The notes under the pieces: model-generated
Database searches by the model: none
Told to the model about the DNA's origin: nothing
The model's input: only the letters and a program-made list of their open reading frames with translations
Part shown: one piece after another, positions 1 through 64,000 of the stretch
Position numbering within the stretch: the stretch's first letter is position 1
Layout of the letters: each line of letters starts with the position of its first letter
Program-made: the position numbers and the translations under genes
NCBI RefSeq assembly: GCF_001718695.1
Contig: NZ_CP013420.1
Coordinates: 1,178,001-1,242,000, forward strand
Direction of reading: 5' to 3'
Origin: Burkholderia ubonensis
GTDB taxonomy: Bacteria > Pseudomonadota > Gammaproteobacteria > Burkholderiales > Burkholderiaceae
Length of the DNA: 64,000 bases

Positions 1-3000
1 TGACGGCGTACGGCAGGCGTACGAACGTCACGGTCCCCGAGGTGGCCACGGGTTGAAAGGCAGTCGGCCCTGATGCGATATGGTTGGCGTTCGGTGCCGG
101 GGAATAATAGGTTGCAAGATTGACCGTCGGAAGCGGAGCCCCCGCTGCATGGGCGAGCTGCACAATCCATGACGGATGCGGGTCCGGCACCATCGTCGAA
201 TTACCGCCTGGAGACAGCAACCCGCCAAGTGTAGAGGTCAGCGGATATACATACCAGCTGAGCGTCCCGTCCGCTCCGGAATCAATGTAATAGAAGTCCT
301 CCGTGCCGATCACCGTCGACATCAGCAGCGGCGAGTTGATGACTGTCGATGTACTTGTAGTCGTCGAGATGTTGGCTGCCGCTGAGTTGTTAACGTTGTT
401 CGCAGCGATCGTCAGATCGTTCGTTGCAGTCAGCGTGCCGCCTGCGTTGCCGAGATCACCCGACAGATTGATGGTCGCGTTGCCACTACCGGCCGGACCA
501 TTGTTCGTGCCAACCCGCGTCGTGCCGCCAGAGTTGTCGTAACTCGTACCCGAGATCGCCAGCGTGTTGTTCGCCTGCACGAGACCGGCGTTTGTTCCCG
601 ATCCGTTCAGCCTCAGTGCGTTGGCTGAAACCGTTCCGCTTGCCGCGTTCACCAGCGATCCATTGATCGTCAGGTCGTTACCGTTGATCGTGCCAGTGTT
701 GCCAACAGTGCTATTCAGCGTCAGCGAACCCGTGCCCTGATTGATCGTCCCTGCGTTCGTGATGCCCTGAGCAGCCGTAACGGTTACTGCCCTGGCGGGT
801 AACGTCCACGTACCTGAGTTATTCACCGACAGCCCGGACAGATTAACGCCGTTCGTACCGTCGATCGTCCCAAGGATTCCGGTCGACGGATCAAGCGTCT
901 GATTCGGCAGATTCAGCGTCGCGATGTTCTGGGCGAGGATTTTGCCCGCAGTATTGTCGAATGACCCGTTGCCACCAGTGACCGTGACGGTGGTGTCGCC
1001 TGTCGCGGTCGTTGGATTCCGGACATCTCCCGCGAAGATCAACCCGGAATTGCTGAGACTGCTCGTCGTCAGGTTCAACGCGTTCGCGGCGAGCAACGAA
1101 CCCGAGTTGATCGTCGCGTTGCCGACAGTGATGTTCGCAGTCGGACCGTAAATCGATCCGCCATTGTTCAGATCCGTCGTGTTGACCGTCGCGGTTTGCA
1201 GCGACGACAGGCTTCCGGTGTTCGTGACGTTAAAGCCCGAGACGTTCAGATTGCCGCCGGCCATCTGCGTGCCGACGTTCGTGATCGTGTTGCCGCTCAG
1301 GCTGGCGTCGCCCCTGAACGCGGCTGTGCCGCCTGTCGTAAGGTTCTGCGATGCCGCAATCTGAGTCGTGCCACCAACCACCGCGTTTGCGGTCGTGACA
1401 TTCGCCCCTTTCAGCGAGGCGTTACCATTCACCGACAGTGCAGGCGCGCTCGCGTCGAACTGTGCGTGGAGCTGACCGGCGGATGTATCGAGGTTGTTCG
1501 TTGCCGTGGCCGTCAGGTTGCCGCCCACCGCGACGCCCTGCGTCGTGATGTTGTTGCCGGTCAGCGTCGCGCCCTTCGACACCGTGGTTTGACCGTACAG
1601 CGTCAGATTCTGGCCGGCATTCAGCGTCGCGTTGCCTGCACTTGCAACCGCGCCGGCGGCCGTCACGTTGCCCGACGTCGCATCGATCGCCAGGTCGCCC
1701 AGGCTCTTGACGCTACCTTGCGCGCTCACATCCGTCCCGGCCGCGATCGTCATCGCCCCGCCCGATAGTGCGTCACCCACCAACGTCGCACTGCCGTTCG
1801 TGGCAGTCAGCGTGCTGGAACCGACGGCGGTCGTCGCACCAACCGACAGGTTGTTATTCGCCGTCGCGGAGAGGGTATTGCCGGTCTGAATTGTCCCGGA
1901 GACATTGATGTTGTTGCCGGCCTTGAGCGTCGTGTCGTTCGCGACGCTAATTACGCCCGTGCCGTTCACGTCTCGGCCCGCTGTCACTCCCGCGTTACCG
2001 ACATTGCTAACCGACAAACCGCCATTCAGATTCGCGTCACGCCCCGCCGAAATCGTCGTGTTCTGGCCGCTCTGTACGGAACCGGCGACGGTTGCATCCT
2101 GTCCGGCATTGATGTTCAGCGCGCCCGGCGTCAAAACCGCTCCGGCGACTGAGACGCTGCCTGCGCTCGATCCGATCGACGTATTGCTACCGCTGTAGAC
2201 GGTACCGCCCAGGTTCACGCCCTGCTGGCCCGTCGCGTTCAATGCGCCCATCGACACGGCGTTGCCCGTCGTGCTGAGCGTGCCACCGTTTGCGGCAAGC
2301 GTCATGTCGCCAATCGACGCGGCATTGCCATTCACTTGCGTGCTACCGCCCGAGGTCACGCTGAGATGGCCGCCGCTCGTGACGTCACCGCCCAAGGTCG
2401 TGTTCTGCCCAGTCTGAATCGTCACCGCACCCGGTGCCGTAACCGTTCCGCCGAAGCTCGCGTTGGTGCCCGCCGTCGCATCGATCGTGCTGCCGCTCTG
2501 CACCGCGCCATTCAGGGCGATGGCTTGTCCGGCATTAAGGTTCACCGCGCCCTGCGAGGACGTCACGTTACCCTGCCCCGTGATCGAACCGCCTTGCGTG
2601 GCGATCGTCACAGGCCCTTGCGCCTGCGCCGTGCCGCCGATCGTCGCATCCTGCGCGGCGGAAACTGTCAGTGCCGAGTTGGATCGCGCGTTGCCGTTTA
2701 CGGTAGCTGATCCGCTCTGTGCCGTGATCGTCGTATTGCCAACCGAGGCGACGGAACCATCGACCGACGCATTGCGGCCAGCCGTCACTTGCACCGTGCT
2801 GCCGCCGACCAGATTGCCCGTTTCGGTTGCGTCGCGGCCCGCCTGAATCGTGATCGCGCCCGGTGCAGAGACATTCGCCAGCGTCGCATCTTGACCGGCC
2901 GTGGCCGTCACCGCGCCGCCACTTTGCACGCCACCGTTATAGGCGATGTTTTGGCTCGCCGACAGGCTCACGTTGCCCTGTGTCGTGCCAATCGCACCGG

Positions 3001-4840
3001 TACCAGTCAGGTTGCCATTCGTCGCCGTCAGCGTCGCGTCACCGGTCGTCGTCAACGCCCCGTTCACCGCGACGTTGCCGCCGGACACGTTGGCTGTTGC
3101 AGCCTGCGTCTGTCCACCGAGCGTTGTCGTCCCGCCTGCTTGAACCGTCAGCGCATCGGGCGTGACGGCCGTACCTGAAATCGTGGTATCGCCCGCGCTC
3201 GACGTGAGCGACAGCGGCCCTTGGGCCGATACGTTGCCGCCAACGGTTGTACTTTGTCCGGCGGCAATCGAAAGCACTGCATTGGTAACTGCATCGCCAT
3301 TGATTTGCGCCGAGCCGGTTTGTGCAGCAATCGTCGTGTTGCCGACGCCGGAAACGGAGCCGTTCACGGTGGCGTTTCGACCGCCCGTCAGCGCAACCGT
3401 ACTGCCGCCCTGCACCGCGCCGTCGACGGTCAGATCGCGCCCTGCCTTAGCCGATACGGCACCGGGTGCGCTCAGACCAGCCACCGTCAGATCACCGTTT
3501 GTCGTCTGCAACGCGATGTCGTGCGCGGACAGCAAGCCAATCGTCATCGACTGCCCCGCCGTCAGATTTGCGGAACCATTCGCAGCAACCGATGCCGCAT
3601 TCAGGTTGCCGCCTGCCGTCATCGCAACGTTCTGACCAGCCGACACCGAACCCATCGCGTTGATGTCGCCGTTCGCATTGACGGTGTAGTTTTGGTTCGC
3701 GAGTCCGGTACCGCTGATCGTCGAATTGCCTGCACTCGCCACGGCGACGTTCTGATTGGCAAAAGTTTGTCCGACTGCAATGTCGCCGTTCGAATTGACG
3801 ACTACATTGCCCGCCGTCGCCGACAGCGTGCCCTGCATGTTTACGCCCATGCCAGCCGCTGTGGACACGATATACACCGTACCGCTTGTGACCGACCCAT
3901 ACTGGCTTGCATCGACGGCAACTGCCTTCCCAATGACAGCCGCCGTGTTGGTCGCGCCGCTGGAGTTCGTCGCATACGTGTTGCCGCTCACGCCCATCGC
4001 GGTCGGCGTCACGATCTGATTACCGGTTACTACGTTCAGGCGCTGATCCGCCCGCAGCGGCGCCGCCAAACTGACGCTTTGTCCGATTAAGTCGATGTTG
4101 CCGACAGTCCCTTCGATGCCAGCACCCGGACCATTCACACCCGCCGGGCCGTCGATCGAAATGTTGCCCGAGCGCACATCGAAGGCCACCGCACCTGCGT
4201 GCGCAAAATCGGTTGATGCGCCTCCGACACCCATCAGAAACTGAGGCGTCCCGGTCGTCAACGTCAAGCCGGGAATGTTCGTGAGCGCCATCCCGTTTAC
4301 GGAGATGCCCCCTGGCGCAGCCACGATGACGGATGCAGGAGATCCGAAAACCTCAAGAGGCCCGTTAAGCGTAGCAATCGCGTTGGACGTAACTTGATTG
4401 ATGATTGTCGTTGCCGGCCGCCCGTTCAAGTTCGGGTTGGCGCCCAGTGTGCCGCCGAGCAATGGGGAACCAGCCACGGTACTGTTGTTGAGTACCAGGC
4501 CCTCGGGACCCACTCCGAACGATTGATACTGCCCAACGCTTATTCCATTCGCGTTCGCTGCGGGAATATTGATAGCGGGAATGCCCGTGCTGGTTTGCGT
4601 TACCGACGGCTGGAACGTGATCGGTGCACGAGGATCGATGATTGGCGCTGCGTGTGCAGTCTGATCCGCGAGCAAGACGGTCGGTGCAAAGTACATCACG
4701 ACCGTCATAATCCAAGCCGTGGCCTTAACCCACAGCGCATGCCCTTCACTTGTTAGCGAAGCATTGTCAAAAATAATCGTTTGCTTGGCTGTCCCCCGTT
4801 GAACAAGCCGAGCCTCTATATCGCGCGTGATGCGGCGCAT
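1..4840 (-). CDS. Filamentous haemagglutinin-like TpsA exoprotein (C-terminus beyond window)
   Basis: An uninterrupted minus-strand frame runs from ATG 4840 to the left edge (over 1,610 codons, no stop). The start MRRITRDIEARL is followed by a hydrophobic export segment (about residues 40-58) ending near an AHA cleavage-like site. Next comes a TPS/haemagglutination-activity domain, with the typical Asn-rich stretch VLNNSTVAG and the pattern GPLEVFGSPASVIVAAPGG. From about residue 300 onward the protein is made of degenerate short repeats of the type VxAGxDAxVxGxV, rich in Gly, Ala, Ser, Thr and Asn, as expected for a right-handed beta-helix shaft. In the family such proteins are secreted by an Omp85-type TpsB partner and act as adhesins or as CdiA/BcpA contact-dependent toxins. 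The C-terminus, which would tell these apart, and any tpsB or immunity gene lie outside the window. Confidence 0.9.
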   Translation of the reverse strand, partial: MRRITRDIEARLVQRGTAKQTIIFDNASLTSEGHALWVKATAWIMTVVMYFAPTVLLADQTAHAAPIIDPRAPITFQPSVTQTSTGIPAINIPAANANGISVGQYQSFGVGPEGLVLNNSTVAGSPLLGGTLGANPNLNGRPATTIINQVTSNAIATLNGPLEVFGSPASVIVAAPGGISVNGMALTNIPGLTLTTGTPQFLMGVGGASTDFAHAGAVAFDVRSGNISIDGPAGVNGPGAGIEGTVGNIDLIGQSVSLAAPLRADQRLNVVTGNQIVTPTAMGVSGNTYATNSSGATNTAAVIGKAVAVDASQYGSVTSGTVYIVSTAAGMGVNMQGTLSATAGNVVVNSNGDIAVGQTFANQNVAVASAGNSTISGTGLANQNYTVNANGDINAMGSVSAGQNVAMTAGGNLNAASVAANGSANLTAGQSMTIGLLSAHDIALQTTNGDLTVAGLSAPGAVSAKAGRDLTVDGAVQGGSTVALTGGRNATVNGSVSGVGNTTIAAQTGSAQINGDAVTNAVLSIAAGQSTTVGGNVSAQGPLSLTSSAGDTTISGTAVTPDALTVQAGGTTTLGGQTQAATANVSGGNVAVNGALTTTGDATLTATNGNLTGTGAIGTTQGNVSLSASQNIAYNGGVQSGGAVTATAGQDATLANVSAPGAITIQAGRDATETGNLVGGSTVQVTAGRNASVDGSVASVGNTTITAQSGSATVNGNARSNSALTVSAAQDATIGGTAQAQGPVTIATQGGSITGQGNVTSSQGAVNLNAGQAIALNGAVQSGSTIDATAGTNASFGGTVTAPGAVTIQTGQNTTLGGDVTSGGHLSVTSGGSTQVNGNAASIGDMTLAANGGTLSTTGNAVSMGALNATGQQGVNLGGTVYSGSNTSIGSSAGSVSVAGAVLTPGALNINAGQDATVAGSVQSGQNTTISAGRDANLNGGLSVSNVGNAGVTAGRDVNGTGVISVANDTTLKAGNNINVSGTIQTGNTLSATANNNLSVGATTAVGSSTLTATNGSATLVGDALSGGAMTIAAGTDVSAQGSVKSLGDLAIDATSGNVTAAGAVASAGNATLNAGQNLTLYGQTTVSKGATLTGNNITTQGVAVGGNLTATATNNLDTSAGQLHAQFDASAPALSVNGNASLKGANVTTANAVVGGTTQIAASQNLTTGGTAAFRGDASLSGNTITNVGTQMAGGNLNVSGFNVTNTGSLSSLQTATVNTTDLNNGGSIYGPTANITVGNATINSGSLLAANALNLTTSSLSNSGLIFAGDVRNPTTATGDTTVTVTGGNGSFDNTAGKILAQNIATLNLPNQTLDPSTGILGTIDGTNGVNLSGLSVNNSGTWTLPARAVTVTAAQGITNAGTINQGTGSLTLNSTVGNTGTINGNDLTINGSLVNAASGTVSANALRLNGSGTNAGLVQANNTLAISGTSYDNSGGTTRVGTNNGPAGSGNATINLSGDLGNAGGTLTATNDLTIAANNVNNSAAANISTTTSTSTVINSPLLMSTVIGTEDFYYIDSGADGTLSWYVYPLTSTLGGLLSPGGNSTMVPDPHPSWIVQLAHAAGAPLPTVNLATYYSPAPNANHIASGPTAFQPVATSGTVTFVRLPYAV

Positions 4841-4870
4841 GGCAGGTCTCTCTCGGAATTTTGGCGGAGT

Positions 4871-4900
4871 CTAACACAAGCCAAACCGATGCACCGTCAA
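4871..4900 (-). promoter_or_regulatory. Candidate sigma70 promoter for the haemagglutinin gene
   Basis: On the minus strand TTGACG (4900-4895) is followed 18 bases later by TGTTAG (4876-4871), about 30 bases upstream of the ATG at 4840. The -35 is near consensus and the -10 is weak. Inference from the sequence only. Confidence 0.35.
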
Positions 4901-5630
4901 TAATTGTCAGGTGCCACGCAATAGCGCATCGTAAAAAATGAAAGGAGTGAGGCCATTATCTTCACCAGCCACCAACGAAATATTTCAATAAATACAACAC
5001 CCGTCTCAAAAACGACATTTGGCAAACATTCGAATTCCGGCCTAACAATGCCCGCCCCATACGACGGCCGAATCAATAGGTTCCATACCGCTACACCTTG
5101 CTGCGCATGGGTCCGTACGCATCAACCTCTCAGAACGTTATCCAGTCGCGCAGCGCACGCATCGATTAGTGCCAGCCATTTCTCGCGTGAGCACATGCAG
5201 GAAAATAGAAGCGAGTTTATTTATAAATCAATCTCATCACCTCCAAGAACAATTATCAACACTGCAAAACATTTTATTTAACATTCCCCACATCACCCAC
5301 AAAGACCGAGTCGTAAACAAATGAAAATTGGCTGTCTCGTATATCTAAACGTCGGGCATCATCTGACCATGTTGCCAATATGCAACACTCTACGGTTTCA
5401 TTGCTCGTTCTGATGACGCGTACCCAGAAGTGTCCCGTCATGGAAGACATTCCATGCATGTGCAGCGTGGGGCTCGGCGGAATTCACGTCATACAAGGTC
5501 CGCTGATCTGCGGTGCCCCCGGATAAGCCGCTCTTCCTGCAGATTCAAGAAAATTTCAGACATATATGACCTATCTGAGCACGGCCCATGCTGGCCGCTC
5601 CGCCGATGCACTTCCGCATCGGCGCACTTC
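4901..5630. other. Intergenic region without a convincing gene
   Basis: This stretch separates two divergent genes and contains an AT-rich block at about 5180-5460. Short open frames are present, but none has a good ribosome-binding site or codon pattern. The AT-rich DNA would suit silencing by the H-NS-family proteins encoded further along the island. Confidence 0.5.
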
Positions 5631-5644
5631 GCTCAGGAGTCTGC

Positions 5645-6385
5645 GTGAATCCCACCCTCTACCTCGCCCTCCAGATTTGCCTCGGACTCGTCCTCGTCGC
5701 CATGTTCGGGTTCGGTTTCTATTGGCTCGCTACCAAGGACCGACGATCCACGCACCAAACACCGCCCCCGCCCTCGCGCTCGTTCACGCCCATCGATGGT
5801 GGCCATGACGAATGTGAAGCCCATGCACCGTATCCCGACCATGCACTTGAAGCCCTTCATGATTTCGCACCGGCATCGTCGAGTTCTATCGGGTCGTCTT
5901 GCGCATCGTTCGCTTCACCAGAGTATGACGAGCGCCCTTTCCAATCTGTATTTCCTTCCCCAGAGACGCCGCGCGAGCCGCCAATGTCGTCGCCCTCCGA
6001 CTACTTCTCCTACGCACCGTCACCGACGACAGACGCCACACCGTCCCAACCGGATGCACACAGCTGTCCGCAGTGCGGCTCGACGCATATCGAAGCGCGC
6101 AATGTCGGTCGCAAGACCGGCGGCACGATCGGCAGCGTCGCCGGCGCAACGAGCGGTTTCGCCATGGCGTTGTCAGGTGCCGAAGCTGGCGCAGCTGTTG
6201 GCGCAATCGGCGGACCGGTCGGCGCTGTATTCGGCGGACTAGCGGGCGCGGTCGTAGCCGGCCTGCTGGGCAGCGCAGCCGGTTCCGTCGCCGGCTCCAC
6301 TATCGGCGCAGTGCTCGACGACAACGTGTTGGACAACTATCGATGTCTGACATGCGACCACAGCTTCGGCTCCACCATTCGCTGA
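5645..6385 (+). CDS. Membrane protein with glycine-zipper hairpin inserted in a zinc ribbon
   Basis: GTG 5645 is chosen as start because AGGAG lies five bases upstream; an ATG at 5588 in the same frame lacks such a site. The protein is 246 aa. An N-terminal membrane segment (NPTLYLALQICLG...FYWLA) is followed by a long Pro/Ser-rich linker of about 110 residues. The C-terminal part starts with CPQCGS and ends with CLTCDHSF, forming a split CxxC...CxxC zinc ribbon. The roughly 75 residues between the two knuckles are Gly/Ala-rich and hydrophobic (GxxxG repeats), like a glycine-zipper membrane insert. The family is not one I can name. It is a paralogue of the pair at 6505-7051, where the membrane segment and zinc ribbon are separate genes. 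Function unknown. Confidence 0.7.
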   Translation: MNPTLYLALQICLGLVLVAMFGFGFYWLATKDRRSTHQTPPPPSRSFTPIDGGHDECEAHAPYPDHALEALHDFAPASSSSIGSSCASFASPEYDERPFQSVFPSPETPREPPMSSPSDYFSYAPSPTTDATPSQPDAHSCPQCGSTHIEARNVGRKTGGTIGSVAGATSGFAMALSGAEAGAAVGAIGGPVGAVFGGLAGAVVAGLLGSAAGSVAGSTIGAVLDDNVLDNYRCLTCDHSFGSTIR

Positions 6386-6504
6386 GCCCCGTCCGTGCCG
6401 TCTGATCCGCACAACCGGCCGAAAGCGCTCAATTACCGAACCATCGGTCAGCGTCGGTATGCCGATGTATCGCGTCGCGTTCGTCCATTCTCAGGAAATC
6501 AACC

Positions 6505-6627
6505 ATGCCCTCTCCCCTCGATTACCTCGCCGCCTTTGCACTCGCATTCGTGGGCGGCGCACTCGTGGCTGCGTGCCACTGCAAACACATCCGAAAGATC
6601 CGCAAGGAGGTCTCGGCCCATGCATGA
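6505..6627 (+). CDS. 40-aa single-span membrane protein
   Basis: ATG 6505 is preceded by CAGGAAA and encodes 40 residues with one hydrophobic span (YLAAFALAFVGGALVAA) followed by a basic tail (KHIRKIRK). Its stop codon lies inside the start region of the next gene (ATG 6620), and its own 3' end carries the AAGGAGG used by that gene, so the two should be translationally coupled. The small protein corresponds in position and character to the N-terminal membrane segment of the larger paralogue at 5645-6385. Function unknown. Confidence 0.55.
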   Translation: MPSPLDYLAAFALAFVGGALVAACHCKHIRKIRKEVSAHA

Positions 6628-7051
6628 TCATTCCCCGTTCGACGACGAGGAATTCGGCGCTACCCACTCGTCACGATCGGACGCCACTGAATCCGCACAC
6701 TACCGTCCGGGCGCAGGGCCAATCTATCCGTGTCCGACATGCCAGTCACCCCGAACGGAGCCTCGCCATGTCGCCCGTCGCATCGGTGGGACTATCGGGG
6801 CCGCGGCCGGCGCAACCGGCGCCGTCGCTATCGCCTTGTCTGGCGCGGAAGCCGGTGCAACGGCTGGATTGATCGCAGGTCCGATCGGCTCGGCATGCGG
6901 TGGTGTGGCCGGTGCGATTCTCGCCAGCCTGATCGCCGGCGCGGCTGGGTGTGCAACTGGGGCCGCCTTTGGCGAAGCCGTCGACCAAAAGATCCTCGAC
7001 AACTGGCGCTGTCTTGCGTGCGGGCGCACCTTCAGCATCCAGCCCCGCTAA
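6620..7051 (+). CDS. Glycine-zipper/zinc-ribbon protein, paralogue of 5645-6385
   Basis: ATG 6620 lies nine bases after a strong AAGGAGG and gives 143 aa; an in-frame upstream extension has no such signal. A short acidic N-terminus leads to CPTCQS, then a Gly/Ala-rich hydrophobic insert with GxxxG spacing, then CLACGRTF. This is the same split zinc ribbon as in the upstream protein, and the flanking motifs (RxxGGTIG, ALSGAEAGA, ILDNWRCL) align well with it, so the two arose by duplication. The first ATG overlaps the end of the 40-aa membrane gene by eight bases. No known function; a membrane-associated metal-binding protein is the most that can be said. Confidence 0.7.
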   Translation: MHDHSPFDDEEFGATHSSRSDATESAHYRPGAGPIYPCPTCQSPRTEPRHVARRIGGTIGAAAGATGAVAIALSGAEAGATAGLIAGPIGSACGGVAGAILASLIAGAAGCATGAAFGEAVDQKILDNWRCLACGRTFSIQPR

Positions 7052-7089
7052 TTCGCCGTTCGGGTCATTCCCCTCACTGATTTCGTTCC

Positions 7090-7110
7090 GCTCGGCCTCG
7101 GCCGGGCTTT
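7090..7110 (+). terminator. Weak terminator-like hairpin
   Basis: GCTCGGCC and GGCCGGGC form a stem with one wobble pair, followed only by TTT. It sits between two genes in the same position as the clearer terminators at 8318 and 11651. Confidence 0.3.
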
Positions 7111-7143
7111 ATGCACTGTAATTTTTGAATAGGAGTTTCGCTC

Positions 7144-8098
7144 ATGCATCTCGTCCAAACGATGGCCTACTCCGGCGCCGAACCCTGGCACGGCCTCGGA
7201 AACAAACTAGCTCCGAAACAACCGCTCGAAGTCTGGAAGCGTGCCGCCGGCATGGACTGGACCATCGAGGAAGCTGAAGTCCGGTTCGTCGCCGCCGGCA
7301 ATCGAAATCTCGGCTCAATTCACGCATTTCCCGAACAGAAGGTGCTGTACCGATCGGACACCAAAGCACCCTTGTCCGTCGTCTCCGCACGCTATCAGGT
7401 CGTGCAGCCCGAAGAGATTTTGGAGTTTTATCGAGACCTCACGGAGATCGGCGGCTTCCAGCTCGAGACGGCAGGGCCGCAAGCTCTGGGCGCTCGCCCG
7501 CACCGGTCAGTCCGGCATGCTTAAAGGCAAAGACGAGGCGAATGGCTACCTGCTGCTCGCCACGGCATGCGATGGCACGCTCGCGACGACGGCGCAGTTC
7601 ACGTCGATCAGAGTCGTCTGCAACAACACACTGCAAATCGCCTTGGGAAACAGTGCTGGCGCGATCAAGGTCTCGCACCGTTCGCAGTTTGATGCAGCCG
7701 CTGTCAAACGGCAGCTCGGTATCGCCGTTTCCACCTGGGATGCCTTTATGGCCCGCACCAAGGCGGTGTCCGAACGCAAGGTGACGGACTCCGCGGCCGA
7801 AGCGTTCCTGCGCCGCGTGCTGACCTACTCGACCGCCAATCTTCCGGATCGCGAAACGGTCGCCGTCAACGAACGCGCGATCAAGGCAGTGGGCCAGCTC
7901 TATGCCGGACGCGGGAAGGGTTCAGATCTGGCTTCTGCGTCGGGCACCGCGTGGGGATTGCTGAACGCTGTCACGGAATACGTCGATCACCACCGCCGTG
8001 CCCGTAGCGATGACCATCGCCTCGATGCAGCCTGGTTCGGTGCTGGCGCAACACTCAAAGAGCGCGCGTGGGGCGAGGCGATGAAGCTTGTCGCATGA
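7144..8098 (+). pseudogene. DUF932 phage/plasmid-like protein, frameshifted
   Basis: The first part (ATG 7144, preceded by TAGGAG) encodes MHLVQTMAYSGAEPWHGLG and continues to about residue 112. The homologous continuation, GRKLWALARTG through to the stop at 8098, is in the +1 frame. The switch falls near 7470-7485, so an indel that is not a multiple of three, most simply a short deletion, separates the halves. The combined product would be about 315 aa. The N-terminal WHGLG and the later VVCNNTL...RQLG pattern are typical of DUF932 proteins found on plasmids, phages and integrative elements; their biochemical role is not established. The last codons overlap the next ORF (ATGA). A sequencing error is an alternative to real decay. 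Confidence 0.8.
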
Positions 8099-8295
8099 CC
8101 AATCCGATCCCGCCTCTGGCAGTCGACATGCGAATTCAGATTCCGCGCGGAGCAGGGTTACGGTTCGGCGACCGTTACGCCACGATCCTGCAAATCAAAC
8201 CTCAGGGTACGACTGTCCACCTCGGAAACGGCAAGCTCGTAACCTTCGCAGGCGACGCACTGCAAGACGCATTCCGACGTGCCCGTTCGACATAG
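8095..8295 (+). CDS. Hypothetical 66-aa protein coupled to DUF932
   Basis: ATG 8095 overlaps the DUF932 stop in an ATGA arrangement, implying translational coupling. The product starts MTNPIPPLAVDMRIQIPRG and contains beta-rich hydrophilic sequence (RYATILQIKPQGTTVHLGNG). It has no recognisable domain, signal peptide or membrane span. It belongs to the integrative-element gene set on context. A terminator follows about 20 bases after the stop. Confidence 0.5.
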   Translation: MTNPIPPLAVDMRIQIPRGAGLRFGDRYATILQIKPQGTTVHLGNGKLVTFAGDALQDAFRRARST

Positions 8296-8317
8296 CCCCC
8301 ATATTCCCTCACCTGTG

Positions 8318-8354
8318 GCCCGGCCAGATTCGTCTGCCGGGCTTTCTTATTTTG
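8318..8354 (+). terminator. Rho-independent terminator
   Basis: A seven-base stem (GCCCGGC / GCCGGGC, 8318-8324 and 8336-8342) is followed by TTTCTTATTTT. It closes the unit ending with the gene at 8095-8295 and lies ten bases before the yqaJ-like start codon. Confidence 0.75.
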
Positions 8355-8363
8355 CGAGACTCC

Positions 8364-9359
8364 ATGAATACCCCTCATCCCGAACCACGGCGCGTTCGCA
8401 AGCCCGCACTGAAGCTCGTCAAGACGCAAGAGCTGAGTCGCGACGACTGGCTAGCCGTGCGCCGAACCGGCATCGGCGGATCGGATGCTGCTGCTGCGGT
8501 CAGCCTCAACCCATACATGAGCGCACTGGAATTGTGGCTTGACAAGACCGGTCGTGCCGACGGCCTTCCCCGCCCCGATCCGGACGATACGACGTTGCCG
8601 ACGTACTGGGGCACGCTGCTCGAACCCATCGTCGCCGCCTCGTACACGAAGCAGACGGGGAATCGCGTGCGGCGGGTCAATGCCGTGCTGCGGCATCCAA
8701 CAGTGCCGTTTATGTTGGCGAATATCGACCGGGAAATCGTCGACGCACGCGACGTGCAGGTTCTCGAGTGCAAGACAGCCGGCGAGTTCGGCGCGCGACT
8801 CTGGCGCGATGGCGTGCCCGAGTACGTGCAGATTTAGGTACAGCACTAGTTGGCCGTCACGGGCAAGTCTGCGGCGCACGTCGCCGTGCTGCTCTGTGGT
8901 CAAGCGCTCGAAGTCCATCGGATCGAGCGCGACGACGCGTTGATCGGTCGGCTGATCGAACTCGAAGCGCGGTTCTGGCGATACGTGGAGACCGATGCAC
9001 CGCCGCCCGCCGACGGATCGGAATCGGCCGATCGTGCGCTGCGCCACCTGTATCCGGGCAATGGCGAAACGATCAACTTCAGCAACGACCGCTTGCTGTC
9101 AGCCACGTTCGCCGATCTGGTCGCCGTGCGTGTCGAGATCGAGACGCGCCAGCAACTCGAAGCGCAGTTCAAGCAGATGATCCAGGAGGCCATGGGTGAC
9201 GCAATCCGGGCCGTATTCGAAACCGGCTCCGTGTCGTTCAAGCGTAGCAAGGATTCGTCCGGGGTCGACCTGGCTCGACTGTTGGCCGATCACCCCGAGT
9301 TCGAAACGCAGTACGCCACCTCGAAGCCGGGTTCCCGTCGCTTTCTCATTTCCACCTGA
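8364..9359 (+). pseudogene. YqaJ-type (lambda exonuclease-like) recombinase with two in-frame ambers
   Basis: From ATG 8364 one frame encodes a YqaJ-family nuclease of 331 codons. The N-terminus has DWLAVRRTGIGGSDAAAA, and LMANIDRE and LECKTAGEFG correspond to catalytic Asp and Glu-x-Lys positions (the second as ECKTA). The frame is broken by TAG at 8835-8837 and again at 8847-8849, then continues with LAVTGKSAAHVAVLL to 9359 in the same frame. In the family the segment reads roughly QVQHQLAVTG, so both TAG codons replace Gln codons (CAG to TAG). Such enzymes resect DNA 5' to 3' for single-strand annealing, usually with a RecT/Bet partner, which is not seen here. TAG also ends neighbouring genes (9596, 12517), which argues against general recoding. 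Either a decayed gene or an unusual readthrough case. Confidence 0.8.
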
Positions 9360-9370
9360 TTTCGTTCCCC

Positions 9371-9598
9371 ATGACCAACCTCGAATGTCTCACGGAGATC
9401 ATGACGTTCTCCCGATACGGCGCGCTCGCACAAGCATTCGTGATGGATGCGCTGAGCAAGCACGCCGAACGTGTTGCCACCGCGCCCTCCGAAAAATTGC
9501 AAGAGCAATTCGGCGCTCACCCGCTCGTCAGCGTCCACGCGTGGCAGGGCGTCGCCCGCGAGATCCACGACAAGCTCGAAGCGCACTTTTCCCGGTAG
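9371..9598 (+). CDS. Hypothetical 75-aa protein
   Basis: The product starts MTNLECLTEIMTFSRYG and is alpha-helical in character (ALAQAFVMDALSKHAERV). It contains no signal or membrane segment. It lies 11 bases after the YqaJ-like gene and 52 before the next, in the same direction, so it is probably co-transcribed with them. Similar small proteins accompany DUF932 and YqaJ genes on integrative elements, but I cannot assign a function. Confidence 0.55.
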   Translation: MTNLECLTEIMTFSRYGALAQAFVMDALSKHAERVATAPSEKLQEQFGAHPLVSVHAWQGVAREIHDKLEAHFSR

Positions 9599-9650
9599 CC
9601 GCCGCACCGCTCGCAGTTCTCTTCCCCCCATTTCTATTTTGAGGACCACC

Positions 9651-10571
9651 ATGCTCAAAGGACTCGCCATCACGCCGCCCGTCATCGGCCGCATTACTAT
9701 TGGAAAAATTGTCGAGAAGAACGGCAAACGCCTCCCCGAGAAAGACGATCAGTTCACGCTCACGACCCAGGTACAGCAGCGCGGCGAGTGGATGCTGCAC
9801 CCGCTGAACGAGACATTGCGCAAGGCCACCTCGGGCAAGCTGCGCGCAATTCCGGTCCGCGTGCTGTTCAATGATCCGGACCTGAACCTCCGGTCGGAAT
9901 ATTCCCTGTTCGACCGCGATACCGGACGGCCCGTATGTGTCGGCAATGGCGAAACGTGTCGGCGTGTAACGGACGCCGGCATCGAAGCACTGCCCTGCCC
10001 CTCGCCGGATGGCTGCACGTTCGGCCGTCAGGGTAATTGCAAGCCCTATGGACGCTTGAATGTCATTGTCGGGGACGATGACGAGATGGGCTCGTTCATC
10101 CTGCGCACCACGTCCTACAACAGTATCCGGACGCTCGCAGCCCGTCTGCACTACTTCCGCGCGGTGTCCGGCAACCTGCTCGCCTGCCTCCCGCTGGAAC
10201 TGAAGCTGCGTGGGAAGTCGACTACACAAAGCTTTCGGTCCGCCATCTACTACGTCGACCTCGGTGTACGTTCGGGAAACAAGCTCGAACAAGCGTTGAT
10301 CGAGGCAAAGGAACTGGACACGCGCCGCCGTGCGGCCGGATTCGATCAAGCTGCGCTCGACGCGGCAGCGCGGCGCGGCTTCGCCAACGGTGCATTTGAG
10401 GATAGTCCCGATGAACGAGCGGCCGTCGCGGAAGAGTTCTATCCCGAGCCGACGCCGAATCGTCAGAGTGCTGGCGATGGGGGTGCCGACGAAACAGCCG
10501 GTACGCCTCAGTCAACACTGCGAGACAAGCTCGAACGCAAGGCCGTGCTGCTCGGCGGCAAAGCGGCATGA
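9651..10571 (+). CDS. Cys-cluster protein resembling Gp3-like recombination directionality factors
   Basis: ATG 9651 follows GAGGA and gives 306 aa. The N-terminal half starts MLKGLAITPPVIGRITIGK. A compact cysteine cluster (CVGNGETC ... CPSPDGC ... GNCKPYG) at about residues 100-135 looks like a zinc site. The pattern C-x-GNG-x-C/CKPYG-x-L recalls proteins annotated as hydrolase or metal-binding protein in integrative elements, and the Gp3-like recombination directionality factor family. The C-terminal 60 residues are polar and poorly conserved in character. The stop overlaps the next gene by four bases. The family assignment rests on the cysteine pattern and context and is not certain; a DNA-binding accessory role in excision or recombination is inference. 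Confidence 0.6.
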   Translation: MLKGLAITPPVIGRITIGKIVEKNGKRLPEKDDQFTLTTQVQQRGEWMLHPLNETLRKATSGKLRAIPVRVLFNDPDLNLRSEYSLFDRDTGRPVCVGNGETCRRVTDAGIEALPCPSPDGCTFGRQGNCKPYGRLNVIVGDDDEMGSFILRTTSYNSIRTLAARLHYFRAVSGNLLACLPLELKLRGKSTTQSFRSAIYYVDLGVRSGNKLEQALIEAKELDTRRRAAGFDQAALDAAARRGFANGAFEDSPDERAAVAEEFYPEPTPNRQSAGDGGADETAGTPQSTLRDKLERKAVLLGGKAA

Positions 10572-11650
10572 GTTCGCGTCGCTTGGCGCTCGCCCTGGCA
10601 ACCGGCGCGACCTCCACTGCGCTCTGCCTGTCGGTGCTCGCCGGCTGGCAGCGCGACGGATTGCTCCCCGAGCGGCTCGTCTGGGTCGCGATTGGTCTGG
10701 TGCTCGTCTCGAGCGTGCACCTGTTACCCGCACTCCTCCGGGACACGCCGATCGTCGTGCGTTGTATAGGTAGCGTGTTATGGGGCGCGTGTCTGGCGAC
10801 GGCTTGCTTCGGTCACGCGCAGTTTTTCGTAATGGCACAGCAGCATGCCGGGGAGCAACGCGCGGCGGCGGTTACAGTACCGGCGCCGGTACCGTCGCGT
10901 AGCCTGACGGTCGTCATGGCGGAGCGCGCGCGCATCGCCGCGCAACTTGCCACGGCGAACGCCCGTTACTGCGTCGGCAACTGCGCAACGCTGGACGCGC
11001 GCCGAACGACGCTCGGTGCGCGACTCGATGCGCTGAACGTCGAAGCCGATGAGGTGCGGCGCCAGCAGGCCGCTGCGGATCGCGTCACGGTACAACGTGA
11101 CGCGTTACGCGTCGATCCAGTCACGTCGCGACTCGCCGCGTTACTCAGTACGACCGCGACCAGGATCGATCTGCTGACCGGGCTTGCATTCGCCGCTGTG
11201 CTCGAAGGCGTCGCCTGTCTGTTGTGGACCGTCGCGCTTCGGTTGCCGTTACCGAAGCCGTTACCCAACGTGACTGACATTTCGCCATCGGCAGTCACGG
11301 CAACGCCAGCCGCGACTCCACCTGGCGAGGTGCCAGTCACGAACGCCACCGACATGACTCAGCCGGTAGTCATGCCCGTCACAGTGAGTCACGACGCCGA
11401 GACCGTTAGTCGCAATTCCGTAACGCCGAGTCACGACCGGACGAGCGGCGGTCATGCGCCACGCGACGCGCCGAGCACGGCGTTACCGGTGACGGCTCCC
11501 ATTGACGACCATCTCTCTCGACTACTCCGAGATGTCGCGGCCGGACTCGTCCGTCCCACGGTAGCGGATATACGCCGCCATTTTGGCTGTTCGCAATCAC
11601 GCGCGGCAGAGTTGCGCCGCCAGCTTGCAGAACTCACCTCAACGGCATAA
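10568..11650 (+). CDS. Four-span membrane protein with cytoplasmic HTH-like C-terminus
   Basis: The gene starts at ATGA overlapping the preceding stop and encodes 360 aa. Hydrophobic spans lie at about residues 7-26, 37-57, 62-86 and 203-225. A charged, probably coiled-coil section (about 110-180, with a YCVGNC pair of cysteines) separates spans 3 and 4. The tail from 230 to 305 is Pro/Thr-rich and low complexity. The last 50 residues (DVAAGLVRPTVADIRRHFGCS) resemble a winged or plain helix-turn-helix. This architecture is known from mobile-element proteins of unknown role. A link between DNA and the membrane is a reasonable guess but not shown. A clear terminator begins directly after its stop codon. 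Confidence 0.6.
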   Translation: MSSRRLALALATGATSTALCLSVLAGWQRDGLLPERLVWVAIGLVLVSSVHLLPALLRDTPIVVRCIGSVLWGACLATACFGHAQFFVMAQQHAGEQRAAAVTVPAPVPSRSLTVVMAERARIAAQLATANARYCVGNCATLDARRTTLGARLDALNVEADEVRRQQAAADRVTVQRDALRVDPVTSRLAALLSTTATRIDLLTGLAFAAVLEGVACLLWTVALRLPLPKPLPNVTDISPSAVTATPAATPPGEVPVTNATDMTQPVVMPVTVSHDAETVSRNSVTPSHDRTSGGHAPRDAPSTALPVTAPIDDHLSRLLRDVAAGLVRPTVADIRRHFGCSQSRAAELRRQLAELTSTA

Positions 11651-11676
11651 AGCCGGGCCTCGCGCCCGGCTTTTTC
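11651..11676 (+). terminator. Rho-independent terminator
   Basis: AGCCGGGC and GCCCGGCT form an eight-base stem followed by a T-run (11671-11675), directly after the stop of the membrane/HTH gene. Confidence 0.8.
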
Positions 11677-11712
11677 TTGTCGCCTCATTCCACTTCATTT
11701 CTGTCATGCGCC

Positions 11713-12519
11713 ATGGACTCGACCACACTCGTTCCAAGTATCAGCATCGTGAACCTCGCCAACCAGCGCGTCGCCGTCGTCGAGCGCGTGCGCGCCGCAC
11801 TCGACCTGCTCGGCGAAGCCCAGCGGCTTGCCAAAGCTGCGCATCTCGGCGTCCCCCGGCTCGTCCTTGACGAAAGCTACGGCTGTCGCGGCCGGCCGAC
11901 CGTGACCGGTGACTACGCGAAACGCGACGAGGCCGAAGCCGCGATGATCCGCATTGTCGACATACGCGGCTGGGATTACCTGCTGTCGGAATCGGGCTTA
12001 CGTACCTTCATGGATGCGAAAGCTCGCGACCAGTGGAGTCACCAAATTGCCGAAGGCGAAGTGCCCGAACTGACCGTCGCCAACATCGAAGCCACCTTCG
12101 CGCAGCTCTACGGAGCACGCGGCGACATGTTCGAACGCGGCGTGCTGCAATGCTTCCAGCGGCTGTCGTGGGACTACAAGACCAATCAGCCTTTCAAGTT
12201 CGGCAAACGCATCATCGTCCGGTATCTGCTCTCGCAAGGCAGCTCCAACTACCACGTGACAAACGAACTGGACGATCTGATGCGAGTGTTCAGCGTGCTC
12301 GATGGCAAGCCGGAGCCGGATCATCGGCATGGCATGTCGACGCTCATTTCAGAGGCGCAGCGTCAACGGAAGGCAGAGGCCGAGCACGGCTATTTCCACC
12401 TGCGCTGGTTCAAGAACGGCAACGGCCACCTGACGTTCAAACGCGCTGATCTGGTCGACAGAATGAACCTGATTCTCGCGAAGCACTACCCGAACGCCCT
12501 CGCGTCCGAAGCCCGGTAG
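11713..12519 (+). CDS. DUF4942 domain protein
   Basis: ATG 11713 gives 268 aa; no strong ribosome-binding site decides the start. An N-terminal helical part (RVAVVERVRAALDLLGEAQR) leads to the DUF4942 pattern: IRGWDYLLSESGLRTFMDA, LTVANIEATF, GVLQCFQRLSWDYKTNQPFKFGK and a late HGYFHLRWFKNGNGHLTF. DUF4942 proteins occur on phages, plasmids and integrative elements and some are fused to methyltransferases; here there is no SAM-binding motif. It follows a terminator, so it probably has its own promoter, and it precedes two further accessory genes. Molecular role unknown. Confidence 0.75.
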   Translation: MDSTTLVPSISIVNLANQRVAVVERVRAALDLLGEAQRLAKAAHLGVPRLVLDESYGCRGRPTVTGDYAKRDEAEAAMIRIVDIRGWDYLLSESGLRTFMDAKARDQWSHQIAEGEVPELTVANIEATFAQLYGARGDMFERGVLQCFQRLSWDYKTNQPFKFGKRIIVRYLLSQGSSNYHVTNELDDLMRVFSVLDGKPEPDHRHGMSTLISEAQRQRKAEAEHGYFHLRWFKNGNGHLTFKRADLVDRMNLILAKHYPNALASEAR

Positions 12520-12621
12520 GTCCGGGACGCGTCCTGCGTCTCGTCTTCCCCTTATCCATTCAGCGAACTCGGTATCCGGCTTATCCGGAGGCTCGTGTTC
12601 GTCCAATACCTGGAGAATTTC

Positions 12622-12921
12622 GTGAATCTGCCATCCACCGTTCACGCCGGCCCGCGCTTCAAGCTCGGCCGGATCTTCGCCACGCCCGCCGCGCTGGAGG
12701 TCATCGCCGGCGCGCGCATCTCGATCATCGACCTGCTGATCCGCCATATGCGTGGCGATTGGGGCGACCTGTCCGAATCCGATCGCCAACAGAACGATCT
12801 GTCGGTCGACGCAGGACTGCGTCTGCTGTCGAGCTACGTGCTGCCCAACAGCCACACTGTATGGGTCATTACCGAGTGGGACCGCTCCGCGACCACCTTC
12901 CTCCTGCCGGGAGACTACTGA
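12622..12921 (+). CDS. Small mobile-element protein of unknown function
   Basis: GTG 12622 is preferred since GGAG lies six bases upstream; a GTG at 12595 is the alternative. The 99-aa product reads VNLPSTVHAGPRFKLGRIFA and includes ISIIDLLIRHMRGDWGDL and a C-terminal SSYVLPNSHTVWVITEWDRS. Similar plasmid and integrative-element proteins are often labelled type I restriction subunit M, but this one has no methyltransferase motif, so that label should not be used. It ends one base before the ATG of the peptidase-like gene and is almost certainly co-transcribed with it. Confidence 0.6.
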   Translation: MNLPSTVHAGPRFKLGRIFATPAALEVIAGARISIIDLLIRHMRGDWGDLSESDRQQNDLSVDAGLRLLSSYVLPNSHTVWVITEWDRSATTFLLPGDY

Positions 12922-12922
12922 C

Positions 12923-13567
12923 ATGCTGATCCAAAAATTCCATGCCGCGCTGTATCCCGGCGAGTCGCCTGCGGTCGCCGCGACCGGCGCGAAGCTCTTC
13001 AGCCGTCAGGGTCACTGGGACGGCGGCAGTACCCTGCACTGTGTCGCGATGGCGCTCACGCTGCTCGGCAGGATCGGTGATCCGGTGTGGCTGCCGTATC
13101 ACAAGGAAGGCGCAGAACGTAGCGTGTGGGACCACGCGTGGCAGCATTACCTGCACGGGCTCACGCTGTCGGAGCTGGCAAGCTTCATCGCCGAACTCAA
13201 TATTGGCGTGCGGCCTGTGCTGTGCAGCGGCAACGCTCCAGCGATCCCGCGTTTCAGCGAGAGGGAACTCGCCGCCGGCAACCCAGTGATCGTGGGCTGG
13301 AACCAGCCGCATCCGGTAAGCGCACATGCGGCGCTCGTCGTGGGCATCGAAGGACGCCAGAACGGGCAACCCTTCGAACCGCATTCGCTCCTGCTGCTGG
13401 ATCCGGCGGGTGATGCGCCCGCACTCGCAGGCTTCAATGCGAGACTGGACCGGCATGGCGACGAAGGCGTGATTTACCGGTCGTCTTACGCCGCACGAGC
13501 CATCTGCCTGAAAGGCGCCGTGTCGATGGGCGAAATCGTGACTGAAGACGCCACCGCTGCTGCATGA
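12923..13567 (+). CDS. Putative papain-like (C39-like) cysteine peptidase
   Basis: ATG 12923 starts one base after the preceding stop and gives 214 aa. The layout fits a papain-fold peptidase: QGHWDGGSTLHCVAMAL with Cys40 at the start of a helix and Gln29 as possible oxyanion residue, then SAHAALVVGIE with His135, then LLLLDPAGD with Asp160. There is no signal peptide, ATPase or transmembrane domain, unlike full C39 bacteriocin transporters. The substrate is unknown. In a mobile element such a protein could process a small peptide or defend against host factors, but that is speculation. The convergent ATPase-methyltransferase gene ends about 210 bases downstream. Confidence 0.45.
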   Translation: MLIQKFHAALYPGESPAVAATGAKLFSRQGHWDGGSTLHCVAMALTLLGRIGDPVWLPYHKEGAERSVWDHAWQHYLHGLTLSELASFIAELNIGVRPVLCSGNAPAIPRFSERELAAGNPVIVGWNQPHPVSAHAALVVGIEGRQNGQPFEPHSLLLLDPAGDAPALAGFNARLDRHGDEGVIYRSSYAARAICLKGAVSMGEIVTEDATAAA

Positions 13568-13774
13568 TCGTGGACGGGCGCCGTGTTCGCGCGGTGCCCC
13601 CCGGCACGCGACAATCTATCGGATTTCCGAAGTCGACCCATAGCGGTCCGCCAAAACGCGCAAAGGTCAAGGGCGGTTTCCGGCGTCAAACGGACGACCA
13701 TCGGGCGAGCTCTGAGCGAAGCGTCGTTGATGCCGGGAACTACGCGGAAAGTCTGAGCTTAGGGTTTCGGCGAA

Positions 13775-15628
13775 CTATTCTTCAAGTACCAGCGCCGTAT
13801 TCGCAAACTGCTGAGTCCAAAATCCGTGGAGCTGACCATTGTGATACGACGGTTCACAACGTCTCAGTCGCTGAATTTCCCTTTTCGACGTGCTTCGAAG
13901 TTGTTCGATTGCATCCCTCACGCTAGCCGCTGAGACATTAGCGAAGAGCTTTTTCGAGATTAGATGAGCTTTCAGTCTTCCATCGCCGCGTGCATCGTCA
14001 ACGAGAAAGCGTTTTTCAAGAAGATCTTGCTCGTTTGCACCGAACATGGTTTTTAAATGTACGGTGTCAAGCACAAGAAACCCGTGCTCGTGTGCCTTTT
14101 CGCCTGTTGGGATCCTCTGATCCTCAACAATGAGTAAATAACCGTCCTCGGCCAGACATCCCTCAATAAGGGAATCCTTCCGAAAAAGGCCAGCCCACAT
14201 TCTTGGAGGTATCTCATGTAATACATTAGTCATCACGACGACTGAGATGCAACCCTTGTCTTTTGCAGCGAAAAAATCATCTTCTTTGTGGAAGAGACGA
14301 TTTTTCCCCTCAAAATACTCAGCAATAACATTAATGCATTGGTTGTGATTGTCTGTGTATTCATCGAAAGCATAATAATCGAGGATGTCTTCTGGCGATT
14401 GATTTTTTTCAGAAATCATCGCTGCCAGCCCATCCAACAACCGCCCTCTGCCAGCGCCAAAATCTAGAATCGAAAGCGGCTGCTCACTTTTCAACGACTG
14501 TAGCTGTCGTTGGACCTGTGTCACTTGAGGGTCGCCCACCCCGTCACCAATCACTTGCGGCGGCAGAAGACTTTCACTTGCGAATTTAACTGAAGCCAAT
14601 TCCGCGGGAAGGCTGGCAAACGCACTGAGTTCAGCGATCCCGTCCTCACCACCTAGCAGGCTTTTCAGAACGATCTCAGGATTCTTCCCGGCATGTGCGA
14701 TTGCTCCCTTATCCATATACCAAAGGCATTTGGAATCAACCCCAGACATATATGCAAGCAGTGGAACGGAATGGGTCGCCACCCAGATCTGGGTGGAAGT
14801 TGTGCTGTTGTATATTGCCTTGACGACATCGACCACTGCTGACGGGTGCAAATGGTTCTCCGGCTCGTCAAAGATCAGAACGGTGCGCTCAAGGTTCTGA
14901 CTTTGGGCATGCAGGGCGACACACAACTGCAACAGGACTTTTTGCCCATCAGAAAGATTTGCATCTCCCAGCACCATGCCAAAGATGAGTGGATAACCAG
15001 TGGACACTTGCCGACGAATTGGCTGCCCCAACATCTGCACCACAATCTCTTGGAAGGAACTATGTCTATCCTGAAGTCGAGTTCTTTCCTCACTTGATCC
15101 ATCAAAATCCGAGTGCGTTACGTCGTGATATTCATTGAGGAGGCGCTGAATGTAGAAAAGCGTGGTGGAGTGAAATGTGTTATGCCCAACGTCGGTCGCA
15201 TCCTGCGAGCGCTTGACGATTTCACCATGCTTCTCATTTCGAGGATCATCCAATTGCAACACTTTCGGCACGAATCTGACTGCTCGAAATGGTTCCACCT
15301 CGGGTGTTCCCACGAGTTCGGTACAGGCGGCGTAGATCAGCCGTTCTTTGCGGCGTTGCTGCGTCCAAAACCCGACATTTTCAGAATATGGGTCTTTCGT
15401 GATAGCAGCTTGCCAGAATTCGGCCTGAGAACGATGCCCTTCGGGATTTTTTAGGTTGTCCGCGGTACGTAGAGAAACGACGGCCTCTAGCGCACGAAGC
15501 AATCGTGATTTCCCCGCGCCATTCTGTCCGGCTATCGCGACCATACGACCGAGACGAGTCATTCGTATTTCTTGAAGGCCAAGTTCGGGAAAGTCGTTTG
15601 GCGGTAGCAACAGGGACGATATCAACAT
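13775..15628 (-). CDS. ABC-type ATPase fused to a SAM-dependent methyltransferase
   Basis: The 617-aa product has two clear parts. Residues 1-320 form an AAA_21/OLD-like ABC ATPase: Walker A GQNGAGKS (34-41), signature-like NLSDGQK (224-230), Walker B TVLIFDEPENHLHP (249-262) and a switch histidine in WVATHS (282-287). From about 385 a class I methyltransferase follows: motif I LDFGAGRGRLL (388-398), an acidic YYAFDEY (418-424) and VVVMTNVLHEIPP (463-475). ATPases of this class are frequent in defence systems (Gabija, Septu, retron effectors), usually fused or paired with nucleases. A fusion to a methyltransferase is unusual, and the NVLHEIP segment is unlike the DPPY/NPPY of DNA adenine methylases, so the substrate may be RNA, protein or a small molecule. 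It stands alone, convergent with its left neighbour and with an XRE gene further upstream. Confidence 0.75.
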   Translation of the reverse strand: MLISSLLLPPNDFPELGLQEIRMTRLGRMVAIAGQNGAGKSRLLRALEAVVSLRTADNLKNPEGHRSQAEFWQAAITKDPYSENVGFWTQQRRKERLIYAACTELVGTPEVEPFRAVRFVPKVLQLDDPRNEKHGEIVKRSQDATDVGHNTFHSTTLFYIQRLLNEYHDVTHSDFDGSSEERTRLQDRHSSFQEIVVQMLGQPIRRQVSTGYPLIFGMVLGDANLSDGQKVLLQLCVALHAQSQNLERTVLIFDEPENHLHPSAVVDVVKAIYNSTTSTQIWVATHSVPLLAYMSGVDSKCLWYMDKGAIAHAGKNPEIVLKSLLGGEDGIAELSAFASLPAELASVKFASESLLPPQVIGDGVGDPQVTQVQRQLQSLKSEQPLSILDFGAGRGRLLDGLAAMISEKNQSPEDILDYYAFDEYTDNHNQCINVIAEYFEGKNRLFHKEDDFFAAKDKGCISVVVMTNVLHEIPPRMWAGLFRKDSLIEGCLAEDGYLLIVEDQRIPTGEKAHEHGFLVLDTVHLKTMFGANEQDLLEKRFLVDDARGDGRLKAHLISKKLFANVSAASVRDAIEQLRSTSKREIQRLRRCEPSYHNGQLHGFWTQQFANTALVLEE

Positions 15629-15960
15629 GGAAGTGTGGAGAAAAGAAGGCGATACACTTGAGCATTCCGAGTTCCACCCAGAGAGTCAGGGCCGTTGCCC
15701 GCGATTGTAAGGGGTGTCCACATTTCCTGTCTCCCAGAACCTATGCTTACTTTAGGCGTGCAGCGGGGCGGACTCGATAGCTGCGTCCCTGGTGCCCTAG
15801 TAATTTCTGGCGTGCGACAGACCGCCACCCGAGAGATAGCGGACGTTTCCACGTCCATGTCACAGCGTACGCGGAAGTCTGTAAATGGCCGGCAAGCGAC
15901 CTTCAGTTGCCCGTCATGCATCGGATCTGGCCCTCAACAAGCCCGTAGCAACGGTCTCGA
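15629..15960. other. Intergenic region, no gene seen
   Basis: About 330 bases between two minus-strand genes. It must hold the promoter of the ATPase-methyltransferase gene. Open frames here are short and lack ribosome-binding sites. No clear repeat or terminator was found. Confidence 0.4.
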
Positions 15961-16290
15961 TCAACGCAACCGCTGACGCTTGATCTCCGGCGGCGTCGCC
16001 GCGTTCGCGCGGCGCTCGCCGGTCGGCTTCAGTGACACCCCATTCAGTGGCGCGAACAGTTCCGCCAGCGTCACGTTCAGCGAATAGCAGATGTTCGCGA
16101 GCGTTTCGATGGACGGGTTCGCGATGCCCCGTTCAATCGCAGAAATGTACGTACGGTCAACGAGCGCCTCGAAGGCAAGCGTTTCCTGAGACTTTTCGGC
16201 CGCATGCCGGCACTCCTTGATCCGTTTGCCCAGGGCAATCGAGATCGGGGCCGGTCGTGTTGCAGAAGGGGTTGAGCGCTTCACAGTCAT
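15961..16290 (-). CDS. XRE-family transcriptional regulator
   Basis: The 109-aa protein contains a Cro/CI-type helix-turn-helix at about residues 19-80 (ALGKRIKECRHAAEKS ... YISAIERGIANPSIETLANI ... LNVTLAELF). The short basic C-terminus has no effector or peptidase domain. Such regulators usually bind inverted repeats near their own promoter; an imperfect one lies 40 bases upstream (16330-16360). Because the acyltransferase gene starts on the other side of that repeat, the regulator may control both itself and the divergent acyltransferase operon. It could equally act on the ATPase-methyltransferase gene downstream. Confidence 0.8.
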   Translation of the reverse strand: MTVKRSTPSATRPAPISIALGKRIKECRHAAEKSQETLAFEALVDRTYISAIERGIANPSIETLANICYSLNVTLAELFAPLNGVSLKPTGERRANAATPPEIKRQRLR

Positions 16291-16329
16291 GGCGTGCAGG
16301 ATGCCGCGCCGTCGACTGATTCACGACGT

Positions 16330-16360
16330 AGTATACACAACGTTACTGGTCGTGTTTACT
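16330..16360. promoter_or_regulatory. Candidate operator for the XRE regulator
   Basis: AGTATACAC (16330-16338) and the reverse complement of 16352-16360 (AGTAAACAC) agree at eight of nine positions, separated by 13 bases. It lies in the divergent region between the regulator and the acyltransferase. Confidence 0.35.
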
Positions 16361-16490
16361 CTACAATTCCCCGGTAATTGATCGCCGGGATGCCGGATCG
16401 TCCTCTGCCACTCGTGGCCGAGCGCATCGTCACGCCCCCCATTGTCGAGTAGACACTACAAACCACACGCGGCACCTGACAAGAACAACC

Positions 16491-18497
16491 ATGACCAAAA
16501 CCCTTTCAGTACCGGCCACGGCGGCGGCCAGCACGTTCGTCTATCGGCCGGACATTGACGGCCTGCGCGCCTTCGCGGTGCTCGCTGTTGTCGTCTTCCA
16601 TGCATTTCCGTCCGTGCTACCGGGCGGCTTCGTCGGCGTCGACGTCTTCTTCGTCATTTCCGGCTACTTGATCACCGGCATCCTGCTCGCCGATCTAGGG
16701 ACAGACCGATTCTCCTTCCGCCATTTCTACGCACGGCGGATTCGTCGGATCTTCCCGGCACTGATCGTGGTGCTGCTCGCGACCTATGGGATGGGCTGGT
16801 TCAGCCTGTACGGCGACGAATATCGCGAGCTCGCCAAACACATCGTCGCTGGCGCAGGGTTTGTGTCCAACTGGGCATCGTGGACTGAAGCCGGGTATTT
16901 CGATCAGGCGGCAGAAGCCAAGCCGCTGCTGCACCTGTGGTCGCTGGGCGTCGAGGAACAGTTCTACATCGTCTGGCCGCTCCTGCTGTGGGCAGCCTAC
17001 AAGGCCAGACGCATCGGATGGGTGTGTGCCGCCATCGGGCTGGCATCGTTCGTCATGAACGTCGCGCTTGTCGGCCACCATCCGTCTGCCGCCTTCTACT
17101 GGCCGATCACGCGCATGTGGGAACTGCTGGCCGGCGCAGCGCTGGCGATCAGTGCCGCGCACGTCCGGATTATTGGCGGCTGGGCCAATGTGCTGTCGGG
17201 TGCCGGCGCCCTGTTGTGTCTTTCGTCGTTCGCGTTCGTGAATTCCCAGGCGGCGTTCCCCGGCTGGCGGGCGCTGTTACCCGTCGCCGGCACAGTCGGG
17301 CTCGTTGCCGCCGGTCGAGATGGCTGGTTCAACCGGTACGTGCTCGCGCATCCCCTATCGGTCTGGTTCGGTAGGATCAGCTACGCGCTGTATCTGTGGC
17401 ACTGGCCGCTGCTGTCGTTCGCGTTCATCGTGGCGGGTCGGACGCCCTCGTCGGCCGTGCGAGGCACGTTACTGATTACCGCCGTCGTGCTGGCATGGCT
17501 GACGACTATGATCGTCGAGCGCCCCGTGCGCTTCGGTCCGGCAAGGGTGTGGAAGATCGCCGCGCCGTGCCTATTAATGCTCGGCATCGCCTATCTCGGC
17601 GGCATGACGTACGTGCGCGGCGGTCTGGGCTTTCGCAAGGGCTACAGCCCGGATGCCGACGTGACGACTGCCAAGCTCGGCGCAGGTCATGAGTTCGTCA
17701 ACGCCATGTGCGGCGTGTCACCTGACGACCAGCGATTGTTTCCGTTCTGCGCGACCGACAAGCGCGTGCGCTCCCATTTCGCCGTGTGGGGCGACAGCAA
17801 AGCCGACGCGCTGTATTGGGGCCTCGTGCGTGAATCGGCACCCGGCGAAGGCTGGACGCTGATTGCGCGCCCGAGCTGCGCACCGATGGCGGGCGTCTGG
17901 CGCACGTCGTCGAACGCCGGTGACGATCCGGCGCTGTGTCGCGCCGCCAACGACGAGGCGCTGCGCATGTTGCTGGGCACGCCCGAACTCAAGACCGTCG
18001 TGCTCGTGATGACCGACCGCGACGTGATCGGGCAGACGTTCGCCGTCGACGGGCAATCCAGCGCCAGCCCCAGAGCCGCGCTCGATGGCGTCGACCAGGT
18101 GGTGACGGCGCTCGAACACGCCGGCCGGCGCGTGGCGCTGGTGCTCGACAACCCGCGTCTACGCGATCCGCGACAGTGCATGGACCGCCGCCCGCTCGCG
18201 TGGCCCTTCGTGCGACACGCTCTCGGCGTGACGGACATGAGCGCAGCACAACGCTGCGCGATCGGCTACCGCGACCACGTGACGCGCATGGCCCCGTTCA
18301 CGGCGCTCGTCGACGACCTGAAACGTCGCCATCCGGCACTGCTCGTCTACGACCCGGCGGCCGCGCTGTGCGACGCGAAGCGCGGTGTCTGCCCGATGAC
18401 GATGGACGGGCATTACCTCTACAGCTACGGCGATCACCTGTCCGATTACGGAAACGGGCTCGTCGCCAAGCAGTTCCTGCCGCTCCTGCGTCGCTGA
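16491..18497 (+). CDS. OafA/YrhL-type acyltransferase with SGNH domain
   Basis: The 668-aa protein begins with the acyltransferase-3 signature YRPDIDGLRAFAVLAVVVFH, followed by FVGVDVFFVISGYLIT, FYARRIRRIFPAL and a conserved LWSLGVEEQFYI. Ten or so membrane spans run to about residue 380. The C-terminal periplasmic part is an SGNH-hydrolase-like domain: block I AVWGDSKADAL and block V HYLYSYGDHLSDYG. Family members transfer acetyl or other acyl groups to O-antigen or other surface polysaccharides. Such genes on islands and phages often change the receptor and so block superinfection; that role here is inference. It is divergent from the XRE gene and followed by a terminator. Confidence 0.85.
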   Translation: MTKTLSVPATAAASTFVYRPDIDGLRAFAVLAVVVFHAFPSVLPGGFVGVDVFFVISGYLITGILLADLGTDRFSFRHFYARRIRRIFPALIVVLLATYGMGWFSLYGDEYRELAKHIVAGAGFVSNWASWTEAGYFDQAAEAKPLLHLWSLGVEEQFYIVWPLLLWAAYKARRIGWVCAAIGLASFVMNVALVGHHPSAAFYWPITRMWELLAGAALAISAAHVRIIGGWANVLSGAGALLCLSSFAFVNSQAAFPGWRALLPVAGTVGLVAAGRDGWFNRYVLAHPLSVWFGRISYALYLWHWPLLSFAFIVAGRTPSSAVRGTLLITAVVLAWLTTMIVERPVRFGPARVWKIAAPCLLMLGIAYLGGMTYVRGGLGFRKGYSPDADVTTAKLGAGHEFVNAMCGVSPDDQRLFPFCATDKRVRSHFAVWGDSKADALYWGLVRESAPGEGWTLIARPSCAPMAGVWRTSSNAGDDPALCRAANDEALRMLLGTPELKTVVLVMTDRDVIGQTFAVDGQSSASPRAALDGVDQVVTALEHAGRRVALVLDNPRLRDPRQCMDRRPLAWPFVRHALGVTDMSAAQRCAIGYRDHVTRMAPFTALVDDLKRRHPALLVYDPAAALCDAKRGVCPMTMDGHYLYSYGDHLSDYGNGLVAKQFLPLLRR

Positions 18498-18592
18498 CCG
18501 GTGGTCATGGCCGCCTGTCCGCATGCTTGCGCACCATTTAGTGCCTTTGGTTCTGGCAAACATCACCCTCGGATCGCCAGAACCATTTCGTC

Positions 18593-18618
18593 GGCCGGTT
18601 CGCCGGTCGGCCCTTTTT
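18593..18618 (+). terminator. Rho-independent terminator
   Basis: GGCCGG-TTCG-CCGGTCGGCC followed by CTTTTT, about 95 bases after the acyltransferase stop and before the lipoprotein gene. Confidence 0.65.
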
Positions 18619-18681
18619 ATTCCGTGGGCCGATCTCGTCCCGCAATCCACGTACTTCGCAATCGTCAACCAAGGAAGCCCC

Positions 18682-18999
18682 ATGAAAAAGCTTATTGCCT
18701 CGCTGTGCGCCGTACTCGCACTGGCCGGCTGCTCGGACAGTCACCTGAAGATCAAGCTGACCAACAACCCTGCCTTTCCTGATATTCCACGCCTGCGACT
18801 CACGGCCGTCGATCAGAACGTGACCGTCAACGGTGTCGAGATCAATGATGGGGATTGCCCGCTGAACATGGTGGAACGCTTTCCGCGAACCATCACGAAA
18901 GGCACGAGCGATACCGTCGACATCCTGTCGTCGTGTGAACGCGTCTCGAAGGCTGCGATTACCACGGACGACGGCACGTTCAATTTCACGTTCCACTGA
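18682..18999 (+). CDS. Small lipoprotein
   Basis: ATG 18682, preceded by AAGGAAG, encodes 105 aa. The start MKKLIASLCAVLALAGC is a type II signal peptide with lipobox LAGC (Cys17). The mature part is beta-rich (LRLTAVDQNVTVNGVEI) with two further cysteines that may form a disulphide (GDCPLN, SSCERV). It should be an outer- or inner-membrane lipoprotein facing the periplasm. No known domain. The terminator just upstream suggests its own promoter. Confidence 0.65.
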   Translation: MKKLIASLCAVLALAGCSDSHLKIKLTNNPAFPDIPRLRLTAVDQNVTVNGVEINDGDCPLNMVERFPRTITKGTSDTVDILSSCERVSKAAITTDDGTFNFTFH

Positions 19000-19095
19000 C
19001 CTCAATCCGCTGTCTTTTCCTGCGCTCATCACGTGCGCACAACCCGGTCGGTCCGTCCTTGTGACACGAGCCGCCCATCTTCAATGAGCCCTAGA

Positions 19096-19446
19096 ATGAA
19101 AAAATCCGCTGTCGCCCTTTCGATCGCTCTTCTGCTCTCGCTGCCCGTATACGCGGCGAACAACATCGGTCAGTGTGTTTATCCGAAAACCAAGGTCGGA
19201 GCCAATGGCAACCTCGTCTTCAAGCATCCGATCTATGTCCTCGATGCGCCAAATGCCACTGCCCAGAAACGCGCACTAACCGCGTTCGCGGCCTTCACCG
19301 TGAAGGCCGAAGCGCCCGGCGGCTTCGTTAAGCTCGTCACCGTGCCAAACTACGATCTGCCTAATCCGAACAGCGTCGCCGGCAAAGTCATCGGTTGGGC
19401 AAAGCTGTCGGACTTCGATCAACAGGATCTGCGCAACTGCAACTGA
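19096..19446 (+). CDS. Small secreted/periplasmic protein
   Basis: ATG 19096 gives 116 aa; an in-frame ATG at 19084 would add MSPR. MKKSAVALSIALLLSLPVYA is a type I signal peptide, cleaved before ANNIGQC. The mature protein has two cysteines (GQCVYPKTK and the C-terminal RNCN), likely joined by a disulphide, and looks like an SH3-like beta fold (GWAKLSDFDQ). It follows the lipoprotein in the same direction and ends with a strong hairpin. No function assigned. Confidence 0.6.
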   Translation: MKKSAVALSIALLLSLPVYAANNIGQCVYPKTKVGANGNLVFKHPIYVLDAPNATAQKRALTAFAAFTVKAEAPGGFVKLVTVPNYDLPNPNSVAGKVIGWAKLSDFDQQDLRNCN

Positions 19447-19464
19447 CGATCCAATAAAGGATGG

Positions 19465-19507
19465 GGCGTGCCGGAAGGCACGCCGCCGTATCCTAACCTT
19501 CTCTTTT
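19465..19507 (+). terminator. Strong hairpin, probable terminator
   Basis: GGCGTGCC-GGAA-GGCACGCC is a perfect eight-base stem with a GGAA tetraloop, 18 bases after the stop at 19446. The T-rich tract (CTCTTTTT) comes about 15 bases after the stem, so termination is likely but not textbook. Confidence 0.5.
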
Positions 19508-19616
19508 TGCAGCGAAACCGAACGATCATCACCCGCAACGACAGACCGTCGAACCACCTAGACGGCGGCGACCTAGTGCATCGCCAGACTCGCGCGCTCC
19601 GGCAAGGCAAAAAGCG

Positions 19617-19838
19617 CTACTCAGCCTCTAGAAACCATCGCACCCACTCGACGCCTCGCTCGATCCCGTCGACTGTCCATACGTACGTGCCGAGTTCTGG
19701 ATCGAAAAAGACATCGACCACCGATGTTCCGACCGACGCCGTGGCACCACGTATTCGCCTAGTACTACCATCGCGATTGATGACCGTGATTCCCGCGCGA
19801 GCTGCGGCCGACAGCGCCTCTACCGTTGGAGCGCCCAT
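19617..19838 (-). CDS. Hypothetical 73-aa protein
   Basis: ATG 19838 is preceded on the minus strand by AAAGGTGG. The product (MGAPTVEALSAAARAGITVI ... DGSTRRIRG ... GTYVWTVDGIERGVEWVRWF) has a balanced composition unlike a chance frame. There is no signal, membrane span or known motif. It is convergent with the secreted-protein gene. The coding potential is plausible rather than certain. Confidence 0.35.
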   Translation of the reverse strand: MGAPTVEALSAAARAGITVINRDGSTRRIRGATASVGTSVVDVFFDPELGTYVWTVDGIERGVEWVRWFLEAE

Positions 19839-20270
19839 GGGGACCACCTTTCGATTTGGAAACGCATTGAAATAGCGCGAGCTATCAAGATAGTCGGGGA
19901 GTCACCGTTCGGCAAAGAACCGATGAACTTCGTCTATCGGTCCCGCTGTCCGGAATGCGGTCGCTTCGCCCCGCAAGCGTGGTGGGCACACGACCCCGGC
20001 CTCTTGCTCTAATCCATGCGCTGATCACTCCGCATGTCCCCAGCCTCGAATCCGCCGTCGCCCCGTTCCCGAGGCACTGTCTGGCTGCTGCGACCCGTTT
20101 GATAGCATGCGAATGCTCCTCACCGCGAGCACCTGATACGCCCTGACTCGTAGCCGACCATCTCAATCAGTACGGTTCATAAGTTTAAATAGGGCAGCAT
20201 ACCCCTGGTTCTATCCAAGATTTCCCCAAGCCTTGGCATAATCTCGGGCACACCCCTATTTGCCGCACAC
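19839..20270. other. Upstream region of the methyltransferase operon
   Basis: About 430 bases without a convincing gene. It must contain the promoter of the restriction-like operon starting at 20271. No clear operator, repeat or terminator was found. Confidence 0.4.
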
Positions 20271-23054
20271 ATGAACGCAGTCGAAATCGAAGCCGCCGTC
20301 TCCCAGTTGGCCGAAGCACCATTTGACGCGGAAGAGTTTCCGTACGCCTTCCTCGCCGCCTTCGGGAACAAAGACACCACGATCGCCCGCCTCCGCAAGG
20401 GTGACACCAACAAATCAGATGTTCCTGGCGGGGTCCTGCAACGCAACAACATCCACCTCGCGACCTGTGCGACCGGTCAGGTCAACGCGACGTTGAACGC
20501 CCTACGCGCGAGCCCCGAAACAACGAGGAGCAAGGTTAAATTCATCCTGGCGACGGACGGCGACACCCTCGAAGCAGAAGAGCTGGTCAGTGGCGAGACA
20601 ATTGCCAGTGAATACGCAAAGTTCGCCAGCCACTTCGGCTTCTTCCTGCCCCTCGCCGGCATCTCGACAATCAGGGAAATCAAGGATAGTGCGGTCGACG
20701 TTCGAGCAACTGGCCGCCTAAATAAGCTCTACCTAGAACTTCTGAAGGAAAATTCAGATTGGGCGACGGATGAACGTCGGCAGGACATGAATCACTTCAT
20801 GGCGCGCCTCATCTTCTGTTTCTTCGCCGAAGACACCGGGATTTTTGATGGTCGAGGGCTGTTCACGAAGACCGTCGATCGTATGAGCGATGCGGCGTCG
20901 GGCAATACCCATGAAGTGATCAGCACGATTTTCCAGGCGATGAACGTGCCGACCAAGGACAGCAGTGCCCGTGTGAAGGCAAAAATCCCCGGGTGGGCTG
21001 ACGTCTTCCCGTACGTGAACGGCGGGTTGTTCGGCGGCAGCAACAACGTACCGCGCTTCACGCGCATGGCCCGAACCTACTTGCTGCACGCCGGCCAACT
21101 GGACTGGCACGAAATCAATCCGGACATCTTCGGTTCGATGATCCAAGCGGTCGCCGACGACGAGGAACGTGGCTCACTCGGTATGCACTACACGAGCGTG
21201 CCGAACATCCTGAAAGTGCTCAACCCGCTGTTCCTCGACGACCTCCGCGCGCAACTGGAAGCCGCAAGCGACAACAAAGCGAAGTTGCTGAACCTGCGCA
21301 AGCGCATGGCACGCATTCGCGTGTTCGATCCAGCGTGCGGTTCGGGTAACTTCCTGGTCATCGCGTACAAGCAGATGCGCGAGATCGAGGCCGAAGTCAA
21401 TCGCCGCCGTGAGGAGCCTGATCTACGATCAGCCATCCCATTGACCAACTTTCGTGGGATCGAGCTTCGTAGTTTCCCCGCCGAGATTGCACGTCTCGCG
21501 CTTATCATCGCCGAATATCAGTGCGACGTGCTGTATCGCGGCCAGATGCAGGCCGTGCAGGACTTCCTACCGCTCGAATCCGAGAACTGGATCACGAATG
21601 GCAACGCACTTCGACTCGATTGGTTGGCGCTCTGCCCGCCCACCGGAACGGGCGTAAAGGTCGTCTCGGATGACCTCTTCGAGACCCCACTTGATCAGCC
21701 GGAAATCGACTTCGAGAACGAAGGTGGCGAAACGTATATCTGTGGCAATCCGCCATATAAAGGCAGTAAATGGCAAACGGATGAGCAGAAGGGTGATCTG
21801 GCGAGGGCTTGGGTCAAGCATCCGAATCTTGCGAAGAACACAGACTATGTAACGGGCTGGTTCGCGAAGTTTTTTGAATACGCAGATAGCGTGCCAAATG
21901 CTGTCGGCGCGTTCGTAGCAACGAACAGCATTTGCCAAGGACAACAGGCGATTGAAATATGGCCCGCCGCCTTTGATCGCGGTTTTGAAATTAGATTTGC
22001 GCATACGTCTTTTAAGTGGGCAAATCTGGCCAGCAAAAATGCTGGCGTGACCGTCGTCGTAATCGGGCTTGGAAAACATTCAACGGGTTCAAAAAGGCTC
22101 TATCAAGATGACTTGGTGAAGGATAGCTCCGTAATCGGCCCGTACCTGGTCCCCAATAGCCTGGCCTACGTGATAAAGGCAAGCTCTCCTATCGGAGAGC
22201 AATCCCCAATGTCATTCGGCAACATGCCTCGGGATGGCGGGCACTTACTTCTGGATCGCAACCTCGCAACCAATCTGATGACAGACGAGGCGGTACGACC
22301 GTATCTCAGACTCTTCATGGGATCCGATGAACTCATCAAGGGTAAGCAGCGATATTGTTTGTGGATTCGAGACGATGAAAAGGACAGCGCGATCGAAAGT
22401 CGCTTCATCGCAGATCGGTTGAAGCTGGTCGCCGAATGTCGAAGTCAATCTAACGCCGATTCCACAAGGCAGTTTGCAAAAAAGCCATATCGATTCGTGC
22501 AAATAGCCGGGACTGCTAAGGACACTGCAATTGTTGTCGCAACTGTCTCATCCGAATCCAGAGAATATCTACCGGTTTCCTTTGTGTCCGCGAACACGAT
22601 CATTAGCAATCTTGCTTTTGCACTTTACGACGCTCCATTATGGAATCTCGCGCTGATCGCATCAAAGTTACATTGGGTATGGATAGGGACAGTGTGCTCA
22701 AGAATGCGAACAGATTTTAGATATTCCAATACAATCGGCTGGAACACGTTCCCCGTGCCGACACTCACGGAGCAAAATAAAGCCGACCTGACAAGATGCG
22801 CCGAGGACATCCTGCTTGCTCGTGAAGCGCACTTCCCGGCGACGATCGCTGACCTTTACGATCCCGATGCCATGCCGGAGAATTTGCGTCGCGCTCACGA
22901 GCGCAACGACGAAGTGCTCGAACGCATTTACATCGGGCGCAGGTTCCGCAACGACACCGAACGACTGGAAAAACTGTTCGACCTATATACGAAGATGACA
23001 GCGGCGAAAGCGAAGCCGGCCAAGAAAACCATTCGAGCACGGAAAACCGCGTAA
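20271..23054 (+). CDS. Class I DNA methyltransferase (MmeI/type IIG-like) of a three-gene restriction-like system
   Basis: The 927-aa protein has an N-terminal region of about 320 residues, including FMARLIFCFFAEDTGIF, a pattern typical of MmeI-like enzymes. SAM-binding motif I FDPACGSGNF follows at 352-361 and catalytic NPPY at 493-496. A target-recognition-like region spans about 600-830, and a basic tail ends in KKTIRARKTA. The order motif I, NPPY, recognition domain indicates gamma-type N6-adenine methylation. I see no clear PD-ExK nuclease motif in the N-terminus, so DNA cleavage would have to come from another subunit. The stop overlaps the helicase ATG by one base (TAATG). Base composition falls at about 22.0-22.7 kb, inside the recognition region, suggesting that the specificity part was exchanged by recombination. 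Confidence 0.85.
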   Translation: MNAVEIEAAVSQLAEAPFDAEEFPYAFLAAFGNKDTTIARLRKGDTNKSDVPGGVLQRNNIHLATCATGQVNATLNALRASPETTRSKVKFILATDGDTLEAEELVSGETIASEYAKFASHFGFFLPLAGISTIREIKDSAVDVRATGRLNKLYLELLKENSDWATDERRQDMNHFMARLIFCFFAEDTGIFDGRGLFTKTVDRMSDAASGNTHEVISTIFQAMNVPTKDSSARVKAKIPGWADVFPYVNGGLFGGSNNVPRFTRMARTYLLHAGQLDWHEINPDIFGSMIQAVADDEERGSLGMHYTSVPNILKVLNPLFLDDLRAQLEAASDNKAKLLNLRKRMARIRVFDPACGSGNFLVIAYKQMREIEAEVNRRREEPDLRSAIPLTNFRGIELRSFPAEIARLALIIAEYQCDVLYRGQMQAVQDFLPLESENWITNGNALRLDWLALCPPTGTGVKVVSDDLFETPLDQPEIDFENEGGETYICGNPPYKGSKWQTDEQKGDLARAWVKHPNLAKNTDYVTGWFAKFFEYADSVPNAVGAFVATNSICQGQQAIEIWPAAFDRGFEIRFAHTSFKWANLASKNAGVTVVVIGLGKHSTGSKRLYQDDLVKDSSVIGPYLVPNSLAYVIKASSPIGEQSPMSFGNMPRDGGHLLLDRNLATNLMTDEAVRPYLRLFMGSDELIKGKQRYCLWIRDDEKDSAIESRFIADRLKLVAECRSQSNADSTRQFAKKPYRFVQIAGTAKDTAIVVATVSSESREYLPVSFVSANTIISNLAFALYDAPLWNLALIASKLHWVWIGTVCSRMRTDFRYSNTIGWNTFPVPTLTEQNKADLTRCAEDILLAREAHFPATIADLYDPDAMPENLRRAHERNDEVLERIYIGRRFRNDTERLEKLFDLYTKMTAAKAKPAKKTIRARKTA

Positions 23055-25168
23055 TGTGCAACGAAGAGACCAAGCGTTATTCCATCCCAACCGTCTCGAT
23101 CAAGACGGATCGAACGGGGGCGTCCAGCAAATCGAACGCATTGGGTATGCGTCCCATGCAGGAACGCGCCTACGCAAGACGGGGCGAACAATACCTGTTG
23201 ATCAAGTCGCCGCCGGCTTCCGGCAAGTCGCGCGCGTTGATGTTCATCGCGCTCGACAAGTTGACGAACCAGGGCATCAAGCAAGCCCTGATCGTGGTGC
23301 CCGAGCGCTCGATCGGTGGCAGTTTTGCCGACGAACCACTGTCCCAGTACGGCTTCTTCACCGATTGGGTGGTGAAACCGCAGTGGAACTTGTGCAACGC
23401 GCCTGGTGCGGACGACGTAAAGGTGGCTCCGTCCAAGGTTAAGGCCGTCGGCGAGTTCCTTGCCAGCGACGACAAAGTACTGGTCTGCACGCACGCCACG
23501 TTCCGGTTTGCCTACCAAGAACTTGGGCCAGCCGCGTTCGACCATCGTTTGATCGCGGTGGATGAGTTCCACCACGTTAGCAGCGACCAGGACAACATCC
23601 TGGGCCGGCAGTTGACCGAGTTGATTCAGCGGAACAAGGTGCACATGGTCGCGATGACCGGCTCCTACTTCCGTGGCGATGCCGAAGCCGTGCTGACACC
23701 GGACGACGAAGCGCGCTTCGATACGGTGACGTACACCTATTACGAGCAGCTGAACGGCTACGAGTATCTGAAATCACTCGACATCGGCTACTACTTCTAC
23801 ACCGGCCAGTACCTCGATGCGGTCATGCGGGTACTTGATCCGTCGTTGAAGACGATCGTGCACATCCCGAACGTCAACTCGCGCGAAAGCCTGAAGCAAA
23901 AGCACAAAGAGGTTGAGGGGATCATGGACGGTCTCGGCACCTGGAAAGGTACCGATCCCCAAACCGGCTTTCATCTTGTCGAGTTGCCCGAGGGCCGCGT
24001 GATCAAGGTTGCCGACCTGGTGGATGACGGGGATGGGCGCTCCGCTGTTCTGTCGGCGCTGAAAGACCCGAAGCAGAAGAACAATCGCGATCACGTCGAC
24101 ATCATCATCGCGCTCGGCATGGCGAAGGAAGGCTTCGACTGGATCTGGTGCGAGCACGCGCTGACCATTGGCTATCGCAACAGCCTGACGGAGATCGTTC
24201 AGATCATCGGTCGCGCCACCCGCGACGCGCCGGGCAAGGAAAGCGCGCACTTCACGAATCTGATCGCTGAACCGGACGCGTCCGAGGACATGGTGGCCGA
24301 TGCGATCAACGACACGTTGAAAGCGATCGCCGCAAGCCTGCTCATGGAGCAAGTCCTGGCGCCGCGCTTCGCGTTCACGCCCAAGAATGCCGGCGAGCAG
24401 CCTGGTTTCGACTACGGCCGCGAGGGTTACAAAGATGGTCAACTCAACGTCGGTGTGAACCACGACGACGGGCGCGTGCACGTCGAGGTCAAGGGTCTGG
24501 TCGAACCGAAGTCCGAGGAAGCGGCGCGCATCTGTCGCGAGGACATCAACGAAGTGCTCGCCTCGTTCGTGCAGAACAGCAAAACGCTCGAGCGCGGGTT
24601 GTTCGACCACGACAACACGATCCCTGAAGAACTCACGATCCTTCAGATGGGCAAGATCGTGCGCGAGAAGTATCCGCACCTAGAAGAGGACGATCAGGAG
24701 GCCGTGCGCCAATACGCGGTCGCAGCGCTGGCTTTCACGCAAAAGGCCAAGCAGGTCAAAATGCTGATTACCGACGAAGCAACCGGTGGGGTCGACGACG
24801 GTACGCCCAAAGCAAACCTTGCCCTCATTGAAGGGGTGAAGCAGTTTGCGATGAGCGTCACGGAACTGGACATCGACCTGATCGACCGGATCAACCCGTT
24901 CGACACCGCCTACGCGATTCTTGCGAAGGCGATGGACGAGAAAACCTTGAAGCAGGTGCAAGCCGTGATCGCGGCGCGCAAGATCAACATCCCTATCGAA
25001 GAGGCGCGCGAACTGGCGAAACGGGCCGTTGAGTTCAAGCGTGATCGCAATCGTCTGCCGGACATCAACGCCGCCGATCCGTGGGAGAAGCGCATGGCCG
25101 AGGGCATCGCGGTTCTTGCCCGCTACAAGGCGGCCGAGAAGAGGAAGGAAGGCAATGGCAACGCGTAA
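23054..25168 (+). CDS. SF2 helicase/translocase of the restriction-like system
   Basis: The 704-aa protein carries SF2 motifs: Walker A SPPASGKS (52-59), motif II DEFH (170-173) in LIAVDEFHHVS, a motif III-like MTGSYFR (about 201), and motif VI QIIGRATRD (383-391). The helicase core ends near residue 430. A C-terminal region of about 270 residues with charged helices (EEDDQEAVRQYAVAAL) has no recognised domain and may bind the partner proteins. The motif II form DEFH and overall plan resemble type III restriction or UvrB-like translocases. Its start overlaps the methyltransferase stop by one base, and its end overlaps the nuclease gene by 14, so the three proteins are probably made in fixed ratio and work as a complex. 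Confidence 0.85.
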   Translation: MCNEETKRYSIPTVSIKTDRTGASSKSNALGMRPMQERAYARRGEQYLLIKSPPASGKSRALMFIALDKLTNQGIKQALIVVPERSIGGSFADEPLSQYGFFTDWVVKPQWNLCNAPGADDVKVAPSKVKAVGEFLASDDKVLVCTHATFRFAYQELGPAAFDHRLIAVDEFHHVSSDQDNILGRQLTELIQRNKVHMVAMTGSYFRGDAEAVLTPDDEARFDTVTYTYYEQLNGYEYLKSLDIGYYFYTGQYLDAVMRVLDPSLKTIVHIPNVNSRESLKQKHKEVEGIMDGLGTWKGTDPQTGFHLVELPEGRVIKVADLVDDGDGRSAVLSALKDPKQKNNRDHVDIIIALGMAKEGFDWIWCEHALTIGYRNSLTEIVQIIGRATRDAPGKESAHFTNLIAEPDASEDMVADAINDTLKAIAASLLMEQVLAPRFAFTPKNAGEQPGFDYGREGYKDGQLNVGVNHDDGRVHVEVKGLVEPKSEEAARICREDINEVLASFVQNSKTLERGLFDHDNTIPEELTILQMGKIVREKYPHLEEDDQEAVRQYAVAALAFTQKAKQVKMLITDEATGGVDDGTPKANLALIEGVKQFAMSVTELDIDLIDRINPFDTAYAILAKAMDEKTLKQVQAVIAARKINIPIEEARELAKRAVEFKRDRNRLPDINAADPWEKRMAEGIAVLARYKAAEKRKEGNGNA

Positions 25169-26381
25169 AAAAAGCCCGGTACCGAACGATGTGTCCGACG
25201 ACGACCTGCTTGAACAGTTGGGCATCTCGGTCGAAATTGAGGTCACTGGTGGTCGTACGGCCCAAGAGGAGCGCATCATCGCCGGTTTCGAGGAAATCCA
25301 GCGCTTCGTCGAGCAGCACGGCTACGCGCCTCGCCACGGCGAAGGTTTCGACATTTTCGAGCGCCTTTACGCTGTTCGCCTGGATCAACTACGTCGCAAC
25401 ACGGCCGCACTGGCGTTGCTGGCACCCTGGGACACCCAAGGTCTGCTTGCCCAGTCGGCGACCGAGACCGAGGCAGATCTCAACCAACTTGGCGACGATG
25501 ATCTGCTCGCGGAACTTGGGGTCGACGCAAAAGATGACGACGACATTACGGTGCTCCGGCACGTCCGATCCGCTGCGGAAAAGGCGGCGGCCGAGCAAAC
25601 CGCCGAACGTACGCCGTGCGTCGATTTCGAGAAGTTCAAGCCTCTGTTCGACGAGGCCAAGGCGGGGCTGAAGGACGGCACCTGGGAAGCGTTGCCGTTT
25701 GCTCACGATGCTGAAATCAAACTAGAAAGCATTCAACAAGGTGACTTCTACATCCTGAACGGGCAGATTGCCTACATCGCTGACATGGGCGACGAAATCA
25801 AAACGTCCGTCACCGACCGACCGGATGCGCGGCTTCGTGTCATCTACGACAACGAGACCGAAAGCGATCTGTTGCAGCGTTCGTTCCAGAAGGCGCTCTA
25901 CCGCGACGACGCACCGCGTCGTCTGCGCAAGAAAGAGGTGGGATCACTTTTCAGCGGCGAATGGCAAGACGACGACGTGCAGAGCGGTACGATCTACGTG
26001 CTGCGCTCGTTGTCCAACGATCCGCGCATCGCCCCGTACCGCCAGGTCATTCACAAGATTGGCGTGACGAGCGGCAAGGTCGAAACGAGAATCGCGGATG
26101 CCGAGAATGATGCGACGTACCTGCTCGGTAAAGTGGAAGTCGTAACCACCTACAAGCTCGCCGGTGTCGATCGAACCAAAGTAGAAAGCTTGATCCACAA
26201 GATTTTCGCAAGCGCCCAGATCGACCTGGAAATCCTCGATCGCTTCGGCAAACCAGTCAAACCTCGCGAATGGTTCCTAGTCCCTTTACCGATTATTGAT
26301 GAAGCAGTACAAAGTATCTTGAACGGCACAATACTCGATAAGGTCTATGACCGAGAAACTGGCAAGCTGGTCAGCCGGTGA
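25155..26381 (+). CDS. GIY-YIG (T5orf172/MUG113-type) nuclease of the restriction-like system
   Basis: ATG 25155, with GGAAGGAAGG just upstream, gives 408 aa; the frame extends further up but overlaps the helicase. The N-terminal 200 residues are acidic and helical, with two related DDDLLEQLGI / DDDLLAELGV segments that look like a short repeat. A GIY-YIG domain begins near residue 279: IYVLRSL, then HKIGVTSGKVETRIADAE with the conserved Arg, ending with an acidic ESLIHKIF (metal-binding Glu). The final WFLVPL is typical of the MUG113/T5orf172 subfamily. With the methyltransferase and helicase it makes a complete modify-translocate-cut set. The gene is followed by a promoter-sized gap before the H-NS gene. 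Confidence 0.8.
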   Translation: MATRKKSPVPNDVSDDDLLEQLGISVEIEVTGGRTAQEERIIAGFEEIQRFVEQHGYAPRHGEGFDIFERLYAVRLDQLRRNTAALALLAPWDTQGLLAQSATETEADLNQLGDDDLLAELGVDAKDDDDITVLRHVRSAAEKAAAEQTAERTPCVDFEKFKPLFDEAKAGLKDGTWEALPFAHDAEIKLESIQQGDFYILNGQIAYIADMGDEIKTSVTDRPDARLRVIYDNETESDLLQRSFQKALYRDDAPRRLRKKEVGSLFSGEWQDDDVQSGTIYVLRSLSNDPRIAPYRQVIHKIGVTSGKVETRIADAENDATYLLGKVEVVTTYKLAGVDRTKVESLIHKIFASAQIDLEILDRFGKPVKPREWFLVPLPIIDEAVQSILNGTILDKVYDRETGKLVSR

Positions 26382-26650
26382 CCGCCCCGAGCGCCGCGCT
26401 ATGATCTGGAACAGTGAAGCAGAACGGACATGGTGGCAAGGTTATTGAATTTCAAAACGAATAGAGAAGAAACACCGTGAAGCGCGATCGGGATCTGCTG
26501 CGCAAGCAGCTTACCCTCCATGTCCGCAGAAAGTCGAATAAATTTCTCGGATGGCGCTATGCATCACCTTCGCTCAACTCAATCATTTCGACTTGCCGGG
26601 CGTCTCCACGAATGAAGCAACTTCTGCAAATCGATCACCACCATACGCAA

Positions 26651-26977
26651 ATGAACAATCAATCTATTCGAGATCTACAAAAGCAACTTGGCCAACTTAA
26701 TCTGCTGCTCGCAGAAGCCAAGCATAAAGAGAAACATGTCGCCCTCGAGCAAATTGCAGCATACGTCAAGGAATACGACATCACCGAGACTGAATTGCTG
26801 CGCGCCGCCGGCTTAGTCAAACCTAAGCGTCAGAAGGCACCCGCCATGTACTACGATCCCAACAGCGGGAATTCTTGGACTGGTCGTGGTAAGCGGCCAA
26901 AGTGGCTTGAAGACAAGAATCTCGATGACTACCTGATCCGGGAAGCTGCCAAACCCTGGTGGCCCGAAGGACACTGA
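26651..26977 (+). CDS. H-NS family histone-like protein
   Basis: ATG 26651 gives 108 aa; an upstream in-frame extension from 26477 has no family-like content. The N-terminal two-thirds is a coiled-coil oligomerisation region (IRDLQKQLGQLNLLLAEAK). The C-terminal DNA-binding motif is clear: YYDPNSGNSWTGRGKRPKWL, matching the Y..P..G.tWtGrG..P.Wl core. H-NS proteins bind curved AT-rich DNA and silence transferred genes. A second, distinct member lies at 32026-32367. In the region just before, about 270 bases hold no other gene. Confidence 0.85.
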   Translation: MNNQSIRDLQKQLGQLNLLLAEAKHKEKHVALEQIAAYVKEYDITETELLRAAGLVKPKRQKAPAMYYDPNSGNSWTGRGKRPKWLEDKNLDDYLIREAAKPWWPEGH

Positions 26978-27005
26978 CTATGCACTGGCTCGACGTCTCG
27001 ACACG

Positions 27006-27509
27006 ATGTTTCACCTCCACTGTACCCGCAAGCTACTCGATCGCCTAGGTCGCCATCCGATCTCCGACCCGGAAAGTACGCCGGCGCCCATGTTGGGCCA
27101 TTGGTACGCCACGGCGCTGTTCTGGCGCCCTCAAGTGGCCCTTTGCGTCAACGAACGCACGCTCTTGCCGATCCTCATGCCGCTCGCGCCAGCAGCGACC
27201 CTGCCTGCTCGTTTTCCGGAAGCACTGGCAACCGTGTTGCAAGCGCATGGATGGGACGCCGCGATAGTCGATGCCGAGATGCAGCACATGCGCGAATGCA
27301 AGATTGCGAAGACCGCCAACCGAAGCGTCGTTGGAACGCTCAACGAATTCGCATTTCTCGCTCTTGCCTGGAAAGAAGAACAAAGCGCGCAGCCGGATCT
27401 ACACCACATCTCCATGAGGCTCGCCGACATACCGTGTAAGCCATTACGTTACGACAGCCCAGCACAACGAATACGGAGCTTCGCAGAAAGTGCAACACCG
27501 GGGCGATAG
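27006..27509 (+). CDS. DUF6933 domain protein
   Basis: The 167-aa product begins MFHLHCTRKLLDRLG and contains LGHWYATALFWRPQVALCVNE, TLLPILMPLAPA, a run of helices, and NRSVVGTLNEFAFLA. This fits the DUF6933 pattern, small proteins of unknown function often found in accessory regions. No catalytic motif or membrane segment is visible. It lies 28 bases after the H-NS gene in the same direction and is convergent with the next gene. Confidence 0.7.
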   Translation: MFHLHCTRKLLDRLGRHPISDPESTPAPMLGHWYATALFWRPQVALCVNERTLLPILMPLAPAATLPARFPEALATVLQAHGWDAAIVDAEMQHMRECKIAKTANRSVVGTLNEFAFLALAWKEEQSAQPDLHHISMRLADIPCKPLRYDSPAQRIRSFAESATPGR

Positions 27510-27674
27510 ATCGGTTTGATTGCGAGTAACGCCGATTCGACGACTCGTCGTGCATCTTCGCGTGTCCGATCACCGGCGGCTCCTGGCAAAAAAAGACCGG
27601 CGAATCACTACCGGCCGCCAAGAGCTAGCTGGCGCTATACGACTAGTTCACAGGTCGCTGACGCACGAGTGCAT

Positions 27675-28682
27675 TCACAGTGCAGTAGTATCGTTCGCAG
27701 CGGCCGGCTGCGGCGTAACGGAGATCACCGCCGCTTTCGTGACTTCTCCGCGGCGGATCGTCGCGTTAATGCTCAAGAACACCGTTGTGCGACCCCATTC
27801 CGCCTGCTGTAACTGGAGGATCTGCGCTTGATCCAAGCTGTTATCTTGGAACGTGGCGTGAAATTCCATTCCGTCCTGGACGCGTTTGATGCGCAGACGA
27901 ACAACGTCAGGTGTACTCAAATCTGTCGCGATGACGTGGTAGGTACCATTCAACTGCGCTTCTTCAGACGGCGTGCGAGCAGCCATCGCGACCACCTTAG
28001 CATCGTCGTGCGTGATCGCTAAGTCATTGACAGCCATCGACTTGGCATCACCAACGCCTCGCAAAAAGCCGTTGCGGACCTCGTCAAAGTCAGCCTGTAG
28101 CGTCTTCAAATCATTGTTTCGCGCCAGCGCTTGCGTAACGACCTCCAGACGCTTTGTCTCTTCCTGGCTCATCGCGAGCTTGTTCGCCATCTCGACAGAA
28201 ACCTTCTTGTCCTCGCTACGATGTTTCAGGAACGACTTGTATGCGATGGTCGCGCCAGCAACCACAGCGGTACCCACAACCGAAATCACGAGCATCTCAG
28301 GCGTCATTTTGGCAACCAACTCTCGTGCTAGAGCCTCGGCGAAGTTTCCGAGATCGGCAGTAATAAGCGAACTGCCTTCCTCAACTTTCGCCTTCAGGCG
28401 GATCTGGTCCTTTTCATCGTCGGCAAGTTTTCGAGCCGTTGCGCCGTGCGCGAGCCGTGAATAGGCACGATTGATCGCTCGCTGGAGTTCGACGATCCCT
28501 TCGGCAATGTCAGGCGTGATGGTGCTGTGGTAGCCTTCGCCCACCAGCCGAATTTCAATTTTAGGCCAACCCTCGAAAGAAATCTGTAGGGGAGTCTCGC
28601 CTATCTCATTTCTTACCGCAGATTGCAGGAGTTCGAACGCATCCGCTTCGCTTGCGATTGTTACTTTTTTTTCGCCATCCAT
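27675..28682 (-). CDS. Single-span membrane protein with coiled-coil, unknown function
   Basis: ATG 28682 is chosen because AGGAGG lies ten bases upstream; a longer frame reaches 28790. The 335-aa product has an N-terminal alpha/beta part (EADAFELLQSAVRNEIGE, PLQISFEGWPKIEIRL), a membrane span near residue 135 (LVISVVGTAVVAGATIAY), a coiled coil (SQEETKRLEVVTQALARNN), and a beta-rich C-terminal domain (YHVIATDLSTPDVVRLRIKRV). I do not recognise the family. It lies 119 bases downstream of the interrupted zinc-finger gene in the same direction, so the two may have formed one operon. A sensor-effector role at the membrane is a guess from the layout. Confidence 0.6.
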   Translation of the reverse strand: MDGEKKVTIASEADAFELLQSAVRNEIGETPLQISFEGWPKIEIRLVGEGYHSTITPDIAEGIVELQRAINRAYSRLAHGATARKLADDEKDQIRLKAKVEEGSSLITADLGNFAEALARELVAKMTPEMLVISVVGTAVVAGATIAYKSFLKHRSEDKKVSVEMANKLAMSQEETKRLEVVTQALARNNDLKTLQADFDEVRNGFLRGVGDAKSMAVNDLAITHDDAKVVAMAARTPSEEAQLNGTYHVIATDLSTPDVVRLRIKRVQDGMEFHATFQDNSLDQAQILQLQQAEWGRTTVFLSINATIRRGEVTKAAVISVTPQPAAANDTTAL

Positions 28683-29013
28683 CCCGCTTCCTCCTCCCCG
28701 TGGGATCACTGCACTCGTGCTGCGCGATTCCTCATCGGCACAAAGGCTCTCGATTGGTACAACCCCGGACGGATTGTGCCACAGAGCCACGTTGCCTCAT
28801 GTCAACTCGGCTTACTGCACGACGACACACGAGCAATCTGTGCCTTCAGTGAGAGCGTCAGGTTCAGCTTGTGTTTCGTGAAGTCGGAAAAACGATATTT
28901 CCCTCGCTCACCGGCCTGCTCACGCTTTCCGGGCTTCGTCTTCCACACACCGAGCACGACGACCTCTGAATCCTTCTCGACGCCGTCGAACCAATCCACG
29001 TGATCGGTCCAGA

Positions 29014-29020
29014 TGCTAGC
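29014..29020. repeat. Left copy of 7-bp target-site duplication
   Basis: TGCTAGC directly before the IS left end, identical to the copy at 30687-30693. Confidence 0.8.
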
Positions 29021-30686
29021 TGTTGATTTTCACCGAATCTTGACCCACCGGGGATGCGGACAAAATCTTGGACTACTTTGGAGGTAGTCCATGTATTCAT
29101 ACGAAGACCGCGTTCGGGCGGTCGAGCTGTACCTGAAACTCGGAAAGCGCGTCAAGGCGACAATCCGCCAGTTGGGTTACCCGACGAAGAATTCTCTCAA
29201 GGCGTGGTGCGAGGAATTCGAGAAGAGTGGCGATCTGCAGAAAGAGTATGTTCGCGTAAAGCCAAAGTACTCAGAAGAACAGAAGAACCTGGCACTTGAG
29301 CATTACGTCAATCACGGGCGCAGCTTCAGCTTCACCCTCAGGGCATTAGGCTATCCCTGTCGCCAGATACTGACGGCGTGGGTTCGCGAGCGCTATCCGG
29401 AAACCAGGAAACGCGTGGTTGGCAAGGCAGGCCGACCGGCCGTGTCATTGGCGACCAGGCAGCTCGCGGTGTACGAACTGTGCACACGGGAAGGAAGTGC
29501 ACAGGCGGTGGCGCAAAAGCTGGACGTCGACAGGGTGTCGCTGTACAACTGGAAAAACCAGTTACTCGGCCGAGGGGCCCCTGCATCCATGAAGCGCGAC
29601 AAGGGATCACCATCAGAGACGGATCGGGACGAACTGGAGCGGCAGGTCGAAGAGCTCCGGCGCGACATTCGCAATCTGAAGCTTGAACACGACCTGTTGA
29701 AGAAGGCGAATGAACTCGTAAAAAAAGACCTGGGCGTCGACCTGCCACTCCTGAGCAATCGGGAGAAGACGAAGCTGGTTGACGCCCTGAGAGAAGAATA
29801 CGGTTTGACTGAGCTGCTTGAGCGGTTGGACCTGGCGCGCAGCTCCTATTTTTATCATCGATCGCCCATACGGGTTGCCGACAAATATGCAGATGTCCGT
29901 CGTACCGTTGCAGAGATCTTCGAGGACAATCACCGATCCTACGGCTATCGTCGGGTGCAAGCAGCGCTTAGCAGGCAACGAGTGTTTCTATCGGAGAAAG
30001 TCGTGCGTCGCCTCATGAAACAAGGCGGCCTCCACGCAGCAAGGCCCAAGCGGCGCCGATATCGCTCTTATATCGGGGAAATCAGCCCTGCCCCAGATAA
30101 CATCATCAATCGCGATTTCCACGCGAACGCCCCCAACGAAAAGTGGGTGACGGATATTTCCGAGTTCCAGATTCCTGCGGGGAAGGTATATCTATCGCCC
30201 ATGATCGACTGCTTCGATGGGATGGTAGTCAGCTGGTCGATTGGCACAAGCCCCGACGCAGAGCTCGTGAATTCCATGCTAGATGCGGCTATTGAGACCG
30301 TGACCGAGGACGACGAGACGCCGATCGTGCATTCCGATCGGGGTGGCCACTACCGTTGGCCTGGCTGGCTATCGCGGGTTGCGAAGGCTAAGCTGATCCC
30401 CTCCATGTCGCGTAAAGCCTGTTCACCGGACAACGCGGCCTGTGAGGGATTCTTCGGCAGGCTAAAGACTGAGATGTTCTATACAGGAGACTGGCGTTCG
30501 ACGACCATCGCGGAGTTCGTTGAGGTACTGGACGCCTACGTTCGCTGGTACAACGAGAAACGGATCAAGGGCTCCCTTGGCTATCTCAGCCCCATCGAGT
30601 ACCGTGAAAGCCTCGGGTTAGCAACGTAAATCAGTCCAAGAAAATAGCCGCATCCCCGGTGGGTCAGTTCTGCGTGGACATCAACA
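29021..30686 (+). mobile_element. IS3-family insertion sequence, 1,666 bp
   Basis: The ends are imperfect inverted repeats: both begin TGTTGAT and share TGACCCACCGGGGATGCGG some 20 bases in, followed by a partly matching TTGGACT. The element carries one transposase gene and is flanked by a perfect 7-bp direct repeat. Intact ends, an intact transposase and a perfect target duplication point to a recent insertion. Seven bases is longer than the 3-5 usual for the IS3 family. Confidence 0.85.
29091..30629 (+). CDS. IS3-family transposase, single 512-aa ORF
   Basis: The N-terminal third holds repeated helix-turn-helix segments (VRAVELYLKLGKRVKATIRQ; AVYELCTREGSAQAVAQKL) and a leucine-zipper-like coil (LEHDLLKKANELVKKDLG). 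An HTH_21-type linker follows (SYGYRRVQAALSRQ). The DDE integrase domain begins at WVTDISEF (first Asp), has IVHSDRGGHY (second Asp) and the Glu in CEGFFGRLKTEMFY, and ends with YNEKRIKGSLGYLSP. Most IS3 members make OrfAB by programmed frameshifting; here both parts are in one frame. The transposase is complete and probably functional. Confidence 0.9.
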   Translation: MYSYEDRVRAVELYLKLGKRVKATIRQLGYPTKNSLKAWCEEFEKSGDLQKEYVRVKPKYSEEQKNLALEHYVNHGRSFSFTLRALGYPCRQILTAWVRERYPETRKRVVGKAGRPAVSLATRQLAVYELCTREGSAQAVAQKLDVDRVSLYNWKNQLLGRGAPASMKRDKGSPSETDRDELERQVEELRRDIRNLKLEHDLLKKANELVKKDLGVDLPLLSNREKTKLVDALREEYGLTELLERLDLARSSYFYHRSPIRVADKYADVRRTVAEIFEDNHRSYGYRRVQAALSRQRVFLSEKVVRRLMKQGGLHAARPKRRRYRSYIGEISPAPDNIINRDFHANAPNEKWVTDISEFQIPAGKVYLSPMIDCFDGMVVSWSIGTSPDAELVNSMLDAAIETVTEDDETPIVHSDRGGHYRWPGWLSRVAKAKLIPSMSRKACSPDNAACEGFFGRLKTEMFYTGDWRSTTIAEFVEVLDAYVRWYNEKRIKGSLGYLSPIEYRESLGLAT

Positions 30687-30693
30687 TGCTAGC
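30687..30693. repeat. Right copy of 7-bp target-site duplication
   Basis: TGCTAGC directly after the IS right end. Confidence 0.8.
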
Positions 30694-31434
30694 CTCAACG
30701 CTTATGCCGTGCGACTCGTCGCCGGCATCATCTCCATACTTCGGAATATGGAGATTTATTACGCCTTTCGGTCGCCCGTTGACGATCGGACTCCGCTTCG
30801 ATTCAACCACACCGTGCAGCGCGATCGGATGCTTGACTGTTTGAAGCAACACTGCCCGATACGCTTCCATGTACCGTTCCGCCTCGAAGTAGAACGATGA
30901 CCACGGCACCACGGTATTCCCCTCGAATACCAGATCCAGGTACTCCGCGATGTTCTGGTCATCGTCGCACGCGGCTCGAAGCAGTAGCACGTTCTTTGCG
31001 GAATTGATGTAGGCGGGCAACTTTCCAGACTTGCGCTGATAAACCGCTCCGCCTCCACGAGCCGCACCGGCCGGTGACGATGTGGCGGGCTTTCCCGCCG
31101 CCGATAGCGCCTCAGCAATCATCATCAAACGGAGACGATACTTCCCCTCTTGCAACGCCTCGATCAGCCCTTCCGATGGCGTGACGACCTTCTTGATTTT
31201 TCCTTCGATTGCATGGGGGCAACTATCGGCGTGTTCATGCTCTTTCAGGAGACGAAAATACGCATCGACCTTGATACTCTTGTTGTGCCGCTCACACGTA
31301 TATGCGCTCTGGAAAGTGACTCCTGCGGAACAATTCAGGCACCGCAACGGCTCGACGCCCTTGCCTTTCGAGTAAGTCTCCGCCTCCCATTCTTGACCAC
31401 GCGCATCAAGCGCCGTCGCCATCCTGATACGCAT

Positions 31435-32025
31435 CGCACCTCCACGTCACCCCGAACATATTGAACGCCGATAGTCGGCGTTGCGCCCGCAACAAGTTGA
31501 CTGCGGTCGACATTAGAGCGCTCTATGAACATCAAGTTCGCTTCAAACAAATTCCTACCGCAGCGACTTGCTAGCGCTCGTATGGGCGAATAACCTTCCC
31601 GTCGTCAGTGTCCATTCCTTCGGCGTCGGCTTGACTCGAATCATCTGGCCGTCATCCTTCGCGACGCAGGGACAACAATCGTCCTACCCGATGATGAGAG
31701 CGGCCTATGAACGAGACTTCACCCCAAATTTCCGCTGCGACTCTGTACCGAAAGGCGCACGTGCTTACTCTCGCAAATGTCGGGACAGCATTGGCTACAC
31801 CGTTCAACTCAAATTTCCAGAGCGTCCTTTTTTCGCATGAAAGCCGGCGATGATGATCTGAAAGCAGCAATGCCGCACTCTGCAACGTTCTATCGAGTTG
31901 TGGAGTGCAATAAGATCAACTCCAATCCACCTCCTCCGTAAGCGGCTCGCAACTACGTCCCACGCGGAATCTTTTTACATTAGAATATCATCCTCTTTCC
32001 ATTCAACATTCAATCGATAGATCAG
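31435..32025. other. Intergenic region between divergent genes
   Basis: About 590 bases between the interrupted zinc-finger gene and the second H-NS gene. Short frames are present on both strands, but none has a credible ribosome-binding site or composition. The last 70 bases are AT-rich and probably hold the H-NS gene promoter. Confidence 0.45.
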
Positions 32026-32367
32026 ATGACAACGAGTGCAGAACTGGACGCCAAGGTCGAGGAGCTCGAACGGCAGTTGGAAGAAGCGCGAAAAGCCGCG
32101 GAGGCTCAGCGCAGGCAGGAGAGAAGTGCAATCGTCGCCCAACTCAACGAGCTTATCGCGAAGCATGGCATTGCGCCGACCGAGCTAACATTTGCCCGCT
32201 CTGGCAAGGTGAGTAAAGCATCAGCATCCAAAGCATCAAAAGGCACACCCGGCAAGCCAAAATATCGGCACCCCGATACAGACGCGACGTGGACGGGTCA
32301 TGGCAAGCCACCTGGCTGGATCCCCGCGGATAAAGAAGCTCGAAAGCAATACCTCATCGAGCAATAA
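32026..32367 (+). CDS. Second H-NS family protein
   Basis: The 113-aa product has an N-terminal coiled coil (AELDAKVEELERQLEEARKA), a linker rich in Lys, Ala and Ser (SKASASKASKGTPG), and the C-terminal DNA-binding core (YRHPDTDATWTGHGKPPGWI). It is clearly different from the copy at 26651, with a longer linker and a different oligomerisation region, so it is not a recent duplicate. Horizontally acquired H-NS paralogues often modify silencing of the island that carries them. It is convergent with the Gp2-like gene, whose stop lies 49 bases away. Confidence 0.85.
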   Translation: MTTSAELDAKVEELERQLEEARKAAEAQRRQERSAIVAQLNELIAKHGIAPTELTFARSGKVSKASASKASKGTPGKPKYRHPDTDATWTGHGKPPGWIPADKEARKQYLIEQ

Positions 32368-32416
32368 TTGGCGGAAGGGCGCAACGTAGCGCCCTCCGCA
32401 TCGGCGCAGTCCCCGG

Positions 32417-33628
32417 TTATTGTAGCTCGACCCTGTTGATTGCCATTCTCTTCCTCCCCTTCGGAATCGCCTCTATCTTTGGTGGATGACTCGGCCAAAA
32501 CGTCCGGTGTGAATCCGGCTTCGCCATCTTCCCGTAGAAGTCTGCCTTCGCAATGTAAGGCACTACAGTCTCTCTCAGCACTTTCAGCTTCTCATGCTCG
32601 CCACGTCTAATCGAACCAATCCCTCTTTTTTGATAGGTTCGTTGATTACAGTTGCAAGCCCCGCCTTTTCCCTTCGTGATCTCCGATTTCCAGTAGTTGC
32701 AGATCATCTCTGTGATACCAACGTCCTTGCGAACGACGTTGCCATTGAGGATCACGATAACGTGGAAGTGATGCTGCTTGTCGAGACCGAACTCCATCTT
32801 GATTGCGAATGCCAGTCCTTTGCACGCTCCCGCTGGCAGGCGATTCTTCAAATGCCGTTTAAGGAAGCGACGGAGCGCCACTCTATGCTCCCGCATCTCC
32901 TCGTATGAAACTGCCTGCTCACCAGCCAAGGTACGATCACAATAGAATTGACTGTACCCGAGATCGAATCTTAGTACGAGGAGGTGGTGGTTGACACTCA
33001 GGCAGGCGTCAATCAAAGATAGAAGGCGTTCTTCATTCTCCCTGGGCTGCCTCTGAATTCTGAGCAACCAATTCTGAAATGCTTCATCGCCCCCCTCTTG
33101 TCGAATTCGCTCTATCGCCTGATTCGAATACTTGACGAATAACTCAAGCACATCGTCGGAGAAAAAATCCCTATCTCCAAAAGGCAACCATTCCGACCTT
33201 GCCGCAGTAGCGAGTGGCATTGAGTCATTGGCCAGGGGCACATCGCGCATGACTGCGTCGTAGAAGATACCGAAATAGCGATTGAACCTCCCAATGTCAG
33301 GATACCTGTCGATGATACGCTCCAGGTCCATTTGAAGGCATCTGAGAAAGCATTCTCCACCACTCGTCGCCTCGACGACCTTTGTGTTCGGCCTTCTCGG
33401 ATGAATCGCTGCAACTGGTATCAGCCTCAATAGCGACCGCTTGGTTATCAGAAGTCTTTTCACGACGCTCGTGATATAGCTCACGTCGCTCGCTATCGAG
33501 GTCTCGTTGGCTATCCGAGTAGCAACCACGTCGCCATCTTGCTCCGCGAACATCAGAGCCTCATAGGGCTCCATTGACCACACATCCTCGTCGCCGTATT
33601 CATTATCCACCATCCCATCCTTAATCAT
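32417..33628 (-). CDS. Inovirus Gp2 / YagK-YfjJ family protein, probable replication initiator
   Basis: ATG 33628 is preferred (GAGGGAAG upstream); a GTG at 33673 would add 15 residues. The 403-aa product has a C-terminal domain of the YagK/YfjJ type with LLVLRFDLGYSQFY, a basic RVALRRFLKRHLKNRLP, and HHFHVIVILNG, which resembles the HUH metal-binding motif of rolling-circle initiators. Downstream lie ICNYWKSEITKGKGGACNCNQ and tyrosines (VPYIAKADFYGK) that could be the nicking residue. The family is found in CP4-57-like prophages and some filamentous phages. A role in satellite replication is inferred from the motif and the YfjI-like gene upstream. Confidence 0.7.
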   Translation of the reverse strand: MIKDGMVDNEYGDEDVWSMEPYEALMFAEQDGDVVATRIANETSIASDVSYITSVVKRLLITKRSLLRLIPVAAIHPRRPNTKVVEATSGGECFLRCLQMDLERIIDRYPDIGRFNRYFGIFYDAVMRDVPLANDSMPLATAARSEWLPFGDRDFFSDDVLELFVKYSNQAIERIRQEGGDEAFQNWLLRIQRQPRENEERLLSLIDACLSVNHHLLVLRFDLGYSQFYCDRTLAGEQAVSYEEMREHRVALRRFLKRHLKNRLPAGACKGLAFAIKMEFGLDKQHHFHVIVILNGNVVRKDVGITEMICNYWKSEITKGKGGACNCNQRTYQKRGIGSIRRGEHEKLKVLRETVVPYIAKADFYGKMAKPDSHRTFWPSHPPKIEAIPKGRKRMAINRVELQ

Positions 33629-34214
33629 CGCTCTTCCCTCAATACCTGATTCATTTTCAGACCAATTTGCCACACTGACGAGAGACGCGCGGATACTGAC
33701 CGGCTTACTCGTCGTATCATGGACAGGGTCAGTATTTTTTTACGGTAACTTGAACGGTCGATGGGAACGACATAGGGGCACTCCCAGGAGGGGTGCCCGG
33801 CACGCGGGTAGGGATGATTCCCGAAGAAAGGCTATAGGGAAAGAAGATAGCAGGATCCCTCCTCTATTGACGGAGGATCGAAGAAGAGAAGCAGCGATGG
33901 ATATAGGCCAACACGGATATGCAATAGTCTCTGACGCCAGCTTGCCATTGGCCATTAACTTTACGGACTAACAACGATTGATCCGCAATAGAGAGTCAGC
34001 AGAGACAGCCGGAGTACATGCGTGGATTGACCGGAATACCCGGAACCATTGGTTTCGAAGCACTATTCAACGTCGCCAAGTTAGCGTTTTGCACCGAACG
34101 TGGATGCAGGCGTTCCGCCACCGACCTAGTCAAGGGTTGAAGGGATAGCTCACCGTACGACTAAGTGAGTCCGCCCAGCTGTGTTTGTCAAACAATATCT
34201 ACCCGTCGTCCGTC
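33629..34214. other. Non-coding region with hairpins, possible origin
   Basis: About 590 bases upstream of the Gp2-like gene, with no convincing gene. Besides the hairpin at 33776-33798 there is a second imperfect one at about 33855-33880 (GATCC...GGATC with CTCC/GGAG). The position next to a putative rolling-circle initiator makes an origin possible, but nothing proves it. Confidence 0.3.
33776..33798. repeat. Inverted repeat upstream of the Gp2-like gene
   Basis: GGGCAC (33776-33781) pairs with GTGCCC (33793-33798), with an inner CCC/GGG and one bulged base. Candidate nick-site hairpin or operator. Confidence 0.35.
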
Positions 34215-34245
34215 AAAAAAACCGCCTTTTCCGCTCGAAAAGGCG
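34215..34245 (-). terminator. Rho-independent terminator of the YfjI-like gene
   Basis: On the minus strand CGCCTTTT and AAAAGGCG form a perfect eight-base stem followed by GTTTTTTT, about 135 bases beyond the stop at 34379. Confidence 0.75.
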
Positions 34246-34378
34246 AAAAAGGCGATATTTTCACATGCGCGCATCTTATTTTTTTATTTTGGGCCGAAAA
34301 GTTCAGCGCACGTGTCATGGTCTTGCCATGCCTTCCTCAGGGATGGCCCACCCAACCGTCCCACGGGCCACCCGACCA

Positions 34379-36196
34379 TTAGAGGTCGAAATGAAATGCG
34401 TATTTTTTCCCGCCTCCGCGCCAATCCTTGAAGGTGTATTTGATCTCGACAGACTTCGGCTCCTGCTTTCCCGCCCCGGCCTGTCGAGCATTCTTTTCCC
34501 TAATCGCAATGTTTCCACGCCCCTCCAGCCACTTGACGACTTGATCAAATTTCTCCGTCTTCTTCAAGCCGTAACGCGGACAACGCGCACGCAGCTCGTG
34601 ATAAGGAATTCGGCAATTCGTGTGATCTAGGCCTATTCCCAAAGGCTCCCGAAGCTGCCCGCCGTTCTTCTCATCCAGCATCTGCTTCAATCGCTTGAGA
34701 ACATAGCGCGCCATCTCGCGCATTGCCACTTCAGGATTGAACACCCTCTTGAATTCGTTCAGATACCACTCCACCACCCTGATCGCCGAAGTCACCGTCG
34801 CCTCGGGTATTTCCCTTTCGGCTGCATCGTCGGGCCTGCTCGCGCTGTCCGGCTTCCCGCGCTCGAAGAAATGAAATAGCGCAGCAAGACGCGCGACGTG
34901 CTCACCATAGCGGTTGACGAACTCCCGCTCATAGACCAGCTTCCCATCATCTGCCGTCGCCCGTTCCATCTCGTTGAAATCCTTCTCCCATGCCTGTTGC
35001 GCCGTCTGCGAGAAATAGAGCGTTTTCCGCCCCCGAGAACGCAGAGCGATGTCGGAATGGCCGTGAGAAAGAAGTGCGCGAACGCGGTTGTTGAACAACT
35101 CGGTCCACTCAGTCAATCTTGGCACCGAAGTATCAACCGTCCTTTTTCCGTATGGTGTGTCTGGCCTCGAAAGTAGAACGCGCGACATGAAGCCGATCCC
35201 CTTCGCCAATTCCCCCTTCCGCTCGAGGAAGCGGTCAAATACGATCGGCTGCACCATTAGCGACATAGTGAGACGCGGGTCTTCGATAAAGAAGCTTTCC
35301 CGGGCAGTACGTCCGACAACATCGATAGCCTTGCCTTCCCAAAGTTTGTCGAGACTCGACATGTCTGATTCGCCACGGGCATTCAGGATACCAGCGGCTT
35401 CATCTGAAAACAGACCGGCAGATGGCCAGTTCTCAGCCAGGCTTTGCTCCAGCTGACGAATCGGGATCTTGGAATAGAGCACTCGCTGCAGGCGAGGCTC
35501 ACGGTATCCAGATTCTTCCCGGCGGAGCTCTGCAAGCCTATGCTCAACTTCTTCGAGTTCTGCCTTGGCGCCCTCGACTGTATTGTTGTCATCCTTCTGC
35601 CCGCGAATGGTCAGCGTGCGTATCTGCCGCCGCCACGCGCGAGAATCCTTCTCCAGTTCCGCGATAGTTCGCCGCCTCTCCTTCGATAGATACGCCCCCT
35701 CTTCAATTCGTGCAGTGTATTCGGCGCGTTTCTCCCTGTCGTAGACTTCGATGGCGGATGTTACGGTGCCGTCTGCCCGCGACTTTCGCGCCCCAGTATC
35801 TGTAACAGACAACATATAGAGCGAGCACACCGATTTCTCGCCAATGCCACGATCTATCCAGATCAGGTCCTGACATGAGAGAGATACGGCCGATATGACG
35901 GCCTGTACGGCAATCGGCACAGCAACCTTATCGTTCCTGCAAATCTCGATAACGGCACCTCGAATGGTCTCTGGCAGTACCTGCCATGGAAACGTCTCAT
36001 CTTCGGGTTCGAATTCGGGAAACTTGGCCCGGCTCCGGCGTTCGACCGGCTCTTGCCCGTTCGCCGCTGCCGGAGAAGAAGCACTATCCACCAGTTCCAC
36101 GTCGTCAAGTTCACTTGCAACCGCCGCAGAAGCAGGCGGTGCAGACTCAGCAGTGTATTCTTCCCTATATCCGGGGCAATCGTTTTCGTTATTCAT
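34379..36196 (-). CDS. YfjI-family DUF3987 protein
   Basis: The 605-aa product has a disordered acidic N-terminus (about 70 residues), then the DUF3987 core: WQVLPETIRGAVIEICRND, AVISAVSLSCQDLIWID, SLYMLSVTDTGARKS (a degenerate P-loop-like position), a long coiled coil (AELEKDSRAWRRQIRTL), GLFSDEAAGIL (Walker B-like acidic pair) and the late helical part RLAALFHFFE. The C-terminus (VVKWLEGRGNIAIREKN) looks like a winged helix. YfjI proteins of CP4-57-type elements are thought to be replication-associated ATPases, but this is not well proven. It shares its direction with the Gp2-like gene, and a terminator lies between them. Confidence 0.8.
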   Translation of the reverse strand: MNNENDCPGYREEYTAESAPPASAAVASELDDVELVDSASSPAAANGQEPVERRSRAKFPEFEPEDETFPWQVLPETIRGAVIEICRNDKVAVPIAVQAVISAVSLSCQDLIWIDRGIGEKSVCSLYMLSVTDTGARKSRADGTVTSAIEVYDREKRAEYTARIEEGAYLSKERRRTIAELEKDSRAWRRQIRTLTIRGQKDDNNTVEGAKAELEEVEHRLAELRREESGYREPRLQRVLYSKIPIRQLEQSLAENWPSAGLFSDEAAGILNARGESDMSSLDKLWEGKAIDVVGRTARESFFIEDPRLTMSLMVQPIVFDRFLERKGELAKGIGFMSRVLLSRPDTPYGKRTVDTSVPRLTEWTELFNNRVRALLSHGHSDIALRSRGRKTLYFSQTAQQAWEKDFNEMERATADDGKLVYEREFVNRYGEHVARLAALFHFFERGKPDSASRPDDAAEREIPEATVTSAIRVVEWYLNEFKRVFNPEVAMREMARYVLKRLKQMLDEKNGGQLREPLGIGLDHTNCRIPYHELRARCPRYGLKKTEKFDQVVKWLEGRGNIAIREKNARQAGAGKQEPKSVEIKYTFKDWRGGGKKYAFHFDL

Positions 36197-36351
36197 GTGC
36201 TATTAGAAGTTAGCTGTGTATGAACAGCAGCGCTTGCAGGTCAATGCTTAACTTGCACCCCACAATACTCCGTGCTCTCTCGAGTGTCCTCTCGAAACGC
36301 ACGGCGACCATTAACTCAGGGAGCTTTCCGCTTTTCCACACCGTTCGCAGA

Positions 36352-36372
36352 CCAGTATTCTTCCAATACTGG
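36352..36372. repeat. Perfect 8-bp inverted repeat
   Basis: CCAGTATT-CTTCC-AATACTGG lies between the HTH gene and the YfjI-like gene. No T-run follows, so an operator is more likely than a terminator. Confidence 0.4.
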
Positions 36373-36408
36373 TGCTCCGTTGGTCACCTTATACACAGCT
36401 GTCTAGAT

Positions 36409-37338
36409 CTACTCACTACGCCATTTGTCTTTATCCGTGCTTGCAGGGGACGGCACTCTTGTAGCTAGCACAGCCTTAATATCCGCCGCTGGCCAACGGA
36501 GTAAGCGGCTTTCCGGCAACTTGAGTGCACGGATTCCACAATAGTGCCCGAGCTTGTGACGGGCTTTAAGGATGGTGTTCGGCTGAACCCCCATCACCGC
36601 AGCAAATTCCTCTGTCGACAGGTAGTCGCGGTTCTCGGGCATCTTCATTGGAGACCGTGGACCAGCGCTCTTCGCCCTCGTCCCTTTCCCGCTCTTCAAC
36701 GCTGACGGCGCCATCGACTCGTCGCCGGCGACAATTGGATCGGCCATTACACCAGCGGATACGCCCAGAAGTGAGCGGCTATTAGGTACGACAGACGAGA
36801 CTCCGGGTAGCGGCACTACCAGGGAATTCGGGATTTGCTGGTCCAGAAGAAAATCGACGAGTTCGTCGGGATCGAAACCGATGAGCCGTATGCGAGGCAA
36901 GGTCGGCAGGTCGAGAAAACGCGCTGGTTCCTGTGCCGGCTCCGCCCATCTCGATCCAGCGAGGCGGGCATGCCTGCGCTGCGCTTCTTCAGCTGCGCGC
37001 ACCCACTTCGCCATATCTGCAAGCAACGTCAGTCCCTCGTTGCAAGCCGCCGCGCTTTGCCAGTACATATCTCCGTTGCCCAACGTCACATCAAACCAGC
37101 GTAGACGTTGGCCATTCGCTGTATTCGCGATGGCTGCTCCGAGTCGTTCAGCGGCCCGGGACGTTTGATAGAGTCGCCTCTTCGACGCGGTCTCGAATCT
37201 GTTTTCGAAGGCACCCGCGTCGTCATCGAACCCGGCACAGTGCGCCCTCGAGTCGAGATTGATGTCATCGACGGCAATGCTGTTCGCGACAACACCGATT
37301 ACATCACTCAGTGAAATGAAGTTGCGGAAGAGAGACAT
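36409..37338 (-). CDS. Protein with C-terminal AlpA/excisionase-like helix-turn-helix
   Basis: The 309-aa product has an N-terminal region without recognised domain (DVIGVVANSIAVDDINLD ... GNGDMYWQSAAACNEGLTLLADMAKW), a disordered Ser/Pro-rich middle, and a C-terminal DNA-binding part: RDYLSTEEFAAVMGVQPNTI, then RLLRWPAADIKAVLA. The last 50 residues follow the pattern of MerR/AlpA-type winged helices that use a conserved RW/W-x-x-x-D-I ending. As the gene nearest the tRNA end of the satellite, it could be the regulator or excision factor of the module; this is inference. The inverted repeat just downstream (36352-36372) may be its operator for the YfjI gene. Confidence 0.55.
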   Translation of the reverse strand: MSLFRNFISLSDVIGVVANSIAVDDINLDSRAHCAGFDDDAGAFENRFETASKRRLYQTSRAAERLGAAIANTANGQRLRWFDVTLGNGDMYWQSAAACNEGLTLLADMAKWVRAAEEAQRRHARLAGSRWAEPAQEPARFLDLPTLPRIRLIGFDPDELVDFLLDQQIPNSLVVPLPGVSSVVPNSRSLLGVSAGVMADPIVAGDESMAPSALKSGKGTRAKSAGPRSPMKMPENRDYLSTEEFAAVMGVQPNTILKARHKLGHYCGIRALKLPESRLLRWPAADIKAVLATRVPSPASTDKDKWRSE

Positions 37339-37552
37339 TCATGCACCTCTTGTCCGCAACTCGACGGCATAAAACCGCCATCCGGCAGCAATGCTTTCTT
37401 GTTGCAACATCCTGTTGGCCATAACCCGTGTCGCGCGGTAGTTGTCGGTGCCATCGGCTGTCGCCGTGACGACCCAATTCTATCGCGACGTGCGCTGATG
37501 ACCGACGATGCTCAGTGCAGGCAACACCTACAGGCATTCAATCCGCATCGAC

Positions 37553-37813
37553 CTAGATACCAGTATCCGGCTGTTCCAGCATCCACACTCGGTCTATACG
37601 AAGCGAATCGCGCGGCCCGCGCCAATAGTGCTTCTGGGCGATCGCAGATAGTTTGTGCCCCCCCCAATCTGCGCGACGACACTGAGAAGGCCGCTCCCGG
37701 CTCCGGCCACATAGTGGACGTCGCTGAACCGAGTGAACGACTGAGATCGGAATGGATCGAGATAGACCAGAAATGCCTACACGACACCTACACGAAAATG
37801 CAAGAGCCTGCAT
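37553..37813 (-). pseudogene. Degenerate C-terminus of a tyrosine-type integrase
   Basis: On the minus strand GHKLSAIAQKHYWRGPRDSLR (about 37652 to 37590) resembles the end of P4-type integrases, with the His-x-x-x-...-Tyr arrangement around a catalytic Tyr in KHYW. In a neighbouring frame the preceding DNA reads SGLLSVVAQIGG, which would join it if one base were lost in a run of eight G (about 37659-37666). No complete catalytic domain (R...HxxR) is present nearby. A remnant of the island integrase at this exact place, beside the tRNA target, fits expectation. The match is short and judged by eye. Confidence 0.35.
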
Positions 37814-37850
37814 ATCCGCGCCAACACACCACTTAACTTATTGATTTCAT

Positions 37851-37927
37851 TGGCCCGCCCTACACGATTCGAACGTGTGACCTACGGCTTAGAAGGCCGT
37901 TGCTCTATCCAACTGAGCTAAGGGCGG
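37851..37927 (-). tRNA. tRNA-Arg(TCT)
   Basis: A full cloverleaf can be drawn on the minus strand: acceptor CCGCCCT/AGGGCGG, D-arm GCTC...GAGC, anticodon arm ACGGC-CTTCTAA-GCCGT (anticodon TCT), T-arm ACACG-TTCGAAT-CGTGT, discriminator G and encoded CCA. It is 77 bases long. Its 3' end is the border between accessory and core DNA. Confidence 0.95.
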
Positions 37928-38022
37928 TCGAGAGAAAAGACACGGCGACACAAACACAACCCAGGCCGCATGCAACGCACAGGCGCTTCGAGCCATACCA
38001 GAACCACCCACTCGAAGCCCCG

Positions 38023-38055
38023 AAACGAAACGGGCCCGGCATGAAGCCGAGCCCG
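38023..38055 (-). terminator. Terminator downstream of uppP
   Basis: CGGGCTCGGC-TTCAT-GCCGGGCCCG followed by TTTCGTTTC on the minus strand, about 50 bases after the uppP stop. The stem has one wobble pair. Confidence 0.55.
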
Positions 38056-38106
38056 AAATTATACCCGATCATCGCGACACATCACGCCAGACCGGTGCAG
38101 CAACCA

Positions 38107-38937
38107 TCAAACCGGCTGCGGATGGAACATGAACCAGCCGAGACAGAACACCCCCGCGATCGCGCAATACATGCCGAACGACGCCAGCCGCCCGCGCCCT
38201 TCGAAATAGCGCATCAGGAAACGCACGCTCAGGTAGGCCGCAACCGCCGTCAGCACGCCGCCGAGCAGCGCGTCGGCAAGCTGGTCGCGTGCATGAAACA
38301 GCTTCGGCAGCTCGAGCACGCCCGCAGCGAAAATGATCGGCGTGCCGAGCAGGAACGAGAATTCCGCCGCCTTCTCCGCGGTCAGCCCCGCCGCGTTGCC
38401 GGCGATCATCGTCAGGCCGCTGCGCGAAAAACCCGGAATCAGCGCGCCCACCTGCGCAAGCCCCACGAAAAACGCCTGCTTGAACGTCAGCTTCTCGGGC
38501 GCCTGATGCGCGCGACTGCGCTGGATGCGATCGCCGATCCACAGCAGCGCGCCGTTGACGATCAGCGCGATCGCGACGATCCGCAGATCGTGAAACACGC
38601 GCTCGATGCGCTTCTCGAGCAGCAGGCCGACGAGCCCCGTCGGAATCGTGCCGATGATGAGCGCCCACATCAGGTGCCCCTCATCGTTCTTGCGCCCGCC
38701 GAGCGACGCGAAGAAGCCGCGGATCAGCTCGATCCAGCGCGTACGGAAATACCACAGCAGCGCCAGCGCGGTGCCGAGGTGCAGCGCGACGAGAAACGGC
38801 AGCAACTGCGGCGCGTGCTTGTCGATATGCATGCCGAACAACGCCGGCACGAGCAACGTATGGCCGAGACTGCTGACGGGAAAGAGTTCGGTCACGCCCT
38901 GCAGGACGCTCAGGAATGCCAGAAACGAGAGACTCAC
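38107..38937 (-). CDS. uppP: Undecaprenyl-diphosphatase UppP (BacA)
   Basis: GTG 38937 with AGAGGA upstream gives 276 aa, the usual length. UppP removes a phosphate from undecaprenyl pyrophosphate so that the lipid carrier can be reused in peptidoglycan and polysaccharide synthesis. Both family signatures are present: [17 protein letters not shown] (catalytic Glu and Ser) near the N-terminus and [13 protein letters not shown] (catalytic Arg) at about residues 165-177. Seven to eight hydrophobic spans are visible. The gene stands alone, transcribed towards the tRNA-Arg. Confidence 0.95.
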
Positions 38938-39109
38938 GCGTCGGTCCTCTAAAAACAGATCAAAAGCGGAAAGGAATTCCGGACGACGCGGTGGGCCGCC
39001 CGGAAGCGCGGCCCCGATTATGCCGAGCACACATTACTGCGCCAAGGCATTTGGCAGGATATTGCTGCGATGCATACAAACGCTTGCAATTCGTAAGCAA
39101 TCAGAAAGC

Positions 39110-39137
39110 AAAAAGCCCGCCATCTGAATGGCGGGCT
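39110..39137 (-). terminator. Rho-independent terminator after the 28-aa gene
   Basis: AGCCCGCCAT-TCAG-ATGGCGGGCT is a perfect ten-base stem followed by TTTT on the minus strand, 25 bases beyond the stop at 39162. Confidence 0.8.
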
Positions 39138-39161
39138 GACGAAATTCGGCAGATTTTGCCG

Positions 39162-39248
39162 TCAGCGGCCGAGCTGGTAGAAAAACAGCACCGTGCTGCC
39201 GGTGAACATCCCAAACAGGGCGATACCCATTGCCATTGCCAGATCCAT
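39162..39248 (-). CDS. 28-aa single-span membrane microprotein
   Basis: ATG 39248 is preceded by a strong GAGGAGGGG. The product MDLAMAMGIALFGMFTGSTV... is almost entirely one membrane helix and ends FFYQLGR. A perfect terminator follows 25 bases later, so the gene has start signal, body and end signal. Its size and character match small regulators or subunits of membrane complexes, but it is not one of the well-known ones (CydX, KdpF) by sequence. Function unknown. Confidence 0.6.
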   Translation of the reverse strand: MDLAMAMGIALFGMFTGSTVLFFYQLGR

Positions 39249-39431
39249 GGCCCCTCCTCGAAGTGTCATGACCCGGCAACATGACCGGTGCAGGCCATTA
39301 TCCGGACGCTTGACGCATTGCAAAGCTCGCAATTTCCCCAGAAGGGTTTTCCCCGACGCCCGCGCGGCCGATAATGGAGCGCGCCGCCGTGCGGCAGCCC
39401 GTCTTCCAACCCCGTCCACTCCCGATTCTCC

Positions 39432-40343
39432 ATGCCGATCTTCCAGCAACACGAGATTCACGAACTCCACGCCGGCAACTCGCTCGTCCGGATCGCCCCG
39501 CAATTCGGCGGACGGCTGCTGTCGTGGCACGTCGACGGCGAACCCGTCATCTTCTGGCCGGACACCGCGGACTGGAGCCAGCTCGCGCGCGTGCGCGGCG
39601 GCAATCCGCTGCTGTTCCCGTTTCTCGGCCGGCACCGCGTCGACGGCGAACTCGGCCGCTGGCGCGACGCGTCGGGCGTGGTCCGCGACCTGCCGATGCA
39701 CGGCTTCGCGCGTGACCTGCCGTTCGCGGCGCAGCCGTCCGCCGACGGCACGGCGCTCGCGATGACGCTCGACGCGAACGACGCGCTCAAGGCGGGCTAC
39801 CCGTTCGACTTCCGTTTCGAAGCGACCTACCGCCTCGTCGATTCGCACACGCTCGACGTCGCGCTGACGACGACCAACCGCGGCGACGCGCCGCTGCCGT
39901 ACTACGCGGGCCATCACTTCTACTTCGCGCTGCCGCACGCGGAGCGCGCCCAGACGACGCTCGAACTGCCGCCGACGCAACGCCGCATGCAACTGGCCGA
40001 CGGCTCGATCAGCGCGGCGGAGCCGGGCCAATCGTCCTACAGCCTCGGAGATCCGGAGATCCTCGACCGCTTCCACTGCCTCGACGGCGCGCCGTCCGTC
40101 CCCGTGCGGATCGTGATGCCGGGCCGCCGCCGCACGATCGAGATCGCGCTCGACGTGCCGGGCTCGATCCCGTGGTACGCGGTCACGACCTGGACGGAGA
40201 AGCCGGAATCGGACTTCTACTGTGTCGAGCCGTGGCTCGGCCTGCCCGACGCCATCCACAACGGGCTCGGGCTGCGCATGCTCGCGCCCGGCGCGACCGA
40301 AACGGCCACGCTGCGCATTCGCGTGCTGCCGCACGCCGGCTGA
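39432..40343 (+). CDS. Aldose 1-epimerase family protein
   Basis: The 303-aa product has the galactose mutarotase-like fold pattern: APQFGGRLLSWHVDGEPV, NPLLFPFLGRHRVDGEL, MHGFARDLPF (conserved His-Gly), YYAGHHFYFALP (second His) and a late SDFYCVEPW with the catalytic-type Glu. Family members interconvert alpha and beta anomers of hexoses or hexose-6-phosphates; the exact sugar cannot be read from the sequence. It is cytoplasmic, with no signal peptide. It stands alone between the microprotein gene and the NlpD-like gene. Confidence 0.85.
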   Translation: MPIFQQHEIHELHAGNSLVRIAPQFGGRLLSWHVDGEPVIFWPDTADWSQLARVRGGNPLLFPFLGRHRVDGELGRWRDASGVVRDLPMHGFARDLPFAAQPSADGTALAMTLDANDALKAGYPFDFRFEATYRLVDSHTLDVALTTTNRGDAPLPYYAGHHFYFALPHAERAQTTLELPPTQRRMQLADGSISAAEPGQSSYSLGDPEILDRFHCLDGAPSVPVRIVMPGRRRTIEIALDVPGSIPWYAVTTWTEKPESDFYCVEPWLGLPDAIHNGLGLRMLAPGATETATLRIRVLPHAG

Positions 40344-40474
40344 CATCGCCGGCGCCGGGCCGGCCATGCCGGCCGACTACGGCCAGAAACTGCGGCGGGC
40401 CGATCGAACCCGTTAAAATCTGACGTTTTGTGTCACCTGCCGCGCCCGCGCGCGGCAGGGTTTTGCGAGGTTCA

Positions 40475-41179
40475 ATGTTCGGAACAACCACGAAGCGATT
40501 CATCGCGGCGTCGTTCGCCGCCCTGCTCGCCGCCTGCGGCTCCGCGCCGGTCGGCCCCGGGTTCTACCGCGTCGAGCGCGGCGACACGCTCTACAAGATC
40601 GCGCGCGACAACCGCCAGTCGGTGCAAAGCATCGCGCGCTGGAACCAGATCTCGAACCCGGATGCGATCGAAGTCGGCCAGGTGTTGCGCGTCGCGCCGC
40701 CGCCCGGCACGACGACCGCGACAACGTCGTCGGCGAGCGTCGGCACCGGCAGCGCGGGACGCAGCCGCCCGGCGCCGTCCGCACCGGTCCAATCGCCCGT
40801 GAAGCCGGCCACCAGCATCGCGCTGATCTGGCCGGCCGCCGGCAACGTGGTGCGCACCTTCGACGGCGCGAAGTCCAAGGGAATCGACATCGCCAACTCG
40901 GCGGGCACGGCGGTGAACGCGGCGGCGCCGGGTGTCGTCGTCTACGCGGGGAACGGGCTGCGCGGCTACGGCAACCTGATCATCCTCAAGCACAACGCGG
41001 ATTACCTGACCGCGTACGCGCACAATCGCGCACTGCTCGTGAAGGAAGGCCAGTCGGTGACGCAAGGGCAGACGATCGCCGAGATGGGCAACACCGACAG
41101 CGATCGCGTCGCGCTGCATTTCGAACTGCGCTACGGCGGCCGTTCGATCGACCCCGCACGCTACCTGCCCGCGCGCTGA
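40475..41179 (+). CDS. NlpD-like LysM/LytM lipoprotein
   Basis: ATG 40475 gives 234 aa. The N-terminus (KRFIAASFAALLAACGS) is a lipoprotein signal with Cys at about 22. A LysM domain follows (FYRVERGDTLYKIARDN ... WNQISNPDAIEVGQVL), then a Ser/Thr/Pro linker and a C-terminal M23/LytM domain. Two zinc ligands of active LytM enzymes are missing: the first His is Lys in KGIDIAN, and the HxH motif is ALHFELR. The same is true of E. coli NlpD and EnvC, which do not cut peptidoglycan but activate amidases at the division site. A role as amidase activator is therefore likely. Burkholderia also carry an nlpD next to rpoS, so this may be a second copy. Confidence 0.85.
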   Translation: MFGTTTKRFIAASFAALLAACGSAPVGPGFYRVERGDTLYKIARDNRQSVQSIARWNQISNPDAIEVGQVLRVAPPPGTTTATTSSASVGTGSAGRSRPAPSAPVQSPVKPATSIALIWPAAGNVVRTFDGAKSKGIDIANSAGTAVNAAAPGVVVYAGNGLRGYGNLIILKHNADYLTAYAHNRALLVKEGQSVTQGQTIAEMGNTDSDRVALHFELRYGGRSIDPARYLPAR

Positions 41180-41257
41180 ACGCGCGGGCCGCCGACGGAC
41201 GACATGAGATGCCGGCATGCATCGCATGTCGTCGCGAGGGCAATCCGAAAGGTTGTG

Positions 41258-41383
41258 TCAGCGCTTGCGCAGACGACCGATGAAACGGCCGGACAACGGA
41301 TCGACACGGCTCGCAAACATCACCAGCGCCCCGATTCCGATCAGGCTGAACCCCGCAGCTATCAGAAGCATATCCTTGGTCAC
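41258..41383 (-). CDS. 41-aa single-span membrane protein
   Basis: GTG 41383 gives a 41-aa product with one hydrophobic span (MLLIAAGFSLIGIGALVMFA) and a basic tail (GRFIGRLRKR). The ribosome-binding site is weak and the start could also be the ATG four codons later. Length, one span and positive-inside tail are typical of small inner-membrane proteins. It is convergent with the NlpD-like gene. Unknown function. Confidence 0.4.
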   Translation of the reverse strand: MTKDMLLIAAGFSLIGIGALVMFASRVDPLSGRFIGRLRKR

Positions 41384-41403
41384 ATCACTGTTTTGTCGTG
41401 ATC

Positions 41404-42028
41404 TTATGCGTCATTGAGAAATCGTGCACTGAACTGCCCCGTCGCACGAGTCCGAACATTCCCTATCCACAGTCGCCATTGTGGTTTCGGTCGCGTGAAT
41501 CAATGATGTAAGCGCGCCGACGGTTGCTTCGGCAGACCTCGACGCGACCCGCGATACCGCGTGCAGCCGACCGCCCAAAAAGGCCGCTCAGCCACTTCAG
41601 CACGAGGGTTCCAGCCGCGCCGCGATTGCCGCGTGAGCGACGGCGGACGGCTCGCGCCGACTCAACAAACATCCCACGGCAACGTGACACGCACCGCGCT
41701 CGGCGAACTGAGGAAGGTTTCTAACCGTCGCGCGAACGGCTCCGTGCGCGCCGTGCGCTTCGTCGGCCGCGACGACGAAGCAATCGCGACCGGCGGTTAC
41801 CGCATCGGCCCGCGGTCATGGTCGGCGTGCCCCAGGGCGGGACAGCTACCGACATCGTGAAGGCGTTCATCGCGCCGCCGAACCCCGGCGATGTTGGCGA
41901 CGACACGCTCGCGCATCCCTCGCCATGCAACGCACGCCAGCAGCACGGCCGTGCCGCGACGGCCAGCCGGTCGCCCGATAGCCCGGATGGTTTATAGTGG
42001 CGCCACGCAGCCTTTCTCCCGAACACCG
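41404..42028. other. Intergenic region, possible decayed gene
   Basis: About 620 bases with no complete gene. Short plus-strand frames around 41700-41950 give protein-like pieces (RFVGRDDEAIATGGYRIG; MVGVPQGGTATDIVKAFIA) in different frames, which may be remains of a gene. The second piece faintly recalls tripartite tricarboxylate receptor proteins. Not strong enough to annotate further. Confidence 0.25.
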
Positions 42029-42352
42029 ATGTCCTCCGAACACGAATCCGCTGCGGGCGCATCGCATAGCCCGCTCTACGTCAAACTCCTCGGCGAAACC
42101 GCGAAGATCGACTGGTGCGATCTGGAGCGTTTCTTCGCGCAGGGCAAGCTGCTTGCCGTCGCCCGCGATCTCGATCTCGTGAGCGTCGCCGAGGCGATCG
42201 CCAGCGACGACAAGGAACAGGTCACCCGCTGGCTCGCCGCCGGCCACGTCGCCCGCATGGAGGCGGACACCGCGCAGGACTACGCGGCGCGCAATCCGGA
42301 ACTGTGGGCGGTCGTCGTCTCGCCGTGGATCTGCGTGCAGGAACGCGCCTGA
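42029..42352 (+). CDS. DUF2288 family protein
   Basis: ATG 42029 gives 107 aa matching the DUF2288 pattern throughout: LYVKLLGETAKIDWCDLERF, FAQGKLLAVARDLDLVSVAE, a run DDKEQVTRWLAAG, and the C-terminal ELWAVVVSPWICVQE. The family is widespread in proteobacteria and cyanobacteria and has no known function. Ten bases separate it from the MATE gene, so the two are probably co-transcribed. Confidence 0.8.
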   Translation: MSSEHESAAGASHSPLYVKLLGETAKIDWCDLERFFAQGKLLAVARDLDLVSVAEAIASDDKEQVTRWLAAGHVARMEADTAQDYAARNPELWAVVVSPWICVQERA

Positions 42353-42362
42353 CGCGTTCGCC

Positions 42363-43742
42363 ATGCCCGACTCCGCCTTGTCGCCCGCGGCCGGCGCACA
42401 CCCGACCGATGTGTCGCATCGGCGCTTGCTCGCGCTCGCTTTCCCGATCGTCCTCGCGAACCTGACCCAGCCGATTCTCGGCGCGGTCGACACGGCCGTT
42501 GCCGGCCACCTCGACGGCGCGCAGTATCTCGGCGGCGTCACGCTCGGCGGGCTGGTCTTCAATTTCGTGTTCTGGGGCTTCGGCTTCCTGCGGATGGGCA
42601 CGACGGGCCTCGTCGCGCAGGCGCACGGCGCGCGCGACGACAACGGCATCCGGCTGAACCTGCTGCGCGCACTGATCGCCGCGTTCGCGCTCGGCGCCGC
42701 GGTGCTGGCGCTGCAGGCGCCGCTGCTGTCGATTGCGCTCACCGCGCTGGGCGGCAGCGACGCGGTGCGCGCCACGGCGCTGACGTACGGCCACGCGCGG
42801 ATCTGGAGCGCCCCGTTCGCGCTCGCGAACTACGTCGTGCTCGGCTACCTGCTCGGGGTGCAGCGGGTCCGGCTCGCGCTCGTCGCGCAGGTGTTCATCA
42901 ACGCGGTGAACATCGGCGCGGTGCTGCTGTACGTGTACGGCTTCGACTGGGGCATCGCCGGCATCGGCGCCGCGACCGCCACCGCGGACGCGTGCGGCTT
43001 CGCGCTCGGCGCGTGGATGCTGTGGCGGCTGCGGCCGCGCGGCCTGCCGCCGCTCGCCGCGCGTGCGCTCATCGACCGCGCCGCGCTCGTGCGCCTCATC
43101 GCATTGAATCGCGACATCTTCATCCGCACGCTGTGCCTGCTGACCGCGTTCGGCTGGTTCGCGCACCTCGGTGCGCAACAGGGCGACGCGACGCTGGCGG
43201 CGAACGCACTGCTGCTCAACTTCCAGACCTTCATGGCGTACGGCCTCGACGGCTTCGCGCATGCGGCCGAAGCGCTCGTCGGCGCGGCGGCCGGTGCGCG
43301 CGATCGCGCGGCGTTCCGGCAGGCGGTCCGCGTCACGCTGTTCTGGTCCGCGCTCGGCGCGCTGGCGTTCACGCTCGTCTACTGGACGGCGGGCGGCTGG
43401 ATCGTCGCGCGCCTGACCGACCAGGCGGCAATCCGCGCGGTCGCGGATCGCTATCTGCCGTGGGCCGCGCTCTCGCCCGTCGTGTCCGTGTGGGGATTCC
43501 TGCTCGACGGCGTGTTCATCGGCGCGACGCAGACCCGTGCGCTGCTGCGCGCAATGGTCGTGTCGTTCGCGGTGTTCGCCGCCGCCGCGCTCACCCTCGT
43601 CGGCCCGTTCGGCAATCACGGGCTCTGGCTCGCGCTGCTGCTGTTCATGGCCGCGCGCGGCGCGACGCTCGCGCGCTACCTGCCCGGCTTGTCGGCGCGG
43701 ATCGGCGGCGACGCGCGGGCGGCGCCGACATCCGCCGCATAG
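42363..43742 (+). CDS. MATE family efflux transporter (DinF-like)
   Basis: The 459-aa protein has twelve hydrophobic spans. The start HRRLLALAFPIVLANLTQPILG followed by DTAVAGHL is typical of the DinF branch of MATE exporters. Family members expel cationic compounds or drugs in exchange for sodium ions or protons. Acidic residues in the first and seventh helices fit ion coupling, but substrate and ion cannot be read from the sequence. It follows DUF2288 with a ten-base gap. Confidence 0.9.
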   Translation: MPDSALSPAAGAHPTDVSHRRLLALAFPIVLANLTQPILGAVDTAVAGHLDGAQYLGGVTLGGLVFNFVFWGFGFLRMGTTGLVAQAHGARDDNGIRLNLLRALIAAFALGAAVLALQAPLLSIALTALGGSDAVRATALTYGHARIWSAPFALANYVVLGYLLGVQRVRLALVAQVFINAVNIGAVLLYVYGFDWGIAGIGAATATADACGFALGAWMLWRLRPRGLPPLAARALIDRAALVRLIALNRDIFIRTLCLLTAFGWFAHLGAQQGDATLAANALLLNFQTFMAYGLDGFAHAAEALVGAAAGARDRAAFRQAVRVTLFWSALGALAFTLVYWTAGGWIVARLTDQAAIRAVADRYLPWAALSPVVSVWGFLLDGVFIGATQTRALLRAMVVSFAVFAAAALTLVGPFGNHGLWLALLLFMAARGATLARYLPGLSARIGGDARAAPTSAA

Positions 43743-43745
43743 GCG

Positions 43746-43919
43746 TTACTGCGTCGCGGACGGCGGCTCGGCCAGCATCGACGGCGGCGTCATGTCGGTC
43801 GGCACGCCGTGATAATCGGCCGGGTCCTGCGGCGGGTGGCCGCGGCGGGCCTGGCGGGGGTCGCTCGCGCAGCCGGCGAGGATCGATGCGGCCAGCACGG
43901 CCAGCACGAAACGGGTCAT
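43746..43919 (-). CDS. 57-aa lipoprotein
   Basis: ATG 43919 encodes MTRFVLAVLAASILAGC, a lipoprotein signal with lipobox LAGC, followed by a 40-residue polar, Pro-rich tail (DPRQARRGHPPQDPADYHG). It is convergent with the MATE gene, whose stop is three bases away. A small outer-membrane lipoprotein of unknown role. Confidence 0.6.
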   Translation of the reverse strand: MTRFVLAVLAASILAGCASDPRQARRGHPPQDPADYHGVPTDMTPPSMLAEPPSATQ

Positions 43920-44056
43920 CAGGTCTTGCTCCGGAAAGGAACGCGCGCCTGCGGCGCGCTCGGGTCGGGCGAGTCTAACGGATTTCCGCCTTCGAAGTGG
44001 CGACGCGCATGTCCTACTATGTACTGATGGCGCTGTGCCGTTGAAAGGAGGCTGCC

Positions 44057-44227
44057 ATGTCGTCTGAGGAAATCGCCGGCCTGATCGGCCTGTTCATCGG
44101 CCTGATGGTGCTGGTCGCCCTGTCGTACTTCGAGGCGCGCGAATACAAGCGCACTCACGGCGGCGAGGGCATGATCCACCACTGGATGGCGGAGCACCAC
44201 CTGCTCGACTGGCGGCGCAAGCACTAA
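44057..44227 (+). CDS. 56-aa membrane-anchored protein
   Basis: ATG 44057 follows AAAGGAGG. The N-terminus has one membrane span (IAGLIGLFIGLMVLVALSYF) and the tail is rich in His, Trp and charged residues (MIHHWMAEHHLLDWRRKH). The several histidines could bind metal, but no family is recognised. It stands alone between divergent neighbours. Confidence 0.6.
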   Translation: MSSEEIAGLIGLFIGLMVLVALSYFEAREYKRTHGGEGMIHHWMAEHHLLDWRRKH

Positions 44228-44455
44228 GCCGTCCCGCCGCCCTTCCCGTCTCGACCTGCGCGGAAGCGAGGTCGTCCTGCACCGTGCCGTTTGGGCACGG
44301 AGGGTGGGCTGTGTCGCGCAAAACAATGGGGAGCCGGATTCGCCGTCACTTGCGCTGAAAGGACAAGCGGACAAACGAACGAACGCCGCCGTGCGGTCTG
44401 CCGCCGGCGGCGTTCATGTGTGCGCACCCCGCGCGGGCGCACGTCCGATCGATGC

Positions 44456-45262
44456 TCAGCCCAGGAAGTGGCGGGCGTAGCGCGCGTTTATGTCGGACAG
44501 GCGGAACAGCGTCAGGAAATCCGCGCAGTTGAAGTCCGGATCCCAGGCGGGTGCGCCGCAGATCTTCGCGCCGAGCCGCAGGTAGCCCTTGATCAGCGGC
44601 GGCGGCGCAACGGCGACGCCGGTCTGCAGCTCGTCGACCGGCAGCGCCGTGTGCGGGAACGCGCGATATTCGGGATCGGTCAGTGCGCTGGCCGGCAGCG
44701 ACTGGTACAGGTTCGCCGCGTAGTGGCCGCCGTCGGCCATCGACACGCTCGCGCAGCCGAGCATCGTCTCATAGCCGTTCTGCATCATGTACGCGCCGAG
44801 GCCGCCCCAGAGCGCCATGATGACCGCGCCGCTGCGATAGTCGCTATGCACGCACGAGCGGCCGACCTCGACCATCTTGCCGCGCAGGTGCGTCAGGCGC
44901 GACAGGTCGAATTCCCCTTCCGCGTACAGGCGGCCGACACGGGCGGCCTCGTGCGGCGGCAGCACGCGATACGTGCCGACGACCTTCAGGGTGTCGAGGT
45001 CGCGAACCAGCAGGTGGTCGCAATAGGCGTCGAAAGGATCCACGTCGAGACCGGCGGGACCGCTGACCTGCGCGCCCATCTCTTCGGCGAACACGCTGTA
45101 GCGCAGGCGCTGGGCCTCGCGCAGCTCGTCTTCCGTGCGCGCCCAAGCGGCGCGCAGGCGGAACTCCGCCGTGACGGTTTCAGCGGCGCGCGGCAGGTGG
45201 CGCCGCGCCGAGTCGAGGGGCAGCGAGGCAAAGGGGAGCGTAGGCGTCGGCAGTTCTCGCAT
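44456..45262 (-). CDS. olsB: OlsB-like GNAT acyltransferase (ornithine lipid synthesis)
   Basis: ATG 45262 with AGGAAAG upstream gives 268 aa; an in-frame start further up is possible. Conserved blocks are AQRLRYSVFAEEMGA, DPFDAYCDHLLVRDL, VVGTYRVLPPHEA, EVGRSCVHSDYR and SVSMADGGHYAANLYQSL, all found in OlsB / hemolysin-like acyltransferases. OlsB attaches a 3-hydroxyacyl chain from acyl carrier protein to ornithine, the first step to ornithine lipids, which replace phospholipids in many bacteria when phosphate is scarce. The acyltransferase that adds the second chain (OlsA) is not nearby. The phosphate regulon lies about 5 kb away, which fits the role but may be chance. Confidence 0.8.
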   Translation of the reverse strand: MRELPTPTLPFASLPLDSARRHLPRAAETVTAEFRLRAAWARTEDELREAQRLRYSVFAEEMGAQVSGPAGLDVDPFDAYCDHLLVRDLDTLKVVGTYRVLPPHEAARVGRLYAEGEFDLSRLTHLRGKMVEVGRSCVHSDYRSGAVIMALWGGLGAYMMQNGYETMLGCASVSMADGGHYAANLYQSLPASALTDPEYRAFPHTALPVDELQTGVAVAPPPLIKGYLRLGAKICGAPAWDPDFNCADFLTLFRLSDINARYARHFLG

Positions 45263-45411
45263 TAGGCTTTCCTGATCGTAAGGAATAAGACGACATGCCC
45301 GCCAATTTAGTAACCGGCTGTGACCGTTACGTGGCAAGTCCGTGTCCGTTCAGTGACGTGTCGCCGAACTGACTTTAGCAGAAAGCTTGCGAAAACGTAT
45401 GATCAAACCCT

Positions 45412-45873
45412 TCAAACCAGATCCGGCGTCAAGACGGCGCGCAGCACCGCCTGCCGGTTGCCGTTGCGCGTGCGGCTCGCGAGCCATACGATGCCGCCTT
45501 TCTTGATGCTCCAGCTGTCGTCACTGCCGGCCACCAGCTGCGCGGCGACGCTGCCGAGCGTCGGCTGGTGGCCGACGATCACCACCGTCGGCGCGATGCC
45601 GTCGGGCCAGCCGGCCGCCGCGAGCACGTCGTCGACGTCCGCGCCGGGCGCGAGCGCGTCGACGGTCCGGTACTGGTCGGTCAGCGCCTCGACCGTCTGC
45701 ACGGTGCGCGCCGCCGGGCTCGCGAGGATCACGCTGCCGGCTTCCAGCCGGCCGCGCAGCCATTTCGCCATCGCCTGCGCCTCCTTGCGCCCGCGCGCGG
45801 TCAGCTGGCGCGCGAGGTCGCTCGCCGCGTAGTCTTCGGCCTCGGCGTGGCGCCACAGGATCAGGTTCATCAT
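45412..45873 (-). CDS. sixA: Phosphohistidine phosphatase SixA
   Basis: ATG 45873, with GGAGAA upstream, gives 153 aa. The histidine phosphatase motif is LILWRHAEAED (catalytic His), with the second Arg in LASPAARTVQTVE and the second His in VVIVGHQPTLG. SixA proteins are short single-domain phosphatases that remove phosphate from histidine-containing phosphocarriers such as ArcB or PTS proteins. The gene is alone and minus-strand, ahead of tRNA-Pro on the other strand. Confidence 0.9.
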   Translation of the reverse strand: MMNLILWRHAEAEDYAASDLARQLTARGRKEAQAMAKWLRGRLEAGSVILASPAARTVQTVEALTDQYRTVDALAPGADVDDVLAAAGWPDGIAPTVVIVGHQPTLGSVAAQLVAGSDDSWSIKKGGIVWLASRTRNGNRQAVLRAVLTPDLV

Positions 45874-45976
45874 GGTTTTCTCCGCGGTGCGTGACGGGTT
45901 TGCACCACCACGGCACTCGAACATGCATCGTGCGATTGACCTGGCACGCTATTCAACGATAGAATCTTTGGCTCGT

Positions 45977-46053
45977 CGGAGCGTAGCGCAGCCTGGTAGC
46001 GCATCTGATTTGGGATCAGAGGGTCGTAGGTTCGAATCCTATCGCTCCGACCA
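45977..46053 (+). tRNA. tRNA-Pro(TGG)
   Basis: A complete cloverleaf is visible: acceptor CGGAGCG/CGCTCCG, D-arm GCGC...GCGC, anticodon arm TCTGA-TTTGGGA-TCAGA (anticodon TGG), T-arm GTAGG-TTCGAAT-CCTAT, encoded ACCA. No insertion is seen at its 3' end. Confidence 0.95.
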
Positions 46054-46061
46054 AAGGAATC

Positions 46062-46100
46062 AAGGGGTTACATGCCAAAAGCGTGTAACCCCTTTTTCTT
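46062..46100 (+). terminator. Terminator after tRNA-Pro
   Basis: AAGGGGTTACA and TGTAACCCCTT form an eleven-base stem followed by TTTCTTTTT, nine bases after the tRNA. Confidence 0.85.
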
Positions 46101-46195
46101 TTTGCGCAGTAGCGACCGGTTTTCACCGGCGCCAGCCCACGCACGAATCTTGCGACACCACGCGATAATATCCGTGATCAAACTCGCAACCGCGC

Positions 46196-46630
46196 ATGAA
46201 CGACCCAATTTTCAAAACCGCCCTCTTCGGCGCGCTGCTCGCGTTCGCCGCATCGTGCAACGCCGCACCCGGCAAATCGCTCGACGATGCGCTCGACTGT
46301 CATTCCAACGGCCACAAGTTCGTCGCGCCGCTGCTCGCCGCCGGCGATATCGAGCGGGAGCCGATGCACGTCGAGTCGAATTCGGTCAACGCGTTCCACA
46401 CCGAGCACGAACTGACCGCCTACGGCTTCGGCGTCTACGTCGTGCTCGGCTACCAGGCGAACGACCCGATCTTCCGCCAGGGCAGCGGCACGCCGATCGG
46501 CGAATGGGCATACGGGGTCGTGGTCAAGGGCATGAAGAGCTCGGTCGAGGCGGCCGTGCGCAAGGCGGGCAGCGACGCGACCGTCAAGCAGGCGTTCCCG
46601 TTCCTGACGGCGATCGTGTGCTCTGACTGA
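46196..46630 (+). CDS. Secreted hypothetical protein
   Basis: The 144-aa product has an N-terminal signal peptide (FKTALFGALLAFAASCNAA), cleaved near AAPG. The mature protein is small and beta-rich (NAFHTEHELTAYGFGVYVVL) with cysteines in DDALDCHS and the C-terminal IVCSD that may pair. No recognised domain. Convergent with ppx. Confidence 0.6.
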   Translation: MNDPIFKTALFGALLAFAASCNAAPGKSLDDALDCHSNGHKFVAPLLAAGDIEREPMHVESNSVNAFHTEHELTAYGFGVYVVLGYQANDPIFRQGSGTPIGEWAYGVVVKGMKSSVEAAVRKAGSDATVKQAFPFLTAIVCSD

Positions 46631-46695
46631 GCGAGTCGCGCAGAATCCGGGCGCGCGCAAACGCGCCGCCCGCCCACGCGCGAACGCCGAACGCA

Positions 46696-48213
46696 TCAAG
46701 CGCCGGTATAGACGACGCGATACGGGATGCCGACCTTCTCCCATTCCGCCGCCTCCTGGCTGAGGCTGTAGTCGGTCAGCGGATTCTGCTCGACCCACGC
46801 GCCCGGCAGGCGCACTTCGTAGCCGCCCTTCTTCATCTGGGTGACCGAAATGTCCGGCAGCCCCGCATCCGTGCGGCGCCGGCACAGCAGCGCGGCCAGC
46901 CGCAGGCAGAACAGCAGCGGCCATTCGACCTCGCGCGCCTGCGACAGCTTGCCGAGCTTGCCCGCATGGCCGAGCACGAGCGCGGCGAGCCGCGCCTGGT
47001 CGGTGCGCGAGAAACCCGGCATGTCCGCGTTGCTCGCGATGTAAGCGGAATGCTTGTGATACGCGCTGTGCGAAATCGACAGGCCGATCTCGTGCAGCGC
47101 CGCCGCCCAGCCGAGGAACATCCGGCTTTCCTCGCGGCGCTCGTCGTCCGGCTCGTCCTCGAGCTGGTCGTAGAAGCGCACCGCCAGCGCGGCGATCCGC
47201 TCGGCCTGCGCGCGATCCACGCCGTAGCGGCGCGTGAAGCCCTCGACGGTCACCGCGCGCATGTCCTCGTGCTGCGCGCGGCCGAGCAGGTCGTACAGCA
47301 CGCCGAGGCGCAGCGCGCCGTCGGTCGTGTCGACGTAGTCGATGCCGAGCTCCTCGAACACCGCGAGCATGATCGCCAGCCCGCCCGCGAGCACCGGCAC
47401 GCGGTCGGGCTTCAGCGCGACGAGCTTCAGCCGGTTGACGTTCTCGGACTTGATCAGCGCGCGCTTCAGGCGCTCCAGCCCGCCGCGCGAAATCCCGTGC
47501 GACACGCCGGGATCGTTGAAGCCGTTCGCCTCGACGAGCTCCGCGAGCGCGCGCGCGGTGCCCGACGAGCCGATCGCCTGGTCCCACCCCGCCTTCTTGT
47601 ACTCGCCCGAGATGATCTGGATCTCGCGCTTCGCGGCGAGCTCGGCCTGCCGCATCGTGTATTCGTCGACGTTGCCGGCCGGGAAGAACGCGCGGCTGTG
47701 GCTCACGCAGCCGATGTACAGGCTTTCCATCACGAGCGGCGTGTAGTGCGAGCCGATGATGAATTCGGTCGAGCCGCCGCCGATGTCGACGACGAGCCGC
47801 TTGCCGGCGCTCGCCGGCACCGAATGCGCGGCGCCCGCATAGATCAGGCGCGCCTCTTCGCGGCCCGCGATCACCTCGATCGGGAAGCCGAGCGCCGCTT
47901 CGGCCTCGACGAGAAATTCGCCCGCGTTCTTCGCGACGCGCAGCGTGTTGGTCGCGACCGCACGCACGTGATCCGGATGGAAATCGCGCAGCCGTTCGCC
48001 GAATCGCTTGAGGGCCTCCCAGCCACGCTCCTGCGACGCGCGATCGAGCATCTTGTCGCTCGACAGGCCCGCTGCGAGCCGCACCGGCTCGCGCAGCGCG
48101 TCGACAGGATAGATCTGGCTGCCCGCCGGCGTCTCCTCGATGCGCCCGACGATCAGCCGGAAGCTGTTCGAGCCGAGATCCACGGCAGCCAGCAAGTGGG
48201 GGGTCGTAACCAT
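46696..48213 (-). CDS. ppx: Exopolyphosphatase Ppx
   Basis: ATG 48213 gives 505 aa. Ppx removes terminal phosphates from polyphosphate; the family also hydrolyses pppGpp. The ASKHA fold motifs are clear: LLAAVDLGSNSFRLIVGR (phosphate 1), RLVVDIGGGSTEFIIG (phosphate 2), and ATNTLRVAKNAGEFL between them with the catalytic-type Glu in IAGREEARLIY. The C-terminal half is the HD-like helical domain (AALHEIGLSISHSAYHKHSAYI). It is divergent from ppk, so synthesis and breakdown of polyphosphate are encoded side by side. Confidence 0.95.
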   Translation of the reverse strand: MVTTPHLLAAVDLGSNSFRLIVGRIEETPAGSQIYPVDALREPVRLAAGLSSDKMLDRASQERGWEALKRFGERLRDFHPDHVRAVATNTLRVAKNAGEFLVEAEAALGFPIEVIAGREEARLIYAGAAHSVPASAGKRLVVDIGGGSTEFIIGSHYTPLVMESLYIGCVSHSRAFFPAGNVDEYTMRQAELAAKREIQIISGEYKKAGWDQAIGSSGTARALAELVEANGFNDPGVSHGISRGGLERLKRALIKSENVNRLKLVALKPDRVPVLAGGLAIMLAVFEELGIDYVDTTDGALRLGVLYDLLGRAQHEDMRAVTVEGFTRRYGVDRAQAERIAALAVRFYDQLEDEPDDERREESRMFLGWAAALHEIGLSISHSAYHKHSAYIASNADMPGFSRTDQARLAALVLGHAGKLGKLSQAREVEWPLLFCLRLAALLCRRRTDAGLPDISVTQMKKGGYEVRLPGAWVEQNPLTDYSLSQEAAEWEKVGIPYRVVYTGA

Positions 48214-48486
48214 CAGAAGGGGCTCCGTGCGCATGCACCGGCGGCAACCGCCGCCGCGATGCAGTGATTCAAAGGCGACATTTTAAGCGTGGAACGCGTG
48301 CCGGTGTCACGTTCGCCGGGCATGCGCCCCGCAGCATTGTATATAGGTGAAACATTTATGAGACGAAAGGTTTCCGGCGTAGAATTTGCCGATACCTAAC
48401 GACCCGTGTCATCAGCACGTCATCGCACCGTGAGAGTTTCCGAGCGTCCTTTCGAGTCGTTGCCCGATCAGCCCCCTACTCTGCCG

Positions 48487-50550
48487 ATGTCCGCCCGCTA
48501 CCCGCTTCTCAATCGTGAACTCGGCATCCTGGGATTCAACGAGCGCGTGCTCGCACAGGCGGCCGACCCGCATGTCCCGCTGCTGGAGCGCCTGCGCTTC
48601 GTCTGCATCACGAGCAGCAACCTGGACGAATTCTTCGAAGTGCGGATGGCCGGCCTGCAGGAGCAGATCCGCGACAATCCCGGCGCGCTCACGCCCGACG
48701 GCATGTCGCTGCAACACGCTTACGACCTCGTCGTCGAGCGCGCGCAGCGGCTCGTGCACCGGCAGTACACGATGCTGCACGAAACTGTGCTGCCGGCGCT
48801 CGAGCAGGAAGGCATCTACTTCCACAGCAGCGATTCGTGGAACGACGAGCAGACCGAGTGGGCGCGGCGCTACTTCTTCGACGAGCTGCTGCCGGTGCTG
48901 ACGCCGATCGGCCTCGATCCCGCGCACCCGTTTCCGCGCGTGCTGAACAAGAGCCTGAACTTCGTCGTCGAGCTCGAGGGCCGCGACGCGTTCGGCCGCC
49001 AGGCCGTGCTCGGCATCGTGCAGGCGCCGCGCGCGCTGCCGCGCGTCGTGCGCATGCCGCAGCCGCTGTCCGGATTCGAGCACGGCTTCGTGCTGCTGAG
49101 CTCGTTCATGCAGCGCTTCGTCGGCGAGCTGTTCCCGCAGCTCGTCGTGAAGAGCTGCAACCAGTTCCGCATCACGCGCAACAGTGAGCTGTTCGTCGAC
49201 GAAGACGAAATCACGAACCTGCGCGTCGCGCTGCAGGGCGAACTGCCCGCGCGCCACCTCGGCAACGCGGTGCGCCTCGAGGTGTCCGCCGACACGCCGC
49301 CGCACATCGTGCGGCGCCTGCTCGAGGAAGGCGGGCTCGGCGAGAAGGATTGCTATCGGGTGATCGGCTCGGTGAACCTCGTGCGGCTGATGCAGATCCC
49401 CGATCTCGTCGACCGGCCGGACCTGAAATTCGCGCCGTTCACCGCGTCGATCCCGCCGGGAATCGCGAATGCGCCGTCGATGTTCGACGCGATCGACGAC
49501 GGCGACATCCTGCTGCATCACCCGTACGAGAGCTTCCAGCCCGTGCTCGAGCTGCTGCAGCAGGCGGCGCAGGACCCGAGCGTCGTCGCGATCAAGCAGA
49601 CGATCTACCGCACCGGCACCGATTCGCCGCTGATGGACGCGCTGATGGAAGCCGCGCGCAACGGCAAGGAAGTGACCGTCGTCGTCGAGCTGCTCGCGCG
49701 CTTCGACGAGGAAACCAACATCAACTGGGCGTCGCAGCTCGAAGCCGTCGGCGCGCACGTCGTGTACGGCGTCGTCGGGCACAAGTGCCACGCGAAGATG
49801 ATGCTGATCGTGCGGCGCGTCGTGCAGGGCGGCAAGGCGTCGCTGCGCCGCTACGTGCACCTCGGCACCGGCAACTACCATCCGCGCACCGCGCGCCTCT
49901 ATTCCGACTTCGGGCTGATGACGGCCGACCAGAAGATCTGCGAGGACGTGCATCACGTGTTCCAGCAGCTGACCGGCATCGGCGGCGAGCTGACGCTGCA
50001 CGAGCTGTGGCAGTCGCCGTTCACGCTGCATCCGCGCATCATCGACGGCATCCGCGCCGAAACCGAGAACGCGCGCGCCGGCAAGCGCGCACGCATCGTC
50101 GCGAAGATGAACGCGCTGCTCGAGCCGTCGGTGATCGCCGCGCTGTACGAAGCGTCGCAGGCGGGCGTGAAGGTCGACCTGATCGTGCGCGGCGTCTGCG
50201 CGCTGAAGCCGGGCGTGCCGGGGCTGTCGGACAACATCACGGTGCGCTCGATCGTCGGCCGCTTCCTCGAGCATCACCGCATCTACTATTTCCACGCGAA
50301 CGGCGCGGAAGACGTGTACCTGTCGAGCGCGGACTGGATGGACCGCAACCTGTTCCGCCGCGTCGAGGTCGCGTTCCCGATCCGCGAGCGCAAGCTCAAG
50401 CGCCGCGTGATCGCGGAAGGCCTGTCGGTGTTTCTCGGCGACAACCAGTCGGCATGGCTGATGCAAAGCGACGGCCACTATCGCCGACGCCGCGCGGGCA
50501 AGACGACGCGCAACGCGCAGCTCGGCCTGCTCGCGAAGTTCTGCTCGTAG
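48487..50550 (+). CDS. ppk1: Polyphosphate kinase 1
   Basis: ATG 48487 gives 687 aa beginning MSARYPLLNRELGILGFNER, the usual start of the family; a GTG at 48406 would add 27 residues without family character. The kinase transfers the gamma phosphate of ATP onto polyphosphate through phosphohistidine. Conserved parts are SSNLDEFFEVRMAGLQEQ, AIKQTIYRTGTDSPLM, the autophosphorylated His region GVVGHKCHAKMMLI, RRYVHLGTGNYHPRTA and the late VYLSSADWMDRNLFRRVE. The 270 bases between ppx and ppk hold the divergent promoters; no convincing Pho box was found there. Confidence 0.95.
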   Translation: MSARYPLLNRELGILGFNERVLAQAADPHVPLLERLRFVCITSSNLDEFFEVRMAGLQEQIRDNPGALTPDGMSLQHAYDLVVERAQRLVHRQYTMLHETVLPALEQEGIYFHSSDSWNDEQTEWARRYFFDELLPVLTPIGLDPAHPFPRVLNKSLNFVVELEGRDAFGRQAVLGIVQAPRALPRVVRMPQPLSGFEHGFVLLSSFMQRFVGELFPQLVVKSCNQFRITRNSELFVDEDEITNLRVALQGELPARHLGNAVRLEVSADTPPHIVRRLLEEGGLGEKDCYRVIGSVNLVRLMQIPDLVDRPDLKFAPFTASIPPGIANAPSMFDAIDDGDILLHHPYESFQPVLELLQQAAQDPSVVAIKQTIYRTGTDSPLMDALMEAARNGKEVTVVVELLARFDEETNINWASQLEAVGAHVVYGVVGHKCHAKMMLIVRRVVQGGKASLRRYVHLGTGNYHPRTARLYSDFGLMTADQKICEDVHHVFQQLTGIGGELTLHELWQSPFTLHPRIIDGIRAETENARAGKRARIVAKMNALLEPSVIAALYEASQAGVKVDLIVRGVCALKPGVPGLSDNITVRSIVGRFLEHHRIYYFHANGAEDVYLSSADWMDRNLFRRVEVAFPIRERKLKRRVIAEGLSVFLGDNQSAWLMQSDGHYRRRRAGKTTRNAQLGLLAKFCS

Positions 50551-50588
50551 CGACGCCGTGCGCGCGCTCGCGCGCCGCGCAGCAAACG

Positions 50589-50619
50589 AAAAAGCACAAC
50601 CCGCGGGTTGTGCTTTTTT
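50589..50619. terminator. Bidirectional terminator between ppk and phoR
   Basis: AAAAAGCACAACCC and GGGTTGTGCTTTTTT form a long stem with A and T runs on both sides, so it can stop transcripts from both convergent genes. Confidence 0.85.
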
Positions 50620-50667
50620 CATTCCGGGCCGCGCGCCGATGCAGCGCCCGGCGCGCGCGTTACACGC

Positions 50668-51987
50668 TCACGCCTCGAACGCCGCGGGCCGGATCGCGAT
50701 CACGCGCGACGCCGGGAACCGCGCGGTGAACGTGCTGCCGCGTCCTTCCTCGCTCTGGATGTACAGGTGCGCGTCGTGCCGCTGCAGCACATGCTTGACG
50801 ATCGCGAGCCCGAGGCCGGTGCCGCCCGTGTCGCGCGACCGGCTGCGGTCGACGCGGTAGAAGCGTTCGGTCAGCCGCGGCAGGTCGGCCGCCGGTATGC
50901 CGAACCCGCTGTCGGTCACCGAGAACACCGCCTGCGCGCCTTCGCGCCGCCACGACACGACGATCTTGCCGCCCTCCGGCGTATAGCGGATCGCGTTGAT
51001 CACGAGGTTCGCGAACGCGCTGAAGATCTCCGTCTGCGCACCGGCGACCGCAAGCGTGTCGTCGAGCGTGAACGAGATGTCGTGATGCCCGTTCGACAGC
51101 GACTGCGCGTCTTCCTTCAGATGGTCGAACACGGAGCGCATGTCGATCGCGCGGTCGGCGGCCGGCTTGCCGTCGCCTTCGAGCTTCGCGAGCACCAGCA
51201 GGTCGGTGACGATGTGCCGCATCCGCGACGCCTGCTGCTCCATCAGGTCGAGGTAGCGGGCACGGTCTTCCTCGTTCAGCGGCAGTTCGCGCATCGTCTC
51301 GAGGAAGCCCGACAGCACGGTGAGCGGCGTCTTCAGCTCGTGCGACACGTTCGCGACGAAGTCGCGCCGCATCGCGTCGGTGCGCTCGAGCTCGGTGATG
51401 TCCTGCGTCAGCAGCAGCTTGCGGTTCTCGCCGTACGGGAACACCTGCACCGCGAGCACGTTCTGCCGCGCGTCGCCCATCCCGTGCATCACGAGCATCT
51501 CCTCGTAATGCTGCGAATTCAGGTAGCGGACGAAATCCGGATGCCTGACGAGATTCGTGACGTGCTGGCGCAGGTCGCGCTTCGCATCGAGGCCGAAATG
51601 CACTTCGGCGATCGCGTTGCACCATTCGATCGTGTCGTGCTCGTCGAGCATCGCGACGCCGTTCGGCGACGCCTGGATTGCCTGGATGAAGCGCGAATGC
51701 TGCTGCTCGACCTGCCGCACCTGCGCATGCCACTGCTTCGCGAGCTTGTGCAGCCGGTAGTAGATCTCGCCCCAGATGCCGGGCGCGCTCGGCACTTCGC
51801 CGTATACCGGCGCGTCGAGCAGCCGCCACAGGCGCTGCGTATGAAACGTGCTGAAAAAACCCTGTGCGGCCAGCATCACGGCCGCGAACACGAGCGCGGC
51901 CGTCGGGCCGGCGAAGAAGCCGACCAGTACGCTGATCAGCACGAGCAACACGAGCGACACCAGAAAGCGCGCCCAGATGATGTTCAT
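50668..51987 (-). CDS. phoR: Phosphate sensor histidine kinase PhoR
   Basis: The 439-aa protein has two N-terminal membrane spans (about 8-27 and 29-46), a linker, a PAS domain (about 97-200: FIQAIQASPNGVAMLDEHD), then the HisKA domain with His216 in VANVSHELKTPL, and an ATP-binding domain with an N-box (FANLVINAIRYTPEGG), GFGIPAADL and GTGLGLAIV. PhoR phosphorylates PhoB when phosphate is scarce and is held in check by the Pst transporter and PhoU. It follows phoB with a 60-base gap in the same operon. Confidence 0.95.
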   Translation of the reverse strand: MNIIWARFLVSLVLLVLISVLVGFFAGPTAALVFAAVMLAAQGFFSTFHTQRLWRLLDAPVYGEVPSAPGIWGEIYYRLHKLAKQWHAQVRQVEQQHSRFIQAIQASPNGVAMLDEHDTIEWCNAIAEVHFGLDAKRDLRQHVTNLVRHPDFVRYLNSQHYEEMLVMHGMGDARQNVLAVQVFPYGENRKLLLTQDITELERTDAMRRDFVANVSHELKTPLTVLSGFLETMRELPLNEEDRARYLDLMEQQASRMRHIVTDLLVLAKLEGDGKPAADRAIDMRSVFDHLKEDAQSLSNGHHDISFTLDDTLAVAGAQTEIFSAFANLVINAIRYTPEGGKIVVSWRREGAQAVFSVTDSGFGIPAADLPRLTERFYRVDRSRSRDTGGTGLGLAIVKHVLQRHDAHLYIQSEEGRGSTFTARFPASRVIAIRPAAFEA

Positions 51988-52046
51988 GATTCAGCGTCCG
52001 AAAAGTTGAAATGCCTGCGCGACGCACGATGCGCCGCCCACGTGCT

Positions 52047-52754
52047 TCACGCGTGCTTCGCGAGCCGGTAGCCGCTGCCGCGGACCGTTTCGATCATCGC
52101 GTCGCAACCCGCCGGCTTGAGGGCCGCACGCAATCGCTTGATATGCACGTCGACGGTGCGTTCCTCGACGAACACGTGGTCGCCCCACACCTGGTCGAGC
52201 AGCTGCGTGCGGCTGTGCACGCGCTCCGGGTGGGTCATGAAGAAGTGCAGCAGGCGGAACTCGGTCGGGCCGAGATCGAGCTTGATCTCGCTGCCGTCCG
52301 CGTGCGCGGCGACCCGGTGCGTGGCCGGGTCGAGACGCAGCCCGTTGATCGACACGACGTCCTCGGTCAGCTGCGGCGCGCGGCGGCGCAGCACCGCCTT
52401 GATGCGCGCCATCAGCTCCTTCGGCGAGAACGGCTTGGTCACGTAGTCGTCCGCGCCGATCTCGAGGCCGAGCACCTTGTCCTGCTCGTCGCCGCGCGCG
52501 GTCAGCATGATGATCGGGATGTGCTTGGTGCGCTCGTTGTTGCGCAGGTCGCGCGCGAACGCGATGCCGGACTTGCCCGGCAGCATCCAGTCGAGCAGCA
52601 CGAGATCGGGCAGCACGTCGCTGATCAGGTTCGCCGCCTGCTCCGCGTTGTACGCGCGGATCGGGCAGTGTCCGGCATGCTGGAGATTCACCGAGATCAG
52701 CTCGGATATCGCGGGTTCGTCTTCGATGACGAGAATGTTGCTGGGCATCGGCAC
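52047..52754 (-). CDS. phoB: Phosphate response regulator PhoB
   Basis: The 235-aa protein has a receiver domain (ILVIEDEPAISELI, phospho-acceptor Asp55 in LVLLDWMLPG, Lys in KPFSPKELMA) and an OmpR-type winged helix (PTEFRLLHFFMTHPERVHSRTQLLDQVWG ... VDVHIKRLRAAL). It may start two codons later (MPSNILV). Phosphorylated PhoB activates genes preceded by Pho boxes, among them pstS here. It lies between phoU and phoR. Confidence 0.95.
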   Translation of the reverse strand: MPMPSNILVIEDEPAISELISVNLQHAGHCPIRAYNAEQAANLISDVLPDLVLLDWMLPGKSGIAFARDLRNNERTKHIPIIMLTARGDEQDKVLGLEIGADDYVTKPFSPKELMARIKAVLRRRAPQLTEDVVSINGLRLDPATHRVAAHADGSEIKLDLGPTEFRLLHFFMTHPERVHSRTQLLDQVWGDHVFVEERTVDVHIKRLRAALKPAGCDAMIETVRGSGYRLAKHA

Positions 52755-52782
52755 CTCGTTGTTCGCCTTGTACCTTGACGTG

Positions 52783-53487
52783 TTAGCTGTTGGCTTCGCG
52801 ATCGAGCGTGTCGCGCGGCTGGTGCCGCACGTCGGTGCCCTTCACGATGTAGATGATGAATTCGGCGAGGTTCTTCGCGTGGTCGCCGATCCGTTCGATC
52901 GCCTTCGCGATGAACAGGTATTCGAGGCCGACCGAGATCGTGCGCGGATCTTCCTGCATGTACGACACGAGCTTGCGCACGAACGCGCGGAATTCCTGGT
53001 CGATCTCCTTGTCGTCCTTGACGATCTGCGCGGCGGCGACCGTGTCGAGCCGCGCGAACGCGTCGAGCGCGCGGCGCAGGATCGTCACGGCCATCTCACC
53101 CGACACCTTGATCTCGGCGATGTTGACCGCGCGCGCGGCCGGCTCGTCGATCAGGCGGCGCACGCGTTTCGCGATCTTCTCCGCCTCGTCGCCGGCGCGC
53201 TCGAGGTTCGTGATCGTTTTCGAGATCGACATCAGGAGGCGCAGGTCGCGCGCGGCCGGCTGGCGGCGCGCGATGATGTTGCCGCACTCCTGGTCGATCT
53301 CGACTTCCATCGTGTTCAGGATCTCTTCGTTCGCGATCACCTTCTCGGCCGCAGCGCGGTCGAATTCGTTCAGCGCGTGCATCGCGCCCGTGATCTGCGC
53401 CTCGACGAGCCCGCCCATCTCCAGCACCTTCGACGACACGGCATTGAGATCGGCGTCGAACTGGCTCGACAAATGTTTATCCGACAT
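52783..53487 (-). CDS. phoU: Phosphate signalling protein PhoU
   Basis: The 234-aa product is made of two repeats of a three-helix bundle with the metal-binding pattern E/D-x-x-x-D: MEVEIDQECGNIIARRQPAA in the first and VKDDKEIDQEFRAF in the second. PhoU links the Pst transporter to PhoR, keeping the kinase quiet when phosphate is plentiful. It follows pstB by 18 bases. Confidence 0.95.
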   Translation of the reverse strand: MSDKHLSSQFDADLNAVSSKVLEMGGLVEAQITGAMHALNEFDRAAAEKVIANEEILNTMEVEIDQECGNIIARRQPAARDLRLLMSISKTITNLERAGDEAEKIAKRVRRLIDEPAARAVNIAEIKVSGEMAVTILRRALDAFARLDTVAAAQIVKDDKEIDQEFRAFVRKLVSYMQEDPRTISVGLEYLFIAKAIERIGDHAKNLAEFIIYIVKGTDVRHQPRDTLDREANS

Positions 53488-53505
53488 GGCTGTTGTTCTC
53501 CGTCA

Positions 53506-54354
53506 TCAACCGAAGCGGCCGGTGATGTAGTCTTCCGTTTCCTTGCGTACCGGCTTGATGAAGATCTTCTCGGTCTCGCCGAATTCGATCAGCTCGCCCA
53601 GGTACATGTAGGCCGTGTAGTCCGAGCAGCGCGCCGCCTGCTGCATGTTGTGCGTGACGATCACGACCGTATAGTCGCTCTTCAGCTCCGCGATCAGCTC
53701 TTCGATGCGGCCCGTCGAGATCGGGTCGAGCGCCGAGCACGGCTCGTCGAGCAGCAGCACTTCCGGACGGATCGCGATGCCGCGCGCGATGCACAGACGC
53801 TGCTGCTGGCCGCCGGACAGGCCGTAGCCGCTCTGGCCCAGCTTGTCCTTCACTTCGTTCCACAGCGCGGCCTTCGTCAGCGCCCATTCGACGCGGTCGT
53901 CCATTTCCGAGCGCGTGAGCTTCTCGAACATTTTCACGCCGAATGCGATGTTGTCATAGATCGACATCGGAAACGGGGTCGGTTTCTGGAACACCATGCC
54001 GATCCGCGCGCGCAACAGCGAGATGTCGCGCTTGGTGGTCAGCAGGTTCTCGCCGTCCATCAGGATCTCGCCTTCGGCGCGCTGCTCCGGATAGAGCGCG
54101 TACATCTTGTTGAACGTGCGCAGCAGCGTCGACTTGCCGCAGCCCGACGGGCCGATGAACGCCGTCACCTTCCCTTCGGGAATGCGCAGGTTGATGTTCT
54201 TCAGCGCGTGGAACTTGTTGTAGAAGAAGTTGAGATTGTTGACCTCGATCTTCGCGTTCAGCGGCGCGAGCGGACGGCCGTCCGTCGCGCCGTGCGTCCC
54301 GGCCGGCGCGGCGACACGTTCGATGGGATTCAGGTGGCTTTCTGCCATGTTCAT
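53506..54354 (-). CDS. pstB: Phosphate ABC transporter ATP-binding protein PstB
   Basis: The 282-aa protein has Walker [12 protein letters not shown], signature [15 protein letters not shown], Walker [15 protein letters not shown] and switch His in VIVTHNMQQ. It powers phosphate import through PstC and PstA. The N-terminus is about 25 residues longer than in E. coli and not conserved, so a later start is possible. Fifteen bases separate it from pstA. Confidence 0.95.
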
Positions 54355-54369
54355 CGGATTGCTCCGCCG

Positions 54370-55263
54370 TTACTGTTTCGAGAAGATCGAGCGCGCGAGG
54401 ACGTTGAGTCCGAGCACGCCGAGGGTGATCAGGAACACGCCCGCCCATGCGAGCGACTGCCATTCCGCGAACGGGCTCATCGCGAACTTGAAGATCGTGA
54501 CCGGCAGGTTCGCCATCGGCTGGCTCATGTCCCACGAGAAGAACTGGTTCGACAGCGCGGTGAACAGCAGCGGCGCCGTTTCGCCGGCAATCCGCGCGAC
54601 CGCGAGCAGCACGCCCGTGATGATGCCGCCCACCGACGCGCGCAGCGTGATCTTCAGCACCATCCGCCACTTCGGCGTGCCGAGCGCGAAGGCCGCTTCG
54701 CGCAGCGCGTTCGGCACGAGCTTCAGCATGTTCTCGGTCGTGCGGATCACGATCGGGATCTGCAGCAGCGCGAGCGCGATCACGCCGGCCCAGCCGGAGA
54801 AGCGGCCCGACTTCGCGACGACGAGCGCGTAGACGAACAGGCCCACGACGATCGACGGCGCCGACAGCAGGATGTCGTTGATGAAGCGGATCGTGCTCGC
54901 GAGCGGGTTGGTCCTGCCGTATTCGGCGAGGTAGACGCCCGCCAGGATGCCGATCGGCGTGCCGACCAGCGTGCCGAAACCGACCAGCAGCAGGCTGCCG
55001 ACGATCGCGTTCGCGAGGCCGCCGCCCGCGGTGTTCGGCGGCGGGGTCGATTCGGTGAACATTTGCACCGACAGGCCGCCGACGCCGAGGTGCAGCGTCG
55101 TGTAGAGGATCCACACGAGCCACATCAGGCCGAACGCCATCGCGCCGAGCGACGCGGTGAGCGCGATCGCGTTGACGATCTTGCGCTTGCGCTGGAGCCG
55201 GCTGCGCATCGCGTCGAGCACGGCGCCGTCCGGGCCGGGGAAGTTCAGTACGGGCTCGCTCAT
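54370..55263 (-). CDS. pstA: Phosphate ABC transporter permease PstA
   Basis: ATG 55263 overlaps the pstC stop (ATGA), giving 297 aa; a longer open frame upstream is only the shadow of pstC. Six hydrophobic spans are visible. The EAA-type loop contacting PstB is [18 protein letters not shown], and the periplasmic and membrane residues IVVGLFVY and [10 protein letters not shown] are typical of PstA. It forms the membrane channel with PstC. Confidence 0.95.
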
Positions 55264-56246
55264 TTCTTGCCCTCTCCTTTCTCGAGACGCAGCAGCAGCA
55301 GTTTGGAGATGGCCAGCACGATGAAGGTGATCACGAACAGGATCAGGCCCAGCTCCATCAGCGCGGCCGTATGCAGGCCGGGCGACGCTTCGGCGAACTC
55401 GTTCGCGAGCGCCGACGTGATGCTGTTGCCGGGCGAGAACAGCGACACGTTGTCGAGCAGGTTCGTGTTGCCGATCACGAACGTCACGGCCATCGTTTCG
55501 CCGAGCGCGCGGCCGAGGCCGAGCATCACGCCGCCGATCACGCCGGTCTTCGTATAGGGCAGCACGATCTTCCACATCACTTCCCAGGTCGTGCAGCCGA
55601 TCCCGTACGCCGATTCCTTCAGCAGCACGGGCGTGACCTCGAACACGTCGCGCATCACCGACGCGATGTACGGGATGATCATGATCGCGAGGATCACGCC
55701 GGCGGCAAGAATGCCGATGCCGATCGGCGGGCCGGCGAACAGCGCGCCGAGCACCGGCACGCCGTCGAACAGGCGGCCGACCGGTTTCTGGAAATAGGTG
55801 GCGAAGATCGGCGCGAACACGAGCAGCCCCCACATCCCGTAGACGATCGACGGGATCGCGGCGAGCAGCTCGATGGCGATGCCGAGCGGACGGCGCAGCC
55901 AGACCGGCGACAGCTCGGTGAGGAACAGCGCGATGCCGAAGCTGACGGGCACCGCGATCACCAGCGCGATGACCGACGTGACGAGGGTGCCGTAGATCGG
56001 CACGAGCGCGCCGTAGACATCCGAATTGGGATCCCATTCGGACTGCCACAGGAAGCCGAGGCCGAACTTCTGGATGGTCGGCATCGACGCGATGATCAGC
56101 GAGACGATGATGCCGCCGAGGAGCAGCAGGGTGACGATGGCGGCGAGCCGGGCGAGGCCGCCGAACAGGATGTCGCCGAGGCGGCCGGGCGCGTGCTGCT
56201 GCGCATTGCCGGCGGACCGGGAGGACACGTATGGAATATCAGACAT
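55260..56246 (-). CDS. pstC: Phosphate ABC transporter permease PstC
   Basis: The 328-aa protein has six spans, with the first preceded by a 30-residue cytoplasmic tail. The EAA loop is [20 protein letters not shown] and [15 protein letters not shown] contains the conserved Arg and Glu that are important for transport in E. coli. It overlaps pstA by four bases. A hairpin lies between pstS and this gene. Confidence 0.95.
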
Positions 56247-56301
56247 GGGCGCCTGCTTCTGAATGCCGGGCGCCTTGACGCCCGGCCTTACCGCACGAAC
56301 A

Positions 56302-56326
56302 CTGCCCGGCCTGCGCGGCCGGGCAG
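56302..56326 (-). promoter_or_regulatory. Hairpin between pstS and pstC
   Basis: CTGCCCGGCC-GCGCA-GGCCGGGCAG (minus strand) is a perfect ten-base stem without a T-run. In binding-protein operons such hairpins protect the upstream message or reduce readthrough, giving more PstS than permease. Confidence 0.55.
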
Positions 56327-56342
56327 CGAACCGCTGTGACGC

Positions 56343-57377
56343 TTACTCCGTGGCGATCGGCTTGCCCGCCGTATCCGTCACCTTGACCTTCCACTGCTTG
56401 CGGATTTCCGCTTCGACCGCCGGCGGCAGCGAGATGTAGTCGAGGCTGTCAGCCGCCTTCTCGCCGTTCTTGAACGCCCAGCTGAAGAACTTCAGCGTTT
56501 CCGCGCCCTGCTCCGGCTTGTCCTGCTTCGCGTGCAGCAGCACGAACGTCGCGCCGACGACCGGCCATGCTTCCTTGCCCGGCTGGTTCGTCAGGATCTG
56601 GTAGAACGACTTCGACCAGTTCGCGCCGGCGGCAGCGGCCTTGAAGGTTTCCGTCTTCGGCTCGACCACCGTGCCCGTCGAGTTCTTCAGCGCGGTGTAG
56701 ACCATGCTGTTCTTCTTCGCGTACGCCCACTCGACGTAGCCGATCGCGCCCGGCAGACGCTGCACGAATGCCGCGACGCCGTCGTTGCCCTTGCCGCCCG
56801 TGCCGGTCGGCCAGTTGACCGTCGTGCCTTCGCCGACCTTCGACTTCCACTCGTCGTTGACCTTCGACAGGTAGTTCGTCCAGATGAAGCTCGTGCCCGA
56901 GCCGTCCGCACGGCGCACGACCGCGATGTCGGTATCCGGCAGCTTGACCTTCGGGTTCAGCGCGGCGATCGCCGGGTCGTTCCACTTCTTGATCTTGCCG
57001 AGGTAGATGTCGCCGAGCACCGGGCCCGACAGCGTCAGTTCACCTGCCTTCACGCCCGGCACGTTGATGACCGGCACCACGCCGCCGACCACCGTCGGGA
57101 ACTGGAACAGGCCGTCCTTCGCGAGTTCGTCGTCCTTCAGCGGCGCGTCCGAACCGGCAAAATCGACCGTCTTCGCATTGATCTGCTTCAGGCCGCCCGA
57201 CGAGCCGATGCCCTGGTAGTTGATCTTCGCGCCGCCGGCCTGCTGGTAATCGGCAGCCCATTTCGTGTAGATCGGCATCGCGAACGTGCTGCCTGCGCCC
57301 GTGATGTCGGCGGCGTGCGCAGCAACAGCGAAGAGTGCGCCAGCCAGGCCGGCAATCGCGGTTTGCATCAATTTCAT
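56343..57377 (-). CDS. pstS: Phosphate-binding protein PstS
   Basis: The 344-aa product has a signal peptide ([15 protein letters not shown]) cleaved before ADITGAG. Phosphate-binding segments are [37 protein letters not shown] and [16 protein letters not shown], all typical of PstS. It delivers phosphate to PstCA in the periplasm. It is the first gene of the operon, directly after the Pho boxes. Confidence 0.97.
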
Positions 57378-57433
57378 GAGACCTCCAGTGTGTGAGCGGA
57401 TGACTACGGCACCGCGAAGGTTAGGGGCTCCTC

Positions 57434-57472
57434 ATGACAGTACTGTGACAATCAATGAAACTGGCGTGACAG
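57434..57472 (-). promoter_or_regulatory. Two tandem Pho boxes upstream of pstS
   Basis: On the minus strand TTGTCAC-AGTA-CTGTCAT (57451-57434) matches the 18-base Pho box (two 7-base repeats, 4-base spacer) almost exactly. A weaker one, CTGTCAC-GCCA-GTTTCAT (57472-57455), lies just upstream. PhoB should bind here. Confidence 0.85.
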
Positions 57473-57823
57473 TAACATGACTACTTGAAAGGTGATATTC
57501 GGTGAAGCGCGAGCCCGTGTACGCGCGCGGCGCGCTGGGAAAAGCGGCAAGAATTGCCCGTTGCGCGGAGTGGCCGCGCCCCGTTTCGGGCAGTGTGCGG
57601 CGCAGGGCGCGCCGCTTCCCGCATCGCGCACCGCCCGGTGCGCGCTCGTCTTCCGGTTGGGCGCAGAAGACTTCATCGAGTACGAAGGACGCCATCGAGA
57701 GCGTCCTCTATTTATTAGCGCAAACCTTTGCGTCTGACGAATTGACGACGCTCACGGTAGCTCGGCCATCGTTCAGCCGGCATGCGCGATCGAATCGTCA
57801 CGCGTGCCGGCCGCCCGCCTCGC
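57473..57823. other. Intergenic region between pstS and glmM
   Basis: About 350 bases without a convincing gene. A small hairpin (GGACGC...GCGTCC, 57687-57706) followed by TCTATTTATT on the plus strand may be a weak terminator. Open frames here lack ribosome-binding sites. Confidence 0.4.
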
Positions 57824-59179
57824 TCAGCTCGTCGCTTCGCGCACCGCGTCGGCGATCGCCTCGGCGTGACGGCTCGCGTCCGCCGCCTGCTCCGCCTCGA
57901 CCATCACGCGCAGCACGGGCTCGGTGCCCGATGCACGGATCAGCACGCGGCCGCTGCCGGCCAGCGCCTGTTCCGCGCCGTCGATCGCGGCCCGGATCGA
58001 CGCATTGCCCTTCCAGTCCGCGCCGGGCTTCATCCGCACGTTGATCAGCTTCTGCGGGAACAGCGTGACGCCGTCGAGCATCTGCGCAAGCGTGCGGCCG
58101 CTGCGCTTGAGCGCCGCGAGCACCAGCAGCGCCGACACGATGCCGTCGCCGGTCGTATGCCGGTCGAGCGACAGGATATGACCCGACCCTTCCGCGCCGA
58201 GCTGCCAGCCGTGCTCGCGCAGCCGCTCGAGCACGTAGCGGTCGCCGACCGCCGCACGCACGAACTGCACGCCCTCGCGTTGCAGCGCGACTTCGACGGC
58301 GAGATTCGTCATCAGCGTTCCCACCGCCCCTTCGACTCGGCCGTTAGTTGCGATCCGGTCCTTGACCAGCACGTACAGCAGCTCGTCGCCGTTGAACAGC
58401 CGCCCGGTCGAGTCGACGACCTGCAGGCGGTCCGCGTCGCCGTCGAGCGCGATGCCGAGATCCGCGTGATTCGCCCGCACCGCGCGCACCAGCGCATCGG
58501 GCGCGGTCGCGCCGACGCCGTCGTTGATGTTGAAGCCGTTCGGCGCGACGCCGATCGGGATCACGTCCGCGCCCAGTTCGTGGAACACGTGCGGCGCGAC
58601 CTGGTACGCGGCGCCGTGCGCGCAGTCGACGACGAGCTTCATCCCGCGCAGGTCGAACGCCGCGGGGAACGTGCTCTTGCAGAACTCGATGTAGCGGCCG
58701 GCCGCATCGTCGAGGCGGCGCGCCTTGCCGAGCCCGTCCGACGGCGCGCACTCGAGCGGCTTGCCGAGCCACGCCTCGATCGCGGCTTCGGTTTCGTCGG
58801 GCAGCTTGTTGCCGTCCGCGGAAAAGAACTTGATGCCGTTGTCGTGATACGGATTGTGCGACGCGCTGATCACGACGCCCGCCGACAGGCGCAGCGCGCG
58901 CGTCAGGTACGCGACGCCCGGCGTCGGCATCGGGCCGGCCAGCATCACGTCGACACCGGCCGCGGAGAAGCCCGCCTCCAGCGCCGCCTCGAGCATGTAG
59001 CCCGATACGCGCGTGTCCTTGCCGATCAGCACGGTCGGGCGCGCGCCCGCCGCGACGTCAGCCGAGCCGGCCAGCACCTTGCCCGCCGCGTAGCCGAGCC
59101 GCAACACGAAATCGGGCGTGATCGGCGCTTCGCCGACGGTGCCGCGGATGCCGTCCGTACCGAAGTATCGACGTCCCAT
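57824..59179 (-). CDS. glmM: Phosphoglucosamine mutase GlmM
   Basis: The 451-aa product starts [20 protein letters not shown]. It converts glucosamine-6-phosphate to glucosamine-1-phosphate on the way to UDP-GlcNAc for peptidoglycan and LPS. The phosphoserine loop is [18 protein letters not shown], the metal-binding loop [14 protein letters not shown], the sugar loop [10 protein letters not shown] and the phosphate-binding loop [14 protein letters not shown]. All key residues are present. It follows folP and ftsH in the same direction, the same order as in E. coli (ftsH-folP-glmM). Confidence 0.97.
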
Positions 59180-59215
59180 GCGAACCTTCCTCCTTCGTCT
59201 TTCCTGAACTCTGAC

Positions 59216-60109
59216 TTATCGTTGCCGCGCGGCTTCGCGCACGGCGTTCCAAACTTTCAATGCATCGACCGTCGCGGCCACGTCGTGCACCCGCACGATC
59301 GCGGCGCCCCGCTCCACCGCGCACACCGCGGCCGCGACGCTCGCCGCGACGCGCCCGGCCGGCGGCTTGCCGCCGATCACCGCGCCGAGCATCGACTTGC
59401 GCGACATCCCCGCGAGAATCGGGTAAGGCCGGCCGTCGGGCCGCGCGGGCGTCGTATCGGGCAGCGCGGCGAGCAGCGCATAGTTGTGTTCGATCACCGC
59501 CTTGCCGAACCCGAAACCGGGGTCGACGCAGATGCGTTCCGCCGCGACGCCGGCGTCCATCAACGCTTGCGCACGCTCGGCGAGGAAATCGCGCACGTCG
59601 GCGACCACGTCCCGATAGTCAGGCTCGTGCACCTGCATCGTCCGCGGCTCGCCGAGCATGTGCATCGCGCACAGGCCGCAGTGGCCGTCGCGCACGGCCT
59701 CGATCGCGCCGGCCTGGCGAAAGCCCCAAATATCGTTGATCAGGTCCGCGCCGGCGGCCAGCGCCGCGCGCATCACGGCCGGCTTGTACGTATCGACCGA
59801 CAGCGGCACGTTCAGCGGGCGCAATGCGTCGACCAGCGGAATCACGCGCGCGAGCTCCTCGTCGAGCGGCACCGGCGGCGCGCCCGGGCGGGTCGATTCG
59901 CCGCCGATGTCGAGAATGTCGGCGCCCTCCGCGAGCATCCGCTCGGCCTGGCGCAACGCATCGTCATGGGCGAGGAAACGGCCGCCGTCGGAGAACGAGT
60001 CGGGCGTCGCGTTGAGGATGCCCATCACGAGCGGGCGTTCGAACGTCAGCGTGAAGCGGCCGCACTGCAGGTGCGCCGGAATGAATGACGGAGAGACGGG
60101 ATCGGACAC
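59216..60109 (-). CDS. folP: Dihydropteroate synthase FolP
   Basis: GTG 60109 gives 297 aa (VSDPVSPSFIPAHLQCGRF); an upstream in-frame start at 60157 is possible. The enzyme joins p-aminobenzoate to dihydropterin pyrophosphate in folate synthesis and is the sulfonamide target. Signatures are LVMGILNATPDSFSDGG, ADILDIGGESTRPGAP, LINDIWGF and the late GMSRKSMLG. No resistance-type insertion is apparent in the loops seen. Between ftsH and glmM. Confidence 0.95.
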   Translation of the reverse strand: MSDPVSPSFIPAHLQCGRFTLTFERPLVMGILNATPDSFSDGGRFLAHDDALRQAERMLAEGADILDIGGESTRPGAPPVPLDEELARVIPLVDALRPLNVPLSVDTYKPAVMRAALAAGADLINDIWGFRQAGAIEAVRDGHCGLCAMHMLGEPRTMQVHEPDYRDVVADVRDFLAERAQALMDAGVAAERICVDPGFGFGKAVIEHNYALLAALPDTTPARPDGRPYPILAGMSRKSMLGAVIGGKPPAGRVAASVAAAVCAVERGAAIVRVHDVAATVDALKVWNAVREAARQR

Positions 60110-60187
60110 GAGCGACAAACGTGGAATGAATGCAAAACGGGCCGGTGTGAAAGCCACACCAGCCCGTCAACGGTACGACAGCGGGAA

Positions 60188-62085
<1,898 letters not shown>

Positions 62086-62252
62086 AGCACCACTCCTTCA
62101 CTCGTAGACGAGCGCCTACATTTTCCTTGCGGCGCCCCTCAGGCATTCTAATCCAGTCCGACCACCCCTGCCATAAGCATTGACAACCGTCGCGATAGCG
62201 AACGGCTTGTCCGGCAAGGGCCGGAGCCCGTTTGCGGCTCCCCGGCTCCGCG

Positions 62253-62915
62253 TCAGCGCGGATGCTTCAGGTGCCGCCCCAAGATGAACGTTTCGGACGA
62301 TTTGTCGCGGGACGCCTTGGGCTTGCGCGGCGCGACAATCTTAAACTGCTGCTTGAATTTCTCGACAATCTGGCTGTAGCCGCTGCCGTGGAAGCACTTC
62401 ACCAGCAGCGCGCCATCCGGCTTCAGATGATTCTGCGAGAATTCGAGCGCGAGATCGCACACGTGCTCGATGCGCGCCGCGTCCGCGGAGGCGACCCCTG
62501 ACAGGTTGGGGGCCATGTCGGAAATTACAAGGTCAACCGGCCGGCCTTCGAGGACGGCCTCCAGTTGATGCAGCACCTCGTCCTCGCGAAAGTCGCCCTG
62601 GATGAAGTGCACGTCGGCGATCGGCTCCATCGGCAGCATGTCGAGCGCGACGATCGTGCCGTCGATCCCGCCTTCGCGCACCGCGTCGCGTTTCTTGCCC
62701 TGCGCGAGCTTGTTGCGCGCGTACTGGCTCCAGCTGCCGGGCGCCGCGCCGAGATCGACGATCACCTGGCCGGGACGAATCAGCTTGTCCTGTTCGTCGA
62801 TTTCCTTCAGCTTGTAAGCGGCGCGCGCGCGATAGCCCTCCCGTTGCGCCATTTTGACGTACGGGTCGTTGATGTGGTCGTGCAGCCAGTGCTGGTTGAA
62901 GCGGTTCTTTGCCAT
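62253..62915 (-). CDS. rlmE: 23S rRNA 2'-O-methyltransferase RlmE (FtsJ/RrmJ)
   Basis: The 220-aa product starts [20 protein letters not shown]. It methylates the 2'-OH of U2552 in 23S rRNA late in 50S assembly. SAM motif I is [16 protein letters not shown], and the K-D-K-E residues are in [27 protein letters not shown] and near the C-terminus ([13 protein letters not shown]). It precedes ftsH in the same direction and is divergent from yhbY, the order known from E. coli and many proteobacteria. Confidence 0.97.
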
Positions 62916-63094
62916 TCGAGAGAGAGATTACTGCCATTTGCTTCGTGAAGCCGCGCTTTTGGCGGATAATACGCGTCTTCTTCGCGCGGCTGCGGCCTCA
63001 ATCAGGCCCAAGCCGCGATTTTACGTGGTTTCGGCGCGCGGCTCACACGGCGGATGCCGGTGTTGCGCGCCCTTATTTTTGAATTCGACATTCC

Positions 63095-63622
63095 ATGCCA
63101 GCCCTTTCGCTTTCTCCCGCCGAGCGCTCCGCGCTGCGCTCCGAAGCCCATGCGCTCAAGCCCGTCGTGCTGATCGGCGCCGAGGGGCTCACCGACGCGG
63201 TCCTGAAGGAAATCAAGGTGCACCTTGACGCGCACCAGCTGATCAAGATTCGCGTGTTCGGCGACGAGCGCGATGAACGCATCGCGATCTACGACGAAAT
63301 CTGCGACCGGCTGAACGCCGCGCCGATCCAGCATATCGGCAAGCTGCTCGTGATCTGGAAGCCCGAGGAAGCCGCGCCCGCGCCGGCTCGCGGCCGCCGC
63401 AGCGGCGCCCTGCCGAGCGCGGCCGAAGCCGCCGCCGACAAGAAGGGCCGCGCGCCGCGTACCGTGAAGGTCGTCAAGGTGTCGCCGAACGCAAGCCCGG
63501 TGCGCCGTCCGAAGCCGCAAAAGGTGACGGTGCGCGGCAACGAGCGCGTGACCGCCGGCGGCACCGTCAAGCGCGCGAAAAAGCGCCAGGCGAGCACCAA
63601 GCGGCCGTTCCAGGACAAATAA
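63095..63622 (+). CDS. yhbY: YhbY family RNA-binding protein (CRM domain)
   Basis: The 175-aa product has a CRM domain in its first 95 residues: LRSEAHALKPVVLIGAEGLTD, VLKEIKVHLDAHQLIKIRVF with GxxG-type loop, and HIGKLLVIWKPEE. The C-terminal 80 residues are basic and low-complexity (KKGRAPRTVKVVKV ... KRAKKRQASTKRP), an extension common in Burkholderia. YhbY binds pre-50S particles and assists ribosome assembly. It is divergent from rlmE. Confidence 0.9.
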   Translation: MPALSLSPAERSALRSEAHALKPVVLIGAEGLTDAVLKEIKVHLDAHQLIKIRVFGDERDERIAIYDEICDRLNAAPIQHIGKLLVIWKPEEAAPAPARGRRSGALPSAAEAAADKKGRAPRTVKVVKVSPNASPVRRPKPQKVTVRGNERVTAGGTVKRAKKRQASTKRPFQDK

Positions 63623-63650
63623 GCCCGCCCGGGCGCCCGGCTCGCGACGC

Positions 63651-64000
63651 TTATGCGTCGCGAGCCGGCAAGCGCCAGATCAGCATCAGCCCGAGCACGC
63701 TCTCGACCAGGTAGAACAGGCTCGAGACGCCGTGCAGCATCCCGAACCGGCTCGCATACGGCGAGTTCGCGATATCGGTGCCCGCGTCCATCGCGGCCAC
63801 GCGCAGCGCGTTCATGAACGGCTGCAGCGCGAAATACCCGATCAGCACGCAGCCGACCATCGCCGCGAGAATCCAGCGCACGCGGCGGTATTCGTCGCAG
63901 CCGCGCCGCACCTGCTGGTTCGACAGCACGAGCAGCAGCACGCCGCACACCACGCCGACGACCGCCTCGATGCGGAACAGCTGGGCGGCAACCGAGCCGG
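63651..64000 (-). CDS. DUF4149 family membrane protein (N-terminus beyond window)
   Basis: The minus-strand frame enters from the right edge (AAQLFRIEAVVGVVCGVLL) and ends at 63651. The visible 115 or so residues have three hydrophobic segments (VVGVVCGVLLLVLS, WILAAMVGCVLIGYFAL, LFYLVESVLGLMLIW) separated by RRGCDEYRRVR and a periplasmic-like loop with SRFGMLHGVSSLFYL, as in DUF4149 proteins. Function unknown. It is convergent with yhbY. Confidence 0.75.
   Translation of the reverse strand, partial: GSVAAQLFRIEAVVGVVCGVLLLVLSNQQVRRGCDEYRRVRWILAAMVGCVLIGYFALQPFMNALRVAAMDAGTDIANSPYASRFGMLHGVSSLFYLVESVLGLMLIWRLPARDA

What the first reader, a model, noticed from the sequence alone, without database searches (positions are those of the whole stretch)
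20271..26381. Three-gene methyltransferase - SF2 helicase - GIY-YIG nuclease operon
Seen: three overlapping genes (1-base and 14-base overlaps) with clear motifs for adenine methylation (FDPACGSGNF, NPPY), ATP-driven translocation (SPPASGKS, DEFH, QIIGRATRD) and a MUG113/T5orf172-type GIY-YIG domain. Known: classical type I and III systems use a PD-ExK nuclease fused to the helicase, and type IIG enzymes carry it in the methyltransferase. Here the only nuclease visible is the separate GIY-YIG subunit. This would be a restriction-modification-like system with a different division of labour, and I cannot match it to a named system. Lower base composition in the recognition region suggests specificity exchange.
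Basis: partly seen in the sequence, partly recalled or inferred. Interest (0 to 1): 0.85.

Follow-up and report, generated by a model that had tools for sequence, protein, structure and literature searches.

The report
DnmA-YeeB-YeeC type restriction-modification operon
Three linked bacterial genes encode a DNA-marking enzyme, a DNA motor and a DNA-cutting enzyme that very probably work together against foreign DNA; the set is a widespread, already described but poorly understood cousin of classical restriction systems.

Summary
In detail: three overlapping genes encode an MmeI-type adenine methyltransferase (M), an SF2 helicase (H) and a T5orf172/GIY-YIG nuclease (G). The trio is co-inherited: all three genes are seen in 73 of 80 related loci (five of the other seven are cut short or have little upstream sequence; L016 and L056 lack G) and in 7 of 7 plasmid loci fetched. 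The inferred division of labour holds up: the PD-ExK motif is absent from 85 of 85 H-linked M proteins tested (84 distinct) and present in 8 of 8 solo MmeI homologues, while GIY-YIG residues are invariant (71 of 71). Specificity exchange is shown against L015: an 880-bp recognition segment does not align between stretches of 84% and 87% DNA identity. Apparently unreported: 33 of 77 loci carry extra genes between M and H (YhcG, RhuM, Fic, GmrSD, AlbA_2 and others). The operon sits in a 55.5-kb tRNA-Arg island. Cleavage is inferred, not shown.

The parts
20271..23054 (+). M: MmeI-type (type IIL-like) adenine-specific DNA methyltransferase, DnmA/YeeA-like, 927 aa
   Evidence: Pfam MmeI_N, MmeI_hel, MmeI_Mtase, MmeI_TRD, MmeI_C; PADLOC IIG model 897 bits; MmeI structure 5hr4 E 8e-128
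20271..20747 (+). MmeI_N domain (residues 1-159): place of MmeI's PD-ExK nuclease, motif absent
   Evidence: Pfam E 1.1e-32; strict motif 0 of 85 H-linked M (one locus counted twice) against 8 of 8 solo homologues
21255..22106 (+). Methyltransferase domain (residues 329-612) with FDPACGSGNF and NPPY
   Evidence: Pfam PF20473 E 3.5e-108; motif conservation
22164..22766 (+). Target recognition domain (residues 632-832)
   Evidence: Pfam PF20466 E 3.3e-78; median identity to relatives 46% against 65-90% for the other four domains
21759..22638 (+). Exchanged segment: no DNA alignment to L015, while both sides align at 84% and 87%
   Evidence: blastn; sliding protein identity
23054..25168 (+). H: SF2 helicase/translocase, YeeB-like, 704 aa
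   Evidence: DEAD 1.9e-07, ResIII 1e-05; motifs I, II, III, VI conserved in 81; a homologue is annotated YeeB
25155..26381 (+). G: GIY-YIG (T5orf172/MUG113) nuclease, YeeC-like, 408 aa
   Evidence: T5orf172 2.9e-12; Y281, K301-I302-G303, R312, E344, H348 in 71 of 71
25986..26318 (+). GIY-YIG domain of G (residues 278-388)
   Evidence: Pfam range (shifted by one codon); strand-strand-helix-strand-helix order in the model
37851..37927 (-). tRNA-Arg(TCT), integration site of the island that holds the operon; second copy of its 3' end lies 17.6 kb left of the window

Best explanation
[quoted passage not shown] M recognises a short asymmetric sequence through its exchangeable recognition domain and methylates an adenine on one strand to mark self DNA (family inference). 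M lacks the PD-ExK residues by which MmeI cuts DNA. On unmodified sites M is thought to engage H, which moves along DNA with ATP, and G makes the cut with its GIY-YIG site. The work is thus divided as in type I systems, but with a fused M+S subunit, a separate motor and an unrelated separate nuclease. Shown here: gene set, co-inheritance, absence of PD-ExK in M, conserved helicase and GIY-YIG motifs, recognition-segment exchange, and presence on an island and on plasmids. Inferred: complex formation, translocation, cleavage and anti-phage action.
For: Domains. Co-inheritance: of 80 loci 77 show M, 75 show G and 73 show both beside H, with no exception to the order M-H-G; of the 5 loci without G, 3 end at a contig edge and 2 (L016, L056) lack it. 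Of 14 genomes with an H match among 369 of the class, the 10 other than the window's own with a near full-length match all have M, H and G in order. All 7 plasmid loci fetched, from Pseudomonadota, Bacillota and Actinomycetota, do too. Division of labour: strict PD-ExK motif in 0 of 71 + 0 of 14 H-linked M proteins (L145 repeats L024) and in 8 of 8 solo MmeI homologues; GIY-YIG residues in 71 of 71. Prior work, passages read: DnmA makes m6A at GACGAG, lacks the MmeI endonuclease motif and is followed by yeeB and yeeC, and a type I-like system has been suggested (PMC7261158); conserved synteny, and deletion of the Vibrio crassostreae dnmA and yeeB homologues raised sensitivity to some phage subclades (PMC9973331 citing Piel et al.).
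Against: In B. subtilis, single deletions changed neither killing nor plaquing by three phages, loss of dnmA did not change plasmid transformation, and the authors call the cluster a non-functional relic (PMC9973331, PMC7261158). No biochemical proof of cleavage appeared in the passages I read. M is interrupted in 3 of the 10 class genomes (two frames in G232 and G109, an in-frame stop in G119), and G is missing in L016 and L056. The model of G (pTM 0.42) found no GIY-YIG structure among the 50 matches listed, and the H model matched generic SF2 helicases with poor superposition. A profile of the N-terminal domain of M aligned to MmeI only beyond the PD-ExK region and weakly (E 0.53), so loss of the motif rests on Pfam, the solo homologues and the papers. 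I have no direct alignment to the B. subtilis proteins.
Confidence: 0.72

Rival explanations
1. A methylation-dependent blocking system (BREX or DISARM-like): M marks self DNA, and H with G stops foreign DNA replication without site-linked double-strand cleavage.
For: M has weaker matches to DrmMI (96 bits) and PglX models; [quoted passage not shown]
Against: The IIG model scores 897 bits against 96 for DrmMI, and no BREX or DISARM model is among the four families that H matches. A GIY-YIG protein with its expected residues invariant points to cutting.
Confidence: 0.15
2. A relic: only M is active and acts as an orphan regulatory methyltransferase; H and G are decaying passengers.
For: This is the authors' conclusion for B. 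subtilis (PMC9973331). Decay occurs in relatives, though it hits M as well: M is interrupted in 3 of 10 class genomes, and G is missing in L016 and L056.
Against: In the window all three frames are open, and H and G motifs are invariant or nearly so over 71-81 proteins. L015 shares H at 93% and G at 89% with an exchanged recognition segment, which fits continued use of the set.
Confidence: 0.1
3. G is a homing or accessory nuclease riding with an M-H pair rather than a subunit of the system.
For: GIY-YIG/T5orf172 domains are common in selfish nucleases (general knowledge). L016 lacks G with 10 kb of downstream sequence held.
Against: G follows H in 75 of the 77 loci not cut off by a contig end, overlapping it in 73 of 75 with starts as I placed them, and in all 7 plasmid loci.
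Confidence: 0.05

Closest known systems
DnmA(YeeA)-YeeB-YeeC cluster of Bacillus subtilis (homologues reported in Vibrio crassostreae)
   Same: MmeI-like methyltransferase without endonuclease motif, then SF2 helicase, then T5orf172/GIY-YIG protein, in the same order (passages).
   Different: The window's set is in a tRNA island of another bacterium; its recognition sequence is unknown; it has not been shown to be active or inactive.
MmeI, type IIL restriction-modification enzyme (PDB 5hr4)
   Same: All five Pfam domains of M are MmeI domains; residues 89-922 align to the solved chain.
   Different: PD-ExK motif absent; further genes for motor and nuclease.
Type I restriction-modification (HsdMSR)
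   Same: Separate modification and ATP-motor genes; genes for RhuM, Doc/Fic and other effectors are reported in R-M operons (PMC3710099 passages).
   Different: No HsdS: recognition is fused to M. No HsdR nuclease domain matched in H: the nuclease is a separate GIY-YIG protein.
Type ISP enzymes such as LlaBIII (4xqk)
   Same: Methylation, translocation and restriction in one system; LlaBIII is among the SF2 hits of the H model (rank 21, E 1.6e-06).
   Different: ISP enzymes are one polypeptide with a PD-ExK-type nuclease (general knowledge).

Membership tests
DnmA-YeeB-YeeC cluster | MmeI-like methyltransferase lacking the endonuclease motif | tested here: met
DnmA-YeeB-YeeC cluster | SF2 helicase gene next downstream | tested here: met
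DnmA-YeeB-YeeC cluster | T5orf172/GIY-YIG gene second downstream | tested here: met
DnmA-YeeB-YeeC cluster | Direct sequence homology to the B. subtilis proteins | tested here: inconclusive
   B. subtilis rings for PF20473 among the control genomes; a 67%-identical plasmid helicase is annotated YeeB; the protein searches meant to settle it timed out
DnmA-YeeB-YeeC cluster | m6A at an asymmetric site | not testable with these tools
   needs long-read methylation data
Type IIL (MmeI) single-chain enzyme | PD-ExK motif in the N-terminal domain | tested here: not met
   the direct profile alignment to MmeI did not reach the region
Type I R-M | Separate HsdS and an HsdR with fused PD-ExK nuclease | tested here: not met
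   no HsdS or HsdR nuclease domain among Pfam matches up to E 0.1 for the nine proteins scanned; the E-x-K-like stretch in the C-terminal part of H keeps K in 21 of 81
Type III R-M | Mod-type methyltransferase and Res with nuclease | tested here: not met
   M is MmeI-type; H matches ResIII weakly and only over residues 32-203
BREX / DISARM | PglZ/PglY/BrxC or DrmA/DrmB beside the methyltransferase | tested here: not met
   none among the matches shown for H, G or the six other proteins scanned between 13.8 and 30.6 kb (for the ATPase at 13775-15628 only 25 of 130 weak matches were shown)

The most novel reading that the evidence does not exclude
The trio is a distinct ATP-dependent restriction lineage that arose from type IIL enzymes by trading the in-cis PD-ExK nuclease for a motor plus a GIY-YIG cutter. 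It also works as a chassis: the M-H junction is a dedicated slot for interchangeable second-line effectors (YhcG, RhuM, Fic, GmrSD, AlbA_2, OLD-like, Tmn-like), perhaps held in check by the R-M core as PrrC is by its type I host. The window's copy has an empty slot.
Probability: 0.45. Interest if true: 0.65.

Novelty: new member of a known kind. Interest (0 to 1): 0.42.

Why it matters
The family is common (567 of 590 pattern-matched stretches in one capped scan encode a relative of H; 262 plasmid records match), yet in its best-studied model the authors found no restriction, so its mechanism is open. The reciprocal pattern found here (no PD-ExK in M where motor and GIY-YIG are present, PD-ExK kept in the solo homologues read) and the cargo slot make testable predictions about how a modification enzyme acquires a new restriction module. 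A library that scores M alone, as PADLOC 2.0.0 does here, would suggest a type IIG enzyme and leave out the motor and nuclease.

Tried and rejected
A hidden nuclease in H: the 'VHVEVKG' stretch near residue 478 keeps E in 81 of 81 but K in only 21 (N in 53), so it is not a conserved PD-ExK site. Structure route: AlphaFold models of H (mean pLDDT 73, pTM 0.72) and G (80, pTM 0.42) gave generic SF2 matches for H and, for G, mainly EF-P/eIF5A-like domains with no match at E 0.001 or better and no GIY-YIG entry among the 50 listed; nothing rests on them. PDB sequence searches with the H and G alignments gave nothing useful, and one with the N-terminal part of M did not reach MmeI's PD-ExK region. 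sigma-70 and terminator scans were at or below chance. Type I, type III, BREX and DISARM filings were rejected (membership table).

Rows dropped: of 80 loci L015-L094, M alignments kept 70 plus the window (7 short M proteins, most at contig edges, and 3 loci without M left out), H 80 plus the window, and G 70 plus the window (5 left out: 3 cut by a contig end, L025 in two frames, L047 with a misplaced frame). Of the 16 further H-linked loci read, L146 and L148 (interrupted M) were left out of the motif count, leaving 14; L143 was kept because its N-terminal part is open, and L145 is the same locus as L024. The looser pattern D-x8-11-ExK hit 2 of 71 H-linked M proteins elsewhere in the domain. 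Two of the eight solo homologues are from one genome. Cargo was counted in the 77 of 80 loci with M and H visible; its genes are mechanical open frames of 80 aa or more.

Full report
Observation. M (20271-23054) carries the complete MmeI domain series in Pfam (MmeI_N, MmeI_hel, MmeI_Mtase, MmeI_TRD, MmeI_C), matches a PADLOC type IIG model over residues 5-912 (897 bits) and aligns to the solved MmeI structure 5hr4 from residue 89 on (E 8e-128). H (23054-25168) is an SF2 helicase with weak DEAD and ResIII matches and no convincing defence-library match (PbeA, 20 bits). G (25155-26381) carries T5orf172/MUG113 (GIY-YIG) and only a marginal PADLOC match (PDC-S57, 14 bits).

Named system. Papers read in passages describe the same arrangement as DnmA(YeeA)-YeeB-YeeC. 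PMC7261158 reports that DnmA makes m6A at GACGAG, is 38% identical to MmeI, belongs to a set of MmeI homologues that lack the endonuclease motif and are flanked by yeeB- and yeeC-like genes, and that a type I-like system has been suggested; it credits Morgan et al. 2009, which is not held. PMC9973331 reports conserved synteny (helicase at +1, T5orf172/GIY-YIG at +2), no phage phenotype in B. subtilis with three phages, and, citing Piel et al. (not read; a recalled DOI for the published version was not held), increased sensitivity to some phage subclades on deletion of the V. crassostreae dnmA and yeeB homologues. It also cites Makarova et al. 2011 for YeeB and YeeC in defence islands (not held). 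A plasmid homologue fetched here is annotated 'DNA helicase restriction/modification system component YeeB' between a 'DNA methyltransferase' and a 'GIY-YIG nuclease family protein'.

Co-inheritance. M is seen in 77 of 80, G in 75 and both in 73, with no exception to the order M-H-G on one strand. Of the five without G, L044, L072 and L094 end at a contig edge, while L016 and L056 lack it. The three without M have at most 1.5 kb of upstream sequence. In 369 genomes of the window's class, 14 matched H at E <= 0.001: the window's own, 10 with a near full-length match, G257 (cut by its contig end) and two short fragments. The 10 have M, H and G in order, but M is interrupted in 3 of them: two frames in G232 and G109, an in-frame stop in G119. 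In the plasmid collection 262 records match H; 7 were fetched (Acetobacter, Rhodococcus, Bosea, Lactiplantibacillus, Staphylococcus, Alteromonas, Methylosinus) and 7 of 7 have the trio, with H identity down to 39%. Phage records gave two short matches.

Division of labour. Among strong MmeI_Mtase hits in 229 genomes of the class I read eight proteins that have no H or G match in the 7-11.5 kb fetched around them (two are from one genome; four further, partial hits were not read). All 8 have the strict motif [IVLM]D..W.G.{2,3}[IVLA]E.K at what I take, from the papers and from recall, to be MmeI's PD-ExK site. It is in 0 of 71 H-linked M proteins from the 80 loci and window and 0 of 14 from other H-linked loci (L145 repeats L024, so 84 are distinct); in the alignment its place is taken by sequence such as VLQ(R/T)NNIH. 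A profile of this domain did not align to the MmeI chain over that region. In G the residues Y281, K301-I302-G303, R312, E344 and H348 are identical in 71 of 71. Motifs I, II, III and VI of H are conserved in 81. So in every case tested the in-cis nuclease site is gone where motor and GIY-YIG are present, and kept where they are not. The solo sample is small and from one class.

Specificity exchange. L015 (Burkholderia sp. SRS-W-2-2016) has H 93%, G 89% and M 71% identical. DNA aligns at 83.8% over 20263-21758 and 87.1% over 22639-26379, with nothing between. In protein blocks of 30, identity is 70-100% up to residue 480 and 80-93% after 810; over 511-810 it is 27-50% except 70% at 571-600. 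The alignment stops at the end of G although 8.8 kb beyond is held in L015; upstream only 0.3 kb is held, so the left border is less well tested. Thus the recognition segment is swapped within an otherwise shared operon. G+C of residues 481-810 is 49.6%.

Cargo slot. In 77 loci with M and H visible, 39 have M and H within 20 bases (31 with a 4-base overlap), 5 have gaps of 61-190, and 33 carry 300 bases or more between them, with one to three open frames on the same strand; the first starts 4 bases inside M in 22 of 33 and the last overlaps H by 4 bases in 14 of 33. Families: YhcG/DUF1016 PD-ExK (11 loci), AlbA_2 with HATPase_c_4 (6), RhuM (4), GmrSD_N (3), SoFic-type Fic (2), PDDEXK_4 (1), OLD-like (1), a Tmn/YobI ATPase (1), PDC-S67 (1), and several without a family (clusters of more than one member are named after one or two scanned members). 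PMC3710099 (passages) describes RhuM, Doc/Fic and related effectors in R-M operons. I found no paper describing this slot in the DnmA-YeeB-YeeC family (searches; open-licence library only); PMC9973331 mentions an 'uncharacterized protein family' nearby that could be another member of the locus. The window's own operon has no cargo.

Setting. The tRNA-Arg(TCT) 3' end at 37851 is repeated at G000:C1:1160365 (23 of 23 bases; about 49 bases by eye), next to a tyrosine integrase (L150:2020-3480), giving a 55.5-kb island that holds the operon. H was not found in the other 64 genomes of the genus searched.

Mechanism. Most likely M marks one strand at an asymmetric site, and at unmarked sites the complex uses H to translocate and G to cut. 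Complex formation, translocation and cutting are inference; B. subtilis data speak against activity there, V. crassostreae data (second-hand) for it. Verdict: real and well conserved; a new member of a known kind whose mechanism is untested, with a cargo slot as the fresh observation.

Noticed in passing
window 1-37927 and L150 (G000:C1:1158500-1178100): A 55.5-kb island bounded by a repeat of the tRNA-Arg(TCT) 3' end, with a tyrosine integrase at its left end; inside also a Gp3-like recombination directionality factor (9471-10571), a weak G2P-like replication protein match (32417-33673) and DUF3987 (34379-36196).
   Followed up: partly
L150:9532-19550: Two-partner secretion/contact-dependent inhibition genes (ShlB-type transporter, TPS-domain protein, 1522-aa protein ending in a CDI toxin domain) in the same island.
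   Followed up: no
window 13775-15628 (-): 617-aa protein joining an OLD/AbiEii-like ATPase (AAA_21) to a Methyltransf_23 domain; the stretch 14001-15000 is 48% G+C; possibly another defence gene.
   Followed up: no
window 26477-26977 and 29091-30629: An H-NS C-terminal domain protein directly downstream of the operon, then an IS3-family transposase.
   Followed up: no
G000:C1:2090858-2091727 (L096): A second, diverged MmeI_Mtase-domain protein (open frame 1190 aa) elsewhere in the same genome.
   Followed up: no
L046:12158-12418: Extra partial match to the N-terminal part of G between H and G in Acinetobacter pecorum; L147 also has about 750 bases between H and G.
   Followed up: no
L074:6827-8014, L077, L090: A cargo family of about 395 aa in three M-H slots; the member scanned (L074) has no Pfam match.
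   Followed up: partly
L016:12195-14108: A 637-aa open frame without Pfam or PADLOC match follows H where G is missing.
   Followed up: partly
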